A stretch of 64,000 bases of DNA from Gemmatimonadota bacterium (lineage in GTDB: Bacteria > Gemmatimonadota > Gemmatimonadetes > Gemmatimonadales > Gemmatimonadaceae): contig JAQBPX010000023.1 in NCBI GenBank assembly GCA_028287305.1, forward strand, positions 1 to 64,000. The letters are read 5' to 3'. The position numbers and the translations under genes were made by a program. Below are positions 1 through 64,000 of this stretch, one piece after another. A model generated the notes under the pieces. That model was given only the letters and a program-made list of their open reading frames with translations, had not been told where the DNA came from and searched no databases. Positions within the stretch are counted from its first letter, which is position 1. Each line of letters begins with the position of its first letter.

Positions 1-755
1 ACCGCCTCGTTGCGCAGCAGCTGCTCGTGATCCCGCTTGCCATGCGGCGTGATGGTATCCTGCACCGCGGGGCGTGAGCGCGCGAGCAGCTCCGTGAGCG
101 GGATGAGGGCGCCGCGATCTTCCTGCGCGGCGATCAGCGCATCCTCGGCGCCCGCCGGATCGCTGAGCAGTCCGGTGAGCGCGTCGCGATACCACGCCGG
201 CAGCCGGTCGAGCAGCTCCGACTCGCGCACGCCCTGCACCTGCCCCACGCTGCGCGACGCAATCCAGTGCGACACGAGCACGCGCGACAGCTGCACGCCG
301 GCCGGCCACAGCTCGTCCACGTCGTCGCGCGAATACTTCTGCAGCCGCGCCGAGAGGTTCCGCACGTCGGAGGGGCGCTGGTAGGTGATCACCGCCATTC
401 CACTCGCGCGCATCGCGGCGGAATCGGCGGCGCCCACTGCGTTCGCCTCATCGGTGAGCACCAGTGCGACGCTCGGCGCCCGCTGGCCGAACAGCCGCTC
501 GTAGCCGCGCACCGCGAACTTGAGCTGGTCCCACCCGATGTTCACCGCGCTCGCGCTCGCCGCATACACCTCGAGCCCATTCTCGCGGTGCACGTGCACC
601 GTCCTGCCGCCGAGCAGGGTCGTCGAGTCACCGACCGCGTTGTCGACGGGCACGGCCTGGTACCAGTACTTCCTGAAGACACCGCAGCCGCTGCCCGGCA
701 GCGTGAGCGCGCCGAGCGCCCCGATGCCGAGCATCACCCTCCAGCGCCGCTGCAT
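1..755 (-). CDS. Putative secreted or lipoprotein of unknown function, C-terminus cut by window edge
   Basis: The frame is open from an ATG at 755 to the window edge, about 251 codons with no stop, and codon use is GC-rich like its neighbours. The N-terminus MQRRWRVMLGIGALGALTL is a signal peptide ending in GSGC, a weak lipobox, so a periplasmic or outer-membrane lipoprotein is likely. The mature part contains a VALVLTDEAN strand and later HWIASR and LPAWYRDAL segments. These recall Gemmatimonadota peptidase-MA-like proteins, but the expected HExxH is not visible, so I assign no function. It starts 8 bp after the aconitase stop codon on the same strand and is probably co-transcribed with it. 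Confidence 0.6.
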   Translation of the reverse strand, partial: MQRRWRVMLGIGALGALTLPGSGCGVFRKYWYQAVPVDNAVGDSTTLLGGRTVHVHRENGLEVYAASASAVNIGWDQLKFAVRGYERLFGQRAPSVALVLTDEANAVGAADSAAMRASGMAVITYQRPSDVRNLSARLQKYSRDDVDELWPAGVQLSRVLVSHWIASRSVGQVQGVRESELLDRLPAWYRDALTGLLSDPAGAEDALIAAQEDRGALIPLTELLARSRPAVQDTITPHGKRDHEQLLRNEA

Positions 756-763
756 GCGCACGC

Positions 764-3529
764 TCAGTTGCGTCCGCCCACCAGCGAGCGCAGGACGTAC
801 GGCAGGATCCCGCCATGGCGGTAGTACTGCATCTCCTCCGGCGTGTCGATGCGCAGCAGCACCGGGAACTGCTTGTCATCTGCCTTCACGGTGAGCGTCG
901 CGCGCGCCTTGAGCGAGTCGTCGAGCCCGAGAATCTCGTACGTCTCGAAGCCCGTGAGTCCCAGCGACTGGCGCGTGGCCCCATTCGCCAGCTCGAGTGG
1001 CAGCACGCCCATCCCCACCAGGTTCGAGCGATGGATGCGCTCGAAGCTCTCGGCGATCACGGCCTTCACGCCGAGCAGGATGGTGCCCTTCGCCGCCCAG
1101 TCGCGGCTCGATCCCGTGCCGTATTCCTTCCCCGCCACGATCACCAGGGGCGTCTTCGCCTCGGCGTACCGCATGGCGACGTCGTAGATGAACTCCGCCT
1201 TGCCGCCCTGCTCGGTGGTGGTCCAGCCACCCTCGGTGCCCGGCACCATCTCGTTCTTGAGGCGGATGTTCGCGAAGGTGCCGCGCATCATCACCTCGTG
1301 ATTGCCGCGACGCGCACCGTACGAGTTGAAGTCCTTCTTCTCCACGCCCTGCGCGATCAGCCACTTGCCCGCGGGGCTGGCCGCCGGGATGTTGCCCGCC
1401 GGCGATATGTGGTCGGTGGTGATCGAGTCGCCGAGCATCGCGAGCGCCTTCGCGCCCGCAATGGGCTTGATGCCGGGCGCCTGCATGGTCATGCCGTCGA
1501 AGTACGGCGGGTTCTTCACGTAGGTCGAGTCGGACTGCCACGCGTACGTCTCCGCCTTCGGCACCTCGAGCCCCTGCCAGTGCTCGTCGCCCTTGAAGAC
1601 GTCGGAGTACTGGTGCACGAAGAAGTCCTTCTTCACGCTGCTCAGGATCTCGTCGGCCACGTCCTTCGCGCTCGGCCAGATCTCCTTGAGGAACACGGGA
1701 CCGTCGCTGCCGATGCCGATCGGCTCGCGCGTGAGGTCGAGGTCCATTCGGCCGGCCAGCGCATACGCGACGACGAGCGGCGGCGAGGCGAGGTAGTTGT
1801 AGCGCGTGAGCGGATTGACGCGACCCTCGAAGTTGCGGTTGCCCGAGAGCACGCTCGCCACGAACAGCTTGCCCGTCTCGATCGCGCTCGCGATCTCGTC
1901 GGGCAGCGGCCCCGAGTTGCCGATGCACGTGGTGCAGCCGTAACCCACGAGGTTGAAGCCGAGCTTGTCGAGGTACTCGGTGACGCCGGCGGCGTTGAAG
2001 TAATCGGTGACCACCTTGGAGCCCGGCGCGAGCGAGGTCTTGACCCACGGCTTCACCGAGAGGCCCTTCTTCACCGCGTTGCGCGCAAGCAGCCCCGCGG
2101 CGAGCATCACCCCGGGGTTCGAGGTGTTCGTGCAGCTCGTGATCGCGGCGATCACCACCGAACCGTTCTTCAGCGTGAACTCCTTGCCGTTGTAGCTGCA
2201 GTGCACGCCGTCCTCGTGCTGCTGCTGCGCGCCGCCCTCACCATCGTTGCGGATGAGCGCCTTCGAGAGCTCGGGCTCCGCGCTGATCGAAGTCGCCTTG
2301 TTCGCGACCGCGGCGCCGGCGAGCGTGCCGAGCTTCTCGAGGTCGGTGGCGAGCGCCTCCTTGTACATCTGCGCGGCATTGCTGAGCGGCACGCGATCCT
2401 GCGGCCGTCGCGGACCTGCCATGCTCGGCTCCACCGTCGAGAGGTCCAGCTCGATGGTGTCGGTGAACTCGGGGTCGGGCGTCTCGTCGGTGCGGAAGAG
2501 ACCCTGCGCCTTCGTGTAGGCCTCGACCAGTGCGACGTGCTCGTCGCTGCGACCGCTGAGCCGCAGGTACTTGAGCGTTTCGCTGTCCACGGGGAAGAAG
2601 CCCATCGTCGCGCCGTACTCCGGCGCCATGTTCGCGATGGTCGCGCGGTCGGCCAGCGACAGCCCGCTGAGTCCGGGTCCGTAGAACTCCACGAACTTTC
2701 CAACGACCTTCTTCTTGCGCAGCATCTCGGTCACGGTGAGCACGAGGTCCGTGGCCGTGGTGCCGGGAGGAAGCTTGCCGTGCAGCCTGAAGCCCACCAC
2801 TTCGGGAATCAGCATGGAGACCGGCTGGCCGAGCATGGCCGCTTCCGCCTCGATGCCGCCCACGCCCCAGCCGAGGACGCCGAGTCCATTGATCATGGTC
2901 GTGTGCGAGTCCGTGCCCACGAGCGAGTCGCAGTACGTCTCGCCGGTCTCCTCGTTCACGAACACCGTCTTGCCCAGGTACTCGAGGTTGACCTGGTGGC
3001 AGATGCCGGTGCCCGGCGGGACCACGCGGAAGTTCTTGAACGCGTCCTGTCCCCAGCGGAGGAAGACGTAGCGCTCCACGTTGCGCTCGAACTCCAGCTC
3101 GGTGTTGAGCAGGAAGGCGGCGTCGGTGCCGTACTCGTCCACCTGCACGCTGTGGTCGATGACGAGGTCCACCGGCTGCAGCGGGTTGATGCGCTGCGGG
3201 TCGCCGCCCAGTCGCACGAGCGCGTCGCGCATGGCGGCGAGGTCCACGACGGCGGGGACGCCGGTGAAGTCCTGCAGGAGCACGCGGGCGGTGCGGAAGG
3301 CGATCTCCTTCTCGACCTTTCCCTTCACGTCCCAGCTCGCCATCGCCTCGATGTCGGCGCGCTTGACGAAGGCGTCGTCCTCGTTCCGGAGGAGGTTCTC
3401 GAGCAGGATCTTGAGTGAGAAGGGGAGGCGGGCGGCATGTCCGCCGGCGGCCTCCACGCGATACATGACGTACTGCTTGCCCGCGACGTCGAGTGTCGCG
3501 CGGCTGCCGAACGAGTTCTTGCTTGTCAT
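764..3529 (-). CDS. acnA: Aconitate hydratase A
   Basis: A 921-residue protein of the usual AcnA/IRP length, converting citrate to isocitrate through cis-aconitate in the cytosolic TCA cycle with a [4Fe-4S] cluster. Cluster ligands are visible as SCTNTSNP and [10 protein letters not shown]. The N-terminal part has the [11 protein letters not shown] and [21 protein letters not shown] motifs, and the C-terminal swivel domain has [14 protein letters not shown] and [10 protein letters not shown]. Start ATG 3529 gives MTSKNSFGS, the normal N-terminus. The frame stays open far upstream, but that part is antisense to the M20 gene and is not real. The M20 gene starts divergently 124 bp away. Confidence 0.97.
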
Positions 3530-3652
3530 GGGAGTCTCTCTCGGGCTCGGCCGCTCAATGGGGCCGAACGAGGGTCTCTGGGGGAGCCACTGGAGCGCGA
3601 AGCGCCCCAGGCTTCCGGGAATGTAATGCGTTTCATCACTAGTTTCCCCCGA

Positions 3653-4696
3653 ATGACCGAACTTTCTGCCACGACCGCCCTGACTGCCCGCCTCATGGAG
3701 ATAGACTCCACGAGCGGCGCCGAGGGCGACGTCATCGACTTCATGCAGCGCTACCTGGATGAGCAGGGGTGGTGCACCACGCGCATCCCCGTCTCCGAGG
3801 GTCGCGACGACGTGTTCGCCAGCGCCGGGGAGCCTCGCGACGTGCGCGTCACGCTCTCCACGCACCTGGACACCGTTCCCCCGTACATCGCGCCACGCGT
3901 GGCGGGCGACCGCCTGCTGGGGCGCGGTGCCTGCGACGCCAAGGGAATCGCCGCGGCGATGGTGATGGCCGGCGAGCGCCTGCGTGCCTCGGGCGTGCCG
4001 GTGGGGCTCCTGTTCGTGGTGGGCGAGGAAACCGCGCACGACGGGGCGCACGCCGCCAACGCGTGGATGGAAGCGATGGGCTCGACGAATCGCGTGATCA
4101 TCAACGGCGAGCCGACCGAGAGCACGCTCGCACTCGGCACCAAGGGCGCCAAGCGCTACACGGTGCGCGTGCAAGGCGAGGCGGCGCACTCGGCGTATCC
4201 ACAGCTCGGACGCTCGGCGACGCTCGAGCTGGCGCGGCTGCTCGTGGACCTCGAGCGGGTCACGCTGCCGACCGACGCACTGCTCGGCGACACCACCATC
4301 AACATCGGCTTCCTCAGCGGGGGCGTGGCCGACAACGTGGTCGCGCCGTGGGCAGAGGCGAGGATCATGGCGCGGCTGGTCACGTCGCAGGAAGAGCTGC
4401 AGCCGGTGCTGGCGAAGTGGGTGAAGGGACGCGCGTCGATCAACAGCGACGGGATCATGGTGCCCCCGGTGAAGCTCGGCGTGGTGGAGGGATTCGCGAC
4501 GAGCGTGGCCGCGTTCGCCACCGACATCCCGGCGCTGGGCGCATGGGGCACGCCGTACCTGTATGGCCCCGGCTCGATCCACGTGGCGCACCGGGATGAT
4601 GAGTTCGTGGTGATCGCGGAGCTGGAGTCGGCGGTGGATGCGTATGAGAAGCTCGCGATCCTGGCGCTGGAGCAGGACAAAAGCAAAAGGCATTAG
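3653..4696 (+). CDS. M20-family deacylase (ArgE/DapE/LysK-like)
   Basis: A 347-residue cytosolic metallo-hydrolase. All five M20 metal ligands are recognisable: THLDT (His), GACDAKG (bridging Asp), VVGEET (catalytic Glu and metal Glu), NGEPTES (acidic ligand) and the late SIHVAH (His). The mid-protein [20 protein letters not shown] is the start of the dimerisation domain. In this family the substrates are N-acetylornithine, succinyl-diaminopimelate or LysW-linked lysine/ornithine. The short length and the NGEPTES form fit the LysK/ArgE-like side, but no biosynthetic neighbours are present to decide. I chose ATG 3653 ([10 protein letters not shown]); an in-frame ATG at 3626 would add nine residues. 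Confidence 0.85.
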
Positions 4697-4766
4697 CCGC
4701 GGACGACCGCGGACGACGCGGACAATGACTTGGTGGTCGTCCGCGGTAGTCCGCGGTCGTCCGCGG
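4697..4766. terminator. Imperfect inverted repeat between convergent genes
   Basis: Immediately after the M20 stop, CCGCGGACGACCGCGGAC (4697-4714) is the exact reverse complement of 4749-4766. Both sides also contain shorter GTCCGCGG/CCGCGGAC copies, so several hairpins are possible. There is no T-run. It sits between the convergent M20 and patatin genes and probably acts as a bidirectional terminator or a repeat element. Confidence 0.55.
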
Positions 4767-4771
4767 CAAAA

Positions 4772-4804
<33 letters not shown>

Positions 4805-4809
4805 TTTCC

Positions 4810-5940
4810 CTACGCCGCACCCGGCTCTATCCCATCGATCGCACCCACCGTCCCCACCGCGGGCCGCGGCGCGAGCAGGTCCAGCTTCGTGGTCGCGATC
4901 GCCTCGGTGGGGCAGTGGTTCACGAAGTCACCGTCGGCCGCGCTCCACTCCGCCACGCGAATGCGCGCGAACGCCTTGCCGGTCGAGTCCATCCCCATGT
5001 AGCCCGGCGCCAGCGCCACGCAGAGTCCGCAGCCCACGCAGCGCTCGCGAATCACGTCGAGCTGCACGCGCTTCCGCGGAAAGATCCCGCCCGGCTGGCG
5101 CGCGTAGAGGTCGAAGTTCTCGAGCGCCTTCTGCGCCGCGCGGTAGCCCTCGAGGATGAAGCGCTCCGTGGAGCTGAAGCTGAACCAGTCCGCGCCCACC
5201 TTGGGGCGGATCAGCAGCATCGGCGGTCCCGACCACGCCGCCAGTGGATACTGCTGCAGCGCGTGCATCATGGTGGTGGCGGCGCGCATGTAGATCGACG
5301 CGAAGCCATTGTCCACGCAATCACGGTCCGGTGCCAGGTCCGAGCTGCCGACGTCGATCGCGATGACCACGTCCATTCCCGGCGCCGCCGCATTCACGGG
5401 CAGGTTGTCGGTGACGCCGCCGTCCACGCAGATGCGGCCGCCCACCTTGGCCGGCGGAAAGAATCCCGGGAGGGCGCACGACGCGTACACTGCCTCGCGC
5501 ACCTGCACCCCGCGCAGGCCGGGAAGTCCCCACACCACCTGGGTGCCGTTCACCAGGTCCACGGTGTTCACGAGCAGCGGCGTCTTGAGGTCGGCGAAGG
5601 TCCCCTCGGCCACCGAGTCCTCGATCAGCGTGCGGAGGGGCTCCTCCATGTAGATCGCGCGCGCCTTCATCCGCTCGACGAGCATCGAGATGTGGTTCAC
5701 GCGAAAGAGGTCGCGTCGCCTCAGTCGCTCGGCGCGCTTCGCCAGCTCGTCGGCGGTCAGGCCGCCGACGGTGGCAGCGGCGATCAGCGCCCCGATGCTG
5801 GTGCCGGCGTAGAGCGCGGGCTGGATTCCCGCCTCCTCGAGCGCGCGCAGCACGCCGATGTGCGCGAAGCCCTTGATCCCGCCCCCACCGAGGACGAGAC
5901 CCACGCGCAGGCTTGATCGAGCGTTCTTGATGCTGTGCAT
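4810..5940 (-). CDS. Patatin-like phospholipase fused to a C-terminal ferredoxin domain
   Basis: A 376-residue protein. Residues 13-290 are a patatin domain: oxyanion loop GGGGIKG (18-24), nucleophile elbow GTSIG with Ser48, and the dyad Asp in VDGGVTDN. Such domains hydrolyse acyl esters of lipids. Residues 295-350 carry Cys301-x2-Cys304-x2-Cys307 and a distant Cys343-Pro, the ligand pattern of a single-cluster [4Fe-4S] ferredoxin. The fusion has no internal start or stop and codon use is continuous, so it is not an obvious assembly join. It has no signal peptide. The redox domain could gate lipid hydrolysis or receive electrons at the membrane, which is inference. Convergent with the M20 gene. 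Confidence 0.88.
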
Positions 5941-6000
5941 TGGCCCCTCCCTCGGACTACCAGAATCTGCGAGGAGCAGCTCAAGTCAAGGCGCGTGCCG

Positions 6001-6480
6001 TCAGCGATGGGCCCGCCACTTCCGCCATGCCGCCCCCGCCGCTGCACCCGCGCAGTCGGCGGCGATGTCACGGACCGAGACGTAGCCCTGCGTGAATTCG
6101 AAGCCAGCCCCTGCGCCGCACGTGAGGAGCGCCGAGCTCCAGGGGGCCAGGCGCATGTCGATGCCCACGCTGGTGAGCGCGAAGCCGGAGAGCGCGTGCA
6201 CGAACTTGTCGGAGAAGCGCGCGCGGGTGTTCCATCCGTCGCTGTAGCCTCCCCCATCGGCATCGACGTGAGCCAGGCGATTCACCACCAGCCCGGTCGC
6301 GAGCACGCCGACGAAGACGTAGGGCAATCGCGAATGCTCGAGCGTGGGAATGGGGGGAACGACGATGTCGAGCGCTACGCCCGCCGAGTCTGCATTCTGC
6401 GCCAGGCGCGACGGAGTCAGGAGCTGCGCCGGCAAGGACGGCGCGAGCAGTGTCAGCAGGAGGAGGGTGCGACGGAGCAT
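6001..6480 (-). CDS. DUF2279/YfiM-like small membrane protein
   Basis: A 159-residue protein with signal peptide MLRRTLLLLTLLAPSLPAQ. The core contains FSDKFVHALSGFALTS followed by FEFTQGYVSVRDIAADCAG, the spacing and charged residues typical of the DUF2279 (YfiM-like) and VanZ-like families: a DK-x2-H segment in a membrane helix and a later Q/RD-x-AAD motif. Function of the family is unknown; an envelope location is likely. AGGAA lies upstream of ATG 6480. The patatin gene follows 60 bp downstream on the same strand. Confidence 0.7.
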   Translation of the reverse strand: MLRRTLLLLTLLAPSLPAQLLTPSRLAQNADSAGVALDIVVPPIPTLEHSRLPYVFVGVLATGLVVNRLAHVDADGGGYSDGWNTRARFSDKFVHALSGFALTSVGIDMRLAPWSSALLTCGAGAGFEFTQGYVSVRDIAADCAGAAAGAAWRKWRAHR

Positions 6481-6525
6481 GATTTCCTGGCCGGGGGACG
6501 TCGTGGCGTTCCCCCATGTGACGCA

Positions 6526-6556
6526 GCGGACTGAACCCTGTAACGGTTCAGTCCGC
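6526..6556 (-). terminator. Perfect 12-bp hairpin after the small secreted protein gene
   Basis: GCGGACTGAACC (6526-6537) pairs exactly with 6545-6556 around a 7-nt loop. It lies 27 bp past the stop of the minus-strand gene at 6584-6919 and upstream of the next minus-strand gene. No U-tract follows, so it is a hairpin-type terminator or an mRNA end-stabilising element. Confidence 0.55.
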
Positions 6557-6583
6557 TAAGTGCGATTCCGTACGCCCAATCGT

Positions 6584-6919
6584 TTAGTGCAGGTACTGGT
6601 AGAGCCCGATCAGCCCCACCACGGCTCCGCCGACCATGATGATATGGCCCGAGTCACCCTCGACCACGGCGCCGGCAATGATCGCGGCCACGCCGACGAT
6701 CATCAGCGTCTTCGCCTGGCCCATGTGCTGGTGGATGGGACCCTCGAAGGAACTGGATACGCTCGGCATGGTCGCGGCGACGCGCGCGTTCGCGACCGAC
6801 GGACCCGCGCTGAAGGACGATGGCGCGGCGACAGCCGTGGCCTGCTGTGCATGTGCGATGACGGGCGTCGCGACGATCGCGAGGGCGAGGAGCAAGCTGG
6901 AAAGGCTGCGTCGGACCAT
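6584..6919 (-). CDS. Small secreted or membrane protein, unknown
   Basis: A 111-residue protein. Start ATG 6919 is chosen because AGGAGAG lies about 7 nt upstream and the N-terminus MVRRSLSSLLLALAIVATPV is a signal peptide with an AHA-Q cleavage site. The mature N-terminal half is low-complexity Ala/Ser-rich; the C-terminal half has two hydrophobic stretches (TLMIVGVAAIIAGAVV and IIMVGGAVVGLIGLYQYL) with GDSGH between them. I recognise no named family, although short proteins of this layout are common in Gemmatimonadota. It is divergent from the APC permease. Confidence 0.7.
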   Translation of the reverse strand: MVRRSLSSLLLALAIVATPVIAHAQQATAVAAPSSFSAGPSVANARVAATMPSVSSSFEGPIHQHMGQAKTLMIVGVAAIIAGAVVEGDSGHIIMVGGAVVGLIGLYQYLH

Positions 6920-6991
6920 TGGTTCTCTCCTGGACGGTGATTCGAAGTGGGACAAGGCTGGTGGCGCGGGCGCCCCACACGGTCTAGTGTA

Positions 6992-8329
6992 ATGCCGATG
7001 AACGCTGAAAGGCAGTTAGTGCGTGCGCTGGGGACATGGGGCCTCGCGGCGGGCATCGTGAACGTCACCGTGGGCGGCGGAATCTTTCGCCTTCCTTCCG
7101 CGCCGGACATCGCCGGCCGGCTCGGCGCAGCGGCCCCGCTCGCTTACGTCACCTGCGCGATCGCCATGGGACTCATCGTCCTCTGCATCGCCGAGGCGGG
7201 CAGTCGCGTCTCGCTCACGGGCGGGCCGTATGCGTACGTGGAGACGGCGTTCGGGCCCTTCGTGGGGTTCCTCTCCGGCGTGCTGCTCTGGGTAACGGGC
7301 ACCACGGCGCTCGCGGCGGTTGCGACCATCTTCGCCGACAACCTGGCGCAGCTGGTGCCGGCGCTCGCCGTCACCGCGAACCGCGCCGTGTTCATCGTGT
7401 TCGTGTTCGCGGTGCTGGCGGCGATCAACGTGCGCGGCGTGCGACAGGGTGCGGCGGTGAACAGCGCGTCCACCGTGATCAAGCTGGTGCCGCTGGTGCT
7501 GCTGCTCGTCGCCGGGCTCTTCGTGATCCACCCGGAGAACCTTCGCATCACCGCGATGCCCGCTGGAAGCGACCTGTCGCGTGCGTCGATCTTCCTGATC
7601 TTCGCCTTCGCGGGCATCGAGAGCGCGCTGGTGCCGAGTGGCGAGGTCAAGGATCCCGCGACCACGGTGCCGCGCGCGGTGTTCATCGCCATGGCGGGAG
7701 TGACGGTGCTCTACATCCTGCTCCACATGGTCGCGCAGGGCGTGCTCGGCCCCGACCTGGTGGGAAGCACCACGCCGCTCGCCGATGCGGCCGGTCGCGT
7801 CTTCGGGCCGTGGGGCAAGACGCTGCTCGCCGTGGGCGTGGTGCTCTCCACGTTCGGCTACCTGGCGGGGATGACGCTGGCGGTGCCGCGCGCACTGTTC
7901 GCCTTCGGGCGTGACGGGTTCCTGCCGGCGAAGCTCGCCGAGGTGCACCCGCGCTTCCTCACGCCATGGATCGCGATCATCGCGCAGACGGTGATCGTGG
8001 CGCTGCTCGCGACGACGAACGGCTTCGAGCGCCTGGCGATCATCGCCAACGTCGCGGCGCTGCTCGTGTATTTCAGCTGCTGCGTGGCGAGCTGGGAGTT
8101 GCGTCGCCGGGGAATCCAGGGCGAGGGCACGCCGTATCGCGTGCCGGGCGGCCCGCTGGTGCCGGTGCTCGCGTGCCTCGTGATCATGCTGCTGCTCTCG
8201 TCCATCACGGCGAAGGAGTGGAGCGTGCTGCTCGGGGTGCTCGGCGTGGCGGCGTTCATCTATCTCGTGACGAAGAGTTCGCGCAGGGCGGGCACTGCAA
8301 CGGCAGATCCCTCGCTTCGCTCAGGATGA
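6992..8329 (+). CDS. APC-superfamily amino acid permease
   Basis: A 445-residue, about 12-TM inner-membrane transporter. TM1 carries GIVNVTVGGGIFRLP, the broken-helix substrate-binding glycine motif of APC permeases, and TM6 carries FAFAGIESALVPSGEVKDPATTVPRA, the usual APC FxGxE-like segment. By family it moves amino acids by proton symport or exchange; the substrate cannot be read from sequence. ATG 6992 is used, with ATG 6998 equally possible. The last eight residues (ADPSLRSG) and the stop codon lie inside a dispersed repeat (8302-8330), so the natural C-terminus has been replaced or extended by the repeat. Confidence 0.9.
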   Translation: MPMNAERQLVRALGTWGLAAGIVNVTVGGGIFRLPSAPDIAGRLGAAAPLAYVTCAIAMGLIVLCIAEAGSRVSLTGGPYAYVETAFGPFVGFLSGVLLWVTGTTALAAVATIFADNLAQLVPALAVTANRAVFIVFVFAVLAAINVRGVRQGAAVNSASTVIKLVPLVLLLVAGLFVIHPENLRITAMPAGSDLSRASIFLIFAFAGIESALVPSGEVKDPATTVPRAVFIAMAGVTVLYILLHMVAQGVLGPDLVGSTTPLADAAGRVFGPWGKTLLAVGVVLSTFGYLAGMTLAVPRALFAFGRDGFLPAKLAEVHPRFLTPWIAIIAQTVIVALLATTNGFERLAIIANVAALLVYFSCCVASWELRRRGIQGEGTPYRVPGGPLVPVLACLVIMLLLSSITAKEWSVLLGVLGVAAFIYLVTKSSRRAGTATADPSLRSG

Positions 8330-8330
8330 C
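8302..8330 (+). repeat. Dispersed PERSEGS-type repeat, copy 1
   Basis: AGATCCCTCGCTTCGCTCAG followed by GATGAC. The minus strand reads as PERSEGS-like peptide. The TGA inside GGATGAC is the stop codon of the APC permease. Related copies lie at 20506-20533, 24656-24682, 36362-36390 and 49979-50006. Confidence 0.8.
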
Positions 8331-8388
8331 ACAGGCAGTCGAACCTTCCGGCCCTCCGGCCCTCCGGCCTCCCTCCCTCGCAACCTGA

Positions 8389-9585
8389 ATGACCGACCGG
8401 CTCCTCCGCTTCCGCTCCGAGTTCCCCATCCTCGAGCGCACCACGTACCTGGTGTCCAACTCGCTCGGCGCCATGCCGCACACCGTGGCGGACCGCCTGG
8501 CCGAGTACGTGGACACCTGGGCGGGACACGGCGTGCGTGCCTGGGCGAAGAGCGGCTGGTGGGAGATGCCGGTGGACGTGGGCAGCGAGATCGCGCCGCT
8601 GCTCGGCGCAGCGCCGGGCGAGGTGGTGATGGTGCCCAACGTGTCGCTGGCGCAGGCGATGGTGTTGAGCGCCCTCGACTATCCGGCGGAGCGCAACCGC
8701 ATCGTGATGACGGCGCACGACTTTCCGTCGGTGCGCTACGTGTACGACGGACTCGCGCAGCGGCTCGGCGCCGAGGTCGTGGTGGTCGAGGGTGACGACG
8801 ACGCGCTCGGCGTGGACACCGACGCGGTCTGCGCGGCGATCGATGAGCGCACGCGCCTCGTGTCGATCTCGCACGTGCTGTTCAAGAGTGCGTACATCAT
8901 GGACGTGGAAGCGATCACGCGGCGCGCGCACGAAGTGGGCGCGCTGGTCTCGCTCGACGCCTTCCACTCGGTGGGCATCATCCCGGTGGACGTCGCGCGG
9001 ATCGGGTGCGACTTCCTCACGGGCGGCGTGCTGAAGTGGCTCTGCGGCGGGCCGGGCGGATGCTTCCTCTACGTCGCCCCGGGCGTGCGCGACACGCTCG
9101 CGCCGTCGCTCACGGGCTGGCAGGCGCACGCGCGCCCCTTCGCGTTCGAGCAGGAGATGGACTACGCCACGGGGCCGATGCGCTGGCTGGGCGGCACGCC
9201 GGTGATTCCCGCGCTCTACGCGGCAACCGAGGGGCCCCGGCTGCTGCGCAAGGCGGGGATCGAGGCGATCCGCGAGAAGAGCTTGCGCCAGACCACGCGG
9301 CTGATCGAGCTGGCGGACGCGCGCGGCTATCGGGTGAGCGCGCCCCGCGACCCGGCGAAGCGTGGCGGCACCGTGGCCTTCGACGTGCCGCATGCCTACG
9401 AGGTGTCGCAGGCACTGCTCGCGCGCGACGTAATGGTGGATTATCGTCCGGGCGCCGGCATTCGGGTGGCGCCGCACTTCTACACCAGCGATGCCGAGCT
9501 CGAAGCCGCCGTGGGCCACATCGATGACATCCTCGAGCATGACGCCTGGCAGCCGTTCGCCGCGGCCCGCGGCACCGTTACCTGA
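8389..9585 (+). CDS. Kynureninase-like class V aminotransferase-fold enzyme
   Basis: A 398-residue PLP enzyme of fold type I. The N-terminal LVSNSLGAMP and the PLP-lysine region GGVLKWLCGGPGG (Lys at about residue 216) match kynureninase, whose equivalents are NSLG and K-Y-x-NGGPG. The active-site Asp is in VSLDAFHSVG. Kynureninase splits kynurenine to anthranilate and alanine, but the divergent SLDAFHS and LKWLCGG forms leave a related carbon-sulfur or carbon-carbon lyase possible. Its stop is 18 bp before the next small gene, so the two are likely co-transcribed with the serine hydrolase that follows. No other tryptophan-catabolism genes are nearby. Confidence 0.78.
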   Translation: MTDRLLRFRSEFPILERTTYLVSNSLGAMPHTVADRLAEYVDTWAGHGVRAWAKSGWWEMPVDVGSEIAPLLGAAPGEVVMVPNVSLAQAMVLSALDYPAERNRIVMTAHDFPSVRYVYDGLAQRLGAEVVVVEGDDDALGVDTDAVCAAIDERTRLVSISHVLFKSAYIMDVEAITRRAHEVGALVSLDAFHSVGIIPVDVARIGCDFLTGGVLKWLCGGPGGCFLYVAPGVRDTLAPSLTGWQAHARPFAFEQEMDYATGPMRWLGGTPVIPALYAATEGPRLLRKAGIEAIREKSLRQTTRLIELADARGYRVSAPRDPAKRGGTVAFDVPHAYEVSQALLARDVMVDYRPGAGIRVAPHFYTSDAELEAAVGHIDDILEHDAWQPFAAARGTVT

Positions 9586-9603
9586 CCCTCCTCCCCCCTC
9601 GCA

Positions 9604-9831
9604 ATGAAGCCCGTCGTCGAGAAGCTCCGCCGGCAGTACTCCAATCCCGACAAGCCCGAGGTCGTGCTCAAGTTCGAGGACGGCCACGAGATCAAGCTGA
9701 AGAAGGGCGAGTCCAAGGCGTTCGATGCGTGGAAGGGCGAGACCATCAAGGTGCTCGCCGTCTACGACCCGACCATCAGGGAGCGCGAGCTGATGGCGGT
9801 GAAGAAGGCCGAGGAGTTCGACGAGGCCTGA
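9604..9831 (+). CDS. Small conserved charged protein, unknown
   Basis: A 75-residue, Lys/Glu-rich soluble protein (MKPVVEKLRRQYSNPDKPEV start) with a central EVVLKFEDGHEIKLKKGE stretch that looks like a small beta-rich fold. No signal peptide or Cys. Its TGA stop overlaps the ATG of the serine hydrolase by one base (TGATG), which supports translation and coupling. I do not recognise a family. Confidence 0.65.
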   Translation: MKPVVEKLRRQYSNPDKPEVVLKFEDGHEIKLKKGESKAFDAWKGETIKVLAVYDPTIRERELMAVKKAEEFDEA

Positions 9832-10742
9832 TGCGCGCCCGCGCACTGGCCCTGCTGCTCGCAGCCGTTCCCGGCTGCGCGCCGGCGCAGCTCGTCACGC
9901 AGCCGGCGCACGCGGACCTCGCGCTGCTGAAGCGGGGCCTCGACTCGCTGGCTGACGCGCACCGCGGCACCGTGGGCTACGCGGTGCACAACGTGGACAC
10001 CGGTGAGCACCTCGAGCGCCGCGGCGACGAAACGTTCTCCACGGCGAGCCTGGTCAAGGTGCCGATCCTCGTCACCGTGTACGACCTGGTGGCGCAGAAG
10101 AAGCTCTCGCTCGACGACCCCATCTCGATGCTCGCCATCGACCAGGTGCAGGGGTCGGGGACGCTGCAGTTCATGCACGTGCCCACCACGATCACGGTGC
10201 ACGACGCCGCGTGGCTGATGAGCACCATCAGCGACAACACCGCCACGAACCTGCTCCTCGACCGCATCATCATCCGCCGCGTGTGGGAGAAGATGGAGTC
10301 GCTGGGATTGCCGCACACCAAGGTGCACTCCAAGACGTTCCTCCGCGTCTCGAGCTTCGCCTACGACAGCAGCGTGAAGTACGGGCTCGGTGTCACCACG
10401 CCGAACGAGATGTCACGCCTCTTCGCGCTGCTCGCGCAGGGCAAGGCGGTGAACCCGGCCGCCGACTCGGCGATGCTCGACATACTGGCGCACAACGAGG
10501 ACGGGAGCATGCTGCAGCGCTGGAACGACGTGGTCACGGCGCCGCACAAGACCGGGAGCACGGACAGCGTGCGCACCGAGTGCGCGCTCTTCCCGCTGCA
10601 GACGCGCGTGGTGGCGTGCGTGATGACGAAGGGCAACCAGGACACCCGCTACTCGGTGGACAACGAGGCGCAGGTGATGATGGCGGGGATGGGGCGGGTC
10701 ATCGTGAGGGCGTGGCCCCGAAGGCAGGAACCCGGGAAGTGA
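9831..10742 (+). CDS. Secreted class A beta-lactamase-like serine hydrolase
   Basis: A 303-residue protein with a signal peptide ending in VPGC-APAQ, so either lipidated or cleaved. It has the active-site triad of the class A fold: Ser73-Leu-Val-Lys76, SDN in STISDNTATN, and KTG in HKTGSTD. The omega-loop glutamate motif (ExxLN) that drives deacylation in true class A beta-lactamases is not visible; the region reads KTFLRVSSFAYDSS. It may therefore act on cell-wall or other ester/amide substrates, or be a weak penicillin-binding enzyme, rather than confer resistance. Translationally coupled to the 75-residue gene upstream. Confidence 0.85.
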   Translation: MRARALALLLAAVPGCAPAQLVTQPAHADLALLKRGLDSLADAHRGTVGYAVHNVDTGEHLERRGDETFSTASLVKVPILVTVYDLVAQKKLSLDDPISMLAIDQVQGSGTLQFMHVPTTITVHDAAWLMSTISDNTATNLLLDRIIIRRVWEKMESLGLPHTKVHSKTFLRVSSFAYDSSVKYGLGVTTPNEMSRLFALLAQGKAVNPAADSAMLDILAHNEDGSMLQRWNDVVTAPHKTGSTDSVRTECALFPLQTRVVACVMTKGNQDTRYSVDNEAQVMMAGMGRVIVRAWPRRQEPGK

Positions 10743-10800
10743 GGGGCTGAGGAGCTGGGGACCGCAGTCCCTCGATTCCCCAGCCCCCGTGCCCCTGAGG
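10741..10800. terminator. Nested inverted repeats between convergent genes
   Basis: GCTGGGGA (10754-10761) pairs with TCCCCAGC (10777-10784), and the overlapping GGGACCGCAGTCCC (10758-10771) forms an alternative hairpin. It lies between the convergent serine hydrolase and TonB-plug genes. No clear T-run. Confidence 0.45.
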
Positions 10801-10805
10801 TCCCG

Positions 10806-11591
10806 CTATCGGGTCTTCATCCAGAAATAAATCGCCGCGCACTCCCCCAGCGCCTCGGCGGGAAGCTCCGCCTGCGACTTGTACACTTCCACCGACTCCA
10901 CGCCCCACACCGGGATGTCGTTCAGCATCCCCTCGCTGATCTTCACCGGCATGCCGTCGATGAAGATCTTCGGCGTGGGACACCCCGGGAAGATCGCGCG
11001 CTTCAGGAACCCGGTGGTCTCGATGTGCACGCCCGCCACGTTGCGCAGCACGTCGAACACGTCGTGCGGATCCTGCCGCTCGATGTCCTCGTGCGTGAAG
11101 AACTTCCCCCATCCCGCCTCGCGGCGCAGGTAGAAGTCGTCGAACTTCGTGGTGTACTGCAGGCGGTCCGGCTTGAACGCCTTGCCCTGCACGCGCACGA
11201 TCTCGAGCTGGTGCGCCGACGGCGTCATGGTGATGCCGAGCGCCTCGTCCTCGCCATCCTTCATCTGGATGTCGAAGAAGATCGGCTGGTAGCCGATGCG
11301 CCGCACGGCCACGACCGCCAGGTCGGGAAGTCCCGCCACCCGAAACGCGCCCTCGATGTCCGTGAACGCCTTCTGCTTGCCGCCCACCACCGACACCTCG
11401 GCCATCGGCACCGGGTTGCCGCCGGTGTCCACCACGAAGCCGCTGATGATGCCGCCCTTCTGCCGCGAATTGGCGAGCGCAGCCTGGGCCAGCGGGGGCT
11501 GGCGGCCCGGCAGCTGGGCGCGCAGCGCGCCGCACGGCGCCAGCAGGGCCGCGGTGAAGAGGGCGAAGCGAATGTCCGTAAGCAGTCTCAT
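10806..11591 (-). CDS. CarboxypepD-like plus TonB plug domain protein without a barrel
   Basis: A 261-residue periplasmic or outer-membrane-associated protein: signal peptide ending ALRAQ, then a carboxypeptidase-regulatory-like Ig domain (GGIISGFVVDTGGNPVPMAE), then a TonB-receptor plug domain (DVFDVLRNVAGVHIE, KIFIDGMPVKI, VESVEVYKSQAELP). The protein stops after the plug (IYFWMKTR) where a 22-strand barrel would follow in a full receptor. Such plug-only proteins recur in Gemmatimonadota and Bacteroidota-like envelopes; their role is unknown. ATG 11591 is preferred because AGGA lies 6 nt upstream; ATG 11597 would add two residues. Confidence 0.85.
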   Translation of the reverse strand: MRLLTDIRFALFTAALLAPCGALRAQLPGRQPPLAQAALANSRQKGGIISGFVVDTGGNPVPMAEVSVVGGKQKAFTDIEGAFRVAGLPDLAVVAVRRIGYQPIFFDIQMKDGEDEALGITMTPSAHQLEIVRVQGKAFKPDRLQYTTKFDDFYLRREAGWGKFFTHEDIERQDPHDVFDVLRNVAGVHIETTGFLKRAIFPGCPTPKIFIDGMPVKISEGMLNDIPVWGVESVEVYKSQAELPAEALGECAAIYFWMKTR

Positions 11592-11721
11592 GGTCATCCT
11601 GGGGGGGACCCGTACCCTAAACTGCGCGTACCCCGTGCCACGTCAACTCGAATGTGACGAGACGAGGGGCACGGGTCATGCCTTTGAGGTGTACGACCGG
11701 AACCCATACACGGAGATCGGG

Positions 11722-12141
11722 ATGTCTCGCAGCATCGTCCTCGGCGTTTTCATGGCGCTCGCCGCATCACCCGCCTCGGCGCAATTCACCACATTCGTCT
11801 CGCCGCCGAAGAAGGACTCGATCGCGGCCGCAGCCGCGGCGGTCGCCTCCACGCCCGCCAAGCGAGACAGCGTCCAGCGCGTGGCGCTCGGCAACATGAA
11901 GACCTGGGTGGACTCCGTGGCCGGCACCACTGGCAGCACCGCGACCGTCGCGGCGCCGCTGGACAGCACCACCACCGTCACTACTCCGGCCCCCGCGGCC
12001 GCGCCCCGCCCGGCGCAGACCACCTTCACCAACGGCGCGGTCGCCCCGGCCACCGCGAGCATGCTACCCGCCCTGGCGCTCCTCGGCCTCGCGGCGCTCA
12101 GCCTTGGGACCCTGATGCTGGCCGGTCGCCCACAACGGTGA
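11722..12141 (+). CDS. Secreted low-complexity protein with C-terminal hydrophobic tail, probable sortase substrate
   Basis: A 139-residue protein: signal peptide MSRSIVLGVFMALAASPASA, a Ser/Thr/Ala/Pro-rich body (STATVAAPLDSTTTVTTPAP) that looks like a flexible stalk, then a C-terminal sorting-signal-like tail with LPAL, about 20 hydrophobic residues and a basic end (GRPQR). The four-base GTGA overlap with the downstream sortase gene makes a substrate-enzyme relationship the simplest reading, although a strict LPxTG is absent. GATCGGG precedes the ATG. Confidence 0.7.
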   Translation: MSRSIVLGVFMALAASPASAQFTTFVSPPKKDSIAAAAAAVASTPAKRDSVQRVALGNMKTWVDSVAGTTGSTATVAAPLDSTTTVTTPAPAAAPRPAQTTFTNGAVAPATASMLPALALLGLAALSLGTLMLAGRPQR

Positions 12142-12722
12142 TCGCCAGCCGGCTGGTCGGATACGCACTGTTCGTCAGCGGCGGCCTCCTCGCGACCTTC
12201 GCGGGAGGCCGTTATGCCGTGGGCGGTTGGCGCCGGGCCGAGGCGTTTCGCTCCTGGAATGAGAATGCCGCGCGTGAGGAAGTCGCTTTCGCCCTGAGAG
12301 CCGCCAACCAGCCGCATGCCGCGCTCCCGGTGGTCGAGGGCTCGCCGGTGGCGCGGCTCGCCATCCCCAGGATCGGGCTCGACGAGATCGTGCTCGAGGG
12401 CGTGAACGACGACGAGCTCAACGCCGCCCCCGGACACTTTCCCGGGAGCGCCTTTCCGGGCGAGAATGGCAACGCAATCGTCTCGGCCCATCGCGACCGC
12501 CAGTTCGACCGCCTCGATGAGCTCGCCGTGGGCGACACCATCCACACCGAGAGCGGCGCGATGAACACGCGCTGGATCGTGATCGCCCGCCGAGTGGTGG
12601 ACAAGGATGCGCGTGCGCTGTTCCGCACGAAGGACGCGACCCTCACCCTCACCACCTGCTGGCCCATCCGCTACCTGGGCTCGGCGCCCGAGCGGCTGAT
12701 CGTGGTGGCGAAGAAGGGGTAA
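12138..12722 (+). CDS. Class D-like sortase
   Basis: A 194-residue transpeptidase with an N-terminal membrane anchor (LVGYALFVSGGLLATFAGG). Catalytic residues are His118 in SAHRD, Cys174 in LTTCWP and Arg186 in APERL, with the preceding RLAIPRIGLDEIVLEG and HFPGSAFPGENGN strands typical of sortases D/E. It cleaves a C-terminal sorting signal and transfers the protein to an amine acceptor in the envelope. The GTG start at 12138 overlaps the stop of the putative substrate. Single sortases occur in some Gram-negative phyla, where the acceptor is unknown. Confidence 0.88.
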   Translation: MIASRLVGYALFVSGGLLATFAGGRYAVGGWRRAEAFRSWNENAAREEVAFALRAANQPHAALPVVEGSPVARLAIPRIGLDEIVLEGVNDDELNAAPGHFPGSAFPGENGNAIVSAHRDRQFDRLDELAVGDTIHTESGAMNTRWIVIARRVVDKDARALFRTKDATLTLTTCWPIRYLGSAPERLIVVAKKG

Positions 12723-12738
12723 GTCCTGGCCAGTACGC

Positions 12739-12970
12739 CCCACAGAGTTGAACGCGGATCAGAACCGATGGAGCGGGAACCACGCGGTTCGCTCCTCGTG
12801 GCGTCCATTCCTGCCGGCACCGCGCTGGAAGTCGCAACGCCTTGGGAACTGCACACCCGGAAAGCAAAGTTCAACAAAACTCATGGGGTGCCTAGAGTCG
12901 GCTCCAGCGTACCTCAAATCCGTGTAGTTACGGCTCCATCGGCCGTGATCAGCGTTCAACTCTGTGGAGC
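12739..12970. repeat. 232-bp element with 37-nt imperfect inverted ends
   Basis: 12739-12775 and the reverse complement of 12933-12970 agree at 32 of 37 aligned positions and share CCACAGAGTTGAACGC and CCGATGGAGC blocks. The interior has no convincing ORF. It fills the gap between the sortase gene and psuG and resembles a MITE or a decayed insertion-sequence remnant. The right end comes within 30 bp of the psuG start, so it may also carry its promoter. Confidence 0.65.
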
Positions 12971-12997
12971 CCGCCCCGGCGCGATAGCTTTCCTCGC

Positions 12998-13900
12998 GTG
13001 ACCACGCTCAAGTACTCCCCCGAAATCCAGCGCGCAATCCACGAGCGCCTTCCCATTGTGGCGCTCGAGAGCTCCGTGATCGCCCAGGGGCTGCCCATAC
13101 CCGCCAACCGCGCCGCCGCCGAGCGGATGATGCGCGGCGTGCGAGATGCCGGGGCAGTTCCCGGGATCACGGCGGTCGTGGATGGCGCCCCGACGATCGG
13201 CCTGTCCGACCAGGAGTTGGAGCGCTTCCTCCGTCGCGACGGCGTGAGGAAGGTGTCGGCGCGCGACCTTCCAATCGCCATGGCGCAGGGCGCTGACGGC
13301 GCCACCACGGTGGCGGCGTCGCTCGCGCTCGCGGGAGCCGCGGGAATCAGGGTCTTCGCCACCGGCGGAATTGGCGGCGTGCATCGCGAGCCGGCCTTCG
13401 ACGAATCCGCCGACCTCCCCGAGCTGGCGCGCCAGCCGATCCTGGTCGTCTGCGCCGGAGCCAAGTCCATCCTGGACCTGCCCGCCACGCTCGAACGGCT
13501 CGAGACGCTTGGCGTGCCGGTGGTGGGCTACCGCACCTCCGAGCTTCCCGGATTCTTCACCGCCACCACGGGGCTGCCGTTGCCGGCTCGCGCCGAGAGC
13601 GCCGGGGAGATCGCTGAAATGTTTTCCTCCCATCTCGCGCTCGGCCGAACGCAGGCGATGCTCGTCTGCCAGCCGCTTCCCGACGACGTCGCCCTCGACT
13701 CGGCCGAGGTGGATGCCGCGATTGGTCGCGCGCTGGAAAGTGCACGCGCGCAAGGAGTTCGTGGCGCGCGCATCACGCCCTTTCTACTCGGTGCGGTGGA
13801 GCGCGAGACGGGTGGGCGCTCCCTCGCCGTGAATCTGGCCCTCCTGGAGGCAAATGCCCGCCTGGCGGGCGAGGTGGCGAGCGCGCTCGCGAATCACTGA
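12998..13900 (+). CDS. psuG: Pseudouridine-5'-phosphate glycosidase
   Basis: A 300-residue cytosolic enzyme that reversibly splits pseudouridine 5'-phosphate to uracil and ribose 5-phosphate. Family motifs are clear: ALESSVIAQGLPIPAN at the N-terminus, KVSARDLPIAMAQGADGATTVAAS with the catalytic Lys, VFATGGIGGVHR, and GYRTSELPGFF. Length is normal (about 300-310). The start is GTG 12998. No pseudouridine kinase (psuK) is adjacent, so the partner must be elsewhere or the enzyme works alone here. Confidence 0.95.
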   Translation: MTTLKYSPEIQRAIHERLPIVALESSVIAQGLPIPANRAAAERMMRGVRDAGAVPGITAVVDGAPTIGLSDQELERFLRRDGVRKVSARDLPIAMAQGADGATTVAASLALAGAAGIRVFATGGIGGVHREPAFDESADLPELARQPILVVCAGAKSILDLPATLERLETLGVPVVGYRTSELPGFFTATTGLPLPARAESAGEIAEMFSSHLALGRTQAMLVCQPLPDDVALDSAEVDAAIGRALESARAQGVRGARITPFLLGAVERETGGRSLAVNLALLEANARLAGEVASALANH

Positions 13901-13908
13901 AAAAGCCG

Positions 13909-13938
13909 TTGAACTTCACGGCGTTTGCATGGTATTAT
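13909..13938 (+). promoter_or_regulatory. Sigma-70-like promoter
   Basis: TTGAAC (13909-13914), an 18-bp spacer and TATTAT (13933-13938), in an AT-rich patch that stands out in this GC-rich sequence. It lies 33 bp upstream of the TPR gene start and 8 bp after psuG, so it likely drives the TPR-ABC-peptidase run. Confidence 0.6.
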
Positions 13939-13971
13939 CGCAGTAACATCACGAGCTGGAGGCTTGTGTCG

Positions 13972-15120
13972 ATGCCGACCCCGTTCCTGAGTTCCGAGGA
14001 GTACGATGAACGAGCCCATCAGCTCTACAACGAGGGGCAGTACGACGACGCCCTCGACGTGCTCCGTGAAGGACTCGCGCTCTATCCGAACTCGGTGGAG
14101 CTGCATGTAGGGGAGGGGTACGCCCGCCTGGCGCGGGAGGAATACGCCTGGGCGCGACGCACCTTCGAGCGCGCGCTGGTGCTCGAGCCGGAACACGAGG
14201 ACGGGCTCGCGGGTCTCGGCGAGACCCTGCTCAAGCTGGGCGCCGAGGACGCGGCGCTCCGCTGCTTCCGTCGAGTGCTCGAGCTGGGATACGAGGACGA
14301 CGTCGACCTCATGCTGCAGGCGGGACGCTCCCTCTTTCGCGAGGGCTCGCTGCGCGACCGGCGCGAGCTCTTCGAGGAGTCGAAGAACTTCTTCGAGGCG
14401 GCCATGAAGCAGGCGCCCGAGTCGGCCGAGGCCGTGGCGTGCATGGGTTACGCGCAGCATCGCCTCACCGACGACGAGGCGGCCATCGCGAGCCTCCGCC
14501 AGGCGCTGCAGCTCGATGGCGACCACGCCGAGGCGCGCATCTACCTGGCGAACATCCTCTACGATCGCGGCGAGTACGAGGGCGCGCTCTATCACTTCGA
14601 GCGCACGGGCCCAGAGGATCACTGGGACGAGCTGGGGATCTGGCGCCTCATCGAGCTGAAGCGCGCGGTCTACAAGCTGGACGAGGGTGACCCCGAGCTG
14701 AAGCCGTGGGAGGATCGCGTCAACGAGCTGGCGGGTGAGCTGGACGAGGTCGACGCGCTGCTCATGGACCTCGAGCCCGCGGGCGACGACCCGGGCACGG
14801 CGCGCGGGCAGCTGGAGCTGTTCGGGACGCTGCTCACCAACCTGCAGGACTCGAAGCAGGACGACAACGCTCCCGCCGACCCGCTGTCGGTCCACATGGT
14901 GGTGGACAGTGACGGCCAGGAGTTCGACGGCTCGTGGGAGGAGATCGTGGAGCACATGCGTGACACGATCCCGGAGGAACGCGATGCGCCGATCGAGGAC
15001 TACATGCGCCAGGTGTCGCGGCGGTGGTATCGGGAAACAGGCGTTCACATCCCGAGTCACGACCCGGAAAGCTTCTTGCGTGCTGGTGCTCGTGCCGGGC
15101 TGATCCGAATCGTAAAATGA
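13972..15120 (+). CDS. TPR protein with conserved C-terminal domain
   Basis: A 382-residue soluble protein. Residues 10-230 are TPR-type helical pairs (YNEGQYDDALDVL, ARLAREEYAWARRTFERAL, AEARIYLANILYDRGEYEGAL). The acidic middle (about 230-300) leads to a compact C-terminal domain with SWEEIVEHMRDTIPEE and VSRRWYRETGVHIP. TPRs serve protein-protein binding; the partner is unknown. GGAGG (13957-13961) precedes ATG 13972 by 10 nt, which decides this start over the longer frame. It is first in a co-directional series with the next four genes. Confidence 0.8.
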   Translation: MPTPFLSSEEYDERAHQLYNEGQYDDALDVLREGLALYPNSVELHVGEGYARLAREEYAWARRTFERALVLEPEHEDGLAGLGETLLKLGAEDAALRCFRRVLELGYEDDVDLMLQAGRSLFREGSLRDRRELFEESKNFFEAAMKQAPESAEAVACMGYAQHRLTDDEAAIASLRQALQLDGDHAEARIYLANILYDRGEYEGALYHFERTGPEDHWDELGIWRLIELKRAVYKLDEGDPELKPWEDRVNELAGELDEVDALLMDLEPAGDDPGTARGQLELFGTLLTNLQDSKQDDNAPADPLSVHMVVDSDGQEFDGSWEEIVEHMRDTIPEERDAPIEDYMRQVSRRWYRETGVHIPSHDPESFLRAGARAGLIRIVK

Positions 15121-15124
15121 AATA

Positions 15125-16165
15125 ATGACCGCACCCAACAATCGCACTGCCGTGGCAGCGCTCGACGCCGCCCGCCCCGTGATCGCCCGACTGGATCGCG
15201 GCCGACATACCGAGGACCTCGCCGCGGACCTCATCGAGAGCTGGAGCGCCGTGGAAACGGCGCTTCGTTCGCTTGTGGGGGGCTCGACGCTCTCCGGACA
15301 GGCGCTCATTCGTGAGGCGCGCGGACGGCAGCTCCTCAACTTCGACCAGGGGAATGCGCTCGCCGCGTTCCACGCCGCGCGGGAGCGCTGCGACCGCCCC
15401 GAGTATGCGCCGAGCGAACAGGACATCAACACGGCGCGCGAGGCGTTCCTCAAGCTGGAGTCGGGGCTCGTGCACGGGGACACCATTCCCGCGAGCACGA
15501 TGACGCCGGAGCCGGCGCTCCAGACCAGCCACCTCCGGCAGTCGCCCCTGGGAACGGCCGAAGTGGTGCCGCCCATGGATCGCAGCGGCAAGGGCGGGTG
15601 GATGAAGTGGGCGGTCCTCGGGCTTGGCGTGGTGGCCGGGCTGGCGCTCGTCGCGTTCTTCGTGACGCGCGGCGGCAACACGGACTCGCTCGACCAGGGC
15701 GTCAAGTATTACCAGGGCGGCCAGCGCGAGCTGGCGGTGGGTGCGTTCACGAAGGCGGCGCGCGACAACCCGGGCGACGCGCTGCCTCACGTCTACCTCT
15801 CCCGCATGGCGCGCGAGGCGGGCAACCTCACGATTGCCGGCGAGGAAGCCCAGGCGGCGCTCAAGGCCGACCCGAACAGCGGCGTCGCCATGCGCGAGAT
15901 GGGCTCGTACCTGCTGCAGGCTGGAAATTTCGACCTCGCGCGTAAGTTCTACGTCCGCGCCGTCGCTGCAGACTCGGGCGACAAGTCGAGTCAGGGCTTC
16001 CTCGGCTGCACCATGATCAAGCTCGGCAGGATCGACGAGGGTATGAAATGGATGAATCGGGCGGGGCAGGGGAGCTGGAGCGCGTGCGCGCAGGGCGTGA
16101 CGGCGAGGCCGCCCAGCCCGTATGGAGCGCAGGCTCCGCCACTCACGAGCGGCCCGAGGCCCTGA
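15125..16165 (+). CDS. Membrane-anchored TPR protein
   Basis: A 346-residue protein: an N-terminal helical region with a tandem ETALRSLVGG/GRQLLNFDQGNALAAFH portion (1-125), a Ser/Pro linker, one TM segment (WAVLGLGVVAGLALVAFFV, about 160-178), then a TPR block facing the other side (DQGVKYYQGGQRELAVGAF onward). It follows the soluble TPR gene by 4 bp, suggesting a joint complex. The last 39 codons overlap the ABC ATPase frame; the final ARPPSPYGAQAPP stretch is low-complexity and may be a by-product of the overlap. Confidence 0.75.
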   Translation: MTAPNNRTAVAALDAARPVIARLDRGRHTEDLAADLIESWSAVETALRSLVGGSTLSGQALIREARGRQLLNFDQGNALAAFHAARERCDRPEYAPSEQDINTAREAFLKLESGLVHGDTIPASTMTPEPALQTSHLRQSPLGTAEVVPPMDRSGKGGWMKWAVLGLGVVAGLALVAFFVTRGGNTDSLDQGVKYYQGGQRELAVGAFTKAARDNPGDALPHVYLSRMAREAGNLTIAGEEAQAALKADPNSGVAMREMGSYLLQAGNFDLARKFYVRAVAADSGDKSSQGFLGCTMIKLGRIDEGMKWMNRAGQGSWSACAQGVTARPPSPYGAQAPPLTSGPRP

Positions 16166-17106
16166 CCGGCGCAGCACGCGTTCCACTCGTCGCGCTGCGC
16201 GGCGTCGGACACACGTATCGCTCGCTCTTCGGCCGTCGCACGCGCGCCGTCGAGAACTTCTCGCTCGACATCGCAGAGGGAGAGGTGCTCGGACTCGCCG
16301 GCCCCAATGGCGCCGGCAAGAGCACGCTCATCTCGCTCATGCTCGGCTTCATCCAGCCCACCGACGGCGAGCTGCGGCTGGATGGGCTGCCGCCGCGCCA
16401 GTTCGTGGAGCGATTCGGGGTGGGCTACCTCTCCGAGCTGATCTCGATGCCGCCGCGCTGGAAGCTGGAGCACGCGCTGCGACGATACGGCACCCTGGCG
16501 GGCCTCTCCGACGAGGAGCTGCACTCGCGCGTGGACCTCGCGATCGCGACCCTTGGCCTCGAGGAACATCGCGGCAAGCAGGTGCGACAGCTCTCCAAGG
16601 GAAACCTGCAGCGGCTCGGCCTGGCGCAGGCGCTGCTGCGCGAGGATCGCATCCTGATCCTGGACGAGCCCACGCACGGGCTGGATCCGGTCTGGACGCA
16701 GAAGTTCCGCGACGTGGTGGTGGGGCTGCGCCGGCCCAACCGCGCGATCTTCATCGCGAGCCACAACCTGGACGAGCTGCAGCGGCTCTGCGATCGCGTG
16801 GCGATCATCGACCATGGGAAGCTGCAGCGCGTGGTGGACATGCGCGCGCCACAGTCGCGCGTCACGCTCTCGCCGTACTCGCTGTCCGTGTCGGCACCCG
16901 AGGGCGTGGACGCGGGCGCCGAGGTGCGACGCACATTCCCGAATGCGCGCGTGGGCGAGGCGGGGAGCTGGGAGATCGACCCGCTGCCGCTGCCGGCGCT
17001 GAACGAGGGACTGGTGGCGTTGATCGGCCGCGGCGTGCTCGTCGCGAGCGTCACTCCTGCGCACACGGCGCTCGAGCAACAGTTCCGCGAGGCGGTGGGC
17101 CAATGA
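16048..17106 (+). CDS. ABC transporter ATP-binding protein
   Basis: A 352-residue ATPase: Walker A GPNGAGKST (85-93), signature LSKGNLQRLGLAQALL, Walker B ILILDEPTHGLDP and switch His in ASHNLDE. The C-terminal extension of about 80 residues resembles the regulatory part of ABC-2 type exporters. It pairs with the permease that starts in its stop codon (ATGA). The first 45 residues, before PLVALRGVGH, are unlike the family and lie inside the TPR gene; GTG 16084 is a possible shorter start. Substrate unknown. Confidence 0.9.
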   Translation: MDESGGAGELERVRAGRDGEAAQPVWSAGSATHERPEALTGAARVPLVALRGVGHTYRSLFGRRTRAVENFSLDIAEGEVLGLAGPNGAGKSTLISLMLGFIQPTDGELRLDGLPPRQFVERFGVGYLSELISMPPRWKLEHALRRYGTLAGLSDEELHSRVDLAIATLGLEEHRGKQVRQLSKGNLQRLGLAQALLREDRILILDEPTHGLDPVWTQKFRDVVVGLRRPNRAIFIASHNLDELQRLCDRVAIIDHGKLQRVVDMRAPQSRVTLSPYSLSVSAPEGVDAGAEVRRTFPNARVGEAGSWEIDPLPLPALNEGLVALIGRGVLVASVTPAHTALEQQFREAVGQ

Positions 17107-17906
17107 GCAGCACGGTGGATCCGACCTTCTCGACCACGGTCGCGAGCAGCCGGCCGGCGCGACTGGGTCGCTACTCGCTCTGGATGTTCCGCGACTACGT
17201 GCTGAACCAGGGACCAGCGACGATCCTGGTGGTGGGACTGCTCGCGTATGTCACCATCGCGCCGGCCAAGGCGATGATGCAGGCGAGTCCCAGGGCGCCC
17301 CAGGGCATGCACGAGTGGTCGCCGCTGATGCTCGCGCAGATGCTGCGCAGCCTGCTCGGCACCTTCGTGTTCCTCGCCACGCTCTTCGCCACGAATGGCC
17401 TGATCTCGAACGACAAGAAGCTGGGCTACTATCGCTTCCTGTTCGCGAAGCCGGTCAGCGCGCCCACGTACTACGCCACCGCCTTCCTGGCGAATGGCGT
17501 GGGCGTGATGCTGGTCGCGGGCATCCTCTACACCACCTGGTGCGTGGCCACGGGATGGACATGGTTCCCGTGGCTCTTCCCGATGATCGCGCTGATGTAC
17601 CTCGCGTATGGCGGCATCGCCTTCCTGCTCTCGGCGATCACGCGCTTCGACTGGCTGTCGCTGGTGAGCGTGCTCTTCGCGGCGAACATCGTGTGGGACC
17701 TGTGGGGACCCGACGCCACGGGGTGGCGCTGGTTCGTGCAGCGCCTGCTGCCGCCGGCGAACAAGACCACGGCGATCTACTCGTTCGCCACCAGCCACTT
17801 CGCGCAGGCGGACTGGAAGGCCATGGTGTGGCTGGGCGGCTACGGCGCGCTCTGCTTCGTGCTGGGCCTGCTCTGGCTCCGCAAGCGCCCCCTCGCCGCC
17901 GCGTAA
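17103..17906 (+). CDS. ABC-2 type transporter permease
   Basis: A 267-residue inner-membrane protein with about six TM segments (ATILVVGLLAYVTIA, LGTFVFLATLFATNGLIS, GVGVMLVAGILYTTWCVA, WLFPMIALMYLAYGGIAFLL and others). The cytosolic stretch SNDKKLGYYRFLFAKPVSAPTYY is the ABC-2 coupling region. It overlaps the ATPase gene by four bases and the peptidase gene by one, so the three are translated together. It likely exports a lipid, glycan or peptide; the adjacent peptidase hints at a peptide or protein role. Confidence 0.85.
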   Translation: MSSTVDPTFSTTVASSRPARLGRYSLWMFRDYVLNQGPATILVVGLLAYVTIAPAKAMMQASPRAPQGMHEWSPLMLAQMLRSLLGTFVFLATLFATNGLISNDKKLGYYRFLFAKPVSAPTYYATAFLANGVGVMLVAGILYTTWCVATGWTWFPWLFPMIALMYLAYGGIAFLLSAITRFDWLSLVSVLFAANIVWDLWGPDATGWRWFVQRLLPPANKTTAIYSFATSHFAQADWKAMVWLGGYGALCFVLGLLWLRKRPLAAA

Positions 17907-20515
17907 TGCTCGACCCGCTCTCCGTGATCCGCACCGTGCTGCCGAACGGGCTTACCGTGCTCGTGCGGCGCGATCGCTCGGCGCCCGTGGTGGCGATCGT
18001 GACGTACGTGAAGGCCGGCTACTTCGACGAGACGGACGACGTCGCCGGCATCTCGCACGTGCTGGAGCACATGTACTTCAAGGGCACGCCCACGCGCGCG
18101 GTGGGCGAGATCGCGCGACAGACCAAGGCCGTGGGCGGCTACCTCAACGCGGCGACGATCTACGACCACACCGTGTATTACACGGTGGTGCCGAGCTCGG
18201 GGTTCGTGGAGGCGCTCGACGTGCAGGCCGACGCCTTTGCGAACTCGGCGATCGACGCGGGCGAGCTCGCGAAGGAGCTAGAGGTCATCATCCAGGAAGC
18301 GAAGCGCAAGAGCGACAACCCGGGCGCGGTCACGAGCGAGACCCTCTACGAGCTGCTGCACGATCGCCATCGCATGCGTCGCTGGCGCATCGGCCGCGAG
18401 CCGGGGCTGCGCGCGCTCACGCGCGAGCACATGATGCGCTTCTACCGGAACTTCTACCACCCGGGGAACACGGTGCTGAGCATCGTGGGCGACGTCGACC
18501 CGGACGTGGTGATGCGCGAGGTGATGGCGCGCCACGGGCAGCTGCCCGCCGGGGAGCCGGAGCGCTCGCCGGGACCGGTGGAAGAGGGGCTGCCCGGCTT
18601 CCGGTATCGCGAGCTGGACGGCGACATCGTGCAGGCGCAGGTCGCGTTCGGGTGGCGCACGCCGGGCACGCTGCACCCGGACACGCCGGCGCTCGAGCTG
18701 CTCGCCATGGTGCTCGGCAGCGGACGCGCGAGCCGCTTCTACCGCGGCGTGCGCGAGCGCAAGCTCGCCACCAGCGTGAGCGCGTACGACTACACGCCGA
18801 CCGAGCTCGGCGTGTTCGTGGCGCATGCGGAGGCGCCGGGCGCCACGCTCGGCGAGGCGGCGCGCGCGATGTGGGCGGAGATTCGCGCGGTGCGCGAGGA
18901 TGGCATCGGCGCGCTCGAGCTGGAGCGCGCGCGCCGCATCTTCGAGTCGCGCTGGATTCGCCGCCTTGAGGACATGGAAGGGCAGGCGAACTACCTGGCG
19001 GAGTGGGAGACCGCGGGAAGCTGGGGGCTGGGCGAGCGGCTGTTCGAGCGCCTGATGACCGTGACGGCCGACGAGGTCCGCGAGGCGGCGCGAGTGCACC
19101 TCGACCCGGATCATGCGAGCGTGATGGTGTACCGCCCGCGTGGAGTTCCGGTGCTTGCGGCCGATGCGCGCGCGATGCGCGCGCTGCTCGACGGCGCTCC
19201 CGCTGCGACCATCGCAGTGTCAGCGCCGATCGCGGCGGCGCCCGTGGTCGCGACGCAGGCGCCGGTTCTCGAGGGCGTGCAGGGCGACGTGCACGTGTTC
19301 CGGACTGCGGCGGGCGTCCCGGTGCTCGTGCGCGTGAAGCCCGGCTCGCCGCTCGTGCACGCGGGCGCGTGGGTGCAGGGCGGCGCGAGCGAGGAGTCGG
19401 AGCGGAATGCCGGCGTCACGCAGCTCATGGTGCGCGCGGCGGTGAAGGGCACCGCGCGCCGGACCGCCGCGCATGTCGCGGAGGAGGGCGAGCTGCTCGG
19501 CGGGAGCGTGAGCGGCGGGGTGGGCGGCGAGAGCTTCGGCTGGTCGGTGTCGGTGCCGAGCCGGCATGCCGCCGCGGCGTGCGAGCTGCTGGCAGACGTG
19601 GCGCAGCATCCGCGACTGTCGCAGGACACGCTCGAGACCGAGCGCACGATCGCGATCGGTGAGCTGCAGGCGATGCGCGACGACATGTATCGCTGGCCAA
19701 TGCGGATGGCGACGCAGGCGGCGTTCGCGGGTCACGCGTACGGCATTCCCGGCACGGGCACCGAGGAGTCGCTCGCGTCGCTCGACGAGGGTGCGCTGCG
19801 CGACTGGCATCGCGAGCACTTCCTGCGGGGCGACACCGTGCTCGGCATCGTGGGCGACGGCGCGCCTGCGGCGCTGGCGGAAGTGGTGGCGCGCCACTTC
19901 GATGCGCTGGTGCCTGGGCAGGCGACGCGGCTATCGCGTCCTGAGTGGCCCGAGCACATGGAGCAGCGCACCGAGCAGCGCGACAAGGCGCAGAGCGCGC
20001 TGCTGATGATGTTCCCGGGCCCCGCGCGCGACGACGACGATCGCTTCGCGGTGGCGCTGATCGCGTCGGTGGCCAGCGGCCTGGGCGGCCGCTTCTTCGA
20101 CGAGCTGCGCGACAAGCAGTCGCTCGCGTACACCGTGCATGCCTTTGCGAGCGAGCGAAAGCTCGCGGGCACCTTTGCAGCCTACATCGCCACGTCGCCC
20201 GAGAAGGAGGCGGCGGCACGGGAGGGGCTGCTGAGGGAGTTCGCGAAGCTGCGCGAGGAGCCCGTTACGGCGGAGGAGCTGAGCCGCGCGCAGACCTATG
20301 CGATCGGGGTGCACGCCATCCGGCAGCAGAGCGGCGGGGCGCTGCTCGGCGACATGGTGGAGGCGTGGATGTATGGGTCGCTATCCGAGCTCGCCGACTT
20401 CGAGAGTCGCGTGCGGGCGGTGACGGCGACGCGGATGATGGACGTCGCGCGGAAGTACTTCGATCCGGAGCGCAGGATCGAGGGGATCGTTCGCGGGCAG
20501 GCCCAGTCATCCTGA
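17906..20515 (+). CDS. M16-family zinc peptidase, two-repeat form
   Basis: An 869-residue pitrilysin/processing-peptidase-like protein made of two M16 units. The first has the inverted zinc motif His51-Val-Leu-Glu54-His55 and the downstream EVIIQEAKRKSDNP glutamate; the second (from about residue 455) has no HxxEH and would be the non-catalytic half that closes the chamber. There is no signal peptide, so a cytosolic or periplasm-facing location is unclear. Start ATG 17906 shares a base with the permease stop (TAATG). The final codons QSS and the TGA come from a dispersed repeat (20506-20533). Confidence 0.93.
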   Translation: MLDPLSVIRTVLPNGLTVLVRRDRSAPVVAIVTYVKAGYFDETDDVAGISHVLEHMYFKGTPTRAVGEIARQTKAVGGYLNAATIYDHTVYYTVVPSSGFVEALDVQADAFANSAIDAGELAKELEVIIQEAKRKSDNPGAVTSETLYELLHDRHRMRRWRIGREPGLRALTREHMMRFYRNFYHPGNTVLSIVGDVDPDVVMREVMARHGQLPAGEPERSPGPVEEGLPGFRYRELDGDIVQAQVAFGWRTPGTLHPDTPALELLAMVLGSGRASRFYRGVRERKLATSVSAYDYTPTELGVFVAHAEAPGATLGEAARAMWAEIRAVREDGIGALELERARRIFESRWIRRLEDMEGQANYLAEWETAGSWGLGERLFERLMTVTADEVREAARVHLDPDHASVMVYRPRGVPVLAADARAMRALLDGAPAATIAVSAPIAAAPVVATQAPVLEGVQGDVHVFRTAAGVPVLVRVKPGSPLVHAGAWVQGGASEESERNAGVTQLMVRAAVKGTARRTAAHVAEEGELLGGSVSGGVGGESFGWSVSVPSRHAAAACELLADVAQHPRLSQDTLETERTIAIGELQAMRDDMYRWPMRMATQAAFAGHAYGIPGTGTEESLASLDEGALRDWHREHFLRGDTVLGIVGDGAPAALAEVVARHFDALVPGQATRLSRPEWPEHMEQRTEQRDKAQSALLMMFPGPARDDDDRFAVALIASVASGLGGRFFDELRDKQSLAYTVHAFASERKLAGTFAAYIATSPEKEAAAREGLLREFAKLREEPVTAEELSRAQTYAIGVHAIRQQSGGALLGDMVEAWMYGSLSELADFESRVRAVTATRMMDVARKYFDPERRIEGIVRGQAQSS

Positions 20516-20533
20516 GCGAAGCGAAGGATCTGC
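20506..20533 (-). repeat. Dispersed PERSEGS-type repeat, copy 2
   Basis: GTCATCCTGAGCGAAGCGAA followed by GGATCTGC, the reverse orientation of copy 1. It supplies the TGA stop of the M16 peptidase gene. It is followed at 20569 by a hairpin repeat, the same order seen with copy 4 at 36362. Confidence 0.8.
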
Positions 20534-20568
20534 AGTTCGCACACTGAAACAACCAAAGAGCAACAACC

Positions 20569-20667
20569 TTGAGCCACGGGTTGCACTGAGCCGCTGCGCG
20601 GCTGACACTGCCAGGTGATCGCAGTGATGCGCCTGCGCAGCAGGCGCCCGTGAAACCCGTGGCTCAA
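20569..20667. repeat. Hairpin repeat family, copy A
   Basis: TTGAGCCACGGGTT (20569-20582) and its exact reverse complement (20654-20667) enclose about 70 bp with two smaller hairpins (GAGCCGCTGCGCGGCT and CGCCTGCGCAGCAGGCG). The same arms, slightly changed, are at 36413-36506, and a right half is at 56279-56296. The gap 20534-20721 holds no gene. Confidence 0.75.
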
Positions 20668-20721
20668 GTCAGTTGTAGTTGAGGCAGTTTCTGAAGCCTG
20701 AGGCTGGAGCGACCACAGCTA

Positions 20722-21066
20722 ATGCCACGAATCGCACTGACCATCCTGCTGCTCACCTGCTCGAACGTCTTCATGACGTTCGCGTGGTACGCGCACCTCA
20801 GGAACCTCTCCGGGCGGCCGTGGTACGTCGCCGCGCTGATCAGCTGGGGAATCGCGTTGTTCGAGTACCTGCTGCAGGTGCCCGCGAACCGCATCGGCTA
20901 CGGCACGCTGACGCTCGGACAGCTGAAGATCATGCAGGAGGTGATCACGATCAGCGTGTTCGTGCCGTTTGCGGTGCTGTACATGAAGGAGTCCATGCGA
21001 CTCGACTACCTGTGGGCCGCGTTCTGCCTGATGGGGGCGGTGTACTTCGTGTTTCGGGGGCGGTAG
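20722..21066 (+). CDS. DUF486 family membrane protein (DMT-like)
   Basis: A 114-residue protein with four TM helices matching the DUF486 family of small-multidrug/DMT-type membrane proteins: TCSNVFMTFAWYAHLRN, WGIALFEYLLQVPANRIGY, LKIMQEVITISVFVPFAV and LDYLWAAFCLMGAVYFVF are the hallmark segments. Function not established. It stands alone between a repeat-rich gap and a convergent operon. Confidence 0.93.
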   Translation: MPRIALTILLLTCSNVFMTFAWYAHLRNLSGRPWYVAALISWGIALFEYLLQVPANRIGYGTLTLGQLKIMQEVITISVFVPFAVLYMKESMRLDYLWAAFCLMGAVYFVFRGR

Positions 21067-21259
21067 GCGGGCTACGGCGCCAGGGCCGGCTGGCCCGTAG
21101 GCCCGTGGGCCCGTGGGCTCGAGCAGAGACAAGGAAGGCGGCGGCCTGCGGCTGCCGCTTCGTCATTTGTGAACAGGTTCACTGACAACCAATCACGAAG
21201 CGCGTAGCGCTTCCTTGTCAGTGTTCGAGCCTACTGGCCTACCGGCCTACTGGCCTGCC
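21067..21259. repeat. Large imperfect inverted repeat with GGCCCGT/CCTACTGG iterations
   Basis: GACAAGGAAG (21128-21137) pairs with 21210-21219 and GCTCGA (21117-21122) with 21225-21230. The left flank iterates GGCCCGT(A/G)and the right iterates CCTACTGG or CCTACCGG, which are mutually complementary. It lies between convergent genes and contains no ORF. Probably a bidirectional terminator built from repeats. Confidence 0.6.
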
Positions 21260-22807
21260 CTACTTCGCAATCACCGTGGCCTTCCCCGCAGCGTTCGATG
21301 TCTCCGTCAGCCCCCGCCCTGCCCGGATGATCGCAAACGTCGCGCGGCGCAGGCGTCCATCGGGCGCGCGCAGTCCCATCGCCGAGCCATAGTCGCCGGC
21401 TTCCTGCACGATCAGTCCCTTGATCGCCGGCCGGCTGGTGCCCCACGCGAGCGCCGACCAGATCAGCAGCTCCTGGCTCGCTTCGCCATGCGCCAGCGGA
21501 TATCCGCCCACCCCGAAGATCCAGTGGTCCTTGGTCGGCGGCGTGGCGCGCATCCAGCGATCGGCGGCGCGCGTGTACGCATCCACCGCGCGCGCGCCGG
21601 TGCGCTCCGGGTAGAGCGAGAATCCGGGGATGTCCACCGGCGATCCCGGCGCAGCCGCCCACGCGTAGAGCGCGCTGTCGCGCGTGTCATACGCGCTCGC
21701 GGCCAGCCCGATGCGCGTCGCAGGGCGCAGGCGCTTCGAGAGCAGCGCCGCCTCCGTGACGAACTCCTCCCAGTCGCGCACGGGCAGCCGACCGAGCGCG
21801 CGCGCGCCCACGCCGTACGGATCCTGCGCGGGCACGAGGATGTCGGGACGCAGGCGGCGCAGTATGCGATCGATGGCGGCGAGGCGCTGCTTCGTGTCCA
21901 GTCGCCCGCGCCCCAGCTGCGGAATGGTCACGCCGCGGTAGCCGAGCGTCACGATCAGCGTGGTGCTGTCGCGTCGCAGCTCGTCGAGCGCGCGCGCGAC
22001 CGAATCCAGCGCCGCGGGGGCGACGTCGGGCACCACCACCACGCTCACCACGTCGAGCTTGAGCGTGTCGGCCAGGTCCAGGTCGCTCTGCAGCGAAGTG
22101 ACCGGCGGCGCGGAGCGCATGTCGGGAAAGATCTTGAGCCCGATCTCGAAGTCGCCCTCGGGGCGCTCCTGCAGGCGATCGCCTTCATGCCGCGCGTAGC
22201 TGGCCAGCGTGCGCTCCGCCAGGGGAAGCTCGGCGGCGATCAGCGCGCTCCACCCGAAGGCAATCGCGGCGAGCCCCGCGCGGAAGCTCGCCGTGATCCG
22301 CCGCAGCGCGGGAAATGCCGGCGAGATCATGGGCGGCAGGAAGTACAGCGGCGAGTGCAGCGCGGCGCTCGTGGCCCCGAGCATCAGCGCGTCGCTCACC
22401 GCGGCCGTGAACACGAGCAGCGGCTGCGGCGGCGTGACGCCATGCGCCGAGAGGTACTTCACGATGCCCGCGATGGCGATCACGATGTCGTACAGCATGA
22501 TCGCGTATCCCCAGAAGGGATTCACGAGCTGCCGGCTCGACGCGTAGATCGCCTGCGCCGCGAAGAGCACGAGCACCGCGGGCCACATCCAGTCCACCAG
22601 CGCCACAGTGCGGCCGGTGACGAGCGTGCTGCTCGCGAGGCCGATGAGCGTCGCGGGAACCAGCAGCAGCGCGGCCAGCCCGCTCAGCGCCGCGAAGATG
22701 CGCGGTGACTGCGGATTGTTCGCGATGCGGCCGCCGAGCACCACGCTCCAGCCGAGGATGATGAGCGTGATCACGAGGTGCAGCGGCGCCAGCCACTCGC
22801 GAATCAA
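21260..22807 (-). CDS. Multi-TM protein with C-terminal TIM-barrel-like domain, unknown
   Basis: A 515-residue protein. Residues 1-230 have about seven hydrophobic helices (LAPLHLVITLIILGWSVVLG onward). Residues 260-510 look like a glycoside-hydrolase-type barrel: repeated strand-helix units with VVSVVVVPDVAP, TLIVTLGYRG, LRPDILVPAQDPYG, IGLAASAYDT, IFGVGGYPLAHG and KGLIVQEAGDYG. No catalytic pair can be assigned. TTG 22807 is chosen because it overlaps the SpeD-like stop as TTGA and gives a membrane N-terminus; the longer frame upstream is a shadow. Third gene of a coupled trio. Confidence 0.7.
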   Translation of the reverse strand: MIREWLAPLHLVITLIILGWSVVLGGRIANNPQSPRIFAALSGLAALLLVPATLIGLASSTLVTGRTVALVDWMWPAVLVLFAAQAIYASSRQLVNPFWGYAIMLYDIVIAIAGIVKYLSAHGVTPPQPLLVFTAAVSDALMLGATSAALHSPLYFLPPMISPAFPALRRITASFRAGLAAIAFGWSALIAAELPLAERTLASYARHEGDRLQERPEGDFEIGLKIFPDMRSAPPVTSLQSDLDLADTLKLDVVSVVVVPDVAPAALDSVARALDELRRDSTTLIVTLGYRGVTIPQLGRGRLDTKQRLAAIDRILRRLRPDILVPAQDPYGVGARALGRLPVRDWEEFVTEAALLSKRLRPATRIGLAASAYDTRDSALYAWAAAPGSPVDIPGFSLYPERTGARAVDAYTRAADRWMRATPPTKDHWIFGVGGYPLAHGEASQELLIWSALAWGTSRPAIKGLIVQEAGDYGSAMGLRAPDGRLRRATFAIIRAGRGLTETSNAAGKATVIAK

Positions 22808-23181
22808 TGCGAGATCCCCCGGTCGGTCGTGGCGCCTGCCCTGTGACGCACGTCCTGGTGCACCGCCGACGCCGGAATGCGCCGCGTGAACACCTCCAGC
22901 ACGCGCGACCAGTCCTTCGTCGCCGGCGCGAGGAGGTCCAGGAACAGCATCCTGCGCGCTGGGTGCGCATGCAGGATCAGGTGGCACTCCTCGAGCATCA
23001 GCACGGCCGAGACGCCGCCGTCGGGGCGCACGTGCACGATCGGCAGCCCCGATGTCTGCAGGCCGGCCGCACCCGCCGCGGCGATCAGCAGCCCGCTCAA
23101 CATCGTGGCATCCCTCAGCGACGCGTCGGGTACGTCGACGAAATCCGCTACGAGATGCACGAGCCCGGCGGGCTCCGTCAC
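22804..23181 (-). CDS. SpeD-like protein with Cys at the autocleavage site
   Basis: A 125-residue protein of the size and pattern of prokaryotic S-adenosylmethionine decarboxylase proenzyme: GLVHLVADFVDVPDA at the N-terminus, then VRPDGGVSAVLMLEECHLIL aligning with the SpeD GVSGVVV-ESHLSIH segment. The Ser that becomes the pyruvoyl group in SpeD is Cys66 here, and the usual Cys of the TCG motif is missing (LDLLAPA). So either a Cys-derived pyruvoyl forms, the enzyme acts on another substrate, or it is a non-catalytic homologue. GTG 23181 overlaps the M28 stop (GTGA). No spermidine synthase is adjacent. Confidence 0.75.
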   Translation of the reverse strand: MTEPAGLVHLVADFVDVPDASLRDATMLSGLLIAAAGAAGLQTSGLPIVHVRPDGGVSAVLMLEECHLILHAHPARRMLFLDLLAPATKDWSRVLEVFTRRIPASAVHQDVRHRAGATTDRGISH

Positions 23182-24629
23182 GGCGCCGAGCCGGCGCGCG
23201 GGATCACGCGCGTCACGGTGGGCACCACGGCGCCCAGCGAGCGATGCCCGTTCGTGCCCACGGCGCGCACGGCTGCCCAGTAGTCGTCGAGCTGCAGGTC
23301 GAGCTCGATGCGCGTCACGTTGCCGGCGGCGATCACGCGATCGTACTGCGGCGCCGTGGTGCGGCGCACGAGGATCTCGTAGCTCGCCGCGTTCGGCACG
23401 GGCTTCCAGCTGAACACCCAGCGACGTCCACCCGAAGTCCCGAGCGAGATGCGCGTGGCGCGCGCGCTGTCCGGCGTCGCCGGCGACTCGGCCAGCTCGC
23501 CGATCACCGCGGCGTTCACGCGCGCGAGGTTCGCGAGGTACGGATAGTTGACGAAGCCGAGCATGTCGCCGGGCAGGTGCTGGCGGTTCTCGTTCTCCAC
23601 GCGCTCGCTGAAGCGCACGCCGGGCATCCCACGCTCCACGAAGGGGCGATGGTCGCCGCCGCGATTCACGCGGTCGAGGCGGAACACCGGAAGGATCGTG
23701 AATCGCGGGATGTACGTGTACTGCGCGGCCTGCACGAAGCGCAGCAGCTCGCGGGAACGCGACGTATCCGGGTCGGCGCCGAACACGCGCATGCTGGTGG
23801 AGTCGGTGTAGCCGTCGGCGGCGGTGACGTTGCCGGCGATGTCGTCGGTCATGCCGGCGAGCACGTCGTAGCGGCCCTTCACCAGTCGCTCGGCCAGGTG
23901 CGTGGAGCCCACCAGGCCCTGCTCCTCGGCGTCGTAGAGCGCGAAGATGATCGTGGCGCCGAGGCCGCGCGGAAAGCGCTTCGAGAACACGCGCGCGAGC
24001 TCGATCACGGCGCTCGAGCCGGAGCCATCGTCGTTCGCGCCGGGCGCGGTGGCGGTGGAGTCGAGGCGCGGCACGTAGGCGGTGCCCGCGGGAAGTCCGG
24101 CGCCGGCGACCGTCTGCACGCAGACACAGGAGTCGTAATGGCCACCCATGACGATCACGCGCGACGTATCGCGGCCGGGGAGCCAGGCGAGGACGTTGGT
24201 GATGCGGCGCGGGCCGCGCGTGTCGTAGGGCATGGCCATGGTGGCCGTGTCGAACTCGACGCGAAGGCAGCCGTTGCACTCTCGGCTGTACTGCGAGAGC
24301 TGGGCGAAGATCCAGCGACGGGCGGCGCCGATGCCGCGCGAGGTGGAGGTGGTGTCGGAGTAGGTGTGTCGCGTGCCGAACGAGACGAGCGTGGAGTCGG
24401 TGTGCCCGATGCGCGCGTGGTCGATGTCGGCCAGGGTGGCGGCGATGCGCGCGTCCTCGAACATCCCCAGGTTGGGGCCGAGGATCATGTCGTTCACGGC
24501 CGCGGTGGGGGCGGCCGTGACCGTGGCGGCGGATGGGACCGGAGATGCGGCTGGCTGCACGGCCGGGGCACAGCCGAGAACACAAGCGGCCATCAGCGAG
24601 ATGGCCGCGGTGAGGCGCGAATGAATCAT
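23178..24629 (-). CDS. Secreted M28 aminopeptidase with C-terminal FN3-like domain
   Basis: A 483-residue lipoprotein: signal peptide with lipobox VLGC, an Ala/Pro/Thr linker, then an M28 zinc peptidase domain with metal ligands in MGGHYDS (His), PGANDDGSGSS (bridging Asp), LYDAEEQGLVGS (catalytic and metal Glu) and RGGDHRPFVERGMPG (His). The last 90 residues (WKPVPNAASYEILVRR) form a fibronectin-III-like module. Two Cys pairs (SCVCVQ, ECNGC) may make disulfides. Start ATG 24629 is used; the frame upstream runs through a dispersed repeat and reads HPERSEGS, which is not part of the protein. It heads the trio with the SpeD-like gene. Confidence 0.92.
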   Translation of the reverse strand: MIHSRLTAAISLMAACVLGCAPAVQPAASPVPSAATVTAAPTAAVNDMILGPNLGMFEDARIAATLADIDHARIGHTDSTLVSFGTRHTYSDTTSTSRGIGAARRWIFAQLSQYSRECNGCLRVEFDTATMAMPYDTRGPRRITNVLAWLPGRDTSRVIVMGGHYDSCVCVQTVAGAGLPAGTAYVPRLDSTATAPGANDDGSGSSAVIELARVFSKRFPRGLGATIIFALYDAEEQGLVGSTHLAERLVKGRYDVLAGMTDDIAGNVTAADGYTDSTSMRVFGADPDTSRSRELLRFVQAAQYTYIPRFTILPVFRLDRVNRGGDHRPFVERGMPGVRFSERVENENRQHLPGDMLGFVNYPYLANLARVNAAVIGELAESPATPDSARATRISLGTSGGRRWVFSWKPVPNAASYEILVRRTTAPQYDRVIAAGNVTRIELDLQLDDYWAAVRAVGTNGHRSLGAVVPTVTRVIPRAGSAP

Positions 24630-24655
24630 GAAGTAGTTCCCGGTTCGTTCAACGA

Positions 24656-24682
24656 CAGATCCTTCGCTTCGCTCAGGATGAC
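24656..24682 (+). repeat. Dispersed PERSEGS-type repeat, copy 3
   Basis: CAGATCCTTCGCTTCGCTCA followed by GGATGAC, 27 bp upstream of the M28 start codon. It sits in the M28 leader region, between that gene and the cNMP-binding gene, and would be transcribed as part of the 5' UTR. The rest of 24630-24754 holds no gene. Confidence 0.8.
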
Positions 24683-24754
24683 TGCAATGGTTGTTCAGGA
24701 TGGCCGCAGTTGCAGTCCTCACACCTCACACCTCAGCCCCCCAGCTCCTGCAGT

Positions 24755-25219
24755 CTAGAACATCGACATCGCGAGGAACGACCTGAGCGAGTCGTTCGTG
24801 GAGCGCAGGCGCGAGGTGAGGAGGCGTGAGGATGCCCAGAGCACCTTGTAGGCCATCTCGCGATTGAAGTCGAGCAGCATCTCGAAGTCCGGGCGCGTGA
24901 TGGTGAGCAGCTCGCAGCCCCCGTTCGAGATCGCGTGCGTGGAGCGCTCGGAGCGGTCGAACACCGCCATCTCGCCGAACAGGGAGCCCACCTTGAGGAT
25001 GGCGAGCGCTTCCTCGCCACTGCCGGGCACGTCGCGGCTGATGCGGACCTCGCCGGTCACGATCAGGTAGAGCCGGTTGCCCGCTTCCCCCTCTCGGAAG
25101 ACGTACTCGCCCGACTCGTACTTCTCGGGCTTGCACACCTCGGCGACCTCGGCGAGCTCCTCGTCGTCGAGGTCCTTGAAGATGAAGACGTTGCGGAGCA
25201 GCTCGACTACATCGGGCAT
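24755..25219 (-). CDS. Cyclic-nucleotide-binding domain protein without DNA-binding domain
   Basis: A 154-residue single cNMP-binding (CAP_ED) domain. Seen are the beta-roll glycines in YESGEYVFREGEAGNRLYLIVTGEV and the phosphate-binding cassette VGSLFGEMAVFDRSERSTHAI, which keeps GE and the R-S/T pair that contact cAMP or cGMP. It ends with the C-helix and short tail (SRLRSTNDSLRSFLAMSMF); there is no helix-turn-helix, so it is not a Crp-type regulator but may regulate a partner protein. Divergent from pgsA-like 25312. Confidence 0.9.
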   Translation of the reverse strand: MPDVVELLRNVFIFKDLDDEELAEVAEVCKPEKYESGEYVFREGEAGNRLYLIVTGEVRISRDVPGSGEEALAILKVGSLFGEMAVFDRSERSTHAISNGGCELLTITRPDFEMLLDFNREMAYKVLWASSRLLTSRLRSTNDSLRSFLAMSMF

Positions 25220-25311
25220 CCGGTCCCTCTGGGGGTGGGTGAACCTGCGGCCAAAGCATAGGGCCGAACTCCCACCGTGGCAAGCGGTTGGGCCCCGGGC
25301 TACACTTCGGC

Positions 25312-25842
25312 ATGGCGAGCAGCAACGCGGGCGTTCGCAGCGTCCCGAACCTCATCTCGTTTTCCCGGTTACTGCTCGCGGCCGGCTTCGTGGCGGCCGG
25401 GACGACCGAGGGCCGCCTGGTGATCGTGGGGCTGGCCGGCGCCACGGACTTCATGGATGGCTGGGTGGCGCGCATGATGGGCGTCACGAGCCGCTGGGGC
25501 GCGCTGATCGACCCGATCGCCGACCGGTTCTTCGCGCTCACCGCGGTGACCACCTTCCTCTTCCTGGGGCAGGTCACCACGCTCGGCTACTTCGTGATGA
25601 TCAGCCGGGACCTGATGACCGCGATCGGGTTCCTGGTGGCGCGCGTGGTGCCGGGGCTGCGGCCGGTGGAGTTCAAGGCGCGCATGTCGGGCAAGGTGGT
25701 CACGGTGCTGCAGCTCGCGACGTTCGTGGCGCTGCTGGTGGGGCGCGCGTACGTCACGCCGATGCTCTGGGCGGTGGGGATCGCGAGCGTGTGGTCGATC
25801 GTGGACTACACCTTGGCTTTGTCTCGGCAGAAGGCGTCGTGA
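25312..25842 (+). CDS. CDP-alcohol phosphatidyltransferase
   Basis: A 176-residue inner-membrane enzyme. The family motif D-x2-DG-x2-AR-x8-G-x3-D-x3-D is intact across TDFMDGWVARMMG and RWGALIDPIADR. With four to five TM helices it transfers a phosphatidyl group from CDP-diacylglycerol to an alcohol; PNLISFSRLLLA at the N-terminus is the phosphatidylglycerophosphate synthase (PgsA)-type beginning. The exact alcohol is not fixed by sequence. Start ATG 25312 gives MASSNAGVRSVPN. Its TGA overlaps the next GTG start. Confidence 0.9.
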   Translation: MASSNAGVRSVPNLISFSRLLLAAGFVAAGTTEGRLVIVGLAGATDFMDGWVARMMGVTSRWGALIDPIADRFFALTAVTTFLFLGQVTTLGYFVMISRDLMTAIGFLVARVVPGLRPVEFKARMSGKVVTVLQLATFVALLVGRAYVTPMLWAVGIASVWSIVDYTLALSRQKAS

Positions 25843-26339
25843 GACTACGGGCTTTGGGCTTTGGACTTTGGGCTTTGGCAACTGCCACGGCGGCTGGAGC
25901 CCAGACGGTGGCGCGGCAGACGGCGCCGGTGCGGTATGCGGCGCGCGTCGACGCGCTCGGCGGGCGGTTGCCATCCGTGCAGGGTGGGGGAACGGTGTCC
26001 ATTCCCGCGGGGATTTATGCGCGCGTGGATTTCACGGTGGCTGCCGGATACCGCGGCGCGCATGGGCTGGAGTCGAGTGGAAAGGCCACGGGCCGAGGCG
26101 ACGTGATGATGCGCTTTCTCTTCGATCCGATCGGCGAGCAGAGGTGGGGGCTTTCTGCGGGGGCCGGCGTGAGCCTCAAGGAGATGGACGTGGATCGCTA
26201 CCGCCCGGTGCTGCTGCTCGGGATCGAGACGGAGGGTCCCATGGTCCTGAAACGCTTCCGTCCCGCGTTCACCGCCGGACTGGGCGGCGGCTGGCGCCTC
26301 GGTGCACTACTCCGCACCGCCCCCTCGAGCTGGCGCTAG
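25839..26339 (+). CDS. Small secreted protein of unknown function between inverted repeats
   Basis: A 166-residue protein with signal peptide MRLRALGFGLWALATATAAG-AQT. The mature part has alternating hydrophobic strands (GIYARVDFTVAAGYRG, DVMMRFLFDPIGEQRWGLSA, PAFTAGLGGGWRL), as in small outer-membrane beta-barrels. GTG 25839 overlaps the stop of the phosphatidyltransferase gene (GTGA). Codons 4-15 of the signal peptide fall in a 37-nt repeat whose inverted copy lies just after the stop codon (26347-26383). I do not recognise a family. Confidence 0.7.
   Translation: MRLRALGFGLWALATATAAGAQTVARQTAPVRYAARVDALGGRLPSVQGGGTVSIPAGIYARVDFTVAAGYRGAHGLESSGKATGRGDVMMRFLFDPIGEQRWGLSAGAGVSLKEMDVDRYRPVLLLGIETEGPMVLKRFRPAFTAGLGGGWRLGALLRTAPSSWR
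25849..25885 (+). repeat. Left inverted repeat of GGGCTTT iterations
   Basis: Four GGCTTTG-type heptamers followed by GCAACTGC. It matches the reverse complement of 26347-26383 at 36 of 37 positions and encodes part of the signal peptide of the gene at 25839. Confidence 0.85.
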
Positions 26340-26346
26340 TTGTAGC

Positions 26347-26383
26347 GCAGTTGCCAAAGCCCAAAGCCCAAAGCCCAAAGCCC
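26347..26383 (-). repeat. Right inverted repeat of CCCAAAG iterations
   Basis: GCAGTTGCC followed by four AAAGCCC units, the inverted partner of 25849-25885. It begins 8 bp after the stop of the small secreted protein gene. Confidence 0.85.
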
Positions 26384-26396
26384 TCGAAAGACAAAA

Positions 26397-26416
26397 AGGC
26401 CCCCTTCAGGGGGCCT
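26397..26416 (-). terminator. Rho-independent terminator for the 90-residue gene
   Basis: AGGCCCCC (26397-26404), loop TTCA, GGGGGCCT (26409-26416). On the minus strand the hairpin is followed by TTTTTGTCTTT. It lies 24 bp past the stop of the gene at 26440-26712. Confidence 0.9.
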
Positions 26417-26439
26417 CTTCAGATCTACATCGGTCCGAT

Positions 26440-26712
26440 CTACGCCGCAGAGGCCGCGTCCTGCTCCACCTGCTTCTTGGCCGGCTGCGCAAAGCGCTCG
26501 CCCAGCTTCCGAAGCTCCAGGACCTGCGTCTCTTCGAGCTCGGGGAACCGCGACTGCATGTACCCCATCGTCTCGTCGAACCATTCCTTCTGGTGCTCGG
26601 GCTCTGAACCCGTGACTCCACATCGCATGATGTGCTGGAACAACTCGTCGCGCGCCTCTTCGTACGGCGTGGGACCAGCCGGTGCACTGCGACGCATCTG
26701 CTTTTTGGCCAT
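26440..26712 (-). CDS. Small conserved soluble protein, unknown
   Basis: A 90-residue protein: basic N-terminus MAKKQMRRSAPAG, then a helical core YEEARDELFQHIMRCGVTGS and MGYMQSRFPELEETQVLELR, ending in a Gln/Ala/Lys tail. AAGGG precedes ATG 26712 and a good rho-independent terminator follows, so it is a monocistronic gene. No family recognised; likely a lineage-specific regulator or ribosome-associated protein is only a guess. Confidence 0.8.
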   Translation of the reverse strand: MAKKQMRRSAPAGPTPYEEARDELFQHIMRCGVTGSEPEHQKEWFDETMGYMQSRFPELEETQVLELRKLGERFAQPAKKQVEQDAASAA

Positions 26713-26765
26713 GAATACCCTTGTGTTGTAAGACAGCCCCTAATCTAACCAATTCTGCCCGATTT

Positions 26766-27575
26766 TCACAGTGGGGCCGACCGCTGGCGGCCCCCGATGA
26801 ATTCCAGGAGCAGGTCCACAAGCACGCCGGGTGCCTCTTCGGGAACCAGGCGCCCCAAACCGGGCAAATGGACCACTTTGCTCTCCCCGATGGCCGCTCC
26901 CAGCCGGTCCGCCACCTTCGGCGTGACCCACGGGTCCTGGTCCCCCCAGATGATCAGCGTCGGCTGCGCCAGCTTGTGGAGGTTGATCTCCTCCAGGTCC
27001 TCCCCGTCCAGCGCCCGCGCCAGCGCCAGCAGGTGGTCCACGCCCTCGCGTCCCACATAGGGCGCCAGGTAGCGCGCCAGCAGGGCGTCCGGCATGGCCT
27101 CCTTGTCCACCACCGAGCGCCGCAGCAGCTCCTCGAGCAGCGGGGCCGCCCCCAGCACCCCGCGGCTGATCCGGAAGGCGAAGCGGGCCGTGTTCCGCTG
27201 CAGCGTCTTCACGTCATCCGCCGGGATGTCGTCGAACGCGATCGGGTTTACCAGGATCAGCCGGTCCACGCGATCCGGTCGCTCGGCGGCGAGCCGGAGT
27301 GCGATCGCGGCGCCCAGGTCCTGTCCCACGAGCGTCGCCTTCTGGAGGCGCAGCGCCGTGAGTGCCCGGTCGAGGTACTCCGCCTGCGCGGCGATGCCGA
27401 AGTCGGCGTCGAAGGGGCGGTCGCTCTCCCCGTAGCCGAACAGGTCGATGGCGAAGGCCGTGCGGTCAGCGAGCGCGATCTCGGGACCCACGTGGCGCCA
27501 GAGGAAGCTCGACGTCCCGAAGCCGTGCACGAGCAGCACGGGCGCGCCGCCGTGGCCATAGCGCTCCACGTGCAT
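26766..27575 (-). CDS. Alpha/beta hydrolase with Asp nucleophile and missing catalytic His
   Basis: A 269-residue alpha/beta-hydrolase. Seen are VLLVHGFGTSSFLW (oxyanion HG), nucleophile elbow VGQDLGAA with Asp86 as in epoxide hydrolases and haloalkane dehalogenases, and the acid in WGDQDPWV. The motif that normally holds the catalytic His (GAGHLVQEEAP type) reads GLGRLVPEEAP, with Arg242 in place of His. Activity may be lost or altered. ATG 27575 is the first standard start; homologous-looking sequence (LLRIPVGPGS) continues about 20 codons upstream without a standard start codon, so the true N-terminus is uncertain. Confidence 0.85.
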   Translation of the reverse strand: MHVERYGHGGAPVLLVHGFGTSSFLWRHVGPEIALADRTAFAIDLFGYGESDRPFDADFGIAAQAEYLDRALTALRLQKATLVGQDLGAAIALRLAAERPDRVDRLILVNPIAFDDIPADDVKTLQRNTARFAFRISRGVLGAAPLLEELLRRSVVDKEAMPDALLARYLAPYVGREGVDHLLALARALDGEDLEEINLHKLAQPTLIIWGDQDPWVTPKVADRLGAAIGESKVVHLPGLGRLVPEEAPGVLVDLLLEFIGGRQRSAPL

Positions 27576-27716
27576 GGAGCCGGGGCCAACGGGAATGCGC
27601 AGCAGGTCGGCGTCGATGGGATCTTCTCCTGTCAGGGACGTGTAGATGCGGGAACCTTACCTGGGCTCGTTGCTTGCGCAATCAAGGGACCATCATAGCT
27701 TTTTCCCCATCGAGCC

Positions 27717-28013
27717 ATGACGGACGAAACCTACGACCAGGGCCGCGCGCGCAACCTCGTGGCGCTCCTGCGGTCCCTCGCCGACAGAATCCAGGAGCTG
27801 GACCGCGCCGGCCAGCTGCTCCCGCATGCCGGTGAATTGATGCGCCTCCTTGGCGACCTTCGCAGTGAGCTCTTTCACTACGAAGTGCGCGCCACCTACG
27901 ACACGCCAGAGGTCGCCGACAACCGCCGCATCGTGGCGGAGGCGACGGAGAATACCGAAGAGCAATGGCAAAGAACCGAGTGGAAGGACGACCGGGACGA
28001 CCGGGAGTGGTGA
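27717..28013 (+). CDS. Small helical protein, unknown
   Basis: A 98-residue acidic protein, mostly helix by composition (ARNLVALLRSLADRIQELDR, AGELMRLLGDLRSELFHYEV), with a charged tail (TEWKDDRDDREW). No signal peptide. Its last 49 bases overlap the DsbA-like gene in another frame, which implies coupled translation with the disulfide module. No family recognised. Confidence 0.7.
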   Translation: MTDETYDQGRARNLVALLRSLADRIQELDRAGQLLPHAGELMRLLGDLRSELFHYEVRATYDTPEVADNRRIVAEATENTEEQWQRTEWKDDRDDREW

Positions 28014-28729
28014 AGCAGGCCAGGGGAGGCCCCGGACGGGGCTTCTACCTTGGCCTCGCCGTGATCGCCATTGCCGGGGTGGGCCTCCTCGCCTGGCAGG
28101 CGTCCAAGCCCAAGCAGGTCGTCAGCGAGATCGACACGACCCTCCCCAAGATGGAGTCGCAGGGGCACCTGATCGGGAGCCCCACCGCGAAGCTCGAGGT
28201 GATCGAGTTCGCCGACTTCGAGTGTCCCGGCTGCGGCCAGTTCGCCACGCTCACCGAGCCCGACATCCGCACGCGCCTGATCAACACGGGGCTGATCCGG
28301 ATGCGTTTCGTGGACTACCCGCTGCCCATCCACAAGAACACCTGGCACGCCCACCGCGCCGCGTGGTGCGCCGGCGACCAGGGCAAGTTCTGGGAAATGC
28401 ATGACGCGATCTTCGCCAACCAGGACATCTGGAATGGCGAGGCGACCGGCGATCCCGACAAGGCATTGCTCGGCGTGGCGAAGGGCGTGGGAGTCGACGA
28501 GTCGAAGTACCAGCAGTGCATCGACACCAAGAAGTTCCAGGGGCAGATCCAGGCGAACCTGGCCGACGCCGAGAAGCGCGGCATCGATCGCACGCCCAGC
28601 TTCATCATCGGCACCAAGAAGATCTCGGGTGGCTTGCCGTACGACGAGTTCAAGAAGGCCGTCGACACGGAGCTCGCTTCGATGGCTGCTGCACCGACTC
28701 CCGCCCTGCCGGCCGCGAAGAAGCCATGA
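27965..28729 (+). CDS. Membrane-anchored DsbA/BdbD-like thiol oxidoreductase
   Basis: A 254-residue protein with a basic N-terminus, one TM anchor (FYLGLAVIAIAGVGLLAW, about 27-44) and a DsbA-like thioredoxin domain on the outside. The active site is Cys87-Pro-Gly-Cys90 in FADFECPGCGQF, and the cis-Pro loop is RTPSFIIGT. The inserted helical domain has HRAAWCAGDQGKFWEMHDA, as in the DsbA_Gram-positive/thioredoxin_4 family. It would put disulfides into exported proteins and be reoxidised by the VKOR protein, whose ATG overlaps its stop (ATGA). Confidence 0.92.
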   Translation: MAKNRVEGRPGRPGVVKQARGGPGRGFYLGLAVIAIAGVGLLAWQASKPKQVVSEIDTTLPKMESQGHLIGSPTAKLEVIEFADFECPGCGQFATLTEPDIRTRLINTGLIRMRFVDYPLPIHKNTWHAHRAAWCAGDQGKFWEMHDAIFANQDIWNGEATGDPDKALLGVAKGVGVDESKYQQCIDTKKFQGQIQANLADAEKRGIDRTPSFIIGTKKISGGLPYDEFKKAVDTELASMAAAPTPALPAAKKP

Positions 28730-29160
28730 ACCGCCGGATGCTCACGGCGCTCATCGCGCTGCTCGGGCTGTTCGTCGCGCTCTACCTCACGCTCTACAAG
28801 CTCGGGTACATCGGCCAGCTGGTTTGCGCCGTGGGATCGTGCGAGAAGGTGCAGACGAGTCGCTGGGCCACGCTGTTCGGGCTCCCGGTGGCCCTCTGGG
28901 GCGTGGGGTTCTACGTCGCGGTGCTGCTGCTCTCGATCATGCGGCTGCAGCCCCCGCTCGACGAGTCCGCCGCGATCCGGAAGGCCCTGCTCGCCATCAC
29001 CGGCTTCGGCGTGATCTTCAGCGGCTGGCTCACCTGGCTCGAGGCCTACCGGATCGAGGCGTGGTGCCAGTGGTGCGTGATCAGCGCCATCCTCACGCTG
29101 ATATTGTTCCTGCTCTGCGTCACAGACGCGGAGCAGCCGGGCACAGTCCCTGCCTCATGA
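28726..29160 (+). CDS. Vitamin K epoxide reductase (VKOR) family disulfide oxidase
   Basis: A 144-residue, four-TM protein. It holds the loop cysteines Cys34 and Cys39 (VCAVGSC), the conserved Ser/Thr after them (VQTS), and the redox-active CxxC Cys114-Gln-Trp-Cys117 next to a quinone. In bacteria VKOR replaces DsbB and reoxidises DsbA-like partners; the partner here is the overlapping upstream gene. Length is normal for a bacterial VKOR without a fused thioredoxin. Confidence 0.95.
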   Translation: MNRRMLTALIALLGLFVALYLTLYKLGYIGQLVCAVGSCEKVQTSRWATLFGLPVALWGVGFYVAVLLLSIMRLQPPLDESAAIRKALLAITGFGVIFSGWLTWLEAYRIEAWCQWCVISAILTLILFLLCVTDAEQPGTVPAS

Positions 29161-29197
29161 AGAGCCTCTCCGCACGCCGCACCCAGTCCTGAGTGAA

Positions 29198-29599
29198 ATG
29201 TTCAACTTCCTCCGCCGCTTCCTCCCCGAGACGATCTTCGCCCGCAAGCTGCCCCCGGCGGCCGAGCGGCGCCTGCGTCTCGCCATGGCGCGCGCGGAAG
29301 AGGCGATCGTCCGCGCGCACGTGGACAACGCGCTGATGTTCGTGGACACGCTGGCCGAGGACATGACCTTCGACCGCGCGATCGATACGTACGTGCGCGA
29401 GATGGCGGTGGGCGAGCCGCTCGCCAGCACGGTCGCGACGCGCACGCTGGTGGTCCTCGGCCAGGACCTGGTCCCCTACCGCCGCCGCGCGCAGCAGGAA
29501 GGAGCGGAGGGCACGGGCACCGGTGGAGATGAGGAGCGCCCGAAGCTGAGGCTCAATGAGGCGAGCGACGGTCGTGGGCGGGGTGTGAAGCGCGCCTAG
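29198..29599 (+). CDS. Small protein of unknown function
   Basis: A 133-residue soluble protein with a helical N-terminal two-thirds (MFNFLRRFLPETIFARKLPP, RRLRLAMARAEEAIVRAHVDN) and a disordered Gly/Glu/Arg-rich tail. It follows the VKOR gene by 37 bp on the same strand and probably shares its transcript. No family recognised. Confidence 0.65.
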   Translation: MFNFLRRFLPETIFARKLPPAAERRLRLAMARAEEAIVRAHVDNALMFVDTLAEDMTFDRAIDTYVREMAVGEPLASTVATRTLVVLGQDLVPYRRRAQQEGAEGTGTGGDEERPKLRLNEASDGRGRGVKRA

Positions 29600-29607
29600 G
29601 CCTCATC

Positions 29608-29753
29608 GCGCCGCGGCCGAACAGCTTGAACAGGACAACGGCGGAACACGACTGGACAAAGGCACGGGCCACAACTTCTAAGAGTTGTGGCCCGTGCCTT
29701 TGTCCTGCTGTTGTCTGCCGTTGTCCTGTTCAATGCAGTTCGAGCCGCGGCGC
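29608..29753. terminator. 146-bp near-perfect long hairpin between convergent genes
   Basis: Both arms are about 70 nt. The central block CAAAGGCACGGGCCACAACT pairs perfectly, and the outer blocks GAACAGGACAACGGC and GCGCCGCGGC pair with small bulges. It lies between the convergent gene at 29198 and acs and could form a cruciform. It probably terminates transcription in both directions. Confidence 0.75.
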
Positions 29754-29755
29754 GA

Positions 29756-31723
29756 TCAGGACTCCTGCGCCTCATACTGGTCCTTGAGCCCCGCCACCAC
29801 GTTCGGATCGGCCAGCGTGGTCGTATCCCCAAGCGCCCGTCCCTCGGCGATGTCCCGCAGCAGGCGACGCATGATCTTTCCCGAGCGCGTCTTCGGGAGG
29901 TCCGCCGAGAAGAGGATGTCGTCGGGCTTCGCGATCGCGCCGATCTTCTGCGCCACGAATTCCCGCAGCTCGTCGCGCAACGAGGAGCTCTGCGTGAATC
30001 CCTCGCGCAGCGTCACGAATGCGGCGATCGCCTGGCCCTTGATGTCGTGCGCCTTGCCCACCACCGCGGCCTCGGCCACCGCGGGATGCTCCACGAGCGC
30101 GCTCTCGACCTCCATGGTGCCGATGCGATGGCCGGCCACGTTGAGCACGTCGTCCACGCGTCCCAGGATCCAGTAGAAGCCGTCGTCGTCGCGCTTCGCG
30201 CCGTCGCCGGGGAAGTAGAGGTCCGGGCGTCCCGGCCACTTGGTGAAGTACGTCTCCACGTAGCGCGCGTCGTCGCCCCAGATCGTGCGCAGCATGGATG
30301 GCCACGGCTTCGTGAGGGCGAGTAGCCCACCGCCGACGTCGATCTCCTTCGCCCTTATGTCGAGCAGCGCCGCGCTGAATCCGGGGAGCGGCATGGTGGC
30401 GCTGCCCGGCTTGGTCGGCGTGATCCCTGGCAGTGGCGAGATCACGATCGCGCCGGTCTCCGTCTGCCACCACGTGTCCACGATCGGGCAGCGATTGCCG
30501 CCGATGTGCTGCTGGTACCACATCCAGGCTTCGGGATTGATCGGCTCACCCACGGAGCCGAGCAGCCGCAGCCTCGACAGGTCGTGCTTCGCGGGGTGCT
30601 GGTCGCCCCACTTCATGAATGCGCGAATCGCCGTGGGCGCGGTGTAGAGGATCGTCACGCCGTGGCGCTCACAGAGGTCCCAGAAGCGGTCCTTCTCGGG
30701 CCAGTCGGGCGCGCCTTCGTACATCAGGCAGGTGGCGCCATTCGCGAGTGGGCCATACACCAGGTATGAATGGCCCGTCACCCAGCCCACGTCGGCGGTG
30801 CACCAGAAGACGTCGTCGTCCTTGAGGTCGAACACGTACTTCGTGGTGTACGCCACGCCGGTCATGTAGCCACCGGTGGTGTGCACGATCCCCTTCGGCT
30901 TGCCGGTGGTGCCGCTCGTGTAGAGGATGTAGAGCACGTCCTCGGCGTTCATCGCCTCCGGCTCGCACTGCGCGCTCGCGTTGTGCATCAGCCGGTGATA
31001 CCAGTGGTCGCGCCCCTCCTTCATCTCGGTGTGCGCCTCCTGGATCGTGCTGCCCTGCCGACGCTGCACCACCACCACGTGCCGGATGCTCGGCGTCTCC
31101 TCCAGCGCCTTGTCGGCGTTGCGCTTGAGGGGCACCACCTGGCCGCGACGATACCCGCCGTCGGCCGTGACGAGCACCTTGCACTCGGAGTCGTTGATGC
31201 GGTCGCGCAGCGACTCGGGCGAGAACCCGCCGAACACCACCGAGTGCGCCGCGCCAATGCGCGCGCAGGCGAGCATCGCGATGGCGCACTCCGGGATCAA
31301 CGGCAGGTAGATCGCGACGCGATCGCCGCGCTCCACGCCGAGCCCCTTGAGCACGTTGGCGAACTGGTTCACCTGCCGGTACAGCTCCCAGTAGGTGATG
31401 GTCCGGCGGTCGCCGGGCTCGCCCTCCCAGATGATCGCCGCCGCGTTGCGCTTCGCGCCGCGCACGTGGCGGTCGAGGCAGTTGGCGCTCGCGTTGAGGG
31501 TTCCGTCGCTGAACCACTTCACGTGCGGCGCGTCCCACTCCAGGCCCTTCGTGAAGGGCCTGATCCACTCGAGCGTGCGCGCCTGCTCCATCCAGAAGGC
31601 CTCGGTGTCGTTCGCGGCCTCGAGGTAGATGTTCGGGTCGTTGAGCAGCGCCGTGCGCGCGAACTCCGCCGGGGGCGGAAAGGAGCGGGTCTCGGTGAGG
31701 AGGACGTCGATGTCGTCGTTCAT
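29756..31723 (-). CDS. acsA: Acetyl-CoA synthetase
   Basis: A 655-residue cytosolic AMP-forming enzyme (acetate + ATP + CoA to acetyl-CoA). The P-loop [14 protein letters not shown], adenylate-binding [10 protein letters not shown], hinge [17 protein letters not shown] and the acetylation-prone Lys in [11 protein letters not shown] are all present. Length is normal (about 650). Start ATG 31723 ([11 protein letters not shown]) has no strong Shine-Dalgarno. It is divergent from the S9 peptidase gene 60 bp away, so the short gap must hold both promoters. Confidence 0.97.
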
Positions 31724-31783
31724 GGTGGGATTCTGCTCGTTCGGCCAAGCGGGATCAAGTGGACAGGAGGCGATTGGGCGACA

Positions 31784-33799
31784 ATGTTTTCACCCATGAG
31801 AATTCGACTCCCCGGACTGCTCCTCCTGGCTGCCCTCGCCCCCGCGAATGCCCAGCTTCCCGCGAAGCCCAGGCGCGCGCTCACCGCCAACGACCTCTAC
31901 CGGCTGCGGACCGTCTCCGACCCGCGAGTCTCACCGGAAGGAGCGTGGGTGGCGTACACGGTGAGCACGCCCGACTCCACGAAGGACAAGTCGGATTCCG
32001 ACGTCTGGATGTCGAGCTGGGATGGCGAGACCACGTTGCGCGTCACGTCGAGTCCGGATGGCGAATCGAAGCCGCGCTTCAGCCCTGACGGACGCTGGCT
32101 GGCGTTCACCAGTGGCCGCCAGGAAGGGAAGGGCGCGCAGCTCTGGCTGCTCGACCGCCGCGGCGGTGAGGCCGAGCGCGTGTCGCAGGTGAAGGGCGGC
32201 GTCACCGACTACGCCTGGTCGCCAGACTCGAAGCGCATCGTGCTGGTGGTGGACGAGGACATCGACTCGATCGCGCGCAAGGACAGCGCCGAGCACAAGA
32301 CGCCGAAGCCGATCGTGATCGATCGCTACCAGTTCAAGCAGGATATCTCCGGCTACCTCGGCAGCTCGCGCTCGCACCTCGCGCTGTTCGACGTGTCGTC
32401 GCACAGGGTGCAGACGCTGGTGGACGGCGTGCGCGACGATGACGCGCCCGTGTGGTCGCCCGACGGGCGCCGCATCGCCTACGTCAGCCGGCCGATCGCC
32501 GAGCCGGGCAAGACCTTCGACGCCGACGTCTACGTCATCGACGCGGTTGCCGGTGCGGCGCCCAGGGCGCTGACGGACTTCGCCGGCCCGGACGAGGGGC
32601 CGCTCGCGTGGAGCCCTGACGGGAAGTGGATCGCGTTCGTGCGCGGTGACGAGCCGAAGTTCTATGCGTACCACACCCTGCGGCTGGCGCTCGTGGCCGC
32701 CGACGGCAGCGGCGCGGTGCGCGTGGTGTCTGACAAGCTCGATCGCGGCGTGGAGGTGGTGAGCTTCGGTGAGGACGGCGCGAGCGTGATGGTGCTCGTG
32801 ACCGACGATCGCTCGCGCGTGCTCGGGCGCGTGCGCCTCAGCGACGGCGCGCTCTCGATGGTGATCGCGGGCTCGCAGGTGATCGGCGCCGCGAGCGTGG
32901 CACCCGGGCACATCGCCGTGCTGTCTTCCACGGCGGAGACGCCATACGAGGTGTATGCAGTGGAGCGCGGCACGCTGCGTCCACTGTCGCAGCAGAACCG
33001 TCCGCTGATGTCGCAGGTGCGGTTGGCCGTGACGAGCGGATTTTCGTCGAAGAGCAAGGACGGCACCGAGGTGCACGGGATGATCATGCGCCCTGCGGAC
33101 GTGCAGGGCCCGTTGCCCACGCTGCTGATCATTCACGGCGGACCCAAGGGGCAGGACGGCTGGGAGTTCAGCCTGCCGAAGCAGGTGTACGTCGCGAACG
33201 GGTACCAGGTGCTGTCGGTGAACTATCGCGGCAGCGATGGCCGCGGCTCGGCGTACCAGAAGGCGATCTTCGCCGACTGGGGGAACAAGGAAGTGATGGA
33301 CCTGCTCGGCGCCGTGGACGAAGCGGTGCGCAGTGGAGTGGCCGACCCCAACCACCTGGGTATCGGTGGGTGGAGCTACGGCGGCATCCTCACCGACTAC
33401 ACCATCGGCACCACGCCGCGATTCAAGGCGGCGGTGAGCGGCGCGGGCAGCGCGCTCTGGTACGGTATATACGGCACCGATGAGTACATCCCGCAATACG
33501 ACCTCGAGCTCGGCGCGCCATGGAAGAACAAGGCGCTGTGGGACAAGCTTTCGTGGCCGTTCTTCCAGGCGGAGAAGATCACGACGCCCACGCTGTTCAT
33601 GGGCGGGCAGAGTGACTTCAACGTGCCGATCATGGGCGGCGAGCAGATGTACCAGGCGCTGCGCACGCTCGGCGTGTCCACGCAGCTCGTGATCTATCCG
33701 TCGCAGTTTCACGGCCTCACGGTGCCGAGCTACCTGGTCGACCGGATGAACCGTTACGTGGCGTGGTACGATCGCTACGTGAAGGCGGGGAGCAAGTGA
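31784..33799 (+). CDS. Secreted S9-family prolyl-oligopeptidase-type peptidase
   Basis: A 671-residue protein: signal peptide ending PANA-QL, an N-terminal beta-propeller of WD40-like PD40 blades ([52 protein letters not shown]), then the alpha/beta-hydrolase catalytic domain with Ser in GGWSYGG, Asp in GGQSDFNVP and His in SQFHGLT. It cleaves short peptides, as acylaminoacyl- or dipeptidyl-peptidase-like enzymes do. AGGAGG (31765-31770) precedes ATG 31784; ATG 31796 is an alternative. Its stop overlaps the GNAT start (GTGA). Confidence 0.94.
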
Positions 33800-34314
33800 A
33801 CATTCGCCGCGGCGTGATGGCAGATGCGCCGGCGCTGGCCGAGATCGGCGAGCGCACCTTTCGCGACACCTTCCAGGAGTTCAACCGCGCGGAGGACATG
33901 GACGCGTACGTCTCCACGGCGTACACCCTCGAGCGCATCCAGCAGGACCTGCGCGAGGCGTACGTGCTCGTGGCGGAGCGCGATGGCGTGATCGTCGGGT
34001 TCGGCTACCTGCACGACGAGGAAGTGCCCGCGTGCGTGAGGGCAGCCTTCCCGGAAGCGACACGCTTTGCGGAGGTGCTGCGCTTCTACATCGCGCGCGA
34101 GATGCACGGGACCGGGCTGGCGAACCAGTTGATGGACGCGCTGTTCGTGGAGGCGGCGTCGAGGCACGCCGAGGTCGCGTGGCTGGGCGTGTGGGAGAGC
34201 AACCGCCGGGCGATCCGGTTCTACGAGAAGCGCGGCTTCCTCGACGTGGGCGGGCAGAAGTTCGCGCTCGGTGAGGACCTCCAGGATGACCGCGTGATGG
34301 CGAGGGCGCTGTGA
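33796..34314 (+). CDS. GNAT-family N-acetyltransferase
   Basis: A 172-residue cytosolic acetyltransferase. The acetyl-CoA pyrophosphate-binding loop corresponds to REMHGTGLANQLMDA (Q/RxxGxG/A form), followed by the C-terminal strand motif ESNRRAIRFYEKRGF. The N-terminal RRGVMADAPALAEIGERTFR matches GNATs of the PaiA/spermidine-like type. Substrate unknown. GTG 33796 overlaps the peptidase stop and its own TGA overlaps the next GTG, so it is one of four chained genes. Confidence 0.9.
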   Translation: MNIRRGVMADAPALAEIGERTFRDTFQEFNRAEDMDAYVSTAYTLERIQQDLREAYVLVAERDGVIVGFGYLHDEEVPACVRAAFPEATRFAEVLRFYIAREMHGTGLANQLMDALFVEAASRHAEVAWLGVWESNRRAIRFYEKRGFLDVGGQKFALGEDLQDDRVMARAL

Positions 34315-34742
34315 GGGTGTCGGCGCTGGCCGGGGCCGCGCTGTTGGCGATGTTCACGGTGCAATGCACCGGCGAGCGCAACGACTTTGCGGCTCCAGGG
34401 TCGGTGGTGGTCGGCGCGAACGTCATCACGCGCTGGGTGGGTGCGCCCGATGACAACAGCGGCATCTCGATCACGCTCGACCTCGACGCGCCTCCCGCGC
34501 AGCCGGCGAATGCATTCGGCATCACGGTGGGCGGGAGCGGCACGGTGAGCTCCACGCGCGCGGTGACCGTGGCGGTAGCGGGTTCGATCGTGAGCGACTC
34601 GGTGGTGCTGAAGCTCACCGCGGCCGGCGAGCCCACGATGTACTTCGATGGAAATCGCGGGGGCGATTCGCTGATGATCGGGCGGCTGCGGATCGACTCC
34701 CTGCCGAGCCGGCCACTCGTGTTTCGGAGGAGCGGGCGATGA
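34311..34742 (+). CDS. Putative lipoprotein, unknown
   Basis: A 143-residue protein with signal peptide MRVSALAGAALLAMFTVQ and lipobox VQC-T, then a beta-rich domain (ISITLDLDAPPAQPANAFGI, VSSTRAVTVAVAG) without Cys. Likely anchored in the outer membrane. GTG 34311 and stop both overlap neighbours by four bases. It may assist the secreted enzymes of this operon; no family recognised. Confidence 0.72.
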   Translation: MRVSALAGAALLAMFTVQCTGERNDFAAPGSVVVGANVITRWVGAPDDNSGISITLDLDAPPAQPANAFGITVGGSGTVSSTRAVTVAVAGSIVSDSVVLKLTAAGEPTMYFDGNRGGDSLMIGRLRIDSLPSRPLVFRRSGR

Positions 34743-36400
34743 GTGCAGCGACAGGCATGGCGGAAACTCCCGTGGACGTCGTGATCATCGGGTCCGGCTT
34801 CGGTGGCAGCGTGGCCGCGTTGCGCTATGCCGAGAAGGGATTCGGCGTGGTGATCCTCGAGCGAGGGCGCCGCTTTCGCGACGAGGATTTCGCGAAGAGC
34901 ACGTGGGACGTGCGCAACTACCTCTGGGCGCCGGGGATCGGCTGTCGCGGCATTTTGCAGCTCTCGCCATTTCGCAACGTGTTCGTGCTGCATGGCGCGG
35001 GCGTCGGCGGCGGGAGCCTGGGGTATGCCAACGTGCTGATGTCACCCGATGACGCGGCATTCGCCGAGCGTGGGTGGCATGGGCTGGTGGAGTGGCCGGG
35101 GCTGCTGGCGAGACACTACGACACTGCGCGACGCATGCTCGGAGTCGCGACCAATCCGCGAATGTGGCCGGCCGATCATGTGCTGCGCGACATCGCGCGC
35201 GAGCGCGGCGCCGAGGGCTCGTTTCGCGCGGCGGAGGTGGGCGCGTTCTTCGGTGCGGCCGGCGAGGAGGGGAAGCTCGTGCCCGATCCGTACTTCGGCG
35301 GCGAGGGCCCGTCTCGTCGCGGGTGCATTCACTGCGGCGGGTGCATGGTGGGCTGCCGCCACGACGCGAAGAATACGCTCGTGAAGAACTACCTCTACCT
35401 CGCGGAGAAGCGCGGCGTCGAGATTCGTCCCGGATGCGAGGTGACCGACATTCGCCCGCTGCGCGGCGAGCAGGAGGACGGCGCGCGCTACGAGGTGCTG
35501 TATGGACGCACGGTGCAGCGCGCGCGGCGCGTGGTGGTCGCGGCGGGGGCGCTCGGCACCATGCGATTGTTGTTTCGCTGTCGCGACGTGACGCGCTCGC
35601 TGGGCGAGCTCTCGCCCAGGCTCGGTGATCACGTGCGCACGAACAGCGAGGCGATTCTCGGGTCCGTCGCGCGCGATGGCGGGGTGGACTACTCGAAGGG
35701 CGTGGCGATCACGTCGATCTTCTCGGCGGATTCGGTGACGACGGTGGAACCGGTGCGCTATCCGGCCGGGTCGAGCATGATGCGGTTCCTCAGCGCGCCG
35801 CTGGTGGAAGGATCGAGCGTGCTGGGTCGCGTTATGCGGACGCTCTGGCAGGTGGCAAAGCGCCCGCAGGACCTGCTGCGCACGCACGTGCTGCCGGGGT
35901 GGGCGGAGCGGGGGACGATCATCCTCGTGATGCAGCACGTGGATCATCGCGTGCGCATGCGGCTGGGCCGGAGCGTGTTCACGCTCTTCCAGCGGGGGCT
36001 GGTGTCGAGCGCGGATGGCGCGCGGTCGGCGGTGTCGGACCCGGGCGTTGGGCATGAGGTGGCGCGCGCGTTCGCGGCGAAGACGAATGGGGTGCCGGGC
36101 GGCTCGGTGAACGAGAGCTTTCTGGGCATCCCGATGACGGCGCACATCCTGGGCGGCGTGCCCTTCGGGCGGGACGCGGGCGAGGGAGTGATCGGCACGG
36201 ACTTCCAGGTGCACCAGTATCCGGGGCTGTACGTGATGGACGGATCGGTGGTGCCGGGCAATCCCGGGGTGAACCCGAGCCTGACCATCACGGCGATGGC
36301 CGAGTATGCGATGAGCCTGGTGGCGCCGATGGCGCCTGCCGCCATCCTGAGCGACTCTCCTGTCATCCCGAGCGCCAGCGAGGGATCTGCCGTTCACTAA
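34739..36400 (+). CDS. GMC-family FAD oxidoreductase, cholesterol-oxidase-like
   Basis: A 553-residue flavoenzyme. The FAD dinucleotide fold is GSGFGGSVAALRYAEKG (17-33), followed by GAGVGGGSLGYANV, and the C-terminal GMC signature is LYVMDGSVVPGNPGVNPSLT with the active-site region after MTAHILGG. A CIHCGGCMVGCRHDAKNT segment is shared with the cholesterol-oxidase-like branch. Typical substrates are sterols, long-chain alcohols or sugars. No signal peptide. The last 13 residues (VIPSASEGSAVH) come from a dispersed repeat (36362-36390), so its C-terminus was extended by insertion. Confidence 0.92.
   Translation: MSAATGMAETPVDVVIIGSGFGGSVAALRYAEKGFGVVILERGRRFRDEDFAKSTWDVRNYLWAPGIGCRGILQLSPFRNVFVLHGAGVGGGSLGYANVLMSPDDAAFAERGWHGLVEWPGLLARHYDTARRMLGVATNPRMWPADHVLRDIARERGAEGSFRAAEVGAFFGAAGEEGKLVPDPYFGGEGPSRRGCIHCGGCMVGCRHDAKNTLVKNYLYLAEKRGVEIRPGCEVTDIRPLRGEQEDGARYEVLYGRTVQRARRVVVAAGALGTMRLLFRCRDVTRSLGELSPRLGDHVRTNSEAILGSVARDGGVDYSKGVAITSIFSADSVTTVEPVRYPAGSSMMRFLSAPLVEGSSVLGRVMRTLWQVAKRPQDLLRTHVLPGWAERGTIILVMQHVDHRVRMRLGRSVFTLFQRGLVSSADGARSAVSDPGVGHEVARAFAAKTNGVPGGSVNESFLGIPMTAHILGGVPFGRDAGEGVIGTDFQVHQYPGLYVMDGSVVPGNPGVNPSLTITAMAEYAMSLVAPMAPAAILSDSPVIPSASEGSAVH
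36362..36390 (-). repeat. Dispersed PERSEGS-type repeat, copy 4
   Basis: GTCATCCCGAGCGCCAGCGA followed by GGGATCTGC, in the same orientation as copy 2. It encodes VIPSASEGS at the end of the GMC oxidoreductase. A degenerate half-copy (CCATCCTGAGCGA) sits just upstream at 36342. Confidence 0.75.
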
Positions 36401-36412
36401 GAGCAACTGCCT

Positions 36413-36506
36413 TGAGACACGGATTTCACTGGCGTCGCTACGCAACGCACACGGGTACTGCCGTCGTACCCGTGTGCGCGGCAGCGCCGGTGAAATCCGT
36501 GTCTCA
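36413..36506. repeat. Hairpin repeat family, copy B
   Basis: TGAGACACGGATTTCAC (36413-36429) and its exact reverse complement (36490-36506). Inside is a second perfect hairpin, GCACACGGGTAC (36447-36458) with 36466-36477. It follows repeat copy 4 in the same order as copy A follows repeat copy 2. The rest of 36401-36599 has no gene; GTAGTTGTAGTT after the right arm is also found after copy A. Confidence 0.8.
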
Positions 36507-36599
36507 TGTCTCTTGATCTTGTAGTTGTAGTTCGTCGTTTGATGCACTTGGGGAATGCCAATTGCTCGTCGCGACCGGACATCTATCCGGGATTGAGCG

Positions 36600-37526
36600 A
36601 TGGCTAGCAAGCGAAGCGGCGTCAAGAAGAAGGCGGGCGACCGGCAGACGAAGCGCGCGGGTCGCTATCCCAAGCCGCCCCTCCCCAGGCAGCACCACGA
36701 GAAGCCCGGGCTCGAGAGCGAAATCCGCCCCGCGCCCAAATGGGAAGCGCCGGAGTACCGCGCCGCCGGCAAGCTCGAGGGCAAGGTGGCGCTCATCACC
36801 GGCGGTGATTCCGGGATCGGTCGCGCGGTCGCCGCACTCTACGCGCGCGAGGGCGCCGACGTCTGCATCTCGTACCTCCCGGAGGAGCAATCCGACGCCG
36901 ACGTCACCTGTCGCGCCGTGGAATCCGAAGGACGCCGCTGCCTGATGATCGCCGGCGACCTCGTCAATCCGCTGTTCTGCAAGGAGCTCGTGGAGCGCAC
37001 GGTGGTCGAGTTCGGCAAGCTCGACATCCTCGTGAACAATGCCGCGTACCAGAACGCGCAGGAGTCTCTGGCCGAGGTCACCGATGAGCAGTGGAACCAC
37101 ACCTTCCACACGAACATCTACGCCTACTTCCGCCTGGCGAAGGCCGCGCTCGAGTACATGGAAGCGGGGAGCGCGATCGTGAACACGGGCTCGATCACGG
37201 GACTGAACGGCGAGAAGAACCTGCTCGACTACTCCTCCACCAAGGGTGCGATCCACGCCTTCACCAAGTCGCTCGCGCAGAACCTGGTGGAGCGAAGGAT
37301 CCGCGTGAATGCCGTGGCCCCGGGGCCCGTGTGGACGCCGCTCAACCCGAGCGACAACAAGACGCCGGAGGAGGTGTCGCAGTTCGGCAAGGACCAGCCA
37401 TACAAGCGGCCCGCGCAGCCGGAGGAGATCGCGCCGGCGTACGTCTTCTTCGCGAGCAACGCCGACTCGAGCTACATCACCGGCGAAGTGCTCTCGCTGC
37501 TCGGGGGAGAGACTACCGCAGGGTAG
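36600..37526 (+). CDS. Short-chain dehydrogenase/reductase with N-terminal extension
   Basis: A 308-residue SDR of the YghA/YhdG-like classical subgroup. After a Lys/Arg-rich N-terminal extension (about 55 residues) come the NADP(H)-binding TGGDSGIG, NNAA, catalytic Ser in GSITG and YSSTKGA (Tyr-x3-Lys), and PGPVWTPLNPSD. It reduces aldehydes or ketones in the cytosol; the substrate is unknown. The gene is alone, between the hairpin repeat and a convergent two-component operon. Confidence 0.93.
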   Translation: MASKRSGVKKKAGDRQTKRAGRYPKPPLPRQHHEKPGLESEIRPAPKWEAPEYRAAGKLEGKVALITGGDSGIGRAVAALYAREGADVCISYLPEEQSDADVTCRAVESEGRRCLMIAGDLVNPLFCKELVERTVVEFGKLDILVNNAAYQNAQESLAEVTDEQWNHTFHTNIYAYFRLAKAALEYMEAGSAIVNTGSITGLNGEKNLLDYSSTKGAIHAFTKSLAQNLVERRIRVNAVAPGPVWTPLNPSDNKTPEEVSQFGKDQPYKRPAQPEEIAPAYVFFASNADSSYITGEVLSLLGGETTAG

Positions 37527-37556
37527 CCCCTGGCCTCAGCGACTCGCCGGCTGGAG

Positions 37557-38339
37557 CTACACGCCGAGCAGACGCTCCACCGCGGACCTGTATCCGCGGC
37601 TCAGCTTGAGCCGCGTGCCGTCGTGCAGCACGAGCACGTACTCGCCATGAAACCAGGGCTGCAGCGACTTCACGCGCTGCATGTTCACGATGGTGCTGCG
37701 GTGGATCCGAACGAAGCTCGCGGGATCGAGCGCGGCAAGCATTGCCCCCATGCTGCGGTTCACGACGTGCGTCACGGGTCCCGCGTGCAGTCGCACAGCG
37801 TCTCCCGCAGCCTCCACGTAATCGATGTCGCGCAGCTCCACGAACTGGATGTCGTCGCCGCCACGGATGGCAATCCGGTCGCCGTTGCGCGCCGGCGGAG
37901 CGGAGCGGACGCCGGGCTCGCCGCTTCCCGCAACCAGTCCCTGCACGGTGTCGAGCAGCTCTCCCTTGCGACGCTGCTCCACCTGCGCGCGCGCGCGCGC
38001 CAGCGTTTCCCGCAGGCGCTCGGGGTCCACGGGCTTGAGCAGGTAGTCGAGCGCGCGCACGGCGAACGCGCGGATGGCATGCTCCTCGTGCGCCGTGACG
38101 AATACCACCAGCGGCAGGTCGCGCGCGTGCTCCAGGAGACCGAACCCGTCCATCCCGGGCATCTGGACGTCGAGGAAGAGGAGGTCGGGCGCATCCTGGG
38201 CCATCGCCTGCAGGGCGCGCGCGGGATCGCCATGCTCCGACACGATCACCACTCCCGGCTCGCCGCGCAGCCGCAGGCGCAGCCCCTCGCGCGCCAGCGG
38301 CTCGTCGTCCACGATCATCACGCGCAGTGGGCCGCTCAT
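37557..38339 (-). CDS. LytTR-family response regulator
   Basis: A 260-residue regulator: receiver domain with phosphorylation Asp57 in FLDVQMPGMDG and the acidic pair DDE near residue 12, conserved Lys in LLKPVDP, then a LytTR DNA-binding domain (RNGDRIAIRGGDDIQFVELR, VNRSMGAMLAALDPASFVRI, LSRGYRSAVERLL). It binds direct-repeat operators in promoters of its regulon. Its ATG overlaps the stop of the sensor kinase gene by four bases, so the two form a cognate pair. Confidence 0.95.
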   Translation of the reverse strand: MSGPLRVMIVDDEPLAREGLRLRLRGEPGVVIVSEHGDPARALQAMAQDAPDLLFLDVQMPGMDGFGLLEHARDLPLVVFVTAHEEHAIRAFAVRALDYLLKPVDPERLRETLARARAQVEQRRKGELLDTVQGLVAGSGEPGVRSAPPARNGDRIAIRGGDDIQFVELRDIDYVEAAGDAVRLHAGPVTHVVNRSMGAMLAALDPASFVRIHRSTIVNMQRVKSLQPWFHGEYVLVLHDGTRLKLSRGYRSAVERLLGV

Positions 38340-39439
38340 GTGCCACCCGGTAGCGGCAGCTCCAGCGTCGCCGTTCCGGCGCCGCCACCATGCTGCAGGC
38401 TGAAGGTGGCGTCGGAGTCGTAGAACTGCCGCAGGCGCTCCTTCACGTAAGCCACGCCGAACCCTCCTGGCGTCGCCAACGCTGCACCTTCGGCAGGCGT
38501 TGCGAGTCCGGGGTCCATGATCACGATGCGCAGCCGGTCGCCCACGCGGGAGAATGCCAGCGACACGAAGCCGCCTCCATGCCGGAATGCGTTCTCCACC
38601 AGCGGCTGGAGGATGGAGCCCGGGAGCGTCGCGCTCCGCAACGCGTCCGGCAGCTCGACCTCCAGGCGAGTGGAGTCACCGAAGCGGAGTGCCTCGATGT
38701 CAGCGTAGCGCTGCACGCGCTGCAGCTCGTCCTCCACCGTCACGAGCGCGTCGGCCCGCTCGGTCAGGGCGCCGCGCAGGTAGCGCGAGATCAACTGGAT
38801 CGCATGATCGGCCTGCCGAGTGTCGCCGCGCAGCACGAGCGTGGACACGGTGTTGAGCGCATTGAAGAGGAAGTGCGGATGCAGCTGCCAGCGCAATAGC
38901 TCGAGGTCGGCGCGAGCCACGCGCGACTCGAGCGCCAGCGCCACCGTACTGCGCTCACTCGAGAGCCGATGCTCGGCCACGAGCATCGCGATGCCCGTCA
39001 CCGTGAGGTACGTGGCCAGGTCGCCGCTCCCATGGCGAATGACGTGGCGCACGAGCAGCGCACCGTCCACGGGCCCCCCCACGCCGATCAGTCGCATCAC
39101 CCCGATGTAGAGGATGCCGTGCAGCGCCACCACGGGTGCGGCTGCGGCGATCACGATTGCCCAGCGCCGCCAGTCGTACATCGAGAAGCGGGACGCCATG
39201 CGGGTCAGTCGAAGCACGACCGGCGTGAGCACCGCCCACGTCCAGTAGAACGGCACTACATAGGTCACCGAATCCAGGAAGTCTGCGCCCTCGCGCCCGG
39301 CGGGTGCAACGAAATATTTCGGCGCCGACCAGAGCAGGCCGAAGATCGTCCACAGCGCAAAGACCACGCTCGCGCGCGCGAGCGAGTACGCCGCGGGAAC
39401 TGCGGTGCTGGTGCGCGATGACGTCAGCGATCCTGGCAT
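38336..39439 (-). CDS. LytS/YehU-type sensor histidine kinase
   Basis: A 367-residue membrane kinase. N-terminal helices (SVVFALWTIFGLLW, SVTYVVPFYWTWAVLTPV, WAIVIAAAAPVVALHGILYIG and one more) form the sensor. The His_kinase motif is LRWQLHPHFLFNALNTVS with the phosphoryl His. The ATPase part has LVENAFRHG (N-box), DPG and GGFGVAYVKERL. It phosphorylates the overlapping LytTR regulator. The signal is unknown; a DUF5916 outer-membrane gene is divergent 192 bp upstream and could be a target. Confidence 0.93.
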   Translation of the reverse strand: MPGSLTSSRTSTAVPAAYSLARASVVFALWTIFGLLWSAPKYFVAPAGREGADFLDSVTYVVPFYWTWAVLTPVVLRLTRMASRFSMYDWRRWAIVIAAAAPVVALHGILYIGVMRLIGVGGPVDGALLVRHVIRHGSGDLATYLTVTGIAMLVAEHRLSSERSTVALALESRVARADLELLRWQLHPHFLFNALNTVSTLVLRGDTRQADHAIQLISRYLRGALTERADALVTVEDELQRVQRYADIEALRFGDSTRLEVELPDALRSATLPGSILQPLVENAFRHGGGFVSLAFSRVGDRLRIVIMDPGLATPAEGAALATPGGFGVAYVKERLRQFYDSDATFSLQHGGGAGTATLELPLPGGT

Positions 39440-39631
39440 GGTCGAAAGATCGTGCGGCGCCCACCCTGCGCCAGCCGTCGCCTGCCGAACGCGCCGTGAA
39501 TCGCCGAGCGGGCCGTTTGGGCCGCCGAGTGGGCTGGCTGGCGGGCGGTGCGAAAGGCCACCCTGGCGGCGAGGCTTGGTGATTGGGCGACGTGCTGCGG
39601 CGTCGCGCGCGAGTCGGGGGCAGGATGCGGC

Positions 39632-42073
39632 ATGCGAAATCCACTCGCGTCACTCGCGGCACTCGCGCTGCTCGCGCTTGCCCTCCTGCCAGCACCACGC
39701 GTCGCCGGGGCACAGTCGCCTTCGCCTCGATCGCTTGGCGCCACTCGCGCGTCCGGCGTCATCCACCTGGATGGAAGGCTCGACGAGGCCGACTGGGCGC
39801 GCGCGGAAGTCGCGGGTGACTTCACGCAGCGGCATCCCACCCCCGGCGTTCCCGCCACGTACCGCACGGAGATCCGCGTGCTGTACGACGCAGGCTTCAT
39901 CTACGTGGGCGCGAGGATGTTCGATCCGCATCCCGACTCGATCGCCGCGCCGCTCGCGCGCAAGGATCCCGGTGACGTGTCGTCCGACTGGATCGACGTG
40001 ATCTTCGACTCGTATCACGACCACCGAACCGCCTATCGCTTCGGCGTGAACCCGGCGGGCACGAAGCTGGACGTCTACCACTTCAACGACGAGGACGACG
40101 ATTCGTCGTGGGATCCCCTCTGGGACGTGGTCACGCGCATCGATTCCGCTGGGTGGGTCGCCGAGTATCGCATTCCGCTCTCGCAGCTTCGCTTTCATGC
40201 GAGCGCCGGTGAGCAGGTGTGGGGCCTCCAGTTCTATCGCGCGGTGGCGCGCCGCGATGAGTGGTCGCACTGGGTGCCGTACCTGCCCACCACGCCGGGG
40301 TTCGTGTCGGCGTTCGGCGAGTTGCATGGGCTGGTGGGCCTGGCGCCTCCGTCGCCGGTGGAAGTCACGCCGTACGTGGTGTCGCGCTCGACCGGTGGCG
40401 CAGACGCCGGGGCGGACCTCCGCCTCGGGCTCGGCTCCGGCCTCTCGCTGACCGGCACGATCAACCCGGACTTCGGCCAGGTGGAGGTGGACCCGGCGGT
40501 GATCAACCTCTCCGAGGTGGAGACGTTCTTTCCCGAGAAACGGCCCTTCTTCCTTGAGGGCTCCGGCATCTTCGAGTTCGGCGCGCCCGTCGTTTCGGCG
40601 GCGTATGGATTCTCGCGATTCGTGCACTGGAGGCGCATCGGCGAGACGCCGATCGTCGGCGCGGCGAAGCTGAGCGGGCAGCTCGAGCACGGCTGGTCCG
40701 TGGGGCTGGTCGATGCGAGCACGCGAGCGACGTCAGCGCACGATCACTACTTCGTGGGTCGCGCCAAGCGCGACGTGAAGGGGGGCCGAAGCTCGTTCGG
40801 CTTCATCGCGACTGCCGCGAACAAGGCGGCGCGCGACGCCTACCTTCTGGGCGTGGACGGCCGGATCGCCTCGAGCGATCGACGCTGGATACTGGGCGGG
40901 CACGTCGCGGGAAGCGGCGTGCGCGGCGGGACGCAGGAGATCCTGGACCTGCAGCGCTCGAGCGCGCGCTACCTTCAGCGGCCGGATGCAGGCTACCTGG
41001 GGGTGGACTCGGCACGTACCGCGCTGCGCGGCGTCGACGGTGCGGTGAGCGTGATCTACAACGGCTCGCCCTGGTTCGGCTCCATGCAGTACCACGAGAC
41101 GAGCGCGGGCTACGAGTCGAACGACGTGGGCTACCTCGCGCGCGCCGACGTGCGATCGCTCACCGGCGCCTACGGCCTGGGGTTCACCGGGATGAAGCGC
41201 GCGGTTCGTGACCTGAGGGTCGTGGCGATTGCGCAGGAGGCCGCGAATCATGGAGGGGACGTGATCTACCAGCGCGCGGGGCTCACTTCCTCGGCCATGC
41301 TGCGTTCGCTCTGGAGCCTTTCGGGGCGCCTGCTGTTCCGGCCCGCGTTCACGAGCGACAGGCTCACGCGCGGCGGGCCGCGGACGGCGGTGCCGGCCCA
41401 ATGGGAAGTGGGCGGCTCCGTCGGCACGGATTCCCGCCGGCCATTGCTCGCGCGCTTCAACGCGTATCGGGAAGGGAAGGGCATGGCGGGATCGGAAGCC
41501 GGAGGGTCCGTGGACCTGGTCATGCGCCCTCGCCCCTCGCTGCAGCTCCTGCTTTCGCCGTCGGTGGAGCGCATCGAGGACGCCGCGCAGTTCGTGCGAT
41601 CCGTTACCGATGACCTCGGTCCCACCTTTGGACGCCGGTACGTGTTCGCCACGCTGCGGCAGTCGACCGCGTACGTGGACGTGCGCGCCGACTGGACGCT
41701 CACCCCCACGCTCAGCTTCCAGCTCTTCGCGCAGCCCTTCCACTCGAACGCGCACTTTGCCGACTACAAGGAGCTGCGTGCGGCGCGCAGCTACGCCTTC
41801 GACGTGTACGGCCGCGATCGCGGTTCCATCAGCGCAGTGGGAGCCGGGCGCTTCGAGGTTGATCCCGACGGCGCCGGTCCCGCGCGTGCATTTCTCATCG
41901 GGGGGGAATCGAACCAGTCCAGCTTTTCGGCGCGCGAGGTGCGGGTGAACGGCGTGCTGCGCTGGGAGTATCGCGCCGGCTCCGTGTTCTATGCGGTGTG
42001 GCAGCAGGCGCGCGAGCAGGGCGCCGAGCGGCACGCCCTCTTCCTCAAGGGCAGCTACCGTTGGGGGCGCTGA
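39632..42073 (+). CDS. DUF5916 outer-membrane protein with N-terminal CBM9-like domain
   Basis: An 813-residue secreted protein. Signal peptide ends RVAGAQS. Residues 30-210 are a CBM9/DOMON-like beta-sandwich (IHLDGRLDEADWARAEVAGDF, FIYVGARMFDP, WVAEYRIPLSQLRF). The rest matches DUF5916 (TINPDFGQVEVDPAVINLSE, ETFFPEKRPFFLEGSGIFEF), a predicted outer-membrane beta-barrel ending with an aromatic-rich strand (LFLKGSYRWGR). Families of this type are common in Gemmatimonadota and Bacteroidota; function unknown, possibly polymer binding or heme-like redox. ATG 39632 is chosen for the signal peptide. Confidence 0.88.
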   Translation: MRNPLASLAALALLALALLPAPRVAGAQSPSPRSLGATRASGVIHLDGRLDEADWARAEVAGDFTQRHPTPGVPATYRTEIRVLYDAGFIYVGARMFDPHPDSIAAPLARKDPGDVSSDWIDVIFDSYHDHRTAYRFGVNPAGTKLDVYHFNDEDDDSSWDPLWDVVTRIDSAGWVAEYRIPLSQLRFHASAGEQVWGLQFYRAVARRDEWSHWVPYLPTTPGFVSAFGELHGLVGLAPPSPVEVTPYVVSRSTGGADAGADLRLGLGSGLSLTGTINPDFGQVEVDPAVINLSEVETFFPEKRPFFLEGSGIFEFGAPVVSAAYGFSRFVHWRRIGETPIVGAAKLSGQLEHGWSVGLVDASTRATSAHDHYFVGRAKRDVKGGRSSFGFIATAANKAARDAYLLGVDGRIASSDRRWILGGHVAGSGVRGGTQEILDLQRSSARYLQRPDAGYLGVDSARTALRGVDGAVSVIYNGSPWFGSMQYHETSAGYESNDVGYLARADVRSLTGAYGLGFTGMKRAVRDLRVVAIAQEAANHGGDVIYQRAGLTSSAMLRSLWSLSGRLLFRPAFTSDRLTRGGPRTAVPAQWEVGGSVGTDSRRPLLARFNAYREGKGMAGSEAGGSVDLVMRPRPSLQLLLSPSVERIEDAAQFVRSVTDDLGPTFGRRYVFATLRQSTAYVDVRADWTLTPTLSFQLFAQPFHSNAHFADYKELRAARSYAFDVYGRDRGSISAVGAGRFEVDPDGAGPARAFLIGGESNQSSFSAREVRVNGVLRWEYRAGSVFYAVWQQAREQGAERHALFLKGSYRWGR

Positions 42074-42089
42074 CCAGGGAACCGCTCGA

Positions 42090-45000
42090 TCAGCCTCGGC
42101 CGCGCGAGAGTCGCGCGATGCGCGCCTTCACCTCGGCCACGCGCGGCTGGAGCTCCGGGTCGGCGGTCTTCCACAGGTCCACGAAACGCTCGTAGTTCTC
42201 GAGCGCCTTGGTCACGTTGCCCTTCGCCTCGTACAGCTCGCCCAGGCGCTTGTAGGTGCCGGCGAGGAACTGCGACTCGTTGCCCACCCCCCGATACGGA
42301 ACGGCCAGGTAGCGCTCGTAGGCGACAAGCGCCGAGTCCGGCATGTTGGCGACGTCGAACAGGTAGCCGAAGATCGCCTCGTCGCAGTTCTTGCAGCCAC
42401 TGAGGCCGGTCGAACGGGCCTTCGTGATGGCCTGGACCACCTTGCCATCGGCGAGGTCCCGCGTGGCCTCCAGGTCGGTGCGGTCGTTCTTCACGAGCGT
42501 GTCATTCCCCTGTCCCAGCTGCTTGAGTGCCTCGTCCACCGCACGCTTCGCGATCTGCCGGCGTCCGAGCAGCACGTTCATCTGGGCGAGAAAGCTCCAC
42601 GGCTTTTCGCTCTCCGGAATCGACTGGAAGTCGGAGGTGCCGGTGAGCGAATCGAGGATCACCCGAGCCCTGGCGGAATCGCCGTAGACCCAGAGTGTGG
42701 TGTAGGCGCGGTTCGTCGCCACGCCCACGCCGGCGCCCTGCACGCCGCGCTCGACCTGTGCCTTCACCACGTCGCCAACGAGTCGCTGCGACTCGCGCAC
42801 GTGCCCCTCGCGGAGCTCGAATGCCGAGAGCGTTCCCGCGAGCGACTCGCGCAGGGTCACGTTGCTCGCGGCCACCTGCATGTTCGCGCGCAGCACCGCC
42901 TTGGCGGACTCGGGTTGCTGGCGTGCGTCGAGCAGAGGCACGCGCTGCATCGCGAGCCCCGCGAGCGTGGGGAAGTTCTTCGCCATCTGCTGGTACGTGC
43001 TCTCTGCTGCCGCGACGCGTCCGCCGATGAGCTGCACGCTCATCAGGTTGCCGTAGTAGGTCGCCGTCTGCGACGGGTTCAGCGAGATGGCCTTTCGATA
43101 GAGGGATTCTGCCCGCGCCGCGTGCCCCAGCTGGTTGTTGAGCAGCGCGGCGTTGTTGAGCGCCGAGCCGTAGTTCGGGTTGGCTGCGAGCGCTGCCTCG
43201 TAGGCAGCGAGCGCCTTCTGCGTGTCGCGGAATTTCGGCGAGCGGTTGTTCCAGTACGCGGCAATCGCCATCTGCTTTTCGACTTCACTGAGGCGATCCT
43301 GGTGGTCGTACGCCTTCTGGAGCAGCACGTCGACACGATCCTGGTACCCGCCGCGGTTGCTCAGCTCGACGGCCAGCCGGCGATACGCCATGGCGAACGC
43401 CGTGTCCAGGTGGATCGCCTGCTCCAGCTTCCTGATGCCGTTGGTGAAGTCGCCCTTTCGCGACAGGAGCTCGATGCCCTCGCTGTAACGCTGCAGGGCG
43501 GGGAGCGACGCCGTGGTCACCTCTTCGAGTCGCTGGCCGCCCTGCACGTCCTTGAGCGACTCACCGATCTTGCCCCGCAGCTGCCGGGTGAGCGCGCCGA
43601 TCGTCTCGATCAGGTCGCTCGGGCTGTTCGCGCCCTTCTGGTAGCTCGCGAGCGTGGTGCCCGAGTCCGCGCTGAGCAGTCGCAGCGTCACCAGGAAGCC
43701 GCTTCCTGCCTGCGTCACCTCGCCGTCCACGATCGCCCTGATTCCCTCACGGGCCGCGAGGTCGCGCGAGACGTCCGGCGTCAGCTTGGTGTCCACCGGC
43801 TTCTGCATGCGGCCGAGTGCCGCCGACACCATCGCGGGCGTCACGAGCGAGATCACCTTCGACTGCTGGAGGTCGGCGCGCACGCCCTCGGCCGCGGCGC
43901 GAGCGAGCATGCTGTCACCGCGAAAGTCCGCAATGAGCACGCGCGCCTGGTCGCCCAGCTTGCCACTCGCCATCAGTGAGCCTGCGGGGCCGATGCCCAT
44001 CGCGCGCATCACCATCCAGCCGCCGACCACCACCACGAATGCGATCAGCGCGTACACGCCGCCGAACAGCGTGCGCCGCCACGACACGTGCGGGCTCGCC
44101 TTGACCGCCATGGTGGACATCGTGCCGCGCGGCGCCGCGTGCGTCCCGTTCGGAGTGAGCTCCTGCGAGACGCTCACCGAACGCATGACGCTGCGATGCA
44201 CGTAGGCCGTGAAGAGGATGGCGGGCAGGCCGAGTGCCATCACGCCGATCGCGCCGGGCAGCACCCAGTCCGGCAGGCCGATGCCGACGATCGCCGCCTT
44301 CGCGAGCACGGCGACGGCAATGAACGCCAGCGCGTACAGGGCGAGCGCGCGCCAGACCATCCCCTTTCCGCCGAGCAGGAGCGGCGACATCGAGGCCATG
44401 GAGCCGGACGTCGCAACGTGCTCCAGCGCGCGCGCGACTTCCGACGCAGTCTGCGGGCGATCCGCGGGATCCTTCTCCAGGCAGCGCATCACGAGGTCGG
44501 CGAGCGACGGCGGAATGTCGCTGCGCAGCTCGGTGATCGGCGTGGGCGCCTGGCTGAGGTGCGCCATCAGCAGCTTGGCGCTCGGCAGCCCGTGAAAGGG
44601 CGGCTGCCCCGTGAGCATCTCGTAGGCCATGATGCCCCACGAGTAGATGTCCGCCCGATGATCGGTGTCCGGGTCGCCCGCTGCCTGCTCGGGCGCCATG
44701 TAGAGGGGCGTTCCGATGGACATGCCCACCTGCGTGAGCGAGTCGCCGGTGGGCGTCGCGCTCTTGGCCGCGGAGAGCGCCTTCGCGATGCCGAAGTCGG
44801 TGACCACGGCCGAGCCCTCGGCCAGCAGCACGTTGTCCGGCTTGATGTCGCGATGCACCACGCCGCGTCCATGCGCGAACGCCAGCGCCTTGGCGACGTC
44901 CCGCAGGATGCTCACCGCGTCGTCGATCGGCAGCGGGCCCTCGGCGATGCGCGAGCGGAGTGACTCGCCCTCCACGAATGGCATCGTGTAGTAGGGCAGC

Positions 45001-45257
45001 CCGTCCGTCTCGCCGGCGGTGATCACCGGCACGATGTGCGGGTGCTGGAGCTGCGCGGCGAGCTTGATCTCGCGGTTGAAGCGGTCGACGTTCACGCCCG
45101 CGAGCAGTTCTGGTGGCAGCACCTTGACCACCACGCGCCTGCCGAGCGCATTCTCGGTGGCCACGAACACGCGCGACATGCCGCCGCCCCCGAGCTCGCG
45201 CTCGAGGGTGTGGCCGCCACCGAGCGTGGACTGCAACTGCTCCCTGATGTCCGTCAT
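42090..45257 (-). CDS. Membrane Ser/Thr protein kinase with C-terminal TPR array (paralogue 2)
   Basis: A 1055-residue protein. Residues 1-280 are an intact PknB-type kinase: Gly loop LGGGGMSRVFVATE, Lys in VVVKVLPPE, HRDIKPDNVLL, TDFGIAKA, GTPLYMAPEQ. Three to four TM helices follow (about 290-420, LYALAFIAVAVLAKAAIVGI and others), then a FlgO/TolB-N-like domain (ARVLIADFRGDSMLARAAAE), then TPRs to the end. Start ATG 45257 shares a base with the upstream stop (TGATG) and is preceded by GGAAAGGG. It sits directly behind its paralogue and is co-translated. The kinase is cytosolic, the TPR part probably periplasmic. Confidence 0.93.
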   Translation of the reverse strand: MTDIREQLQSTLGGGHTLERELGGGGMSRVFVATENALGRRVVVKVLPPELLAGVNVDRFNREIKLAAQLQHPHIVPVITAGETDGLPYYTMPFVEGESLRSRIAEGPLPIDDAVSILRDVAKALAFAHGRGVVHRDIKPDNVLLAEGSAVVTDFGIAKALSAAKSATPTGDSLTQVGMSIGTPLYMAPEQAAGDPDTDHRADIYSWGIMAYEMLTGQPPFHGLPSAKLLMAHLSQAPTPITELRSDIPPSLADLVMRCLEKDPADRPQTASEVARALEHVATSGSMASMSPLLLGGKGMVWRALALYALAFIAVAVLAKAAIVGIGLPDWVLPGAIGVMALGLPAILFTAYVHRSVMRSVSVSQELTPNGTHAAPRGTMSTMAVKASPHVSWRRTLFGGVYALIAFVVVVGGWMVMRAMGIGPAGSLMASGKLGDQARVLIADFRGDSMLARAAAEGVRADLQQSKVISLVTPAMVSAALGRMQKPVDTKLTPDVSRDLAAREGIRAIVDGEVTQAGSGFLVTLRLLSADSGTTLASYQKGANSPSDLIETIGALTRQLRGKIGESLKDVQGGQRLEEVTTASLPALQRYSEGIELLSRKGDFTNGIRKLEQAIHLDTAFAMAYRRLAVELSNRGGYQDRVDVLLQKAYDHQDRLSEVEKQMAIAAYWNNRSPKFRDTQKALAAYEAALAANPNYGSALNNAALLNNQLGHAARAESLYRKAISLNPSQTATYYGNLMSVQLIGGRVAAAESTYQQMAKNFPTLAGLAMQRVPLLDARQQPESAKAVLRANMQVAASNVTLRESLAGTLSAFELREGHVRESQRLVGDVVKAQVERGVQGAGVGVATNRAYTTLWVYGDSARARVILDSLTGTSDFQSIPESEKPWSFLAQMNVLLGRRQIAKRAVDEALKQLGQGNDTLVKNDRTDLEATRDLADGKVVQAITKARSTGLSGCKNCDEAIFGYLFDVANMPDSALVAYERYLAVPYRGVGNESQFLAGTYKRLGELYEAKGNVTKALENYERFVDLWKTADPELQPRVAEVKARIARLSRGRG

Positions 45258-48200
45258 CAACCCTTTCCGATCCGCAGTCGTGCGATGCGCTTCTGCACGT
45301 CGTTCACGCGCGGCTGAAGCTCGGGGTCGGCGGTCTTGTAGAGCGTGACGTACCGCGAGTAGTACTCGGCGGCCTTGTCGCGATTGCCTTTCGCCTCGTA
45401 GAGCTCTCCGAGGCGCATCAGCACCGGCGGCATGAAGTACGCCACATCATACGCGGGATGGTTGAAGGCGTTGGCATATGACTCGAACACCTTGATCGCC
45501 GAGTCTGCCATTCCCGCGCGGTCGAGCGACACGCCGAGGAAGGGGAGGACGCACGTCATGCAGTTGCCGTCGCCAATGTTGGCCGCGTTGAAGTTGCGCG
45601 CCGCATCGGCGTAGCGCTTCTCGGCCAGTGCCTGGTATGCCTCGACCATGTACCGCGGGGCGATCGTGATGGTGTCGTGCGAGGAGCCGAGCGTCTTGCG
45701 CTTGAGGGCGACCAGCGCGCGAACCTTGGCCGGCTGTCCAGTTGCCGCGTACGTGGAGCCAAGCAGGTCGTAGGGCATGGAGGCGCCGGTGAAGCGCGAG
45801 AGCGCACCGGAGCGCTCCAGTGAATCCACGATGCGCGCACTCCCGGGAAGGTCGCCGACCGTCCACGCCGCGAGCGCGGCGCGGTCGAGCGCGGCGGCGA
45901 CGTCCGTTCGGAGCGCGCCGCGCTCCCCTGCCGATGCATTGGCGAGCGAGTCCCAGCGCATCCCTTCCCGCAGGTGCCCTTGGGCCAACTCCATTCCCGA
46001 GATAACGAACTGATAGGCTTCGCGCACCGCCGCGTTCGGCTGAACCGCAGGCAGGGCGGCGCGGAGGATCCGGTTCGCGCCCTCATAGTTTCCACGCGAT
46101 TGCGCAATGTCGGCGCGGTTGAACTCGTTCAGCGGATTGGAGGGGTACCTGGCGACGAGCGCCGCGAGCAGTGAATCCGCCGTCGCGTACCGGCCCTCCA
46201 CTTCCATTCCTCCGAGGAGGTTCGAGAAGTAGTTGTAGCTGGCGCCTGGCAGGGCGATCGCCCGCCGAAGCAGCGCGACCGCCCGATCGAACTCGTGCAG
46301 GCGCGCGTACAGCAGCGCCGCATTGTTCAGGGCTGGCCCGTAGTCAGGATTGATTGCCAGCACGGCTTCGTAGGCGGCGATCGAACCGCGCGCGTCGCGC
46401 GTGGCGAGCGGCCCGGACTGCAGGAAGCTGCCGGTCGCCATCTGGCGCTCGACTTCGCTCAGGCGGTCGCGATGCTCATACGACTTGGTGAGCAGTTCTG
46501 CGACGCGGTCTTCCTGTCCCCCGCGGTTGTTCAGCTCGACGCCCAGGCGCCGGTAGGCCATCGCGAACCCGGTGTCGAGGTGGATGGCCTCCTCCAGCAG
46601 GCGCGCGCCCGTCGTGAAGTCCGACTCCACGTTGAGTGCGTGCAGGCCCTCCGTGTATTTCTTCAGCGCCGGGAGGGATGTCGTCGTGACTTCCTCGAGT
46701 CGCTGCCCACCCTGCACCTTCCTCAGCGACTCTCCCATCTTCGCGCGCAACTCGCGGCTCACCTTGCCGATCGTGGGAATCAGGTCGGCGGGCGAATTCG
46801 CCGTCCCCTGGAAGCTCGCCAGCGCCTGGCCGGAGTCCGCGCCGACCAGCCGAAGCGATACAATGAATCCCGCTCCGAGTGTCTGGACGGTTCCGTCGAC
46901 GATCGCCTTCACTCCCTCTCGCTGCGCGAGCTCCTGGGCCAGGTCGCTCGTGAGCCGCGTGTCCCGCGCCTTCTGCATGCGCCCGAGCGCCGCGGCCACC
47001 TGGCCGGGCGAGAAGAGCGTGATCACGTTCGACTGCGCGAGATCCGCGCGCACCGCCTCGGCCACCACCGGGCCCAGCGTGGTGTCCCCGATCGCCTTGA
47101 AGTCGGCGATGAGCAGCCGGTCCTGCTTGTCGAGCTTCCCGCTCGCGAGCAGGCTCGCCGCCGGCCCGATGCCGAGCGAGCGCATGATCATGAACGCCGA
47201 GATCAGCACCACGAACGTCGCGAGCGCGTAGATGCCGCCCCACGCGGTCTTCTTCCAGCTCATGTGCGGGCTGACCTTCACGGCCATCGTCGCGACCGTT
47301 CCCATCGGCAGCGACGGCGTGCCGCCCGGCGTGAGGGTCGGCGTCACCGTCGCGGCGCGCCAGGCCATGCGCTGCGCATAGGCGGTGAACAGGATCACCG
47401 GCAGCCCGAGCAGCATGACGATGAGCGATCCCGGCAGCACCCAGTCCGGCAGGCCGATGCCGACGATCGCCGCCTTCGCCAGGATGCCGATGAACGCGAA
47501 TGCCACCGCGTACACCGCGAGGGCCTTCACCAGCATGCCCTTGCCGCCGAACAACAGCGGCGACATGGCCGGCATCGAGGTGCCACTCGTCACGTTCTCC
47601 AGTACCCGGACGAGCTCCGACGCCTGTTGCGGGCGCGCGTGCGGCTCCTTCGAGAGGCACCGCATCACCAGGTCGGCGAGCGGCGCGGGGATGTCGCCAC
47701 GGTGCGAGGAGATCGGCGCCGGCGTCTCGCCCATGTGCGCGGCGAGCAGCTTGTGCGGCGTGAGTCCGTGGAAGGGAGGCCGCCCGGTAAGCAGCTCGTA
47801 CCCCATCACGCCCCAGGCGTAGATGTCCGCGCGGTGATCCGTATCGGGGTCGCCCGCGGCCTGCTCGGGCGCCATGTAGACGGGCGTGCCGATCGAGGTG
47901 CCGACCATCGTGAGCGTGGCGCCCGGCGCGTTCGTCTTGGCGGCCGAGATGGCCTTCGCGATCCCGAAGTCCGTCACCACGGCCGAGCCACCCGAGAGCA
48001 GCACGTTGTCGGGCTTGATGTCGCGATGCACCACGCCGCGATCGTGCGCGTAGGCCAGCGCCTTGGCCACGTCGCGCAGGATGCCCACCGACTCGGTGAT
48101 CGTGAGCGGTCCCTTCGCGATCTTGGCGCGCAGCGACTCGCCCTCCACGAACGGCATCGTGTAGTAGGGCAGGCCATCGGTGTCGCCCGCCGAGAGCACG

Positions 48201-48433
48201 GGCACGATGTGCGCCTGCAGCAGCGCGGCGGCCAGCTGGATCTCGCGCTTGAATCGCTCGACGCTCACGCCCGCCGCCAGCTCCGGCGGCAGCACCTTCA
48301 CGACGACTTTTCGCTGCAGCGACGTCTCCGTCGCCACGAACACGCGACTCATTCCACCCCCGCCGAGCTCTCGCTCCAGCGTGTAGCTGCCGCTGAGGGT
48401 GGTCTGGAGCTGGTCGCGAATGTCAGGAGCCAA
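45257..48433 (-). CDS. Membrane Ser/Thr protein kinase with C-terminal TPR array (paralogue 1)
   Basis: A 1058-residue paralogue of the next gene, with the same order of kinase (HRDIKPDNVLLS, TDFGIAKAISA, GTPVYMAPEQ), TM segments (AVYAVAFAFIGILAKAAIVG), FlgO-like domain (RLLIADFKAIGDTTLGPV) and TPR array (AINPDYGPALNNAALLYARL). All kinase catalytic residues are kept. I chose TTG 48433, giving L/M-APDIRDQLQTTL, because it aligns with MTDIREQLQSTL of the paralogue and has GAGAGG 6 nt upstream; the frame is open to 48484. Divergent from ccmA. Confidence 0.92.
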   Translation of the reverse strand: MAPDIRDQLQTTLSGSYTLERELGGGGMSRVFVATETSLQRKVVVKVLPPELAAGVSVERFKREIQLAAALLQAHIVPVLSAGDTDGLPYYTMPFVEGESLRAKIAKGPLTITESVGILRDVAKALAYAHDRGVVHRDIKPDNVLLSGGSAVVTDFGIAKAISAAKTNAPGATLTMVGTSIGTPVYMAPEQAAGDPDTDHRADIYAWGVMGYELLTGRPPFHGLTPHKLLAAHMGETPAPISSHRGDIPAPLADLVMRCLSKEPHARPQQASELVRVLENVTSGTSMPAMSPLLFGGKGMLVKALAVYAVAFAFIGILAKAAIVGIGLPDWVLPGSLIVMLLGLPVILFTAYAQRMAWRAATVTPTLTPGGTPSLPMGTVATMAVKVSPHMSWKKTAWGGIYALATFVVLISAFMIMRSLGIGPAASLLASGKLDKQDRLLIADFKAIGDTTLGPVVAEAVRADLAQSNVITLFSPGQVAAALGRMQKARDTRLTSDLAQELAQREGVKAIVDGTVQTLGAGFIVSLRLVGADSGQALASFQGTANSPADLIPTIGKVSRELRAKMGESLRKVQGGQRLEEVTTTSLPALKKYTEGLHALNVESDFTTGARLLEEAIHLDTGFAMAYRRLGVELNNRGGQEDRVAELLTKSYEHRDRLSEVERQMATGSFLQSGPLATRDARGSIAAYEAVLAINPDYGPALNNAALLYARLHEFDRAVALLRRAIALPGASYNYFSNLLGGMEVEGRYATADSLLAALVARYPSNPLNEFNRADIAQSRGNYEGANRILRAALPAVQPNAAVREAYQFVISGMELAQGHLREGMRWDSLANASAGERGALRTDVAAALDRAALAAWTVGDLPGSARIVDSLERSGALSRFTGASMPYDLLGSTYAATGQPAKVRALVALKRKTLGSSHDTITIAPRYMVEAYQALAEKRYADAARNFNAANIGDGNCMTCVLPFLGVSLDRAGMADSAIKVFESYANAFNHPAYDVAYFMPPVLMRLGELYEAKGNRDKAAEYYSRYVTLYKTADPELQPRVNDVQKRIARLRIGKG

Positions 48434-48536
48434 GGGGAGCCTCTCGGGCAGGGCCAATTTTCCCGGGGAGGACCGGGCGCCCAAACATAGGGTCGCGCGA
48501 GGGGCGCGGCGAGGGTGAAATACCTATCTTTCGCCG

Positions 48537-49281
<745 letters not shown>

Positions 49282-49289
<8 letters not shown>

Positions 49290-49962
49290 TACCCTCGCCA
49301 CTGCCCTCCTGATCGCCCGCAAGGACCTCGCGATCGAGTTCCGCACGCGCACGGCCTTCTTCTCGGCTATCGTCTTCGCGCTGCTCGGCATCGTGATCTT
49401 CTTCTTCGCCTGGGACTCGACCGCCGTCGCGGCCATCGACCTCGCCCCCGGCGTGCTCTGGGTGATCTTCACCTTCAGTGGCCTGCTCGGCCTGCAGCGC
49501 TCATTCGGCGTGGAGACCGCCGACCGCGCGATGGACGCATTGCTCGTTGCGCCCATTCCCCGCGAGGCGATCTATCTGGGCAAGGCGCTCGCGAACTTCG
49601 CGTTCGTGGCGGGGATCCAGCTCGTCACGATCCCGGCGGTCGCGATCTTCTACAACCTGCCCATGGGCGACGCGATTCCAGTCCTCGCCGCCATCGCGAC
49701 GCTCGCTGCCATCGGGCTCGTGGCAGTGGGTACATTGTTCAGTGCCATGGCGGTGAATACGCGGCTCGCCGAGCTGCTCCTGCCGATGCTCAGCCTGCCA
49801 TTCTTCGTTCCCATCGTGATGGGCGCGAGTGGCAGCACCGCTCGGCTCATGGCCGGCCGCCCGATCGCCGAGGCGCTGCCCTGGCTCCGCATCCTTGGCG
49901 CGTACGACGTGGTATTCATCGTGGCGTGCGCGCTGCTGTTCCCATTCACGCTCGACGAATGA
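49282..49962 (+). CDS. ccmB: Heme exporter protein CcmB
   Basis: A 226-residue inner-membrane protein with six TM helices, of normal CcmB length. KDLAIEFRTRTAFFSAIVFALL at the N-terminus and FGVETADRAMDALLVAP-PREAIYLGKA are characteristic CcmB segments. It forms the membrane channel of the CcmAB ABC unit. Overlaps ccmA by eight bases and ccmC by four. Confidence 0.92.
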
Positions 49963-50693
49963 CAGAGAACGACGAACTGCAGATCCCTCGCGATGCTCGG
50001 GATGACATGGCGGCTCAGGGCGACAACAAGCCCATCCTCGACACCATGTTCTGGATCGCTGCGGTGGCGGTCGCGGGCGCGTACGTGCGCGCGATCATGT
50101 TCACGCCCACCGAAGCCAGGCAGGGGCTCGCCCAGAAGATCTACTACATCCACCTGCCCGCGGCGCTCAACGCGTACCTTGCGTTCACGATCGTCGCGCT
50201 CTGCTCCGTGGTGTACCTCTGGTTGCGCGATCCTCGCGCCGACCGGCTGGCGGAAAGCGCGGCCGAAGTGGGCGTCGTGTTCACGACCGTGGTGCTCACC
50301 ACGGGCCCCATCTGGGGCAAGCCGATCTGGAACACCTGGTGGACGTGGGACGCCCGCCTCACGCTCACGCTCTTCCTCTGGTTCATCTACGCGTCGTACC
50401 TCGTGCTGCGCGGCGCCGTGGACGATCCCGGAATGCGCGCACGCTACTCGGCGGTGCTCGGCATCCTGGGCGCGCTGCTGATCCCGTTCATCCACCTCAG
50501 CGTGTACCTGTTCCGCACGCTGCACCCGATGCCGATCGTGCTCAAGCCGGAGCGTCCGTCGCTGCCGAACGAGATGCTGACCACCCTGACGCTCTCGTTC
50601 ATTGCGTTCGTGATCCTCTGCATCGCGCTGATTCGTGTGCGCTACCGCCTGTCGGTCGCGCGCGAGCAGCTGGCTGAGCTGGAGGCGCGCTGA
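49959..50693 (+). CDS. ccmC: Heme-handling protein CcmC with repeat-derived N-terminus
   Basis: A 244-residue, six-TM protein. The WWD heme-presentation motif is WGKPIWNTWWTWDARLT and the flanking heme-ligand His residues are in YYIHLPAA and FIHLSVYLFRTLHP. It attaches heme to CcmE. ATG 49959 (overlapping the ccmB stop) gives an unusual 20-residue N-terminus, TENDELQIPRDARDDMAAQG, part of which (LQIPRDARDD) is encoded by a dispersed repeat at 49979-50006. An ATG at 50008 (MAAQGDNKP) is a possible alternative start. Confidence 0.92.
   Translation: MTENDELQIPRDARDDMAAQGDNKPILDTMFWIAAVAVAGAYVRAIMFTPTEARQGLAQKIYYIHLPAALNAYLAFTIVALCSVVYLWLRDPRADRLAESAAEVGVVFTTVVLTTGPIWGKPIWNTWWTWDARLTLTLFLWFIYASYLVLRGAVDDPGMRARYSAVLGILGALLIPFIHLSVYLFRTLHPMPIVLKPERPSLPNEMLTTLTLSFIAFVILCIALIRVRYRLSVAREQLAELEAR
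49979..50006 (+). repeat. Dispersed PERSEGS-type repeat, copy 5, inside ccmC
   Basis: GCAGATCCCTCGCGATGCTC followed by GGGATGAC. It lies in the first codons of ccmC and keeps the frame open, adding ten codons (LQIPRDARDD). Confidence 0.75.
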
Positions 50694-50845
50694 TGGCCGA
50701 CACCAGCAGCTACTTCGTGGCCGCATACATCGTGGCCGCCTCGATCTATGCCGCGTACGCCATCTCGCTCATCGTGCGCGCCGGTCGCGTGCGCGCGCGA
50801 ATCGCCGCCCTCGCCGAATCCTCGAAGGGGCGACCCTCGGCGTGA
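50693..50845 (+). CDS. ccmD: CcmD-like small membrane protein
   Basis: A 50-residue protein (MADTSSYFVAAYIVAASIYA start) with one TM helix and a basic tail (VRAGRVRARIAALAE), in the position and size of CcmD, which helps release heme-bound CcmE from CcmABC. Its ATG shares a base with the ccmC stop (TGATG) and its TGA overlaps the GTG of cobA/hemD. Sequence conservation in CcmD is low, so the name rests on context and layout. Confidence 0.75.
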   Translation: MADTSSYFVAAYIVAASIYAAYAISLIVRAGRVRARIAALAESSKGRPSA

Positions 50846-52380
50846 CGGGCATCGTGCACCTCGTGGGGGCGGGTCCAGGCGACCCCGGGCTGATCACCGT
50901 GCGCGGCGCCGAGCTGCTCGCGCGCTGCGATGCGGTGGTGTTCGACGCACTCGCCAATCCGGCGCTGCTCGCTCACGTGCCGGCCGACGCGGAGCGACAT
51001 GACGTGGGCAAGCGCGGTGGCAGCACCGAGAGCGCGAAGCAGGACGACATCAACGCGCTGCTCGTGTCGCTCGGCAAGGCGGGCAAGCGCGTGGTGCGGC
51101 TGAAGGGCGGCGACCCGCTCGTGTTCGGCCGCGGCAGCGAGGAGATGCAGGCACTCGCGCAGGGCGGCGTGCGCTTCGAGCTCGTGCCGGGCGTGACCGC
51201 CGGCGTCGCGGCTCCCGCCTACGCTGGCATCCCCGTGACGCATCGCGGCATCGCGACGAGCGTCACGTTCGTCACGGGGCACGAGGATCCCGCGAAAGCC
51301 ACCACGACCACGGACTGGCACGCGCTGGCGAAGGGCGGTGGCACCATCGTGCTCTACATGGGCGTGAAGACGCTCCCGAATATTGCGCGTGCGCTGGTCG
51401 AGGGTGGGCTCTCCCCTGATACGCCCGCCGCCGCCGTGCAGTGGGGGACGCACTCCACCCAGAGGACGGTGGTCGCCACCCTCACGACGCTCGCCGAACG
51501 CGCGGCCGCCGAGAACATCTCGGCTCCGGTGATCACGATCATCGGCAACGTGGTGAGCCTGCGCGCGGAGATCGAGTGGTTCGAGAAGCGCGCCCTGCAC
51601 GGCCTTCGGGTCGCGGTCACGCGCGCCACCGCGCAGGCGGGAACGTTCTCCTCCGAGCTGCGCGAGCTCGGCGCGCACGTGATCGAGATGCCGGCGATCG
51701 TCATCGAGCCGCTCGATACCGCACCGCTCGATGCGGCGCTCGCGACCGTGCGCGACTACCAGTGGCTGGTGCTCACCAGCCAGAACGCCGTGGACGCCAC
51801 ATGGAATGCGCTTCGCGCAGCGAGTCGCGACGCTCGCGCACTGGCCGGCGTGAAGATCGCCTCGATCGGCCCGGCCACCGGACAGGCGTTGATGGAGCGC
51901 GGGCTGGCGGTGGACCTCTCACCGAAGCGGTTCGTGGCCGAGGGGGTGCTCGAGGCACTCGGGCAGCTGGGCGAGTCCATGAAGGGCTCGCGCGTGCTGT
52001 ACGTCGCTGCCGAGGGCGCGCGTGACGTGCTGCCCGAGGGGCTTCGCGCCATGGGAGCGGAGGTGGACGTCGTGCGCGCGTATCGCAGCGCCCCGTCGCT
52101 GAGCGCCACGAACGAGTTGCAGGGGCAGCTCGACGCCGGCGTCGACATCGTGACGTTCACCTCGGCCAGCGCGGTGACGGCGTTCGTGGCTGCCGCGGGG
52201 CCGCAGGCGACGCGCATTCCGGCGGCCTGCATCGGTCCCATCACGAGCGAGGCCGCACGCGCCGCCGGCTTCACGGTGGCGTGCGAGGCGCTGCAGGCAA
52301 CCGCTCCCGCGCTCGTGTCGGCGATCATCGCGTGGCGATGGGCGCAGGAAGCCGCGCAGGACGCCTCGGAGCCCGCATGA
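50842..52380 (+). CDS. cobA-hemD: Fused uroporphyrinogen-III C-methyltransferase / uroporphyrinogen-III synthase
   Basis: A 512-residue two-domain enzyme. Residues 1-250 are SUMT (CobA): VHLVGAGPGDPGLITVRG, VVRLKGGDPLVFGRG, PGVTAGVAAPAYAGIPVTHRG, all hallmark SAM-binding segments. Residues 260-510 are HemD (GLRVAVTRATAQAGTFSSEL, VLTSQNAVDATW, VLYVAAEGARDVLPEGL). It closes hydroxymethylbilane to uroporphyrinogen III and can divert it by methylation to siroheme or cobalamin. GTG 50842 overlaps the ccmD stop; the frame upstream is a shadow. Its stop overlaps hemC. Confidence 0.95.
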   Translation: MTGIVHLVGAGPGDPGLITVRGAELLARCDAVVFDALANPALLAHVPADAERHDVGKRGGSTESAKQDDINALLVSLGKAGKRVVRLKGGDPLVFGRGSEEMQALAQGGVRFELVPGVTAGVAAPAYAGIPVTHRGIATSVTFVTGHEDPAKATTTTDWHALAKGGGTIVLYMGVKTLPNIARALVEGGLSPDTPAAAVQWGTHSTQRTVVATLTTLAERAAAENISAPVITIIGNVVSLRAEIEWFEKRALHGLRVAVTRATAQAGTFSSELRELGAHVIEMPAIVIEPLDTAPLDAALATVRDYQWLVLTSQNAVDATWNALRAASRDARALAGVKIASIGPATGQALMERGLAVDLSPKRFVAEGVLEALGQLGESMKGSRVLYVAAEGARDVLPEGLRAMGAEVDVVRAYRSAPSLSATNELQGQLDAGVDIVTFTSASAVTAFVAAAGPQATRIPAACIGPITSEAARAAGFTVACEALQATAPALVSAIIAWRWAQEAAQDASEPA

Positions 52381-53321
52381 TGGATCGCCCGCTGCGCATC
52401 GCAACGCGCTCGAGCGACCTGGCGTTGCGCCAGGCGCGCATCGTGGAGGCGCTGCTCGCGCCGCGCGGGATCACCTGCGAGCTCGTGACGTACAAGACCG
52501 TCGGCGACAAGAAGCTCGACGAGCCGCTCAGTGGCATCGGTGCCAAGGGACTCTTCACGAAGGAGCTCGAGGCGGACCTGGCGAAGGGCAAGGTGGACTG
52601 CTGCGTCCATTCGCTGAAGGACCTTCCCACGGAGTCACCGGCCGGGCTCGTGGTGATCGCGGTCCTCGAGCGAGAGGATCCGCGTGACGTACTGGTGGTG
52701 AGCTCGCGCATCGACGCGGAGTCGCTCGATGAGATCCCGCGCGGCTCGCGCATCGGCACGAGCTCGCTGCGCCGCCGCTCGCTGCTGCTCTCCATCCGCC
52801 CCGACCTCGAGGTCGTGGACCTGCGCGGCAACGTCCCCACGCGACTGAAGAAGGTCGATGAGGGACAGGTGCACGCCGCCATCCTTGCCGCGGCGGGATT
52901 GCATCGCCTCGGCGCGCAGCAGCGCATCACCTGCTACCTGGAGCCGCCGCGCTGGCTGCCGGCCGCAGGGCAGGGAGCGATCGCCGTGCAGGTGCGCGCA
53001 GGCGACGATACCATCGGCGCCATCGTCGGCGCGCTCAACCACGAGCCGACCATGCGCGCGGTCTCGGCCGAGCGGAGCTTTCTCGCGTCGCTGGAGGGCG
53101 GATGCCAGGTGCCGATCGGAGCGCTGGTGGTCGGCGAGGAGCTGCACGGATTCATCGGGGACATTCGCGGCACGCGCATGATCTCGGGCTCGGTGCCGCT
53201 GCTGGGCGATGCAATCGCGACCGGAATCCAGCTCGCCGACCAGCTGCGTGAACGCGGCGCAACCGAGGTGCTGTCGAAGTTGCAGCGCGCGATCTCGCTT
53301 CCTGCACCGCAACCGGAATGA
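52377..53321 (+). CDS. hemC: Porphobilinogen deaminase (hydroxymethylbilane synthase)
   Basis: A 314-residue cytosolic enzyme that joins four porphobilinogens. Family blocks are [52 protein letters not shown] and [18 protein letters not shown]; the dipyrromethane cofactor Cys is in [10 protein letters not shown] (about residue 242). Start ATG 52377 overlaps the hemD stop, with ATG 52380 next to it. The gene is followed by a heptanucleotide array and hemB. Confidence 0.96.
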
Positions 53322-53330
53322 AAGACTGCA

Positions 53331-53385
53331 AGTACTGAGTACTCAGTACTCAGTACTCAGTACTCAGTACTTAGCTGTCAGTACC
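53331..53385. repeat. AGTACTC heptanucleotide tandem array
   Basis: Six to seven AGTACT(C/G) units with a degenerate end (AGCTGTCAGTACC). It lies between hemC and hemB. AGTACT is palindromic, so the array can fold on itself. A longer array of the same unit follows ppa at 56075-56171. Confidence 0.85.
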
Positions 53386-53406
53386 GCCGTTCAATCCCAG
53401 ATCTCG

Positions 53407-54408
53407 ATGCCCCAGTATCCCGACTACCGCCCGCGCCGCCTCCGTCGCACCGCTGCCCTGCGGAACCTCGTGCGCGAAACGCGGCTCGACCCCGCGAGCT
53501 TCATCCTACCGCTGTTCGTGCGCAGTGGGGAAAAGCTGCGCACGCCCGTAGGCTCGATGCCCGGCGTGAACCAGACGTCCGTCGACGAGTTGCTCGTCGA
53601 CGCACGAAAGGCGGCGTCGCTCGGCGTCGGTGGCGTCCTGCTGTTCGGCATCCCCGACCACAAGGACGAGCAGGGCTCAGGCGCGTGGGACGACCATGGT
53701 CCAGTCGCCACCGCGGTGCGCGCGCTCAAGCAGGAGCTGCCGCAGCTCGTCGTGATCACCGACGTCTGCATGTGCGAGTACACGAGCCACGGTCATTGCG
53801 GCGTGCTCGTGAACGGCGAAGTGGACAACGATGCGACGCTCGACCTGCTCGCGCGCGAGGCCGTGGCGCACGCGCGCGCCGGTGCCGACGTGGTGGCGCC
53901 GAGCGACATGATGGACGGTCGCGTGGGGGCCATCCGCTCCGCGCTCGACGATGCCGGGTTCGCGAACACCGCCATCATGGCCTACTCGGCCAAGTACGCC
54001 GGCGGGTTCTACGGCCCGTTCCGTGAAGCGGCTGAGAGCGCTCCGAGCCACGGCGACCGCCAGGGCTACCAGATGGACGCCGCCAACGCGGCGGAGGCGC
54101 TGCGCGAGGTGTGGCTGGACATCGACGAGGGCGCCGACATGGTGATGGTCAAGCCGGCGGGCCCCTTCCTCGACGTGATCTGGCAGGTGAAGCAGGAGAC
54201 CGGCTACCCGCTCGCTGCGTACCAGGTGAGCGGAGAGTACGCTATGATTAAGGCAGCGGCCGAGCGCGGCTGGATCGATGGCGAGCGCGCCATGATGGAG
54301 TCGCTCATCGCCATCCGGCGAGCCGGCGCCGACGTCATCATCACCTACTTCGCCCTCGATGCCGCGCGCCTCCTGCGCGCGCGGTCCGCGGGCTCCGACA
54401 CCCCCTGA
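53407..54408 (+). CDS. hemB: Delta-aminolevulinic acid dehydratase (porphobilinogen synthase)
   Basis: A 333-residue TIM-barrel enzyme that condenses two 5-aminolevulinates to porphobilinogen. The catalytic Lys pair is in [15 protein letters not shown] and [10 protein letters not shown], and the zinc Cys cluster is in [14 protein letters not shown]. Length is normal. Start ATG 53407 ([13 protein letters not shown]) comes 22 bp after the AGTACT array; the upstream open frame is a shadow. Its TGA shares a base with the next ATG. Confidence 0.97.
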
Positions 54409-55529
54409 TGCAGTACAGAACCTTCCCCGGCACCGAGATTCGCGCCAGCGAGGTCGGCTTCGGCACCTGGACGGTCTCCACCGGCTGGTGGGGCGAGCAC
54501 TCCGACGAGAGCGCGATCGCGCTGATGCGTCGCGCGCTCGACCAGCATGGCGTGAACTTCTTCGACGCGGCCGACGCATATGGCAACGGCCGCTCCGAGC
54601 GGCAGCTGGCCGAGGCGTTTCGTGGTCGCCGCAGCGAGGTCGTGATCGGCACGAAGGTCGGCTACGACATCTACGACGAGGTGGCGCAGCAGGAGCGCCG
54701 CGGCCAGCGCGAGTTGCCGATGCGCACCGATCCCGCCTTCATCCGCATGGCGGTCGACAAGTGCCTCGAGCGCCTCGAGACCGACTACATCGACGTGCTG
54801 CAGCTCCACAACGCGAAGATGGAGCACGTGCTCGATCCCGCGCTCTGGAACGTGATGCGCGAGCTGAAGAAGGAAGGGAAGATCCGCGCGTGGGGCGCCG
54901 CCTTCGGGCCGGCCATCGGCTGGCTGTATGAGTCGGTCGAGCTGATGAAGCGCGAGCCGGACATCAACACCATCCAGATGATCTGGAACGTGATCGAGCA
55001 ACATCCGGGGAGCGCGATGATCGAGGCCGCGAAGCGCCATGCGCCAGGCTGCTGCTTCAACGTGCGCGTGACGCACGCGTCGGGAATGCTCGAGGGGAAG
55101 TACACGAGCGACACGACCTTCCCGGAGAATGACCACCGCCGCCACCGCCCCAGGGCGTGGCTGGTGAACGGCCTCCAGAAGGTCGAGGCGCTGCAGTTCA
55201 TGACCGAGCGCATGACGCTCGGCCAGGCGGCGCTCAAGTGGCTGCTGGCCGAGAAGGCCGTGGTGACGGCGCTGCCGAACATTTACGACGCCGAGCAGCT
55301 GGACGAGTTCGCGGCGGCGAGCGACTTCGAGGCGCTGCCGCAGCCGATGCTCGACCGGATCCAGGACCTGGACGCGAAGAACTTCGGCGTCGAGGAAGAC
55401 CTCATGAACTACAAGGGCGCGATGACGCGACAGAACGAGGAGACGGACGCGGACCTCCAGTACCCGCGCAATCCCAGCCAGCAGCCGCCCTCGCCGCGGC
55501 AGCTGCGCATCGTGGCGGGCACCAGGTGA
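54408..55529 (+). CDS. Aldo/keto reductase
   Basis: A 373-residue (beta/alpha)8 NAD(P)H-dependent reductase. Catalytic tetrad segments are FFDAADAYGNG (Asp, Tyr), GTKVGYD (Lys) and LQLHNAKME (His). The C-terminal portion holds the cofactor-binding loops around ALKWLLAEKAVVTALPN. It resembles AKR11/YajO-like members. Substrate unknown. It is coupled to hemB by TGATG and to ppa by GTGA, so it is co-translated with two biosynthetic genes it has no evident relation to. Confidence 0.92.
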   Translation: MQYRTFPGTEIRASEVGFGTWTVSTGWWGEHSDESAIALMRRALDQHGVNFFDAADAYGNGRSERQLAEAFRGRRSEVVIGTKVGYDIYDEVAQQERRGQRELPMRTDPAFIRMAVDKCLERLETDYIDVLQLHNAKMEHVLDPALWNVMRELKKEGKIRAWGAAFGPAIGWLYESVELMKREPDINTIQMIWNVIEQHPGSAMIEAAKRHAPGCCFNVRVTHASGMLEGKYTSDTTFPENDHRRHRPRAWLVNGLQKVEALQFMTERMTLGQAALKWLLAEKAVVTALPNIYDAEQLDEFAAASDFEALPQPMLDRIQDLDAKNFGVEEDLMNYKGAMTRQNEETDADLQYPRNPSQQPPSPRQLRIVAGTR

Positions 55530-56068
55530 TCAACCTCTGGCACGACCTGCCCGTGGGCGGGCACCCGCCGGAGATCGTCACGGCGGTGATCGAGATCCCG
55601 ACCGGCAGCCGCAACAAGTACGAGCTGGACAAGGCGACGGGGCTGCTCAAGCTGGACCGCGTGCTCTATTCGGCCGTGCACTATCCCGGCGACTACGGGT
55701 TCATCCCGCGCACGCTGCACGAGGACAACGATCCGCTGGACGTGCTGGTGCTGCTGAAGCAGGAGACCTTTCCGGGGTGCACGATCGACGTGCGCCCGAT
55801 CGGCGTCCTGCGGATGCTCGACAAGGGCGAGCCGGACGACAAGATCCTGGCGGTACCGGTGCATGACCCGTACAGCCACGAGTTCTTCGACATCGCGGAC
55901 ATCCCGCAGCACATGCTGAAGGAGGTCGAGCACTTCTTCCACTCGTACAAGGACCTCGAGGGGAAGCGGGTGCAGATCACGGGGTGGGGGAAGTCGGAAG
56001 ATGCGATGCAGGTGATTCGCGACTCGATGGCGCGGTACGACGCGACCTATGTCGCGGCGGGGCCGTGA
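55526..56068 (+). CDS. ppa: Inorganic pyrophosphatase, family I
   Basis: A 180-residue soluble enzyme that hydrolyses pyrophosphate with Mg2+. Active-site blocks are EIPTGSRNKYELDK, YPGDYGFIP, NDPLDVLVLLKQ and DKILAVPVHDP. Length is normal (about 175-180). GTG 55526 overlaps the aldo/keto reductase stop. A strong rho-independent terminator follows beyond the AGTACT array. Confidence 0.96.
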   Translation: MINLWHDLPVGGHPPEIVTAVIEIPTGSRNKYELDKATGLLKLDRVLYSAVHYPGDYGFIPRTLHEDNDPLDVLVLLKQETFPGCTIDVRPIGVLRMLDKGEPDDKILAVPVHDPYSHEFFDIADIPQHMLKEVEHFFHSYKDLEGKRVQITGWGKSEDAMQVIRDSMARYDATYVAAGP

Positions 56069-56074
56069 ACGGAG

Positions 56075-56171
56075 AGTACTAGAAACCAAGTACTCAGTAC
56101 TGAGTACTAAGTACTGAGTACTGAGTACTGAGTACTAAGTACTGAGTACTAAGTACTGAGTACCAGGTACT
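56075..56171. repeat. AGTACTGAGTACT tandem array after ppa
   Basis: About 12 units of AGTACT separated by G, A or C, with variations. Same unit as 53331-53385. It fills the gap between ppa and its terminator. Confidence 0.85.
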
Positions 56172-56203
56172 GGGCCCGACACGGTAAACGTGGCAATAAA
56201 GAA

Positions 56204-56236
56204 GCTCATCTCTCCCTCGAGATGAGCCTTTTTTTT
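56204..56236 (+). terminator. Rho-independent terminator after ppa
   Basis: GCTCATCTC (56204-56212), 6-nt loop, GAGATGAGC (56219-56227), then C and eight T residues (56229-56236). It ends the hemB-AKR-ppa transcript, including the array. Confidence 0.95.
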
Positions 56237-56296
56237 GTGGCTCACGTGGCCAGTGTCGTCGCGCCACCGGCGCGACCCGTGAAACCCGTGGCTCAA
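56237..56296. repeat. Hairpin repeat family, right-half copy C
   Basis: GTGAAACCCGTGGCTCAA (56279-56296) matches the right arm of copies A and B; the left arm here is degenerate (GTGGCTCACGTGGCC, 56237). GCGCCACCGGCGCGAC lies between. The rest of 56297-56390 holds no gene. Confidence 0.6.
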
Positions 56297-56390
56297 GGCA
56301 GTTGGCTGTTTGGTAGTTCCAGTGTGCCGGCGCTATTGACAAAGGGGCCTCTACAAACCACTTTGCGAAACAAAGCAAAACGAGGCCCGC

Positions 56391-56810
56391 ATGTCCCAGC
56401 TCGTCGAATACCTCTACCCGGTCCCCGACTTCCGCCGCACCCCCGGCACCCTCCTTCGCTGGTGGGAACGGCGGCGCCTCATGTACAACCTCGTCGTCGG
56501 CGGCGTCGGCATCGTCACGCTCGTCGCCTTCGAGCTCGCCTCACTCGCCTTCGGCCACGGCCTCGACGCCGACGTCCTCATGCCGGTGGTCGCCTACGGC
56601 GTGATCGCCAACCTCTGCTACACCTGGGGATGGCTCCTCGAGGTCGGTGCCCAAAAACTCTGGGGACGCGACTGCCCGTGGATCGGGCCCGCCCTCTGGC
56701 GCCAGGGACTCGCCTTCTCCGTGGGCCTCACGCTCCTCCCCCTGCTTGCCGTCTCGGTCGCCGCGGTGGCCTCCGTGAGCATCTCCATCTTCCACTGGCT
56801 CACCCGATGA
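56391..56810 (+). CDS. Small four-TM membrane protein, unknown
   Basis: A 139-residue inner-membrane protein with four predicted helices (LMYNLVVGGVGIVTLVAFEL, VLMPVVAYGVIANLCYTWGW, GLAFSVGLTLLPLLAVSVAA). The charged N-terminus contains RRTPGTLLRWWERRR. TTGACA at 56336-56341 is a possible -35 hexamer, without a clear -10. Its stop overlaps the next ATG (ATGA). No family recognised. Confidence 0.75.
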   Translation: MSQLVEYLYPVPDFRRTPGTLLRWWERRRLMYNLVVGGVGIVTLVAFELASLAFGHGLDADVLMPVVAYGVIANLCYTWGWLLEVGAQKLWGRDCPWIGPALWRQGLAFSVGLTLLPLLAVSVAAVASVSISIFHWLTR

Positions 56811-57199
56811 CCCCTCGCGCCAACCCAGCCCTCGTGATCGCCGCCGCCATCGTGGGAGGCGCCGCCATCGCGGTCATCGATGCCCGCGCCGAGGAAGTGC
56901 AGTGGGCCGTGGGCCTGCTCCTGGTCCTCACCGCGGCATGCTCGGCGCTCGCGCCCAGGCAGTGGTGGATGATCGCCCTCTTCGCCGGTGCCTGCGTCCC
57001 CATCGCCGGCGTGGTGGAGAAGATCCTCGGCATCCCCACGCTCTATCCCGTGAACCCGCCCTGGGCGACGCTGCTCGCGTTCATCCCGGCAACCATCGGC
57101 GCGCTGATCGGCGGCGCGATCGGGGGACGATTCAGCGCAGCGCCTTCGGGATCCACTTCGACATCCCCTTCGGCGGGCGCACCGACACCTCGGCCATGA
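56807..57199 (+). CDS. Small membrane protein, unknown
   Basis: A 130-residue protein with three to four TM helices (LVIAAAIVGGAAIAVIDARA, VGLLLVLTAACSALAP, MIALFAGACVPIAGVVEKIL, LAFIPATIGALIGGAIGG) and a Ser/Pro/Thr-rich tail. It is coupled to the preceding gene. The last 68 bp overlap the convergent DUF1707 gene in antisense, which may explain the low-complexity tail. Confidence 0.7.
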   Translation: MTPRANPALVIAAAIVGGAAIAVIDARAEEVQWAVGLLLVLTAACSALAPRQWWMIALFAGACVPIAGVVEKILGIPTLYPVNPPWATLLAFIPATIGALIGGAIGGRFSAAPSGSTSTSPSAGAPTPRP

Positions 57200-57743
57200 C
57201 CGCCGAGCCGCTCAGGTGAATCACCGGCGCACTGCGAAGGTCCTCATCCTGCCAGTAGGGGGTCTCGCTCACGGTGGCCATGAAGGCGGAGACGGCGTTC
57301 ACCACATGGAGGCCGGGCGGCACGATGATCCGCACGGAGGCCATCACCGCCGTCAGGTGAATCTCCGTCACGCCCGATCCTATCAGCGCTTCCGTGAAGT
57401 CGAGCGTCGTCTCGCTCATGATCGCCAGGAGCTCGATGCGCCGCGCCGGCACCCACGGTCCGCGGCGCTTCGTGTCGCCCATGACGTTCACCAGGCGATC
57501 GAGGTCCTGCACCACCGGGCCCGACAGCATGCCGCCTACCCTCACGGGTTGCGCAGACCGCTCCAGGTCCGCGACCAGCGAGTGGAGCTCGCCCTCGTCG
57601 CGTGCCTGGTAGGCGCGCTCGATTCGCGCCTCCAGGTCATCCACGGTCAGCGCGTCCTGCGCGAAGTGGAACGACAGCCGCTCGATCACCTGCTGTCGCA
57701 GGGCGTCGAGTGCCACCGGCGGCGAGCCCGCGCCCTCGCTCAC
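57132..57743 (-). CDS. DUF1707 / LiaF-like protein
   Basis: A 203-residue soluble protein. The N-terminal domain (RQQVIERLSFHFAQDALTVDDLEARIERAY) is DUF1707, a membrane-associated SHOCT-like helix pair. The C-terminal beta-solenoid (RRIELLAIMSETTLDFTEA, GVTEIHLTAVMASVRIIVPPG) matches the LiaF-type cell-wall-active-antibiotic-response C-terminal domain, often envelope-stress related. It starts 4 bp after the aquaporin stop and overlaps the convergent small membrane gene at its end. Confidence 0.85.
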   Translation of the reverse strand: MSEGAGSPPVALDALRQQVIERLSFHFAQDALTVDDLEARIERAYQARDEGELHSLVADLERSAQPVRVGGMLSGPVVQDLDRLVNVMGDTKRRGPWVPARRIELLAIMSETTLDFTEALIGSGVTEIHLTAVMASVRIIVPPGLHVVNAVSAFMATVSETPYWQDEDLRSAPVIHLSGSAVMAEVSVRPPKGMSKWIPKALR

Positions 57744-57747
57744 TCGG

Positions 57748-58458
57748 TCAGGCCTGCGGACGCACCGCGCCGTGATCCACCGGTTCCACCGCGTGGCGCA
57801 GGAAGAGGCGATCGTACAGCTGCGCCGCCACCAGCGCGCCGATGATCGGCCCGATCCAGTAGACCGCCTGCCCCTCGAAGATCCCGCTCGCCACCGCCGG
57901 CCCGAACGAGCGCGCGGGGTTCATGGACCCACCCGTGAGTGGCCCGATCGCGAGGATGTCCGCGGCGACCGTGAGGCCGATCGCGAGGCCGCCGACCTTC
58001 GGCGCCTGCGGATCCACCGCCGTCCCGAAGATCACGAACACCAGGAAGAAGGTCGCGATAGCCTCGAGCACCACCGCCTGCGCGAAGGTGATGTCGAGCG
58101 ACACCGACTGCCCGCCCAGCCGCGTGGCCATCGCCGCGCCGGCCGGGAACAGCGACTTGAGCGCGTAGGCGGCGATGATCGCCGCAAAGATCTGCGCGAT
58201 GATGTAGACGCCCGCCATCATCGGCTCGATGCGCCGCACGGAGAGGAATCCGAGCGTGACCGCGGGATTGAAGTGCCCCGAGATGCGCATCGTCGCCGTG
58301 ACGAGCAGCGCCAGGATCAACCCGTGCGCCAGCGCGACGTTCAGCAGCCCGCTGGGCGAATGGGTGATCTCCGCCGTGATGATCGCCGCGCCGCCGATGA
58401 ACACCAGCGCGAAGGTGCCGACGAACTCGGCGACGAAGTGGCGTACGGAATCTTTCAT
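57748..58458 (-). CDS. Aquaporin / MIP-family channel
   Basis: A 236-residue six-TM channel with both NPA half-helices, HFNPAVTL and GSMNPARSFGP. The Arg after the second NPA is the selectivity-filter Arg. Family members pass water or small neutral solutes such as glycerol; the rest of the filter (His or Gly) would separate AqpZ from GlpF. ATG 58458 has GAGG upstream. Shares the transcript with the DUF1707 gene. Confidence 0.92.
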   Translation of the reverse strand: MKDSVRHFVAEFVGTFALVFIGGAAIITAEITHSPSGLLNVALAHGLILALLVTATMRISGHFNPAVTLGFLSVRRIEPMMAGVYIIAQIFAAIIAAYALKSLFPAGAAMATRLGGQSVSLDITFAQAVVLEAIATFFLVFVIFGTAVDPQAPKVGGLAIGLTVAADILAIGPLTGGSMNPARSFGPAVASGIFEGQAVYWIGPIIGALVAAQLYDRLFLRHAVEPVDHGAVRPQA

Positions 58459-58526
58459 GTAGTTGCGCCTCGAGGGTGGGAACTCGCGTGAGAGTATAAC
58501 CCGCCTCGAGGGACTGCACCACTCAA

Positions 58527-59765
58527 TCAGGCACGCCTGAGCACCACCGCCGCATTGATGCCGCCAAAGCCGAACGAGTTCGACAGCACATGCTCCACAT
58601 GCGCCTCGCGCCCAGTCCCCGGGATGTAATCCAGGTCGCATCCCTCGCCCGGATCCTCCAGGTTGAGCGTGGGCGGCAGCCAGTTCTCCTGCAGCGCCAG
58701 CGCGCTGATCGCGATCTCGAACGCGCCGCTCGCGCCCAGCGCATGGCCGTAATACGCCTTCGTGCTGCTCACCTGCAGCGCGCTCGCGTGATCCCCGAAC
58801 AGCTGCCGGATTGCCAGCGTCTCGGTAGGATCGTTCAGCGGCGTCGAGCTGCCGTGCGCGTTCACGTAGCCGATCTCGCCGGCGTCCACGTGCGCGTCCT
58901 CGAGCGCCGCGCGCATCGACCGCGCCGCCTGCGTGCCATCGGGACGCGGCGCCGTCATGTGGTGCGCGTCGTTCGAGTTGCCGTAGCCCAGCATCTCCGC
59001 ATAGATGTGCGCGCCGCGCGACACCGCGCGCTCCCACTCCTCCAGCACGATCACCGCGCCGCCCTCGCCCATCACGAAGCCGTCGCGCGCCCGGTCGAAC
59101 GGCCGGCTCGCGTGCTCCGGATCGCCGTTGCGCGTGCTCATCGCGCGAATCACCGCGAATGCGCCGAAGCACAATGGCGCGAGCGGCGCCTCGCTGGCGC
59201 CCGACAGCATGACGTCGGCGTATCCGTCGCGAATCGCGCGAAAGCCCTCGCCCACCGCCATGGTGCCGCTCGCGCAACTCATCGCATTGGTGCTGTTGGG
59301 GCCACTCACCCCCATCTCGATCGCCACGTTGCAGCTGGCCGCGCCGCCGAACACGGTGAGCGCGAGCATCGGGTCCACGGCCTTCAACCCGCCCACCAGG
59401 TAGTTGCCCACCTGCTCCTCGGCGTAACCGATGCCGCCGAGCGCGGAGCCCATGGTGCAGCCGATCCGCTCGCGATTCTCCCTCGACAGGTCGATGCCTG
59501 CGTCCTCGATCGCGAGCTTCGCGCTCACCACCGCGAAATGTCCGAATCGGTCGAGCCGCTTCGCGCGCTTCGCCTCCAGGTGGTCGCCCGGCACGAAGTC
59601 ATGCACCTCGGCCGCCAGGTGGCTGCGAAATGGCGATGGATCGAAGCGCGTCGCCACGCGCGCACTCGACTTCTCCGCCCGGATCCCCGCCCACAACCCC
59701 TCACGCCCTATGCCGATTGGCGTGACCACCCCGATCCCCGTAATTGCCACCCTGCGACGTGCCAT
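58527..59765 (-). CDS. Beta-ketoacyl-ACP synthase II-like (FabF-like)
   Basis: A 412-residue condensing enzyme of the FabF family. The catalytic triad is visible: Cys in AMSCASGTMAVGE, His in NAHGSSTPLNDPTE and His in AYYGHALGASGAF, plus Lys in SSTKAYYGH. N-terminal MARRRVAITGIGVVTPIG is typical. FabF elongates acyl-ACP in fatty acid synthesis, but no acpP, fabG or fabD is adjacent; instead an SRPBCC protein and a methyltransferase lie upstream, so a role in a small polyketide or special-lipid pathway is possible. Called FabF-like for that reason. Confidence 0.9.
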   Translation of the reverse strand: MARRRVAITGIGVVTPIGIGREGLWAGIRAEKSSARVATRFDPSPFRSHLAAEVHDFVPGDHLEAKRAKRLDRFGHFAVVSAKLAIEDAGIDLSRENRERIGCTMGSALGGIGYAEEQVGNYLVGGLKAVDPMLALTVFGGAASCNVAIEMGVSGPNSTNAMSCASGTMAVGEGFRAIRDGYADVMLSGASEAPLAPLCFGAFAVIRAMSTRNGDPEHASRPFDRARDGFVMGEGGAVIVLEEWERAVSRGAHIYAEMLGYGNSNDAHHMTAPRPDGTQAARSMRAALEDAHVDAGEIGYVNAHGSSTPLNDPTETLAIRQLFGDHASALQVSSTKAYYGHALGASGAFEIAISALALQENWLPPTLNLEDPGEGCDLDYIPGTGREAHVEHVLSNSFGFGGINAAVVLRRA

Positions 59766-59772
59766 GATGCTC

Positions 59773-60309
59773 CTATTGAGACTCCGCCACCCTCGCCAAC
59801 CCCGCCAGCGTGCGGCTCGCGATGCCGTGCACGAACACCGGCCCGATCACCGCGGTCGCCGCGAATGGCCCGATCAGCGGGACGCGCGGTCCGTCCCACA
59901 CGTGCACGATGCGAACCGAAGTCCCCGCGACGGTGGGAGAAAACTCCCACACCACGTCCATCCCCTTCGTCACGCCGCCGATGTGCCGGAAGCGAATCTC
60001 CGGCGACGCATCCTTCGGGTGCCGCACTTCCATCTCCGAGAGCCACCACGTGGGCCAGTCAACCGCGCCGAACGGGCGGTTGGCTGCCATCTCCACGATC
60101 CCGCCGCCATCCGGGGCGCGCTCGCGATAGAGCACGAACCGATAGTGCGGCAGGTGCGTGGGCCACTGTTCTACCAGCCGTGCCAGCTCGAAGATCCGTT
60201 CGAGTGGTGCGCGCACGAGCTGCTCGTCCACCGTGGTCATGCGCCGGTTGCCGGGCATGGGACCCAGTGCGTACGGCGCGCTGCGCGTCGGAATCTGCGA
60301 CACCCTCAT
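59773..60309 (-). CDS. SRPBCC/START-like protein (polyketide cyclase-like)
   Basis: A 178-residue protein of the SRPBCC ligand-binding fold: TTVDEQLVRAPLERIFELARLVEQWP at the N-terminus, then DWPTWWLSEMEVRHP, ISFRHIGGVTKG-like and MDVVWEFSPTVAGTSVRIVH strands. This fold includes aromatase/cyclase and START-like proteins. Seven bases before fabF, so in the same transcript. AGGAGGAG precedes ATG 60309, which overlaps the methyltransferase stop (ATGA). A cyclase role is inferred from the neighbours. Confidence 0.85.
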   Translation of the reverse strand: MRVSQIPTRSAPYALGPMPGNRRMTTVDEQLVRAPLERIFELARLVEQWPTHLPHYRFVLYRERAPDGGGIVEMAANRPFGAVDWPTWWLSEMEVRHPKDASPEIRFRHIGGVTKGMDVVWEFSPTVAGTSVRIVHVWDGPRVPLIGPFAATAVIGPVFVHGIASRTLAGLARVAESQ

Positions 60310-61022
60310 CTCGGCTCCTCCTCCTGCTCCGGCGGTGACCAGCTCGCCGTCACGCGCCATCCCAGTCGAGTCGCTACGCGCGGCGTCGCGCCCGTCGCGC
60401 GCTGCACCAGTGCGCCCAGCTCGCCGGGCGTGAATCCGCGCAGGATCGACGTGATTCCATCGTGGCGCGTGACGCGGTGAAACGCCAGCAGGAATGTCGC
60501 TGGCCAGAAGCCCGCGACCGCCACCCAGCTGCGCCTGAGGTCGCTGACGATCGCCCGCACCCGCGCCACCCGGTGCATCTCCGCCAGCAGCTGCCCGAGC
60601 TCCGGCTCCTCGAAGTGATGGAGCACCTGCGAGCACGTCACCACGTCCACGCTCCCGCTCGCAAAGGGCAGGCGCAGCGCATCACCGCGCACGCTCTCCG
60701 CCATTCGTGAACGCCCGGCGCGCAGCAGCGGTTCCGATCCATCCAGCCCGATCACGCGCAGCTGCACGCCGCGCCCCGCAGCCAGCTGCGCCGCACGCTC
60801 AGGAATGTCGCCGAGCCCGGTGCCGATGTCGAGCATGGTCGCCGAGGGCCCGAGCTGCGGGAGCACGCGCTCCAGCTCCACCATCACCGCGCGCGCGCCG
60901 CCGAACACGGTGTTGGACCGCATGACGTCGCGCATCGAGGCGAGTCGAACGTCATCCGGTACCGACGCGTCATCCAGGTGCTCGAATCCGCGACGTCGCG
61001 CGGGCACCATCCATGACCTCAT
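60306..61022 (-). CDS. SAM-dependent class I methyltransferase
   Basis: A 238-residue enzyme. SAM-binding motif I is MLDIGTGLGDIPERAAQ, with the acidic residue in LDGSEPLLR, motif II DALRLPFASGSVDVVTCSQVLHH. It resembles UbiE/polyketide O- or C-methyltransferases of small aromatic-lipid pathways. The start MRSWMVP at 61022 is the only in-frame ATG. Part of the fabF-centred set. Confidence 0.92.
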   Translation of the reverse strand: MRSWMVPARRRGFEHLDDASVPDDVRLASMRDVMRSNTVFGGARAVMVELERVLPQLGPSATMLDIGTGLGDIPERAAQLAAGRGVQLRVIGLDGSEPLLRAGRSRMAESVRGDALRLPFASGSVDVVTCSQVLHHFEEPELGQLLAEMHRVARVRAIVSDLRRSWVAVAGFWPATFLLAFHRVTRHDGITSILRGFTPGELGALVQRATGATPRVATRLGWRVTASWSPPEQEEEPR

Positions 61023-61043
61023 GCGAGGCGAACGCAGCGCATG

Positions 61044-61523
61044 CTAGCGCTCGAGCTGCGCGTAGCCGCCGCGATAGTACAGCAGCGGCTTGCCCTCGTT
61101 CGGGCGCGCGCGCTCCACCTCGGCCACGATCAGCGTGTGGTCGCCCGTCTCCTGCCGGCTTACCACGCGACACTCCAGGTGCGCGAGCGCGTCCAGCAGC
61201 AGCGCGACGCCACTCTCCGCGCGCGCAAAGCCGATCCCCTCGAAGCGGTCGCTGTCCTGCTCCGCGAAGCGGCGCGACAGCGCCTCCTGCGCACTGTCCA
61301 GGATGTTGATGCCGATCCGCTCCGCAGTCATGAGCACGCCGTGCATCGAGGCGTCGTGCCCGATGCAGGTCATCACGAGCGGGGGCGCCAGGCTCACCGA
61401 CGAGAACGCGCTCACGGTCATCCCGTGGTCGCGTCCCTCCTCGTCGCGCGCGGTGACCACCGTGACGCCAGTGGCGAAGCGGCCCAGCACACTTCGGAAG
61501 ATGGACTCATCCACTGCACTCAT
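61044..61523 (-). CDS. Flavin reductase-like FMN-binding protein
   Basis: A 159-residue protein of the flavin-reductase-like split-barrel family: RFATGVTVVTARDEEGRDHGMTVSAFSSVSLAPPLV and GHTLIVAEVE-type segments. It supplies reduced FMN or FAD to a partner monooxygenase or acts on its own. No monooxygenase is visible, but the FAD oxidoreductase at 61729 is close. Separated from the methyltransferase by 21 bp on the same strand. Confidence 0.92.
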   Translation of the reverse strand: MSAVDESIFRSVLGRFATGVTVVTARDEEGRDHGMTVSAFSSVSLAPPLVMTCIGHDASMHGVLMTAERIGINILDSAQEALSRRFAEQDSDRFEGIGFARAESGVALLLDALAHLECRVVSRQETGDHTLIVAEVERARPNEGKPLLYYRGGYAQLER

Positions 61524-61549
61524 GAACTACGCGGGCCTCTGTAACAGAG

Positions 61550-61723
61550 TGGCTTCTGGCTTCAGGCGCGGGCTGCGGTCGTCGGGCTGCGGTAATGACG
61601 GCTACTGGCTTCAGTAACTGATGGCGTCTGGCACTTCCCGAAGCCGCTCTTACCGAAGCCTTGGCCCGACGCCGCTCTTACAGTAGCCCGACGACAGTGG
61701 CCCCAGCCAGAAGCCCGAAGCCA
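61550..61723. repeat. Inverted repeat with 39-nt arms and GAAGCC iterations
   Basis: 61550-61588 and the reverse complement of 61685-61723 agree at 32 of 39 positions; both contain GTCGTCGGGCT. Further GAAGCC/GGCTTC units are spread between and after them. It separates the GGR-like gene from the flavin reductase gene on the same strand and ends 5 bp before the GGR stop. Either a terminator for the upstream gene or a mobile repeat. Confidence 0.65.
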
Positions 61724-61728
61724 CGCAG

Positions 61729-62994
61729 TTACCGAAGCCCGGGCCGTAGAAACAGCGTCGAGAGGAACTTCGCGTTCAGCACCTCCGAAGCCGGCACAAA
61801 ATCGCCAGTGACGCCGATGAGAAGGTCAGCCATGTCGCGTCTCCGCGAAAGGGTCGTGGCCGCGCGATTCATCACCGCCGGAATCGCCACGGCGGCTCCG
61901 ATGAGGCGTTCCACCCACCACTTCCCGCCGAACTCGCGACGCCGGGCCGCGTCATACGCGGCAAGCGCCCGTTGCGCCGAGCGAGAATCACTGGCGCCGA
62001 GAAACGAAAGGCCAGCCGCCCCCGCCATCTCCCCGCCGCGCAGCGCGCAGTAGACTCCCTCGCCGGTGAACGGGTCGAAGAAGTCCGCGGCATCGCCCAC
62101 GAGCAGCGCGCCCGGCGCCCACGCGCGCTTCGCGCTCACGGCGAACGGCCCCACCGCGCGCATGGGCTCCGTGAGCGTGGCACCCGCGAACCGCGCCGCG
62201 AGATGCGGATGCGCCGCGATCCACGACCGGAACACGCCCTCCGCCCCGCCGCCGAAGCGCCCGGATGACCAGCGCTTCACCGCGCTCGCCGGCAGCACGA
62301 GCGACGCATTCGTGCAGCCGCCCACGTCCGCGATTCCCACGAACCCGTCGCGCTCCACGTGCATCTCGCACCAGTCGCTCACGTCGCGCACGCCCTGCCA
62401 GTGCGAGACGAACGCGATGCGTCGCGGCCACGCGAGACGCCCCGCGAGGCCGAGGTCGCTCGAGACCACCGACCGCAACCCGTCGGCGCCGATCACGAGG
62501 CGCGCATGAATCTCCGAGGCCCGGCCATGCTCGTCCGTGACGCGCACGCCGGTCGCCGCGCCCGCATCATCGCGCAGCACCGAGCGCACGCGCATCCCCT
62601 CGCGCACCTCGGCGCCCGCGTGCGCGGCGCGCGCGAGCAGCAGCGGGTCGAGCGATTCGCGCCTGATCGCGATCCCGCGATCGCGAGAGCCGGCAAACCG
62701 ACCCGCCCCGAGAAAGTCCCCGCGGATCTCGGCCCCTCCCGGCGCGCGCACGAGCATGCCGGCGATCGGGCGAGCCTCGGCGTCGACGTCCTGCAGCACG
62801 CCCATCTTCGCGAGGATGCGCGCCGCCTGGGGACTCACGCACTCGGCGCACGGCTTCGAGCGGGGGAAGCGCGCGCGGTCGAGCACCAGCACCCGCGCGC
62901 CCGCCTGCGCCAGCGCGAACGCGGTCGAGGATCCGGCGGGTCCGCCGCCGACCACCACCGCATCGAGCACGGGTCGCGCGAGGCGCCCGGTCAC
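61729..62994 (-). CDS. Geranylgeranyl reductase-family FAD oxidoreductase
   Basis: A 421-residue flavoprotein: FAD-binding VVVGGGPAGSSTAFALAQ, RFPRSKPCAECVSP (GGR-type KPC motif), and the second FAD motif ALLVGDAADFFDPFTGEGVYCAL. The family reduces prenyl or aromatic double bonds; many members sit in type III PKS or quinone/carotenoid clusters and act with a methyltransferase. GTG 62994 overlaps the DUF92 stop. Likely substrate is a lipid or polyketide product of the set. Confidence 0.9.
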   Translation of the reverse strand: MTGRLARPVLDAVVVGGGPAGSSTAFALAQAGARVLVLDRARFPRSKPCAECVSPQAARILAKMGVLQDVDAEARPIAGMLVRAPGGAEIRGDFLGAGRFAGSRDRGIAIRRESLDPLLLARAAHAGAEVREGMRVRSVLRDDAGAATGVRVTDEHGRASEIHARLVIGADGLRSVVSSDLGLAGRLAWPRRIAFVSHWQGVRDVSDWCEMHVERDGFVGIADVGGCTNASLVLPASAVKRWSSGRFGGGAEGVFRSWIAAHPHLAARFAGATLTEPMRAVGPFAVSAKRAWAPGALLVGDAADFFDPFTGEGVYCALRGGEMAGAAGLSFLGASDSRSAQRALAAYDAARRREFGGKWWVERLIGAAVAIPAVMNRAATTLSRRRDMADLLIGVTGDFVPASEVLNAKFLSTLFLRPGLR

Positions 62995-63743
62995 GCGAGG
63001 ATCGCCGCCGATATCACGCCGCCCGCGAGCGTCGCCAGCAGGTTCACGATGTCGTTGTCCATGCGCGCCACGCCTCCGGTCACTCGCGTGCGCACGCCGC
63101 AGGAATGCGTCACGCGCTCCGTAGGCTCAGAGCACGCATCGCACCAGCGGCGCTCCTGCACGAATGCGCCGATGAGCGTATCGGCCGCGCAGCCGCTGAG
63201 GCCGCCGATGAACGCCATCGTCGCGAGCTCGCGCCCGAACCCCAGTGCAAGGGCCACGAGCGCCACCAGCGCGGCGCCGAGCAACGCCCCGCCGATGCCG
63301 AATGCGGACACTGCACCCGACGTCCCGGCGGGCACGCGCGTGAGCTCCCGGATCCCCAGCGGGGTGCCGCCGAGTGCGACGCCGAGCTCGGTCGCCCAGC
63401 TGTCGGAGCTCGACGCGGCCAGGCTGCCGAGCGCGAAGGCGAGCAGCAGCGCGTGGTATTCCCCCCCGGTCATGGCTGCTGCGGCACAGCCGATCGCGAA
63501 CACGCCCCCGTTCGCCAGTACCTGCATCGCGTCGCGCTCGCCCCCCTTGCTCACCACTCGTCCCGTGGCGGCGTCCTTGTCGCTCGCGCGCCAGCGCGAC
63601 ACCAGCGTGGCGCTGGCGAAGTACGCCACGAGCAGCGCGGCAGCGTTCCACCCGGCCGACACCGCTGCGCCGCCGACGACGGTGGCCGCCAGCGCACCCG
63701 ACGTGCTGAGCGCGCGCACTCGCCTGGCCACCAGCGCGATCAC
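62991..63743 (-). CDS. DUF92 family integral membrane protein
   Basis: A 250-residue multi-TM protein. RALSTSGALAATVVGGAAVSAGWN, SKGGERDAMQVLANGGVFAI, ALGSLAASSSDSWATELG and LTRVPAGTSGAVSAFGIGGAL are the DUF92 blocks; these proteins include phytyl-phosphate kinase (VTE6)-like members, so prenyl-lipid metabolism is a fair guess. GTG 63743 is the first plausible start, but hydrophobic coding sequence (ISPLERIAAGSLAAA) runs up to 63785 without a standard start codon, so the true N-terminus may be missed. The anti-sigma gene ends 50 bp upstream. Confidence 0.85.
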   Translation of the reverse strand: MIALVARRVRALSTSGALAATVVGGAAVSAGWNAAALLVAYFASATLVSRWRASDKDAATGRVVSKGGERDAMQVLANGGVFAIGCAAAAMTGGEYHALLLAFALGSLAASSSDSWATELGVALGGTPLGIRELTRVPAGTSGAVSAFGIGGALLGAALVALVALALGFGRELATMAFIGGLSGCAADTLIGAFVQERRWCDACSEPTERVTHSCGVRTRVTGGVARMDNDIVNLLATLAGGVISAAILA

Positions 63744-63793
63744 CGCGGCGGCCAGCGACCCTGCGGCGATCCGTTCGAGCGGTGAGATGATGC

Positions 63794-64000
63794 CTACCCG
63801 TGCGTGTCGAACAGCTGCGCCACCCTGCTCCGGAGCGCCGCGGGCGCGAACTGGACCTCGTGGTTCGCGTGCCGCCGCATCATCGCCTCGAAGCGCCGCT
63901 CGTGGCCGAGCGTGCCGGCGCAATCCGGGCAGGCGGCGGCATGCGCGGCGAGCGCGACTGCCTCGCGTGGCGCGACCCGCCCCGCGGCGAGCGCCGACAC
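63794..64000 (-). CDS. Anti-sigma factor zinc-finger domain protein, N-terminus cut by window edge
   Basis: A 68-residue fragment with AHAAACPDCAGTLGHE, the His-x3-Cys-x2-Cys pattern of zf-HC2 anti-sigma (ZAS) domains, followed by a basic helical tail ending LFDTHG. Such proteins hold an ECF sigma factor in check and respond to envelope or redox signals; the sigma gene would normally lie just upstream (beyond 64000). It precedes the DUF92 gene. Confidence 0.78.
   Translation of the reverse strand: MSALAAGRVAPREAVALAAHAAACPDCAGTLGHERRFEAMMRRHANHEVQFAPAALRSRVAQLFDTHG

Follow-up and report, generated by a model that had tools for sequence, protein, structure and literature searches.

A probable SpeD-fold pseudoenzyme kept as a stand-alone protein across a bacterial order

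The DNA analysed here (the window) is a stretch of 64,000 nucleotides from a Gemmatimonadota bacterium, and it encodes a small SpeD-like protein that is probably a vertically inherited, stand-alone pseudoenzyme of SpeD fold that may act by binding. Homology and the predicted fold point to a SpeD-type, pyruvoyl-dependent decarboxylase as its ancestor. An alignment of homologues shows that the lineage gave up the Ser used for self-cleavage, the catalytic Cys and, just ahead of the cleavage site, a Glu, and that most members also lost the aromatic residue at position 70; position 63 then came to hold Gly or Cys, and occasionally Ala (numbering of Thermotoga maritima SpeD). The loss of Ser, Cys and Glu leads us to infer strongly that pyruvoyl chemistry has disappeared from the clade, such that its members would neither form a pyruvoyl group nor decarboxylate AdoMet.

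The gene occupies positions 22804..23181 of the minus strand and encodes 125 amino acids between a GTG start and a TGA stop. The assignment draws on the translation, a match to PF02675, an AF2 structure model, dN/dS values and membership in a clade of relatives. Both of the segments that had drawn attention to the protein, EECHLILH and LDLLAPA, are present in the translated frame. Its start overlaps the stop of an upstream M28 peptidase gene by 4 nt (GTGA, 23181..23178, minus strand), and its stop overlaps the start of the next gene by another 4 nt (TTGA, 22807..22804, minus strand). Among relatives sharing at least 70% identity, the median dN/dS is 0.18, with a minimum of 0.03 (255 pairs). 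Because the frame overlaps both of its neighbours and dN/dS is low among its relatives, this is a real, selectively maintained gene and not a chance reading frame.

By sequence and by predicted fold, the protein is a member of the AdoMet_dc/SpeD family. The profile search proposed by the first-pass annotation yields 52.7 bits for PF02675 (AdoMet_dc), above the curated cut-off of 25, and 40.8 bits for the NCBIfam equivalog TIGR03330, below its cut-off of 75.65. An AF2 model made with 53 homologues as input (pLDDT 93.6, pTM 0.84) agrees with the SpeD fold suggested in that annotation, since the five top PDB fold matches are all bacterial SpeD proteins, including 1tmi, 1vr7, 1tlu and 2iii, with TM scores of 0.79–0.88. 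The best of these is T. maritima SpeD 1tmi, which is the non-processing S63A mutant (E 1.6e-8, TM 0.81/0.86), and the first match outside SpeD is human spermine synthase (3c6k).

Alignment with T. maritima SpeD bears out both substitutions read earlier from the sequence. Specifically, Cys66 (codon TGC, 22984..22986, minus strand) occupies the place of the pyruvoyl-forming Ser63, and Pro86 (codon CCG, 22924..22926, minus strand) that of the catalytic Cys83. The adjacent His67 (22981..22983, minus strand) corresponds to His64 and is invariant in all 95 aligned clade members, and His71 (22969..22971, minus strand) corresponds to His68 and is retained in 89 of them. The processing residues Ser55 and His68 thus have equivalents in the window copy, namely Ser58 and His71. 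F49, W70 and E72 of T. maritima SpeD, which we take to be substrate-site residues, are replaced by Val, His and Ala.

When 295 genomes of the class were scanned with PF02675, the matches fell into two populations, one of high-scoring SpeD sequences and another, weaker one to which the window protein belongs. Within the order, a profile made from this weaker group has matches in 117 of 288 genomes (about four in ten of those sampled), the reading frames are unbroken in nearly all copies, and in the loci examined the carriers keep the gene in the same chromosomal block. Aligned members of the weaker group, which come from two families of the order (f1 and f2), never have Ser at position 63: this site holds Gly in 58, Cys in 35 and Ala in 2 of the 95 clade members. 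Hence the Ser-bearing homologues that would have spoken against the earlier reading did not appear in the clade, and Cys66 is not fixed, giving way to Gly or Ala in 60 of the 95. Cys63 occurs often in part of family f1, and all sampled f2 copies carry Gly.

All 35 other SpeD sequences of the set, T. maritima included, have Ser63, and Glu62, His64, His68 and Cys83 are likewise present in these non-clade sequences. Within the clade, Cys83 is lost in 94 members and kept in 1, Glu62 is retained in only 4 and Ser55 in 29, and Asp79 and Pro71 are each found in 91. Asp24, Pro47 and His67 (window numbering) are invariant, and Arg114 is common to the clade (85 of 95) and to active SpeD (33 of 34). One genome (G012) carries a second SpeD-like match (4545–5168 of locus L079, minus strand) that lies outside the block and aligns to the profile in two separate pieces, and may be a copy that was rearranged or has degraded. 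With the window protein as query, the genome_contigs, viral_contigs and phages collections returned no match, and a literature search found no paper on such a Ser-less SpeD clade in Gemmatimonad genomes.

A tree of 130 rows and 113 columns, with columns 63 and 83 masked, places the Ser-less sequences on one side of a single branch (SH-aLRT 95). The inner forks are poorly resolved, given 113 columns for 130 rows, and the tree requires 7 changes among the four residue states. The clade adjoins a Ser-bearing group from family f10 (SH-aLRT 90), in which the genes for SpeD and spermidine synthase (PF01564) are neighbours; for this reason, the closest Ser-bearing group looks like normal SpeD. Given the single branch of the clade and the spermidine synthase gene that accompanies SpeD in its closest Ser-bearing group, the sequences look like the outcome of one ancient loss of pyruvoyl chemistry. 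At the f10 loci (L093–L098), the spermidine synthase gene is on the opposite strand, and an OsmC-like gene is usually present as well.

In the window, the run of genes opens with a 154-amino-acid cyclic-nucleotide-binding domain protein (PF00027; 24755..25219, minus strand). Upstream of the SpeD-like gene is the M28-family peptidase ORF (PF04389; 23178..24722, minus strand), the true start of which likely lies further in, before the signal peptide. Coupled to the SpeD-like stop is a membrane protein with a glycoside-hydrolase-type TIM barrel (21260..22807, minus strand), described from an AF2 model and a PDB fold search and lacking any Pfam match. The predicted barrel forms its C-terminal part and resembles GH113, GH2 and PslG. 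The block shared by families f1 and f2 starts with genes for a DsbA-like protein, a small conserved protein and a CDP-alcohol phosphatidyltransferase, continues often with the 154-amino-acid protein and sometimes with M28, and then reaches the SpeD-like gene; in f1, the gene for the membrane TIM-barrel protein often comes next. Genes for an M16 peptidase and for a TPR protein commonly follow in the block.

What stays constant is position; each of the neighbours is missing from some loci. The translational tie to a secreted peptidase, from which a role had been read, is real in the window genome, where the two frames overlap, but it does not extend to a conserved link: at most loci M28 is not matched upstream, and there are genomes that have the cyclic-nucleotide-binding and M28 genes but no SpeD-like gene, so we rejected the peptidase as a functional clue. 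The cyclic-nucleotide-binding protein was rejected as an obligate partner, with 72 genomes carrying both genes, 45 only the SpeD-like gene, 64 only the other and 107 neither; co-occurrence is weak (Fisher p 7e-5, n = 288 genomes, uncorrected for relatedness). This protein is found in 136 of the 288 genomes, mostly at 56–84% identity, an unusual degree of conservation for a sensor domain on its own. The membrane TIM-barrel protein also failed as a partner, as it is widespread in family f1 whether or not the SpeD-like gene is present, with many f1 genomes having it but not the latter, and was not found in f2. Because no neighbour is strictly retained with the SpeD-like gene, all that the neighbourhood suggests is a setting at the envelope or membrane.

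The SpeD-like gene is absent from many genomes of the order that keep the surrounding block, and in the tree the branch leading to the window copy is long. Both facts would suit a decaying relic that has no function and is heading for loss. We nevertheless consider such a relic unlikely, as the selective constraint among relatives (with the lowest dN/dS values in close pairs), the three invariant residues, the nearly always intact frames and the presence of the gene in two families all argue against it.

The conserved residues raise the matter of whether the protein is an enzyme still, with a non-pyruvoyl chemistry built on the His pair and Asp82, for example at a metal site. His67 is indeed invariant, and His71 and Asp82 (window numbering) are retained in 94–96% of the clade. 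However, these are ancestral SpeD residues, with His64 and His68 present in 34 of 34 active SpeD copies, and their retention may therefore be structural. The neighbourhood, moreover, hints at no substrate, and we regard this form of catalysis as very improbable.

The polyamine genes of the window genome (4.37 Mb, 100% complete) bear on a further possibility, in which the protein, itself dead, would pair as a subunit with an active SpeD and switch the latter on. The Trypanosoma brucei prozyme is a precedent for such an activator (PMC5201418), and a dead and a Ser-bearing SpeD occur together in at least 15 genomes of the order. In most carriers, however, the dead copy is alone, and a profile search of the window genome found no second PF02675 protein. 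With no other SpeD present, activation of this kind fails for the window genome, and we judge it highly unlikely as an account of the protein.

The earlier observation that no spermidine synthase lies near the gene extends to the entire window genome, which has no match to PF17284 and none above cut-off for nspC. PF01564 has a single match there, to a large membrane-fused protein. This sole spermidine-synthase-like protein is 959 amino acids long and is encoded at 562–3441 of locus L092 (minus strand). The window genome is accordingly one without canonical SpeE. Of 14 control genomes, PF02675 matches 8 and PF17284 matches those same 8 and no others; PF02675 without PF17284 is therefore unusual, and SpeD–SpeE pairing is usable as a check on SpeD annotations. 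Relatives of SpeD in genomes that lack a spermidine synthase include ornithine and arginine decarboxylases, which derive their pyruvoyl group from Ser (PMC10407285). A caution for annotation pipelines is that PF02675 taken alone would imply AdoMet decarboxylase where very probably none is encoded.

The window copy itself resembles a near-intact processing site, as it is the only one of the 95 clade members to combine Glu62 and His68 with Ser or Thr at position 55; Ser58, Glu65 and His71 stand together with Cys66 in this copy alone. Cys could on this basis replace Ser functionally, with self-cleavage at Glu65–Cys66 giving a Cys-derived pyruvoyl group of the type found in D-proline and glycine reductases (PMC9908766), and Cys is, after all, the residue at position 63 in 35 homologues. 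Orthologues in the same chromosomal block carry Gly or Ala, however, and of the 35 Cys copies, 1 (the window copy) retains Glu62, 17 have Ser55, 6 have Arg or Gln in place of His68 and 34 lack Cys83. Gly and Ala cannot yield a pyruvoyl group, which rules out a Cys-derived pyruvoyl as the general explanation for the clade and makes it very doubtful that Cys serves as a working substitute for Ser, as the first-pass annotation had thought conceivable. We know of no report of a Cys-derived pyruvoyl or other Cys-based cofactor chemistry on the SpeD fold, and a literature search for a Ser-to-Cys AdoMetDC mutant found no paper. We read the processing set retained in the window copy as coincidence or slow decay that leaves slight room for Cys-based cleavage, and it is scarcely credible on these sequences that the protein still self-cleaves and carries a Cys-derived pyruvoyl or another Cys-based cofactor. 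The cysteine, we strongly infer, marks a retired enzyme kept for another job rather than a new type of cofactor.

The reading we prefer, a SpeD-fold pseudoenzyme that binds, agrees with the probable non-decarboxylase role first proposed for this protein. The pyruvoyl Ser and the second Cys are lost, and the genome has no canonical spermidine synthase. Conservation indicates that selection still acts on the fold, on a helix rich in small residues and on a residual set comprising His67, His71, Pro74, Asp82 and Arg114, which, if the SpeD fold is a guide, would lie together in the old active-site region. The product may stay uncleaved, probably as a dimer, and bind either a small molecule or another protein as its partner, and it might have a regulatory or scaffolding role at an envelope-related locus. 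Such a binding or scaffolding role is suggested by exclusion and by analogy with prozyme and the N-terminal domain of spermine synthase.

Among known systems, the window protein recalls the class 1b AdoMet decarboxylase SpeD of T. maritima (1TLU/1TMI), with which it shares fold, length, the GVS segment, the two His of the EsHxxxH segment and the equivalents of P71, D79 and R112; unlike that enzyme, it has no pyruvoyl Ser, no Cys83, no equivalents of F49, W70 and E72 and no SpeE partner. It also resembles the SpeD-derived ornithine and arginine decarboxylases in being a SpeD relative in a genome without spermidine synthase, although those enzymes form their cofactor from the Ser that the clade lacks (PMC10407285). 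It differs from Cys-derived pyruvoyl proteins of the PrdA type in that its Cys is not conserved among orthologues. The degraded, non-cleaving C-terminal SpeD domain of a Victivallis vadensis fusion has likewise lost active-site residues, but it is fused to an active SpeD domain (PMC10407285), whereas the window protein stands alone. Trypanosomatid prozyme has the AdoMetDC fold, lacks the pyruvoyl residue and is catalytically dead, as the window protein is presumed to be, yet prozyme requires an active paralogue (PMC5201418) and the window genome has none. The N-terminal domain of human spermine synthase (3C6K), found through its structural similarity in the fold search, is associated with dimerization (PMC11203672) and is part of a larger enzyme, whereas the window protein is a separate frame with no aminopropyltransferase fusion. 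If this account is correct, the SpeD fold has been kept across a bacterial order in a protein that stands alone and does not process itself, in genomes that usually have no active SpeD for it to regulate, and the fold's binding or structural role would thereby be separated from pyruvoyl chemistry, in a bacterial parallel to prozyme and the spermine synthase N-terminal domain.
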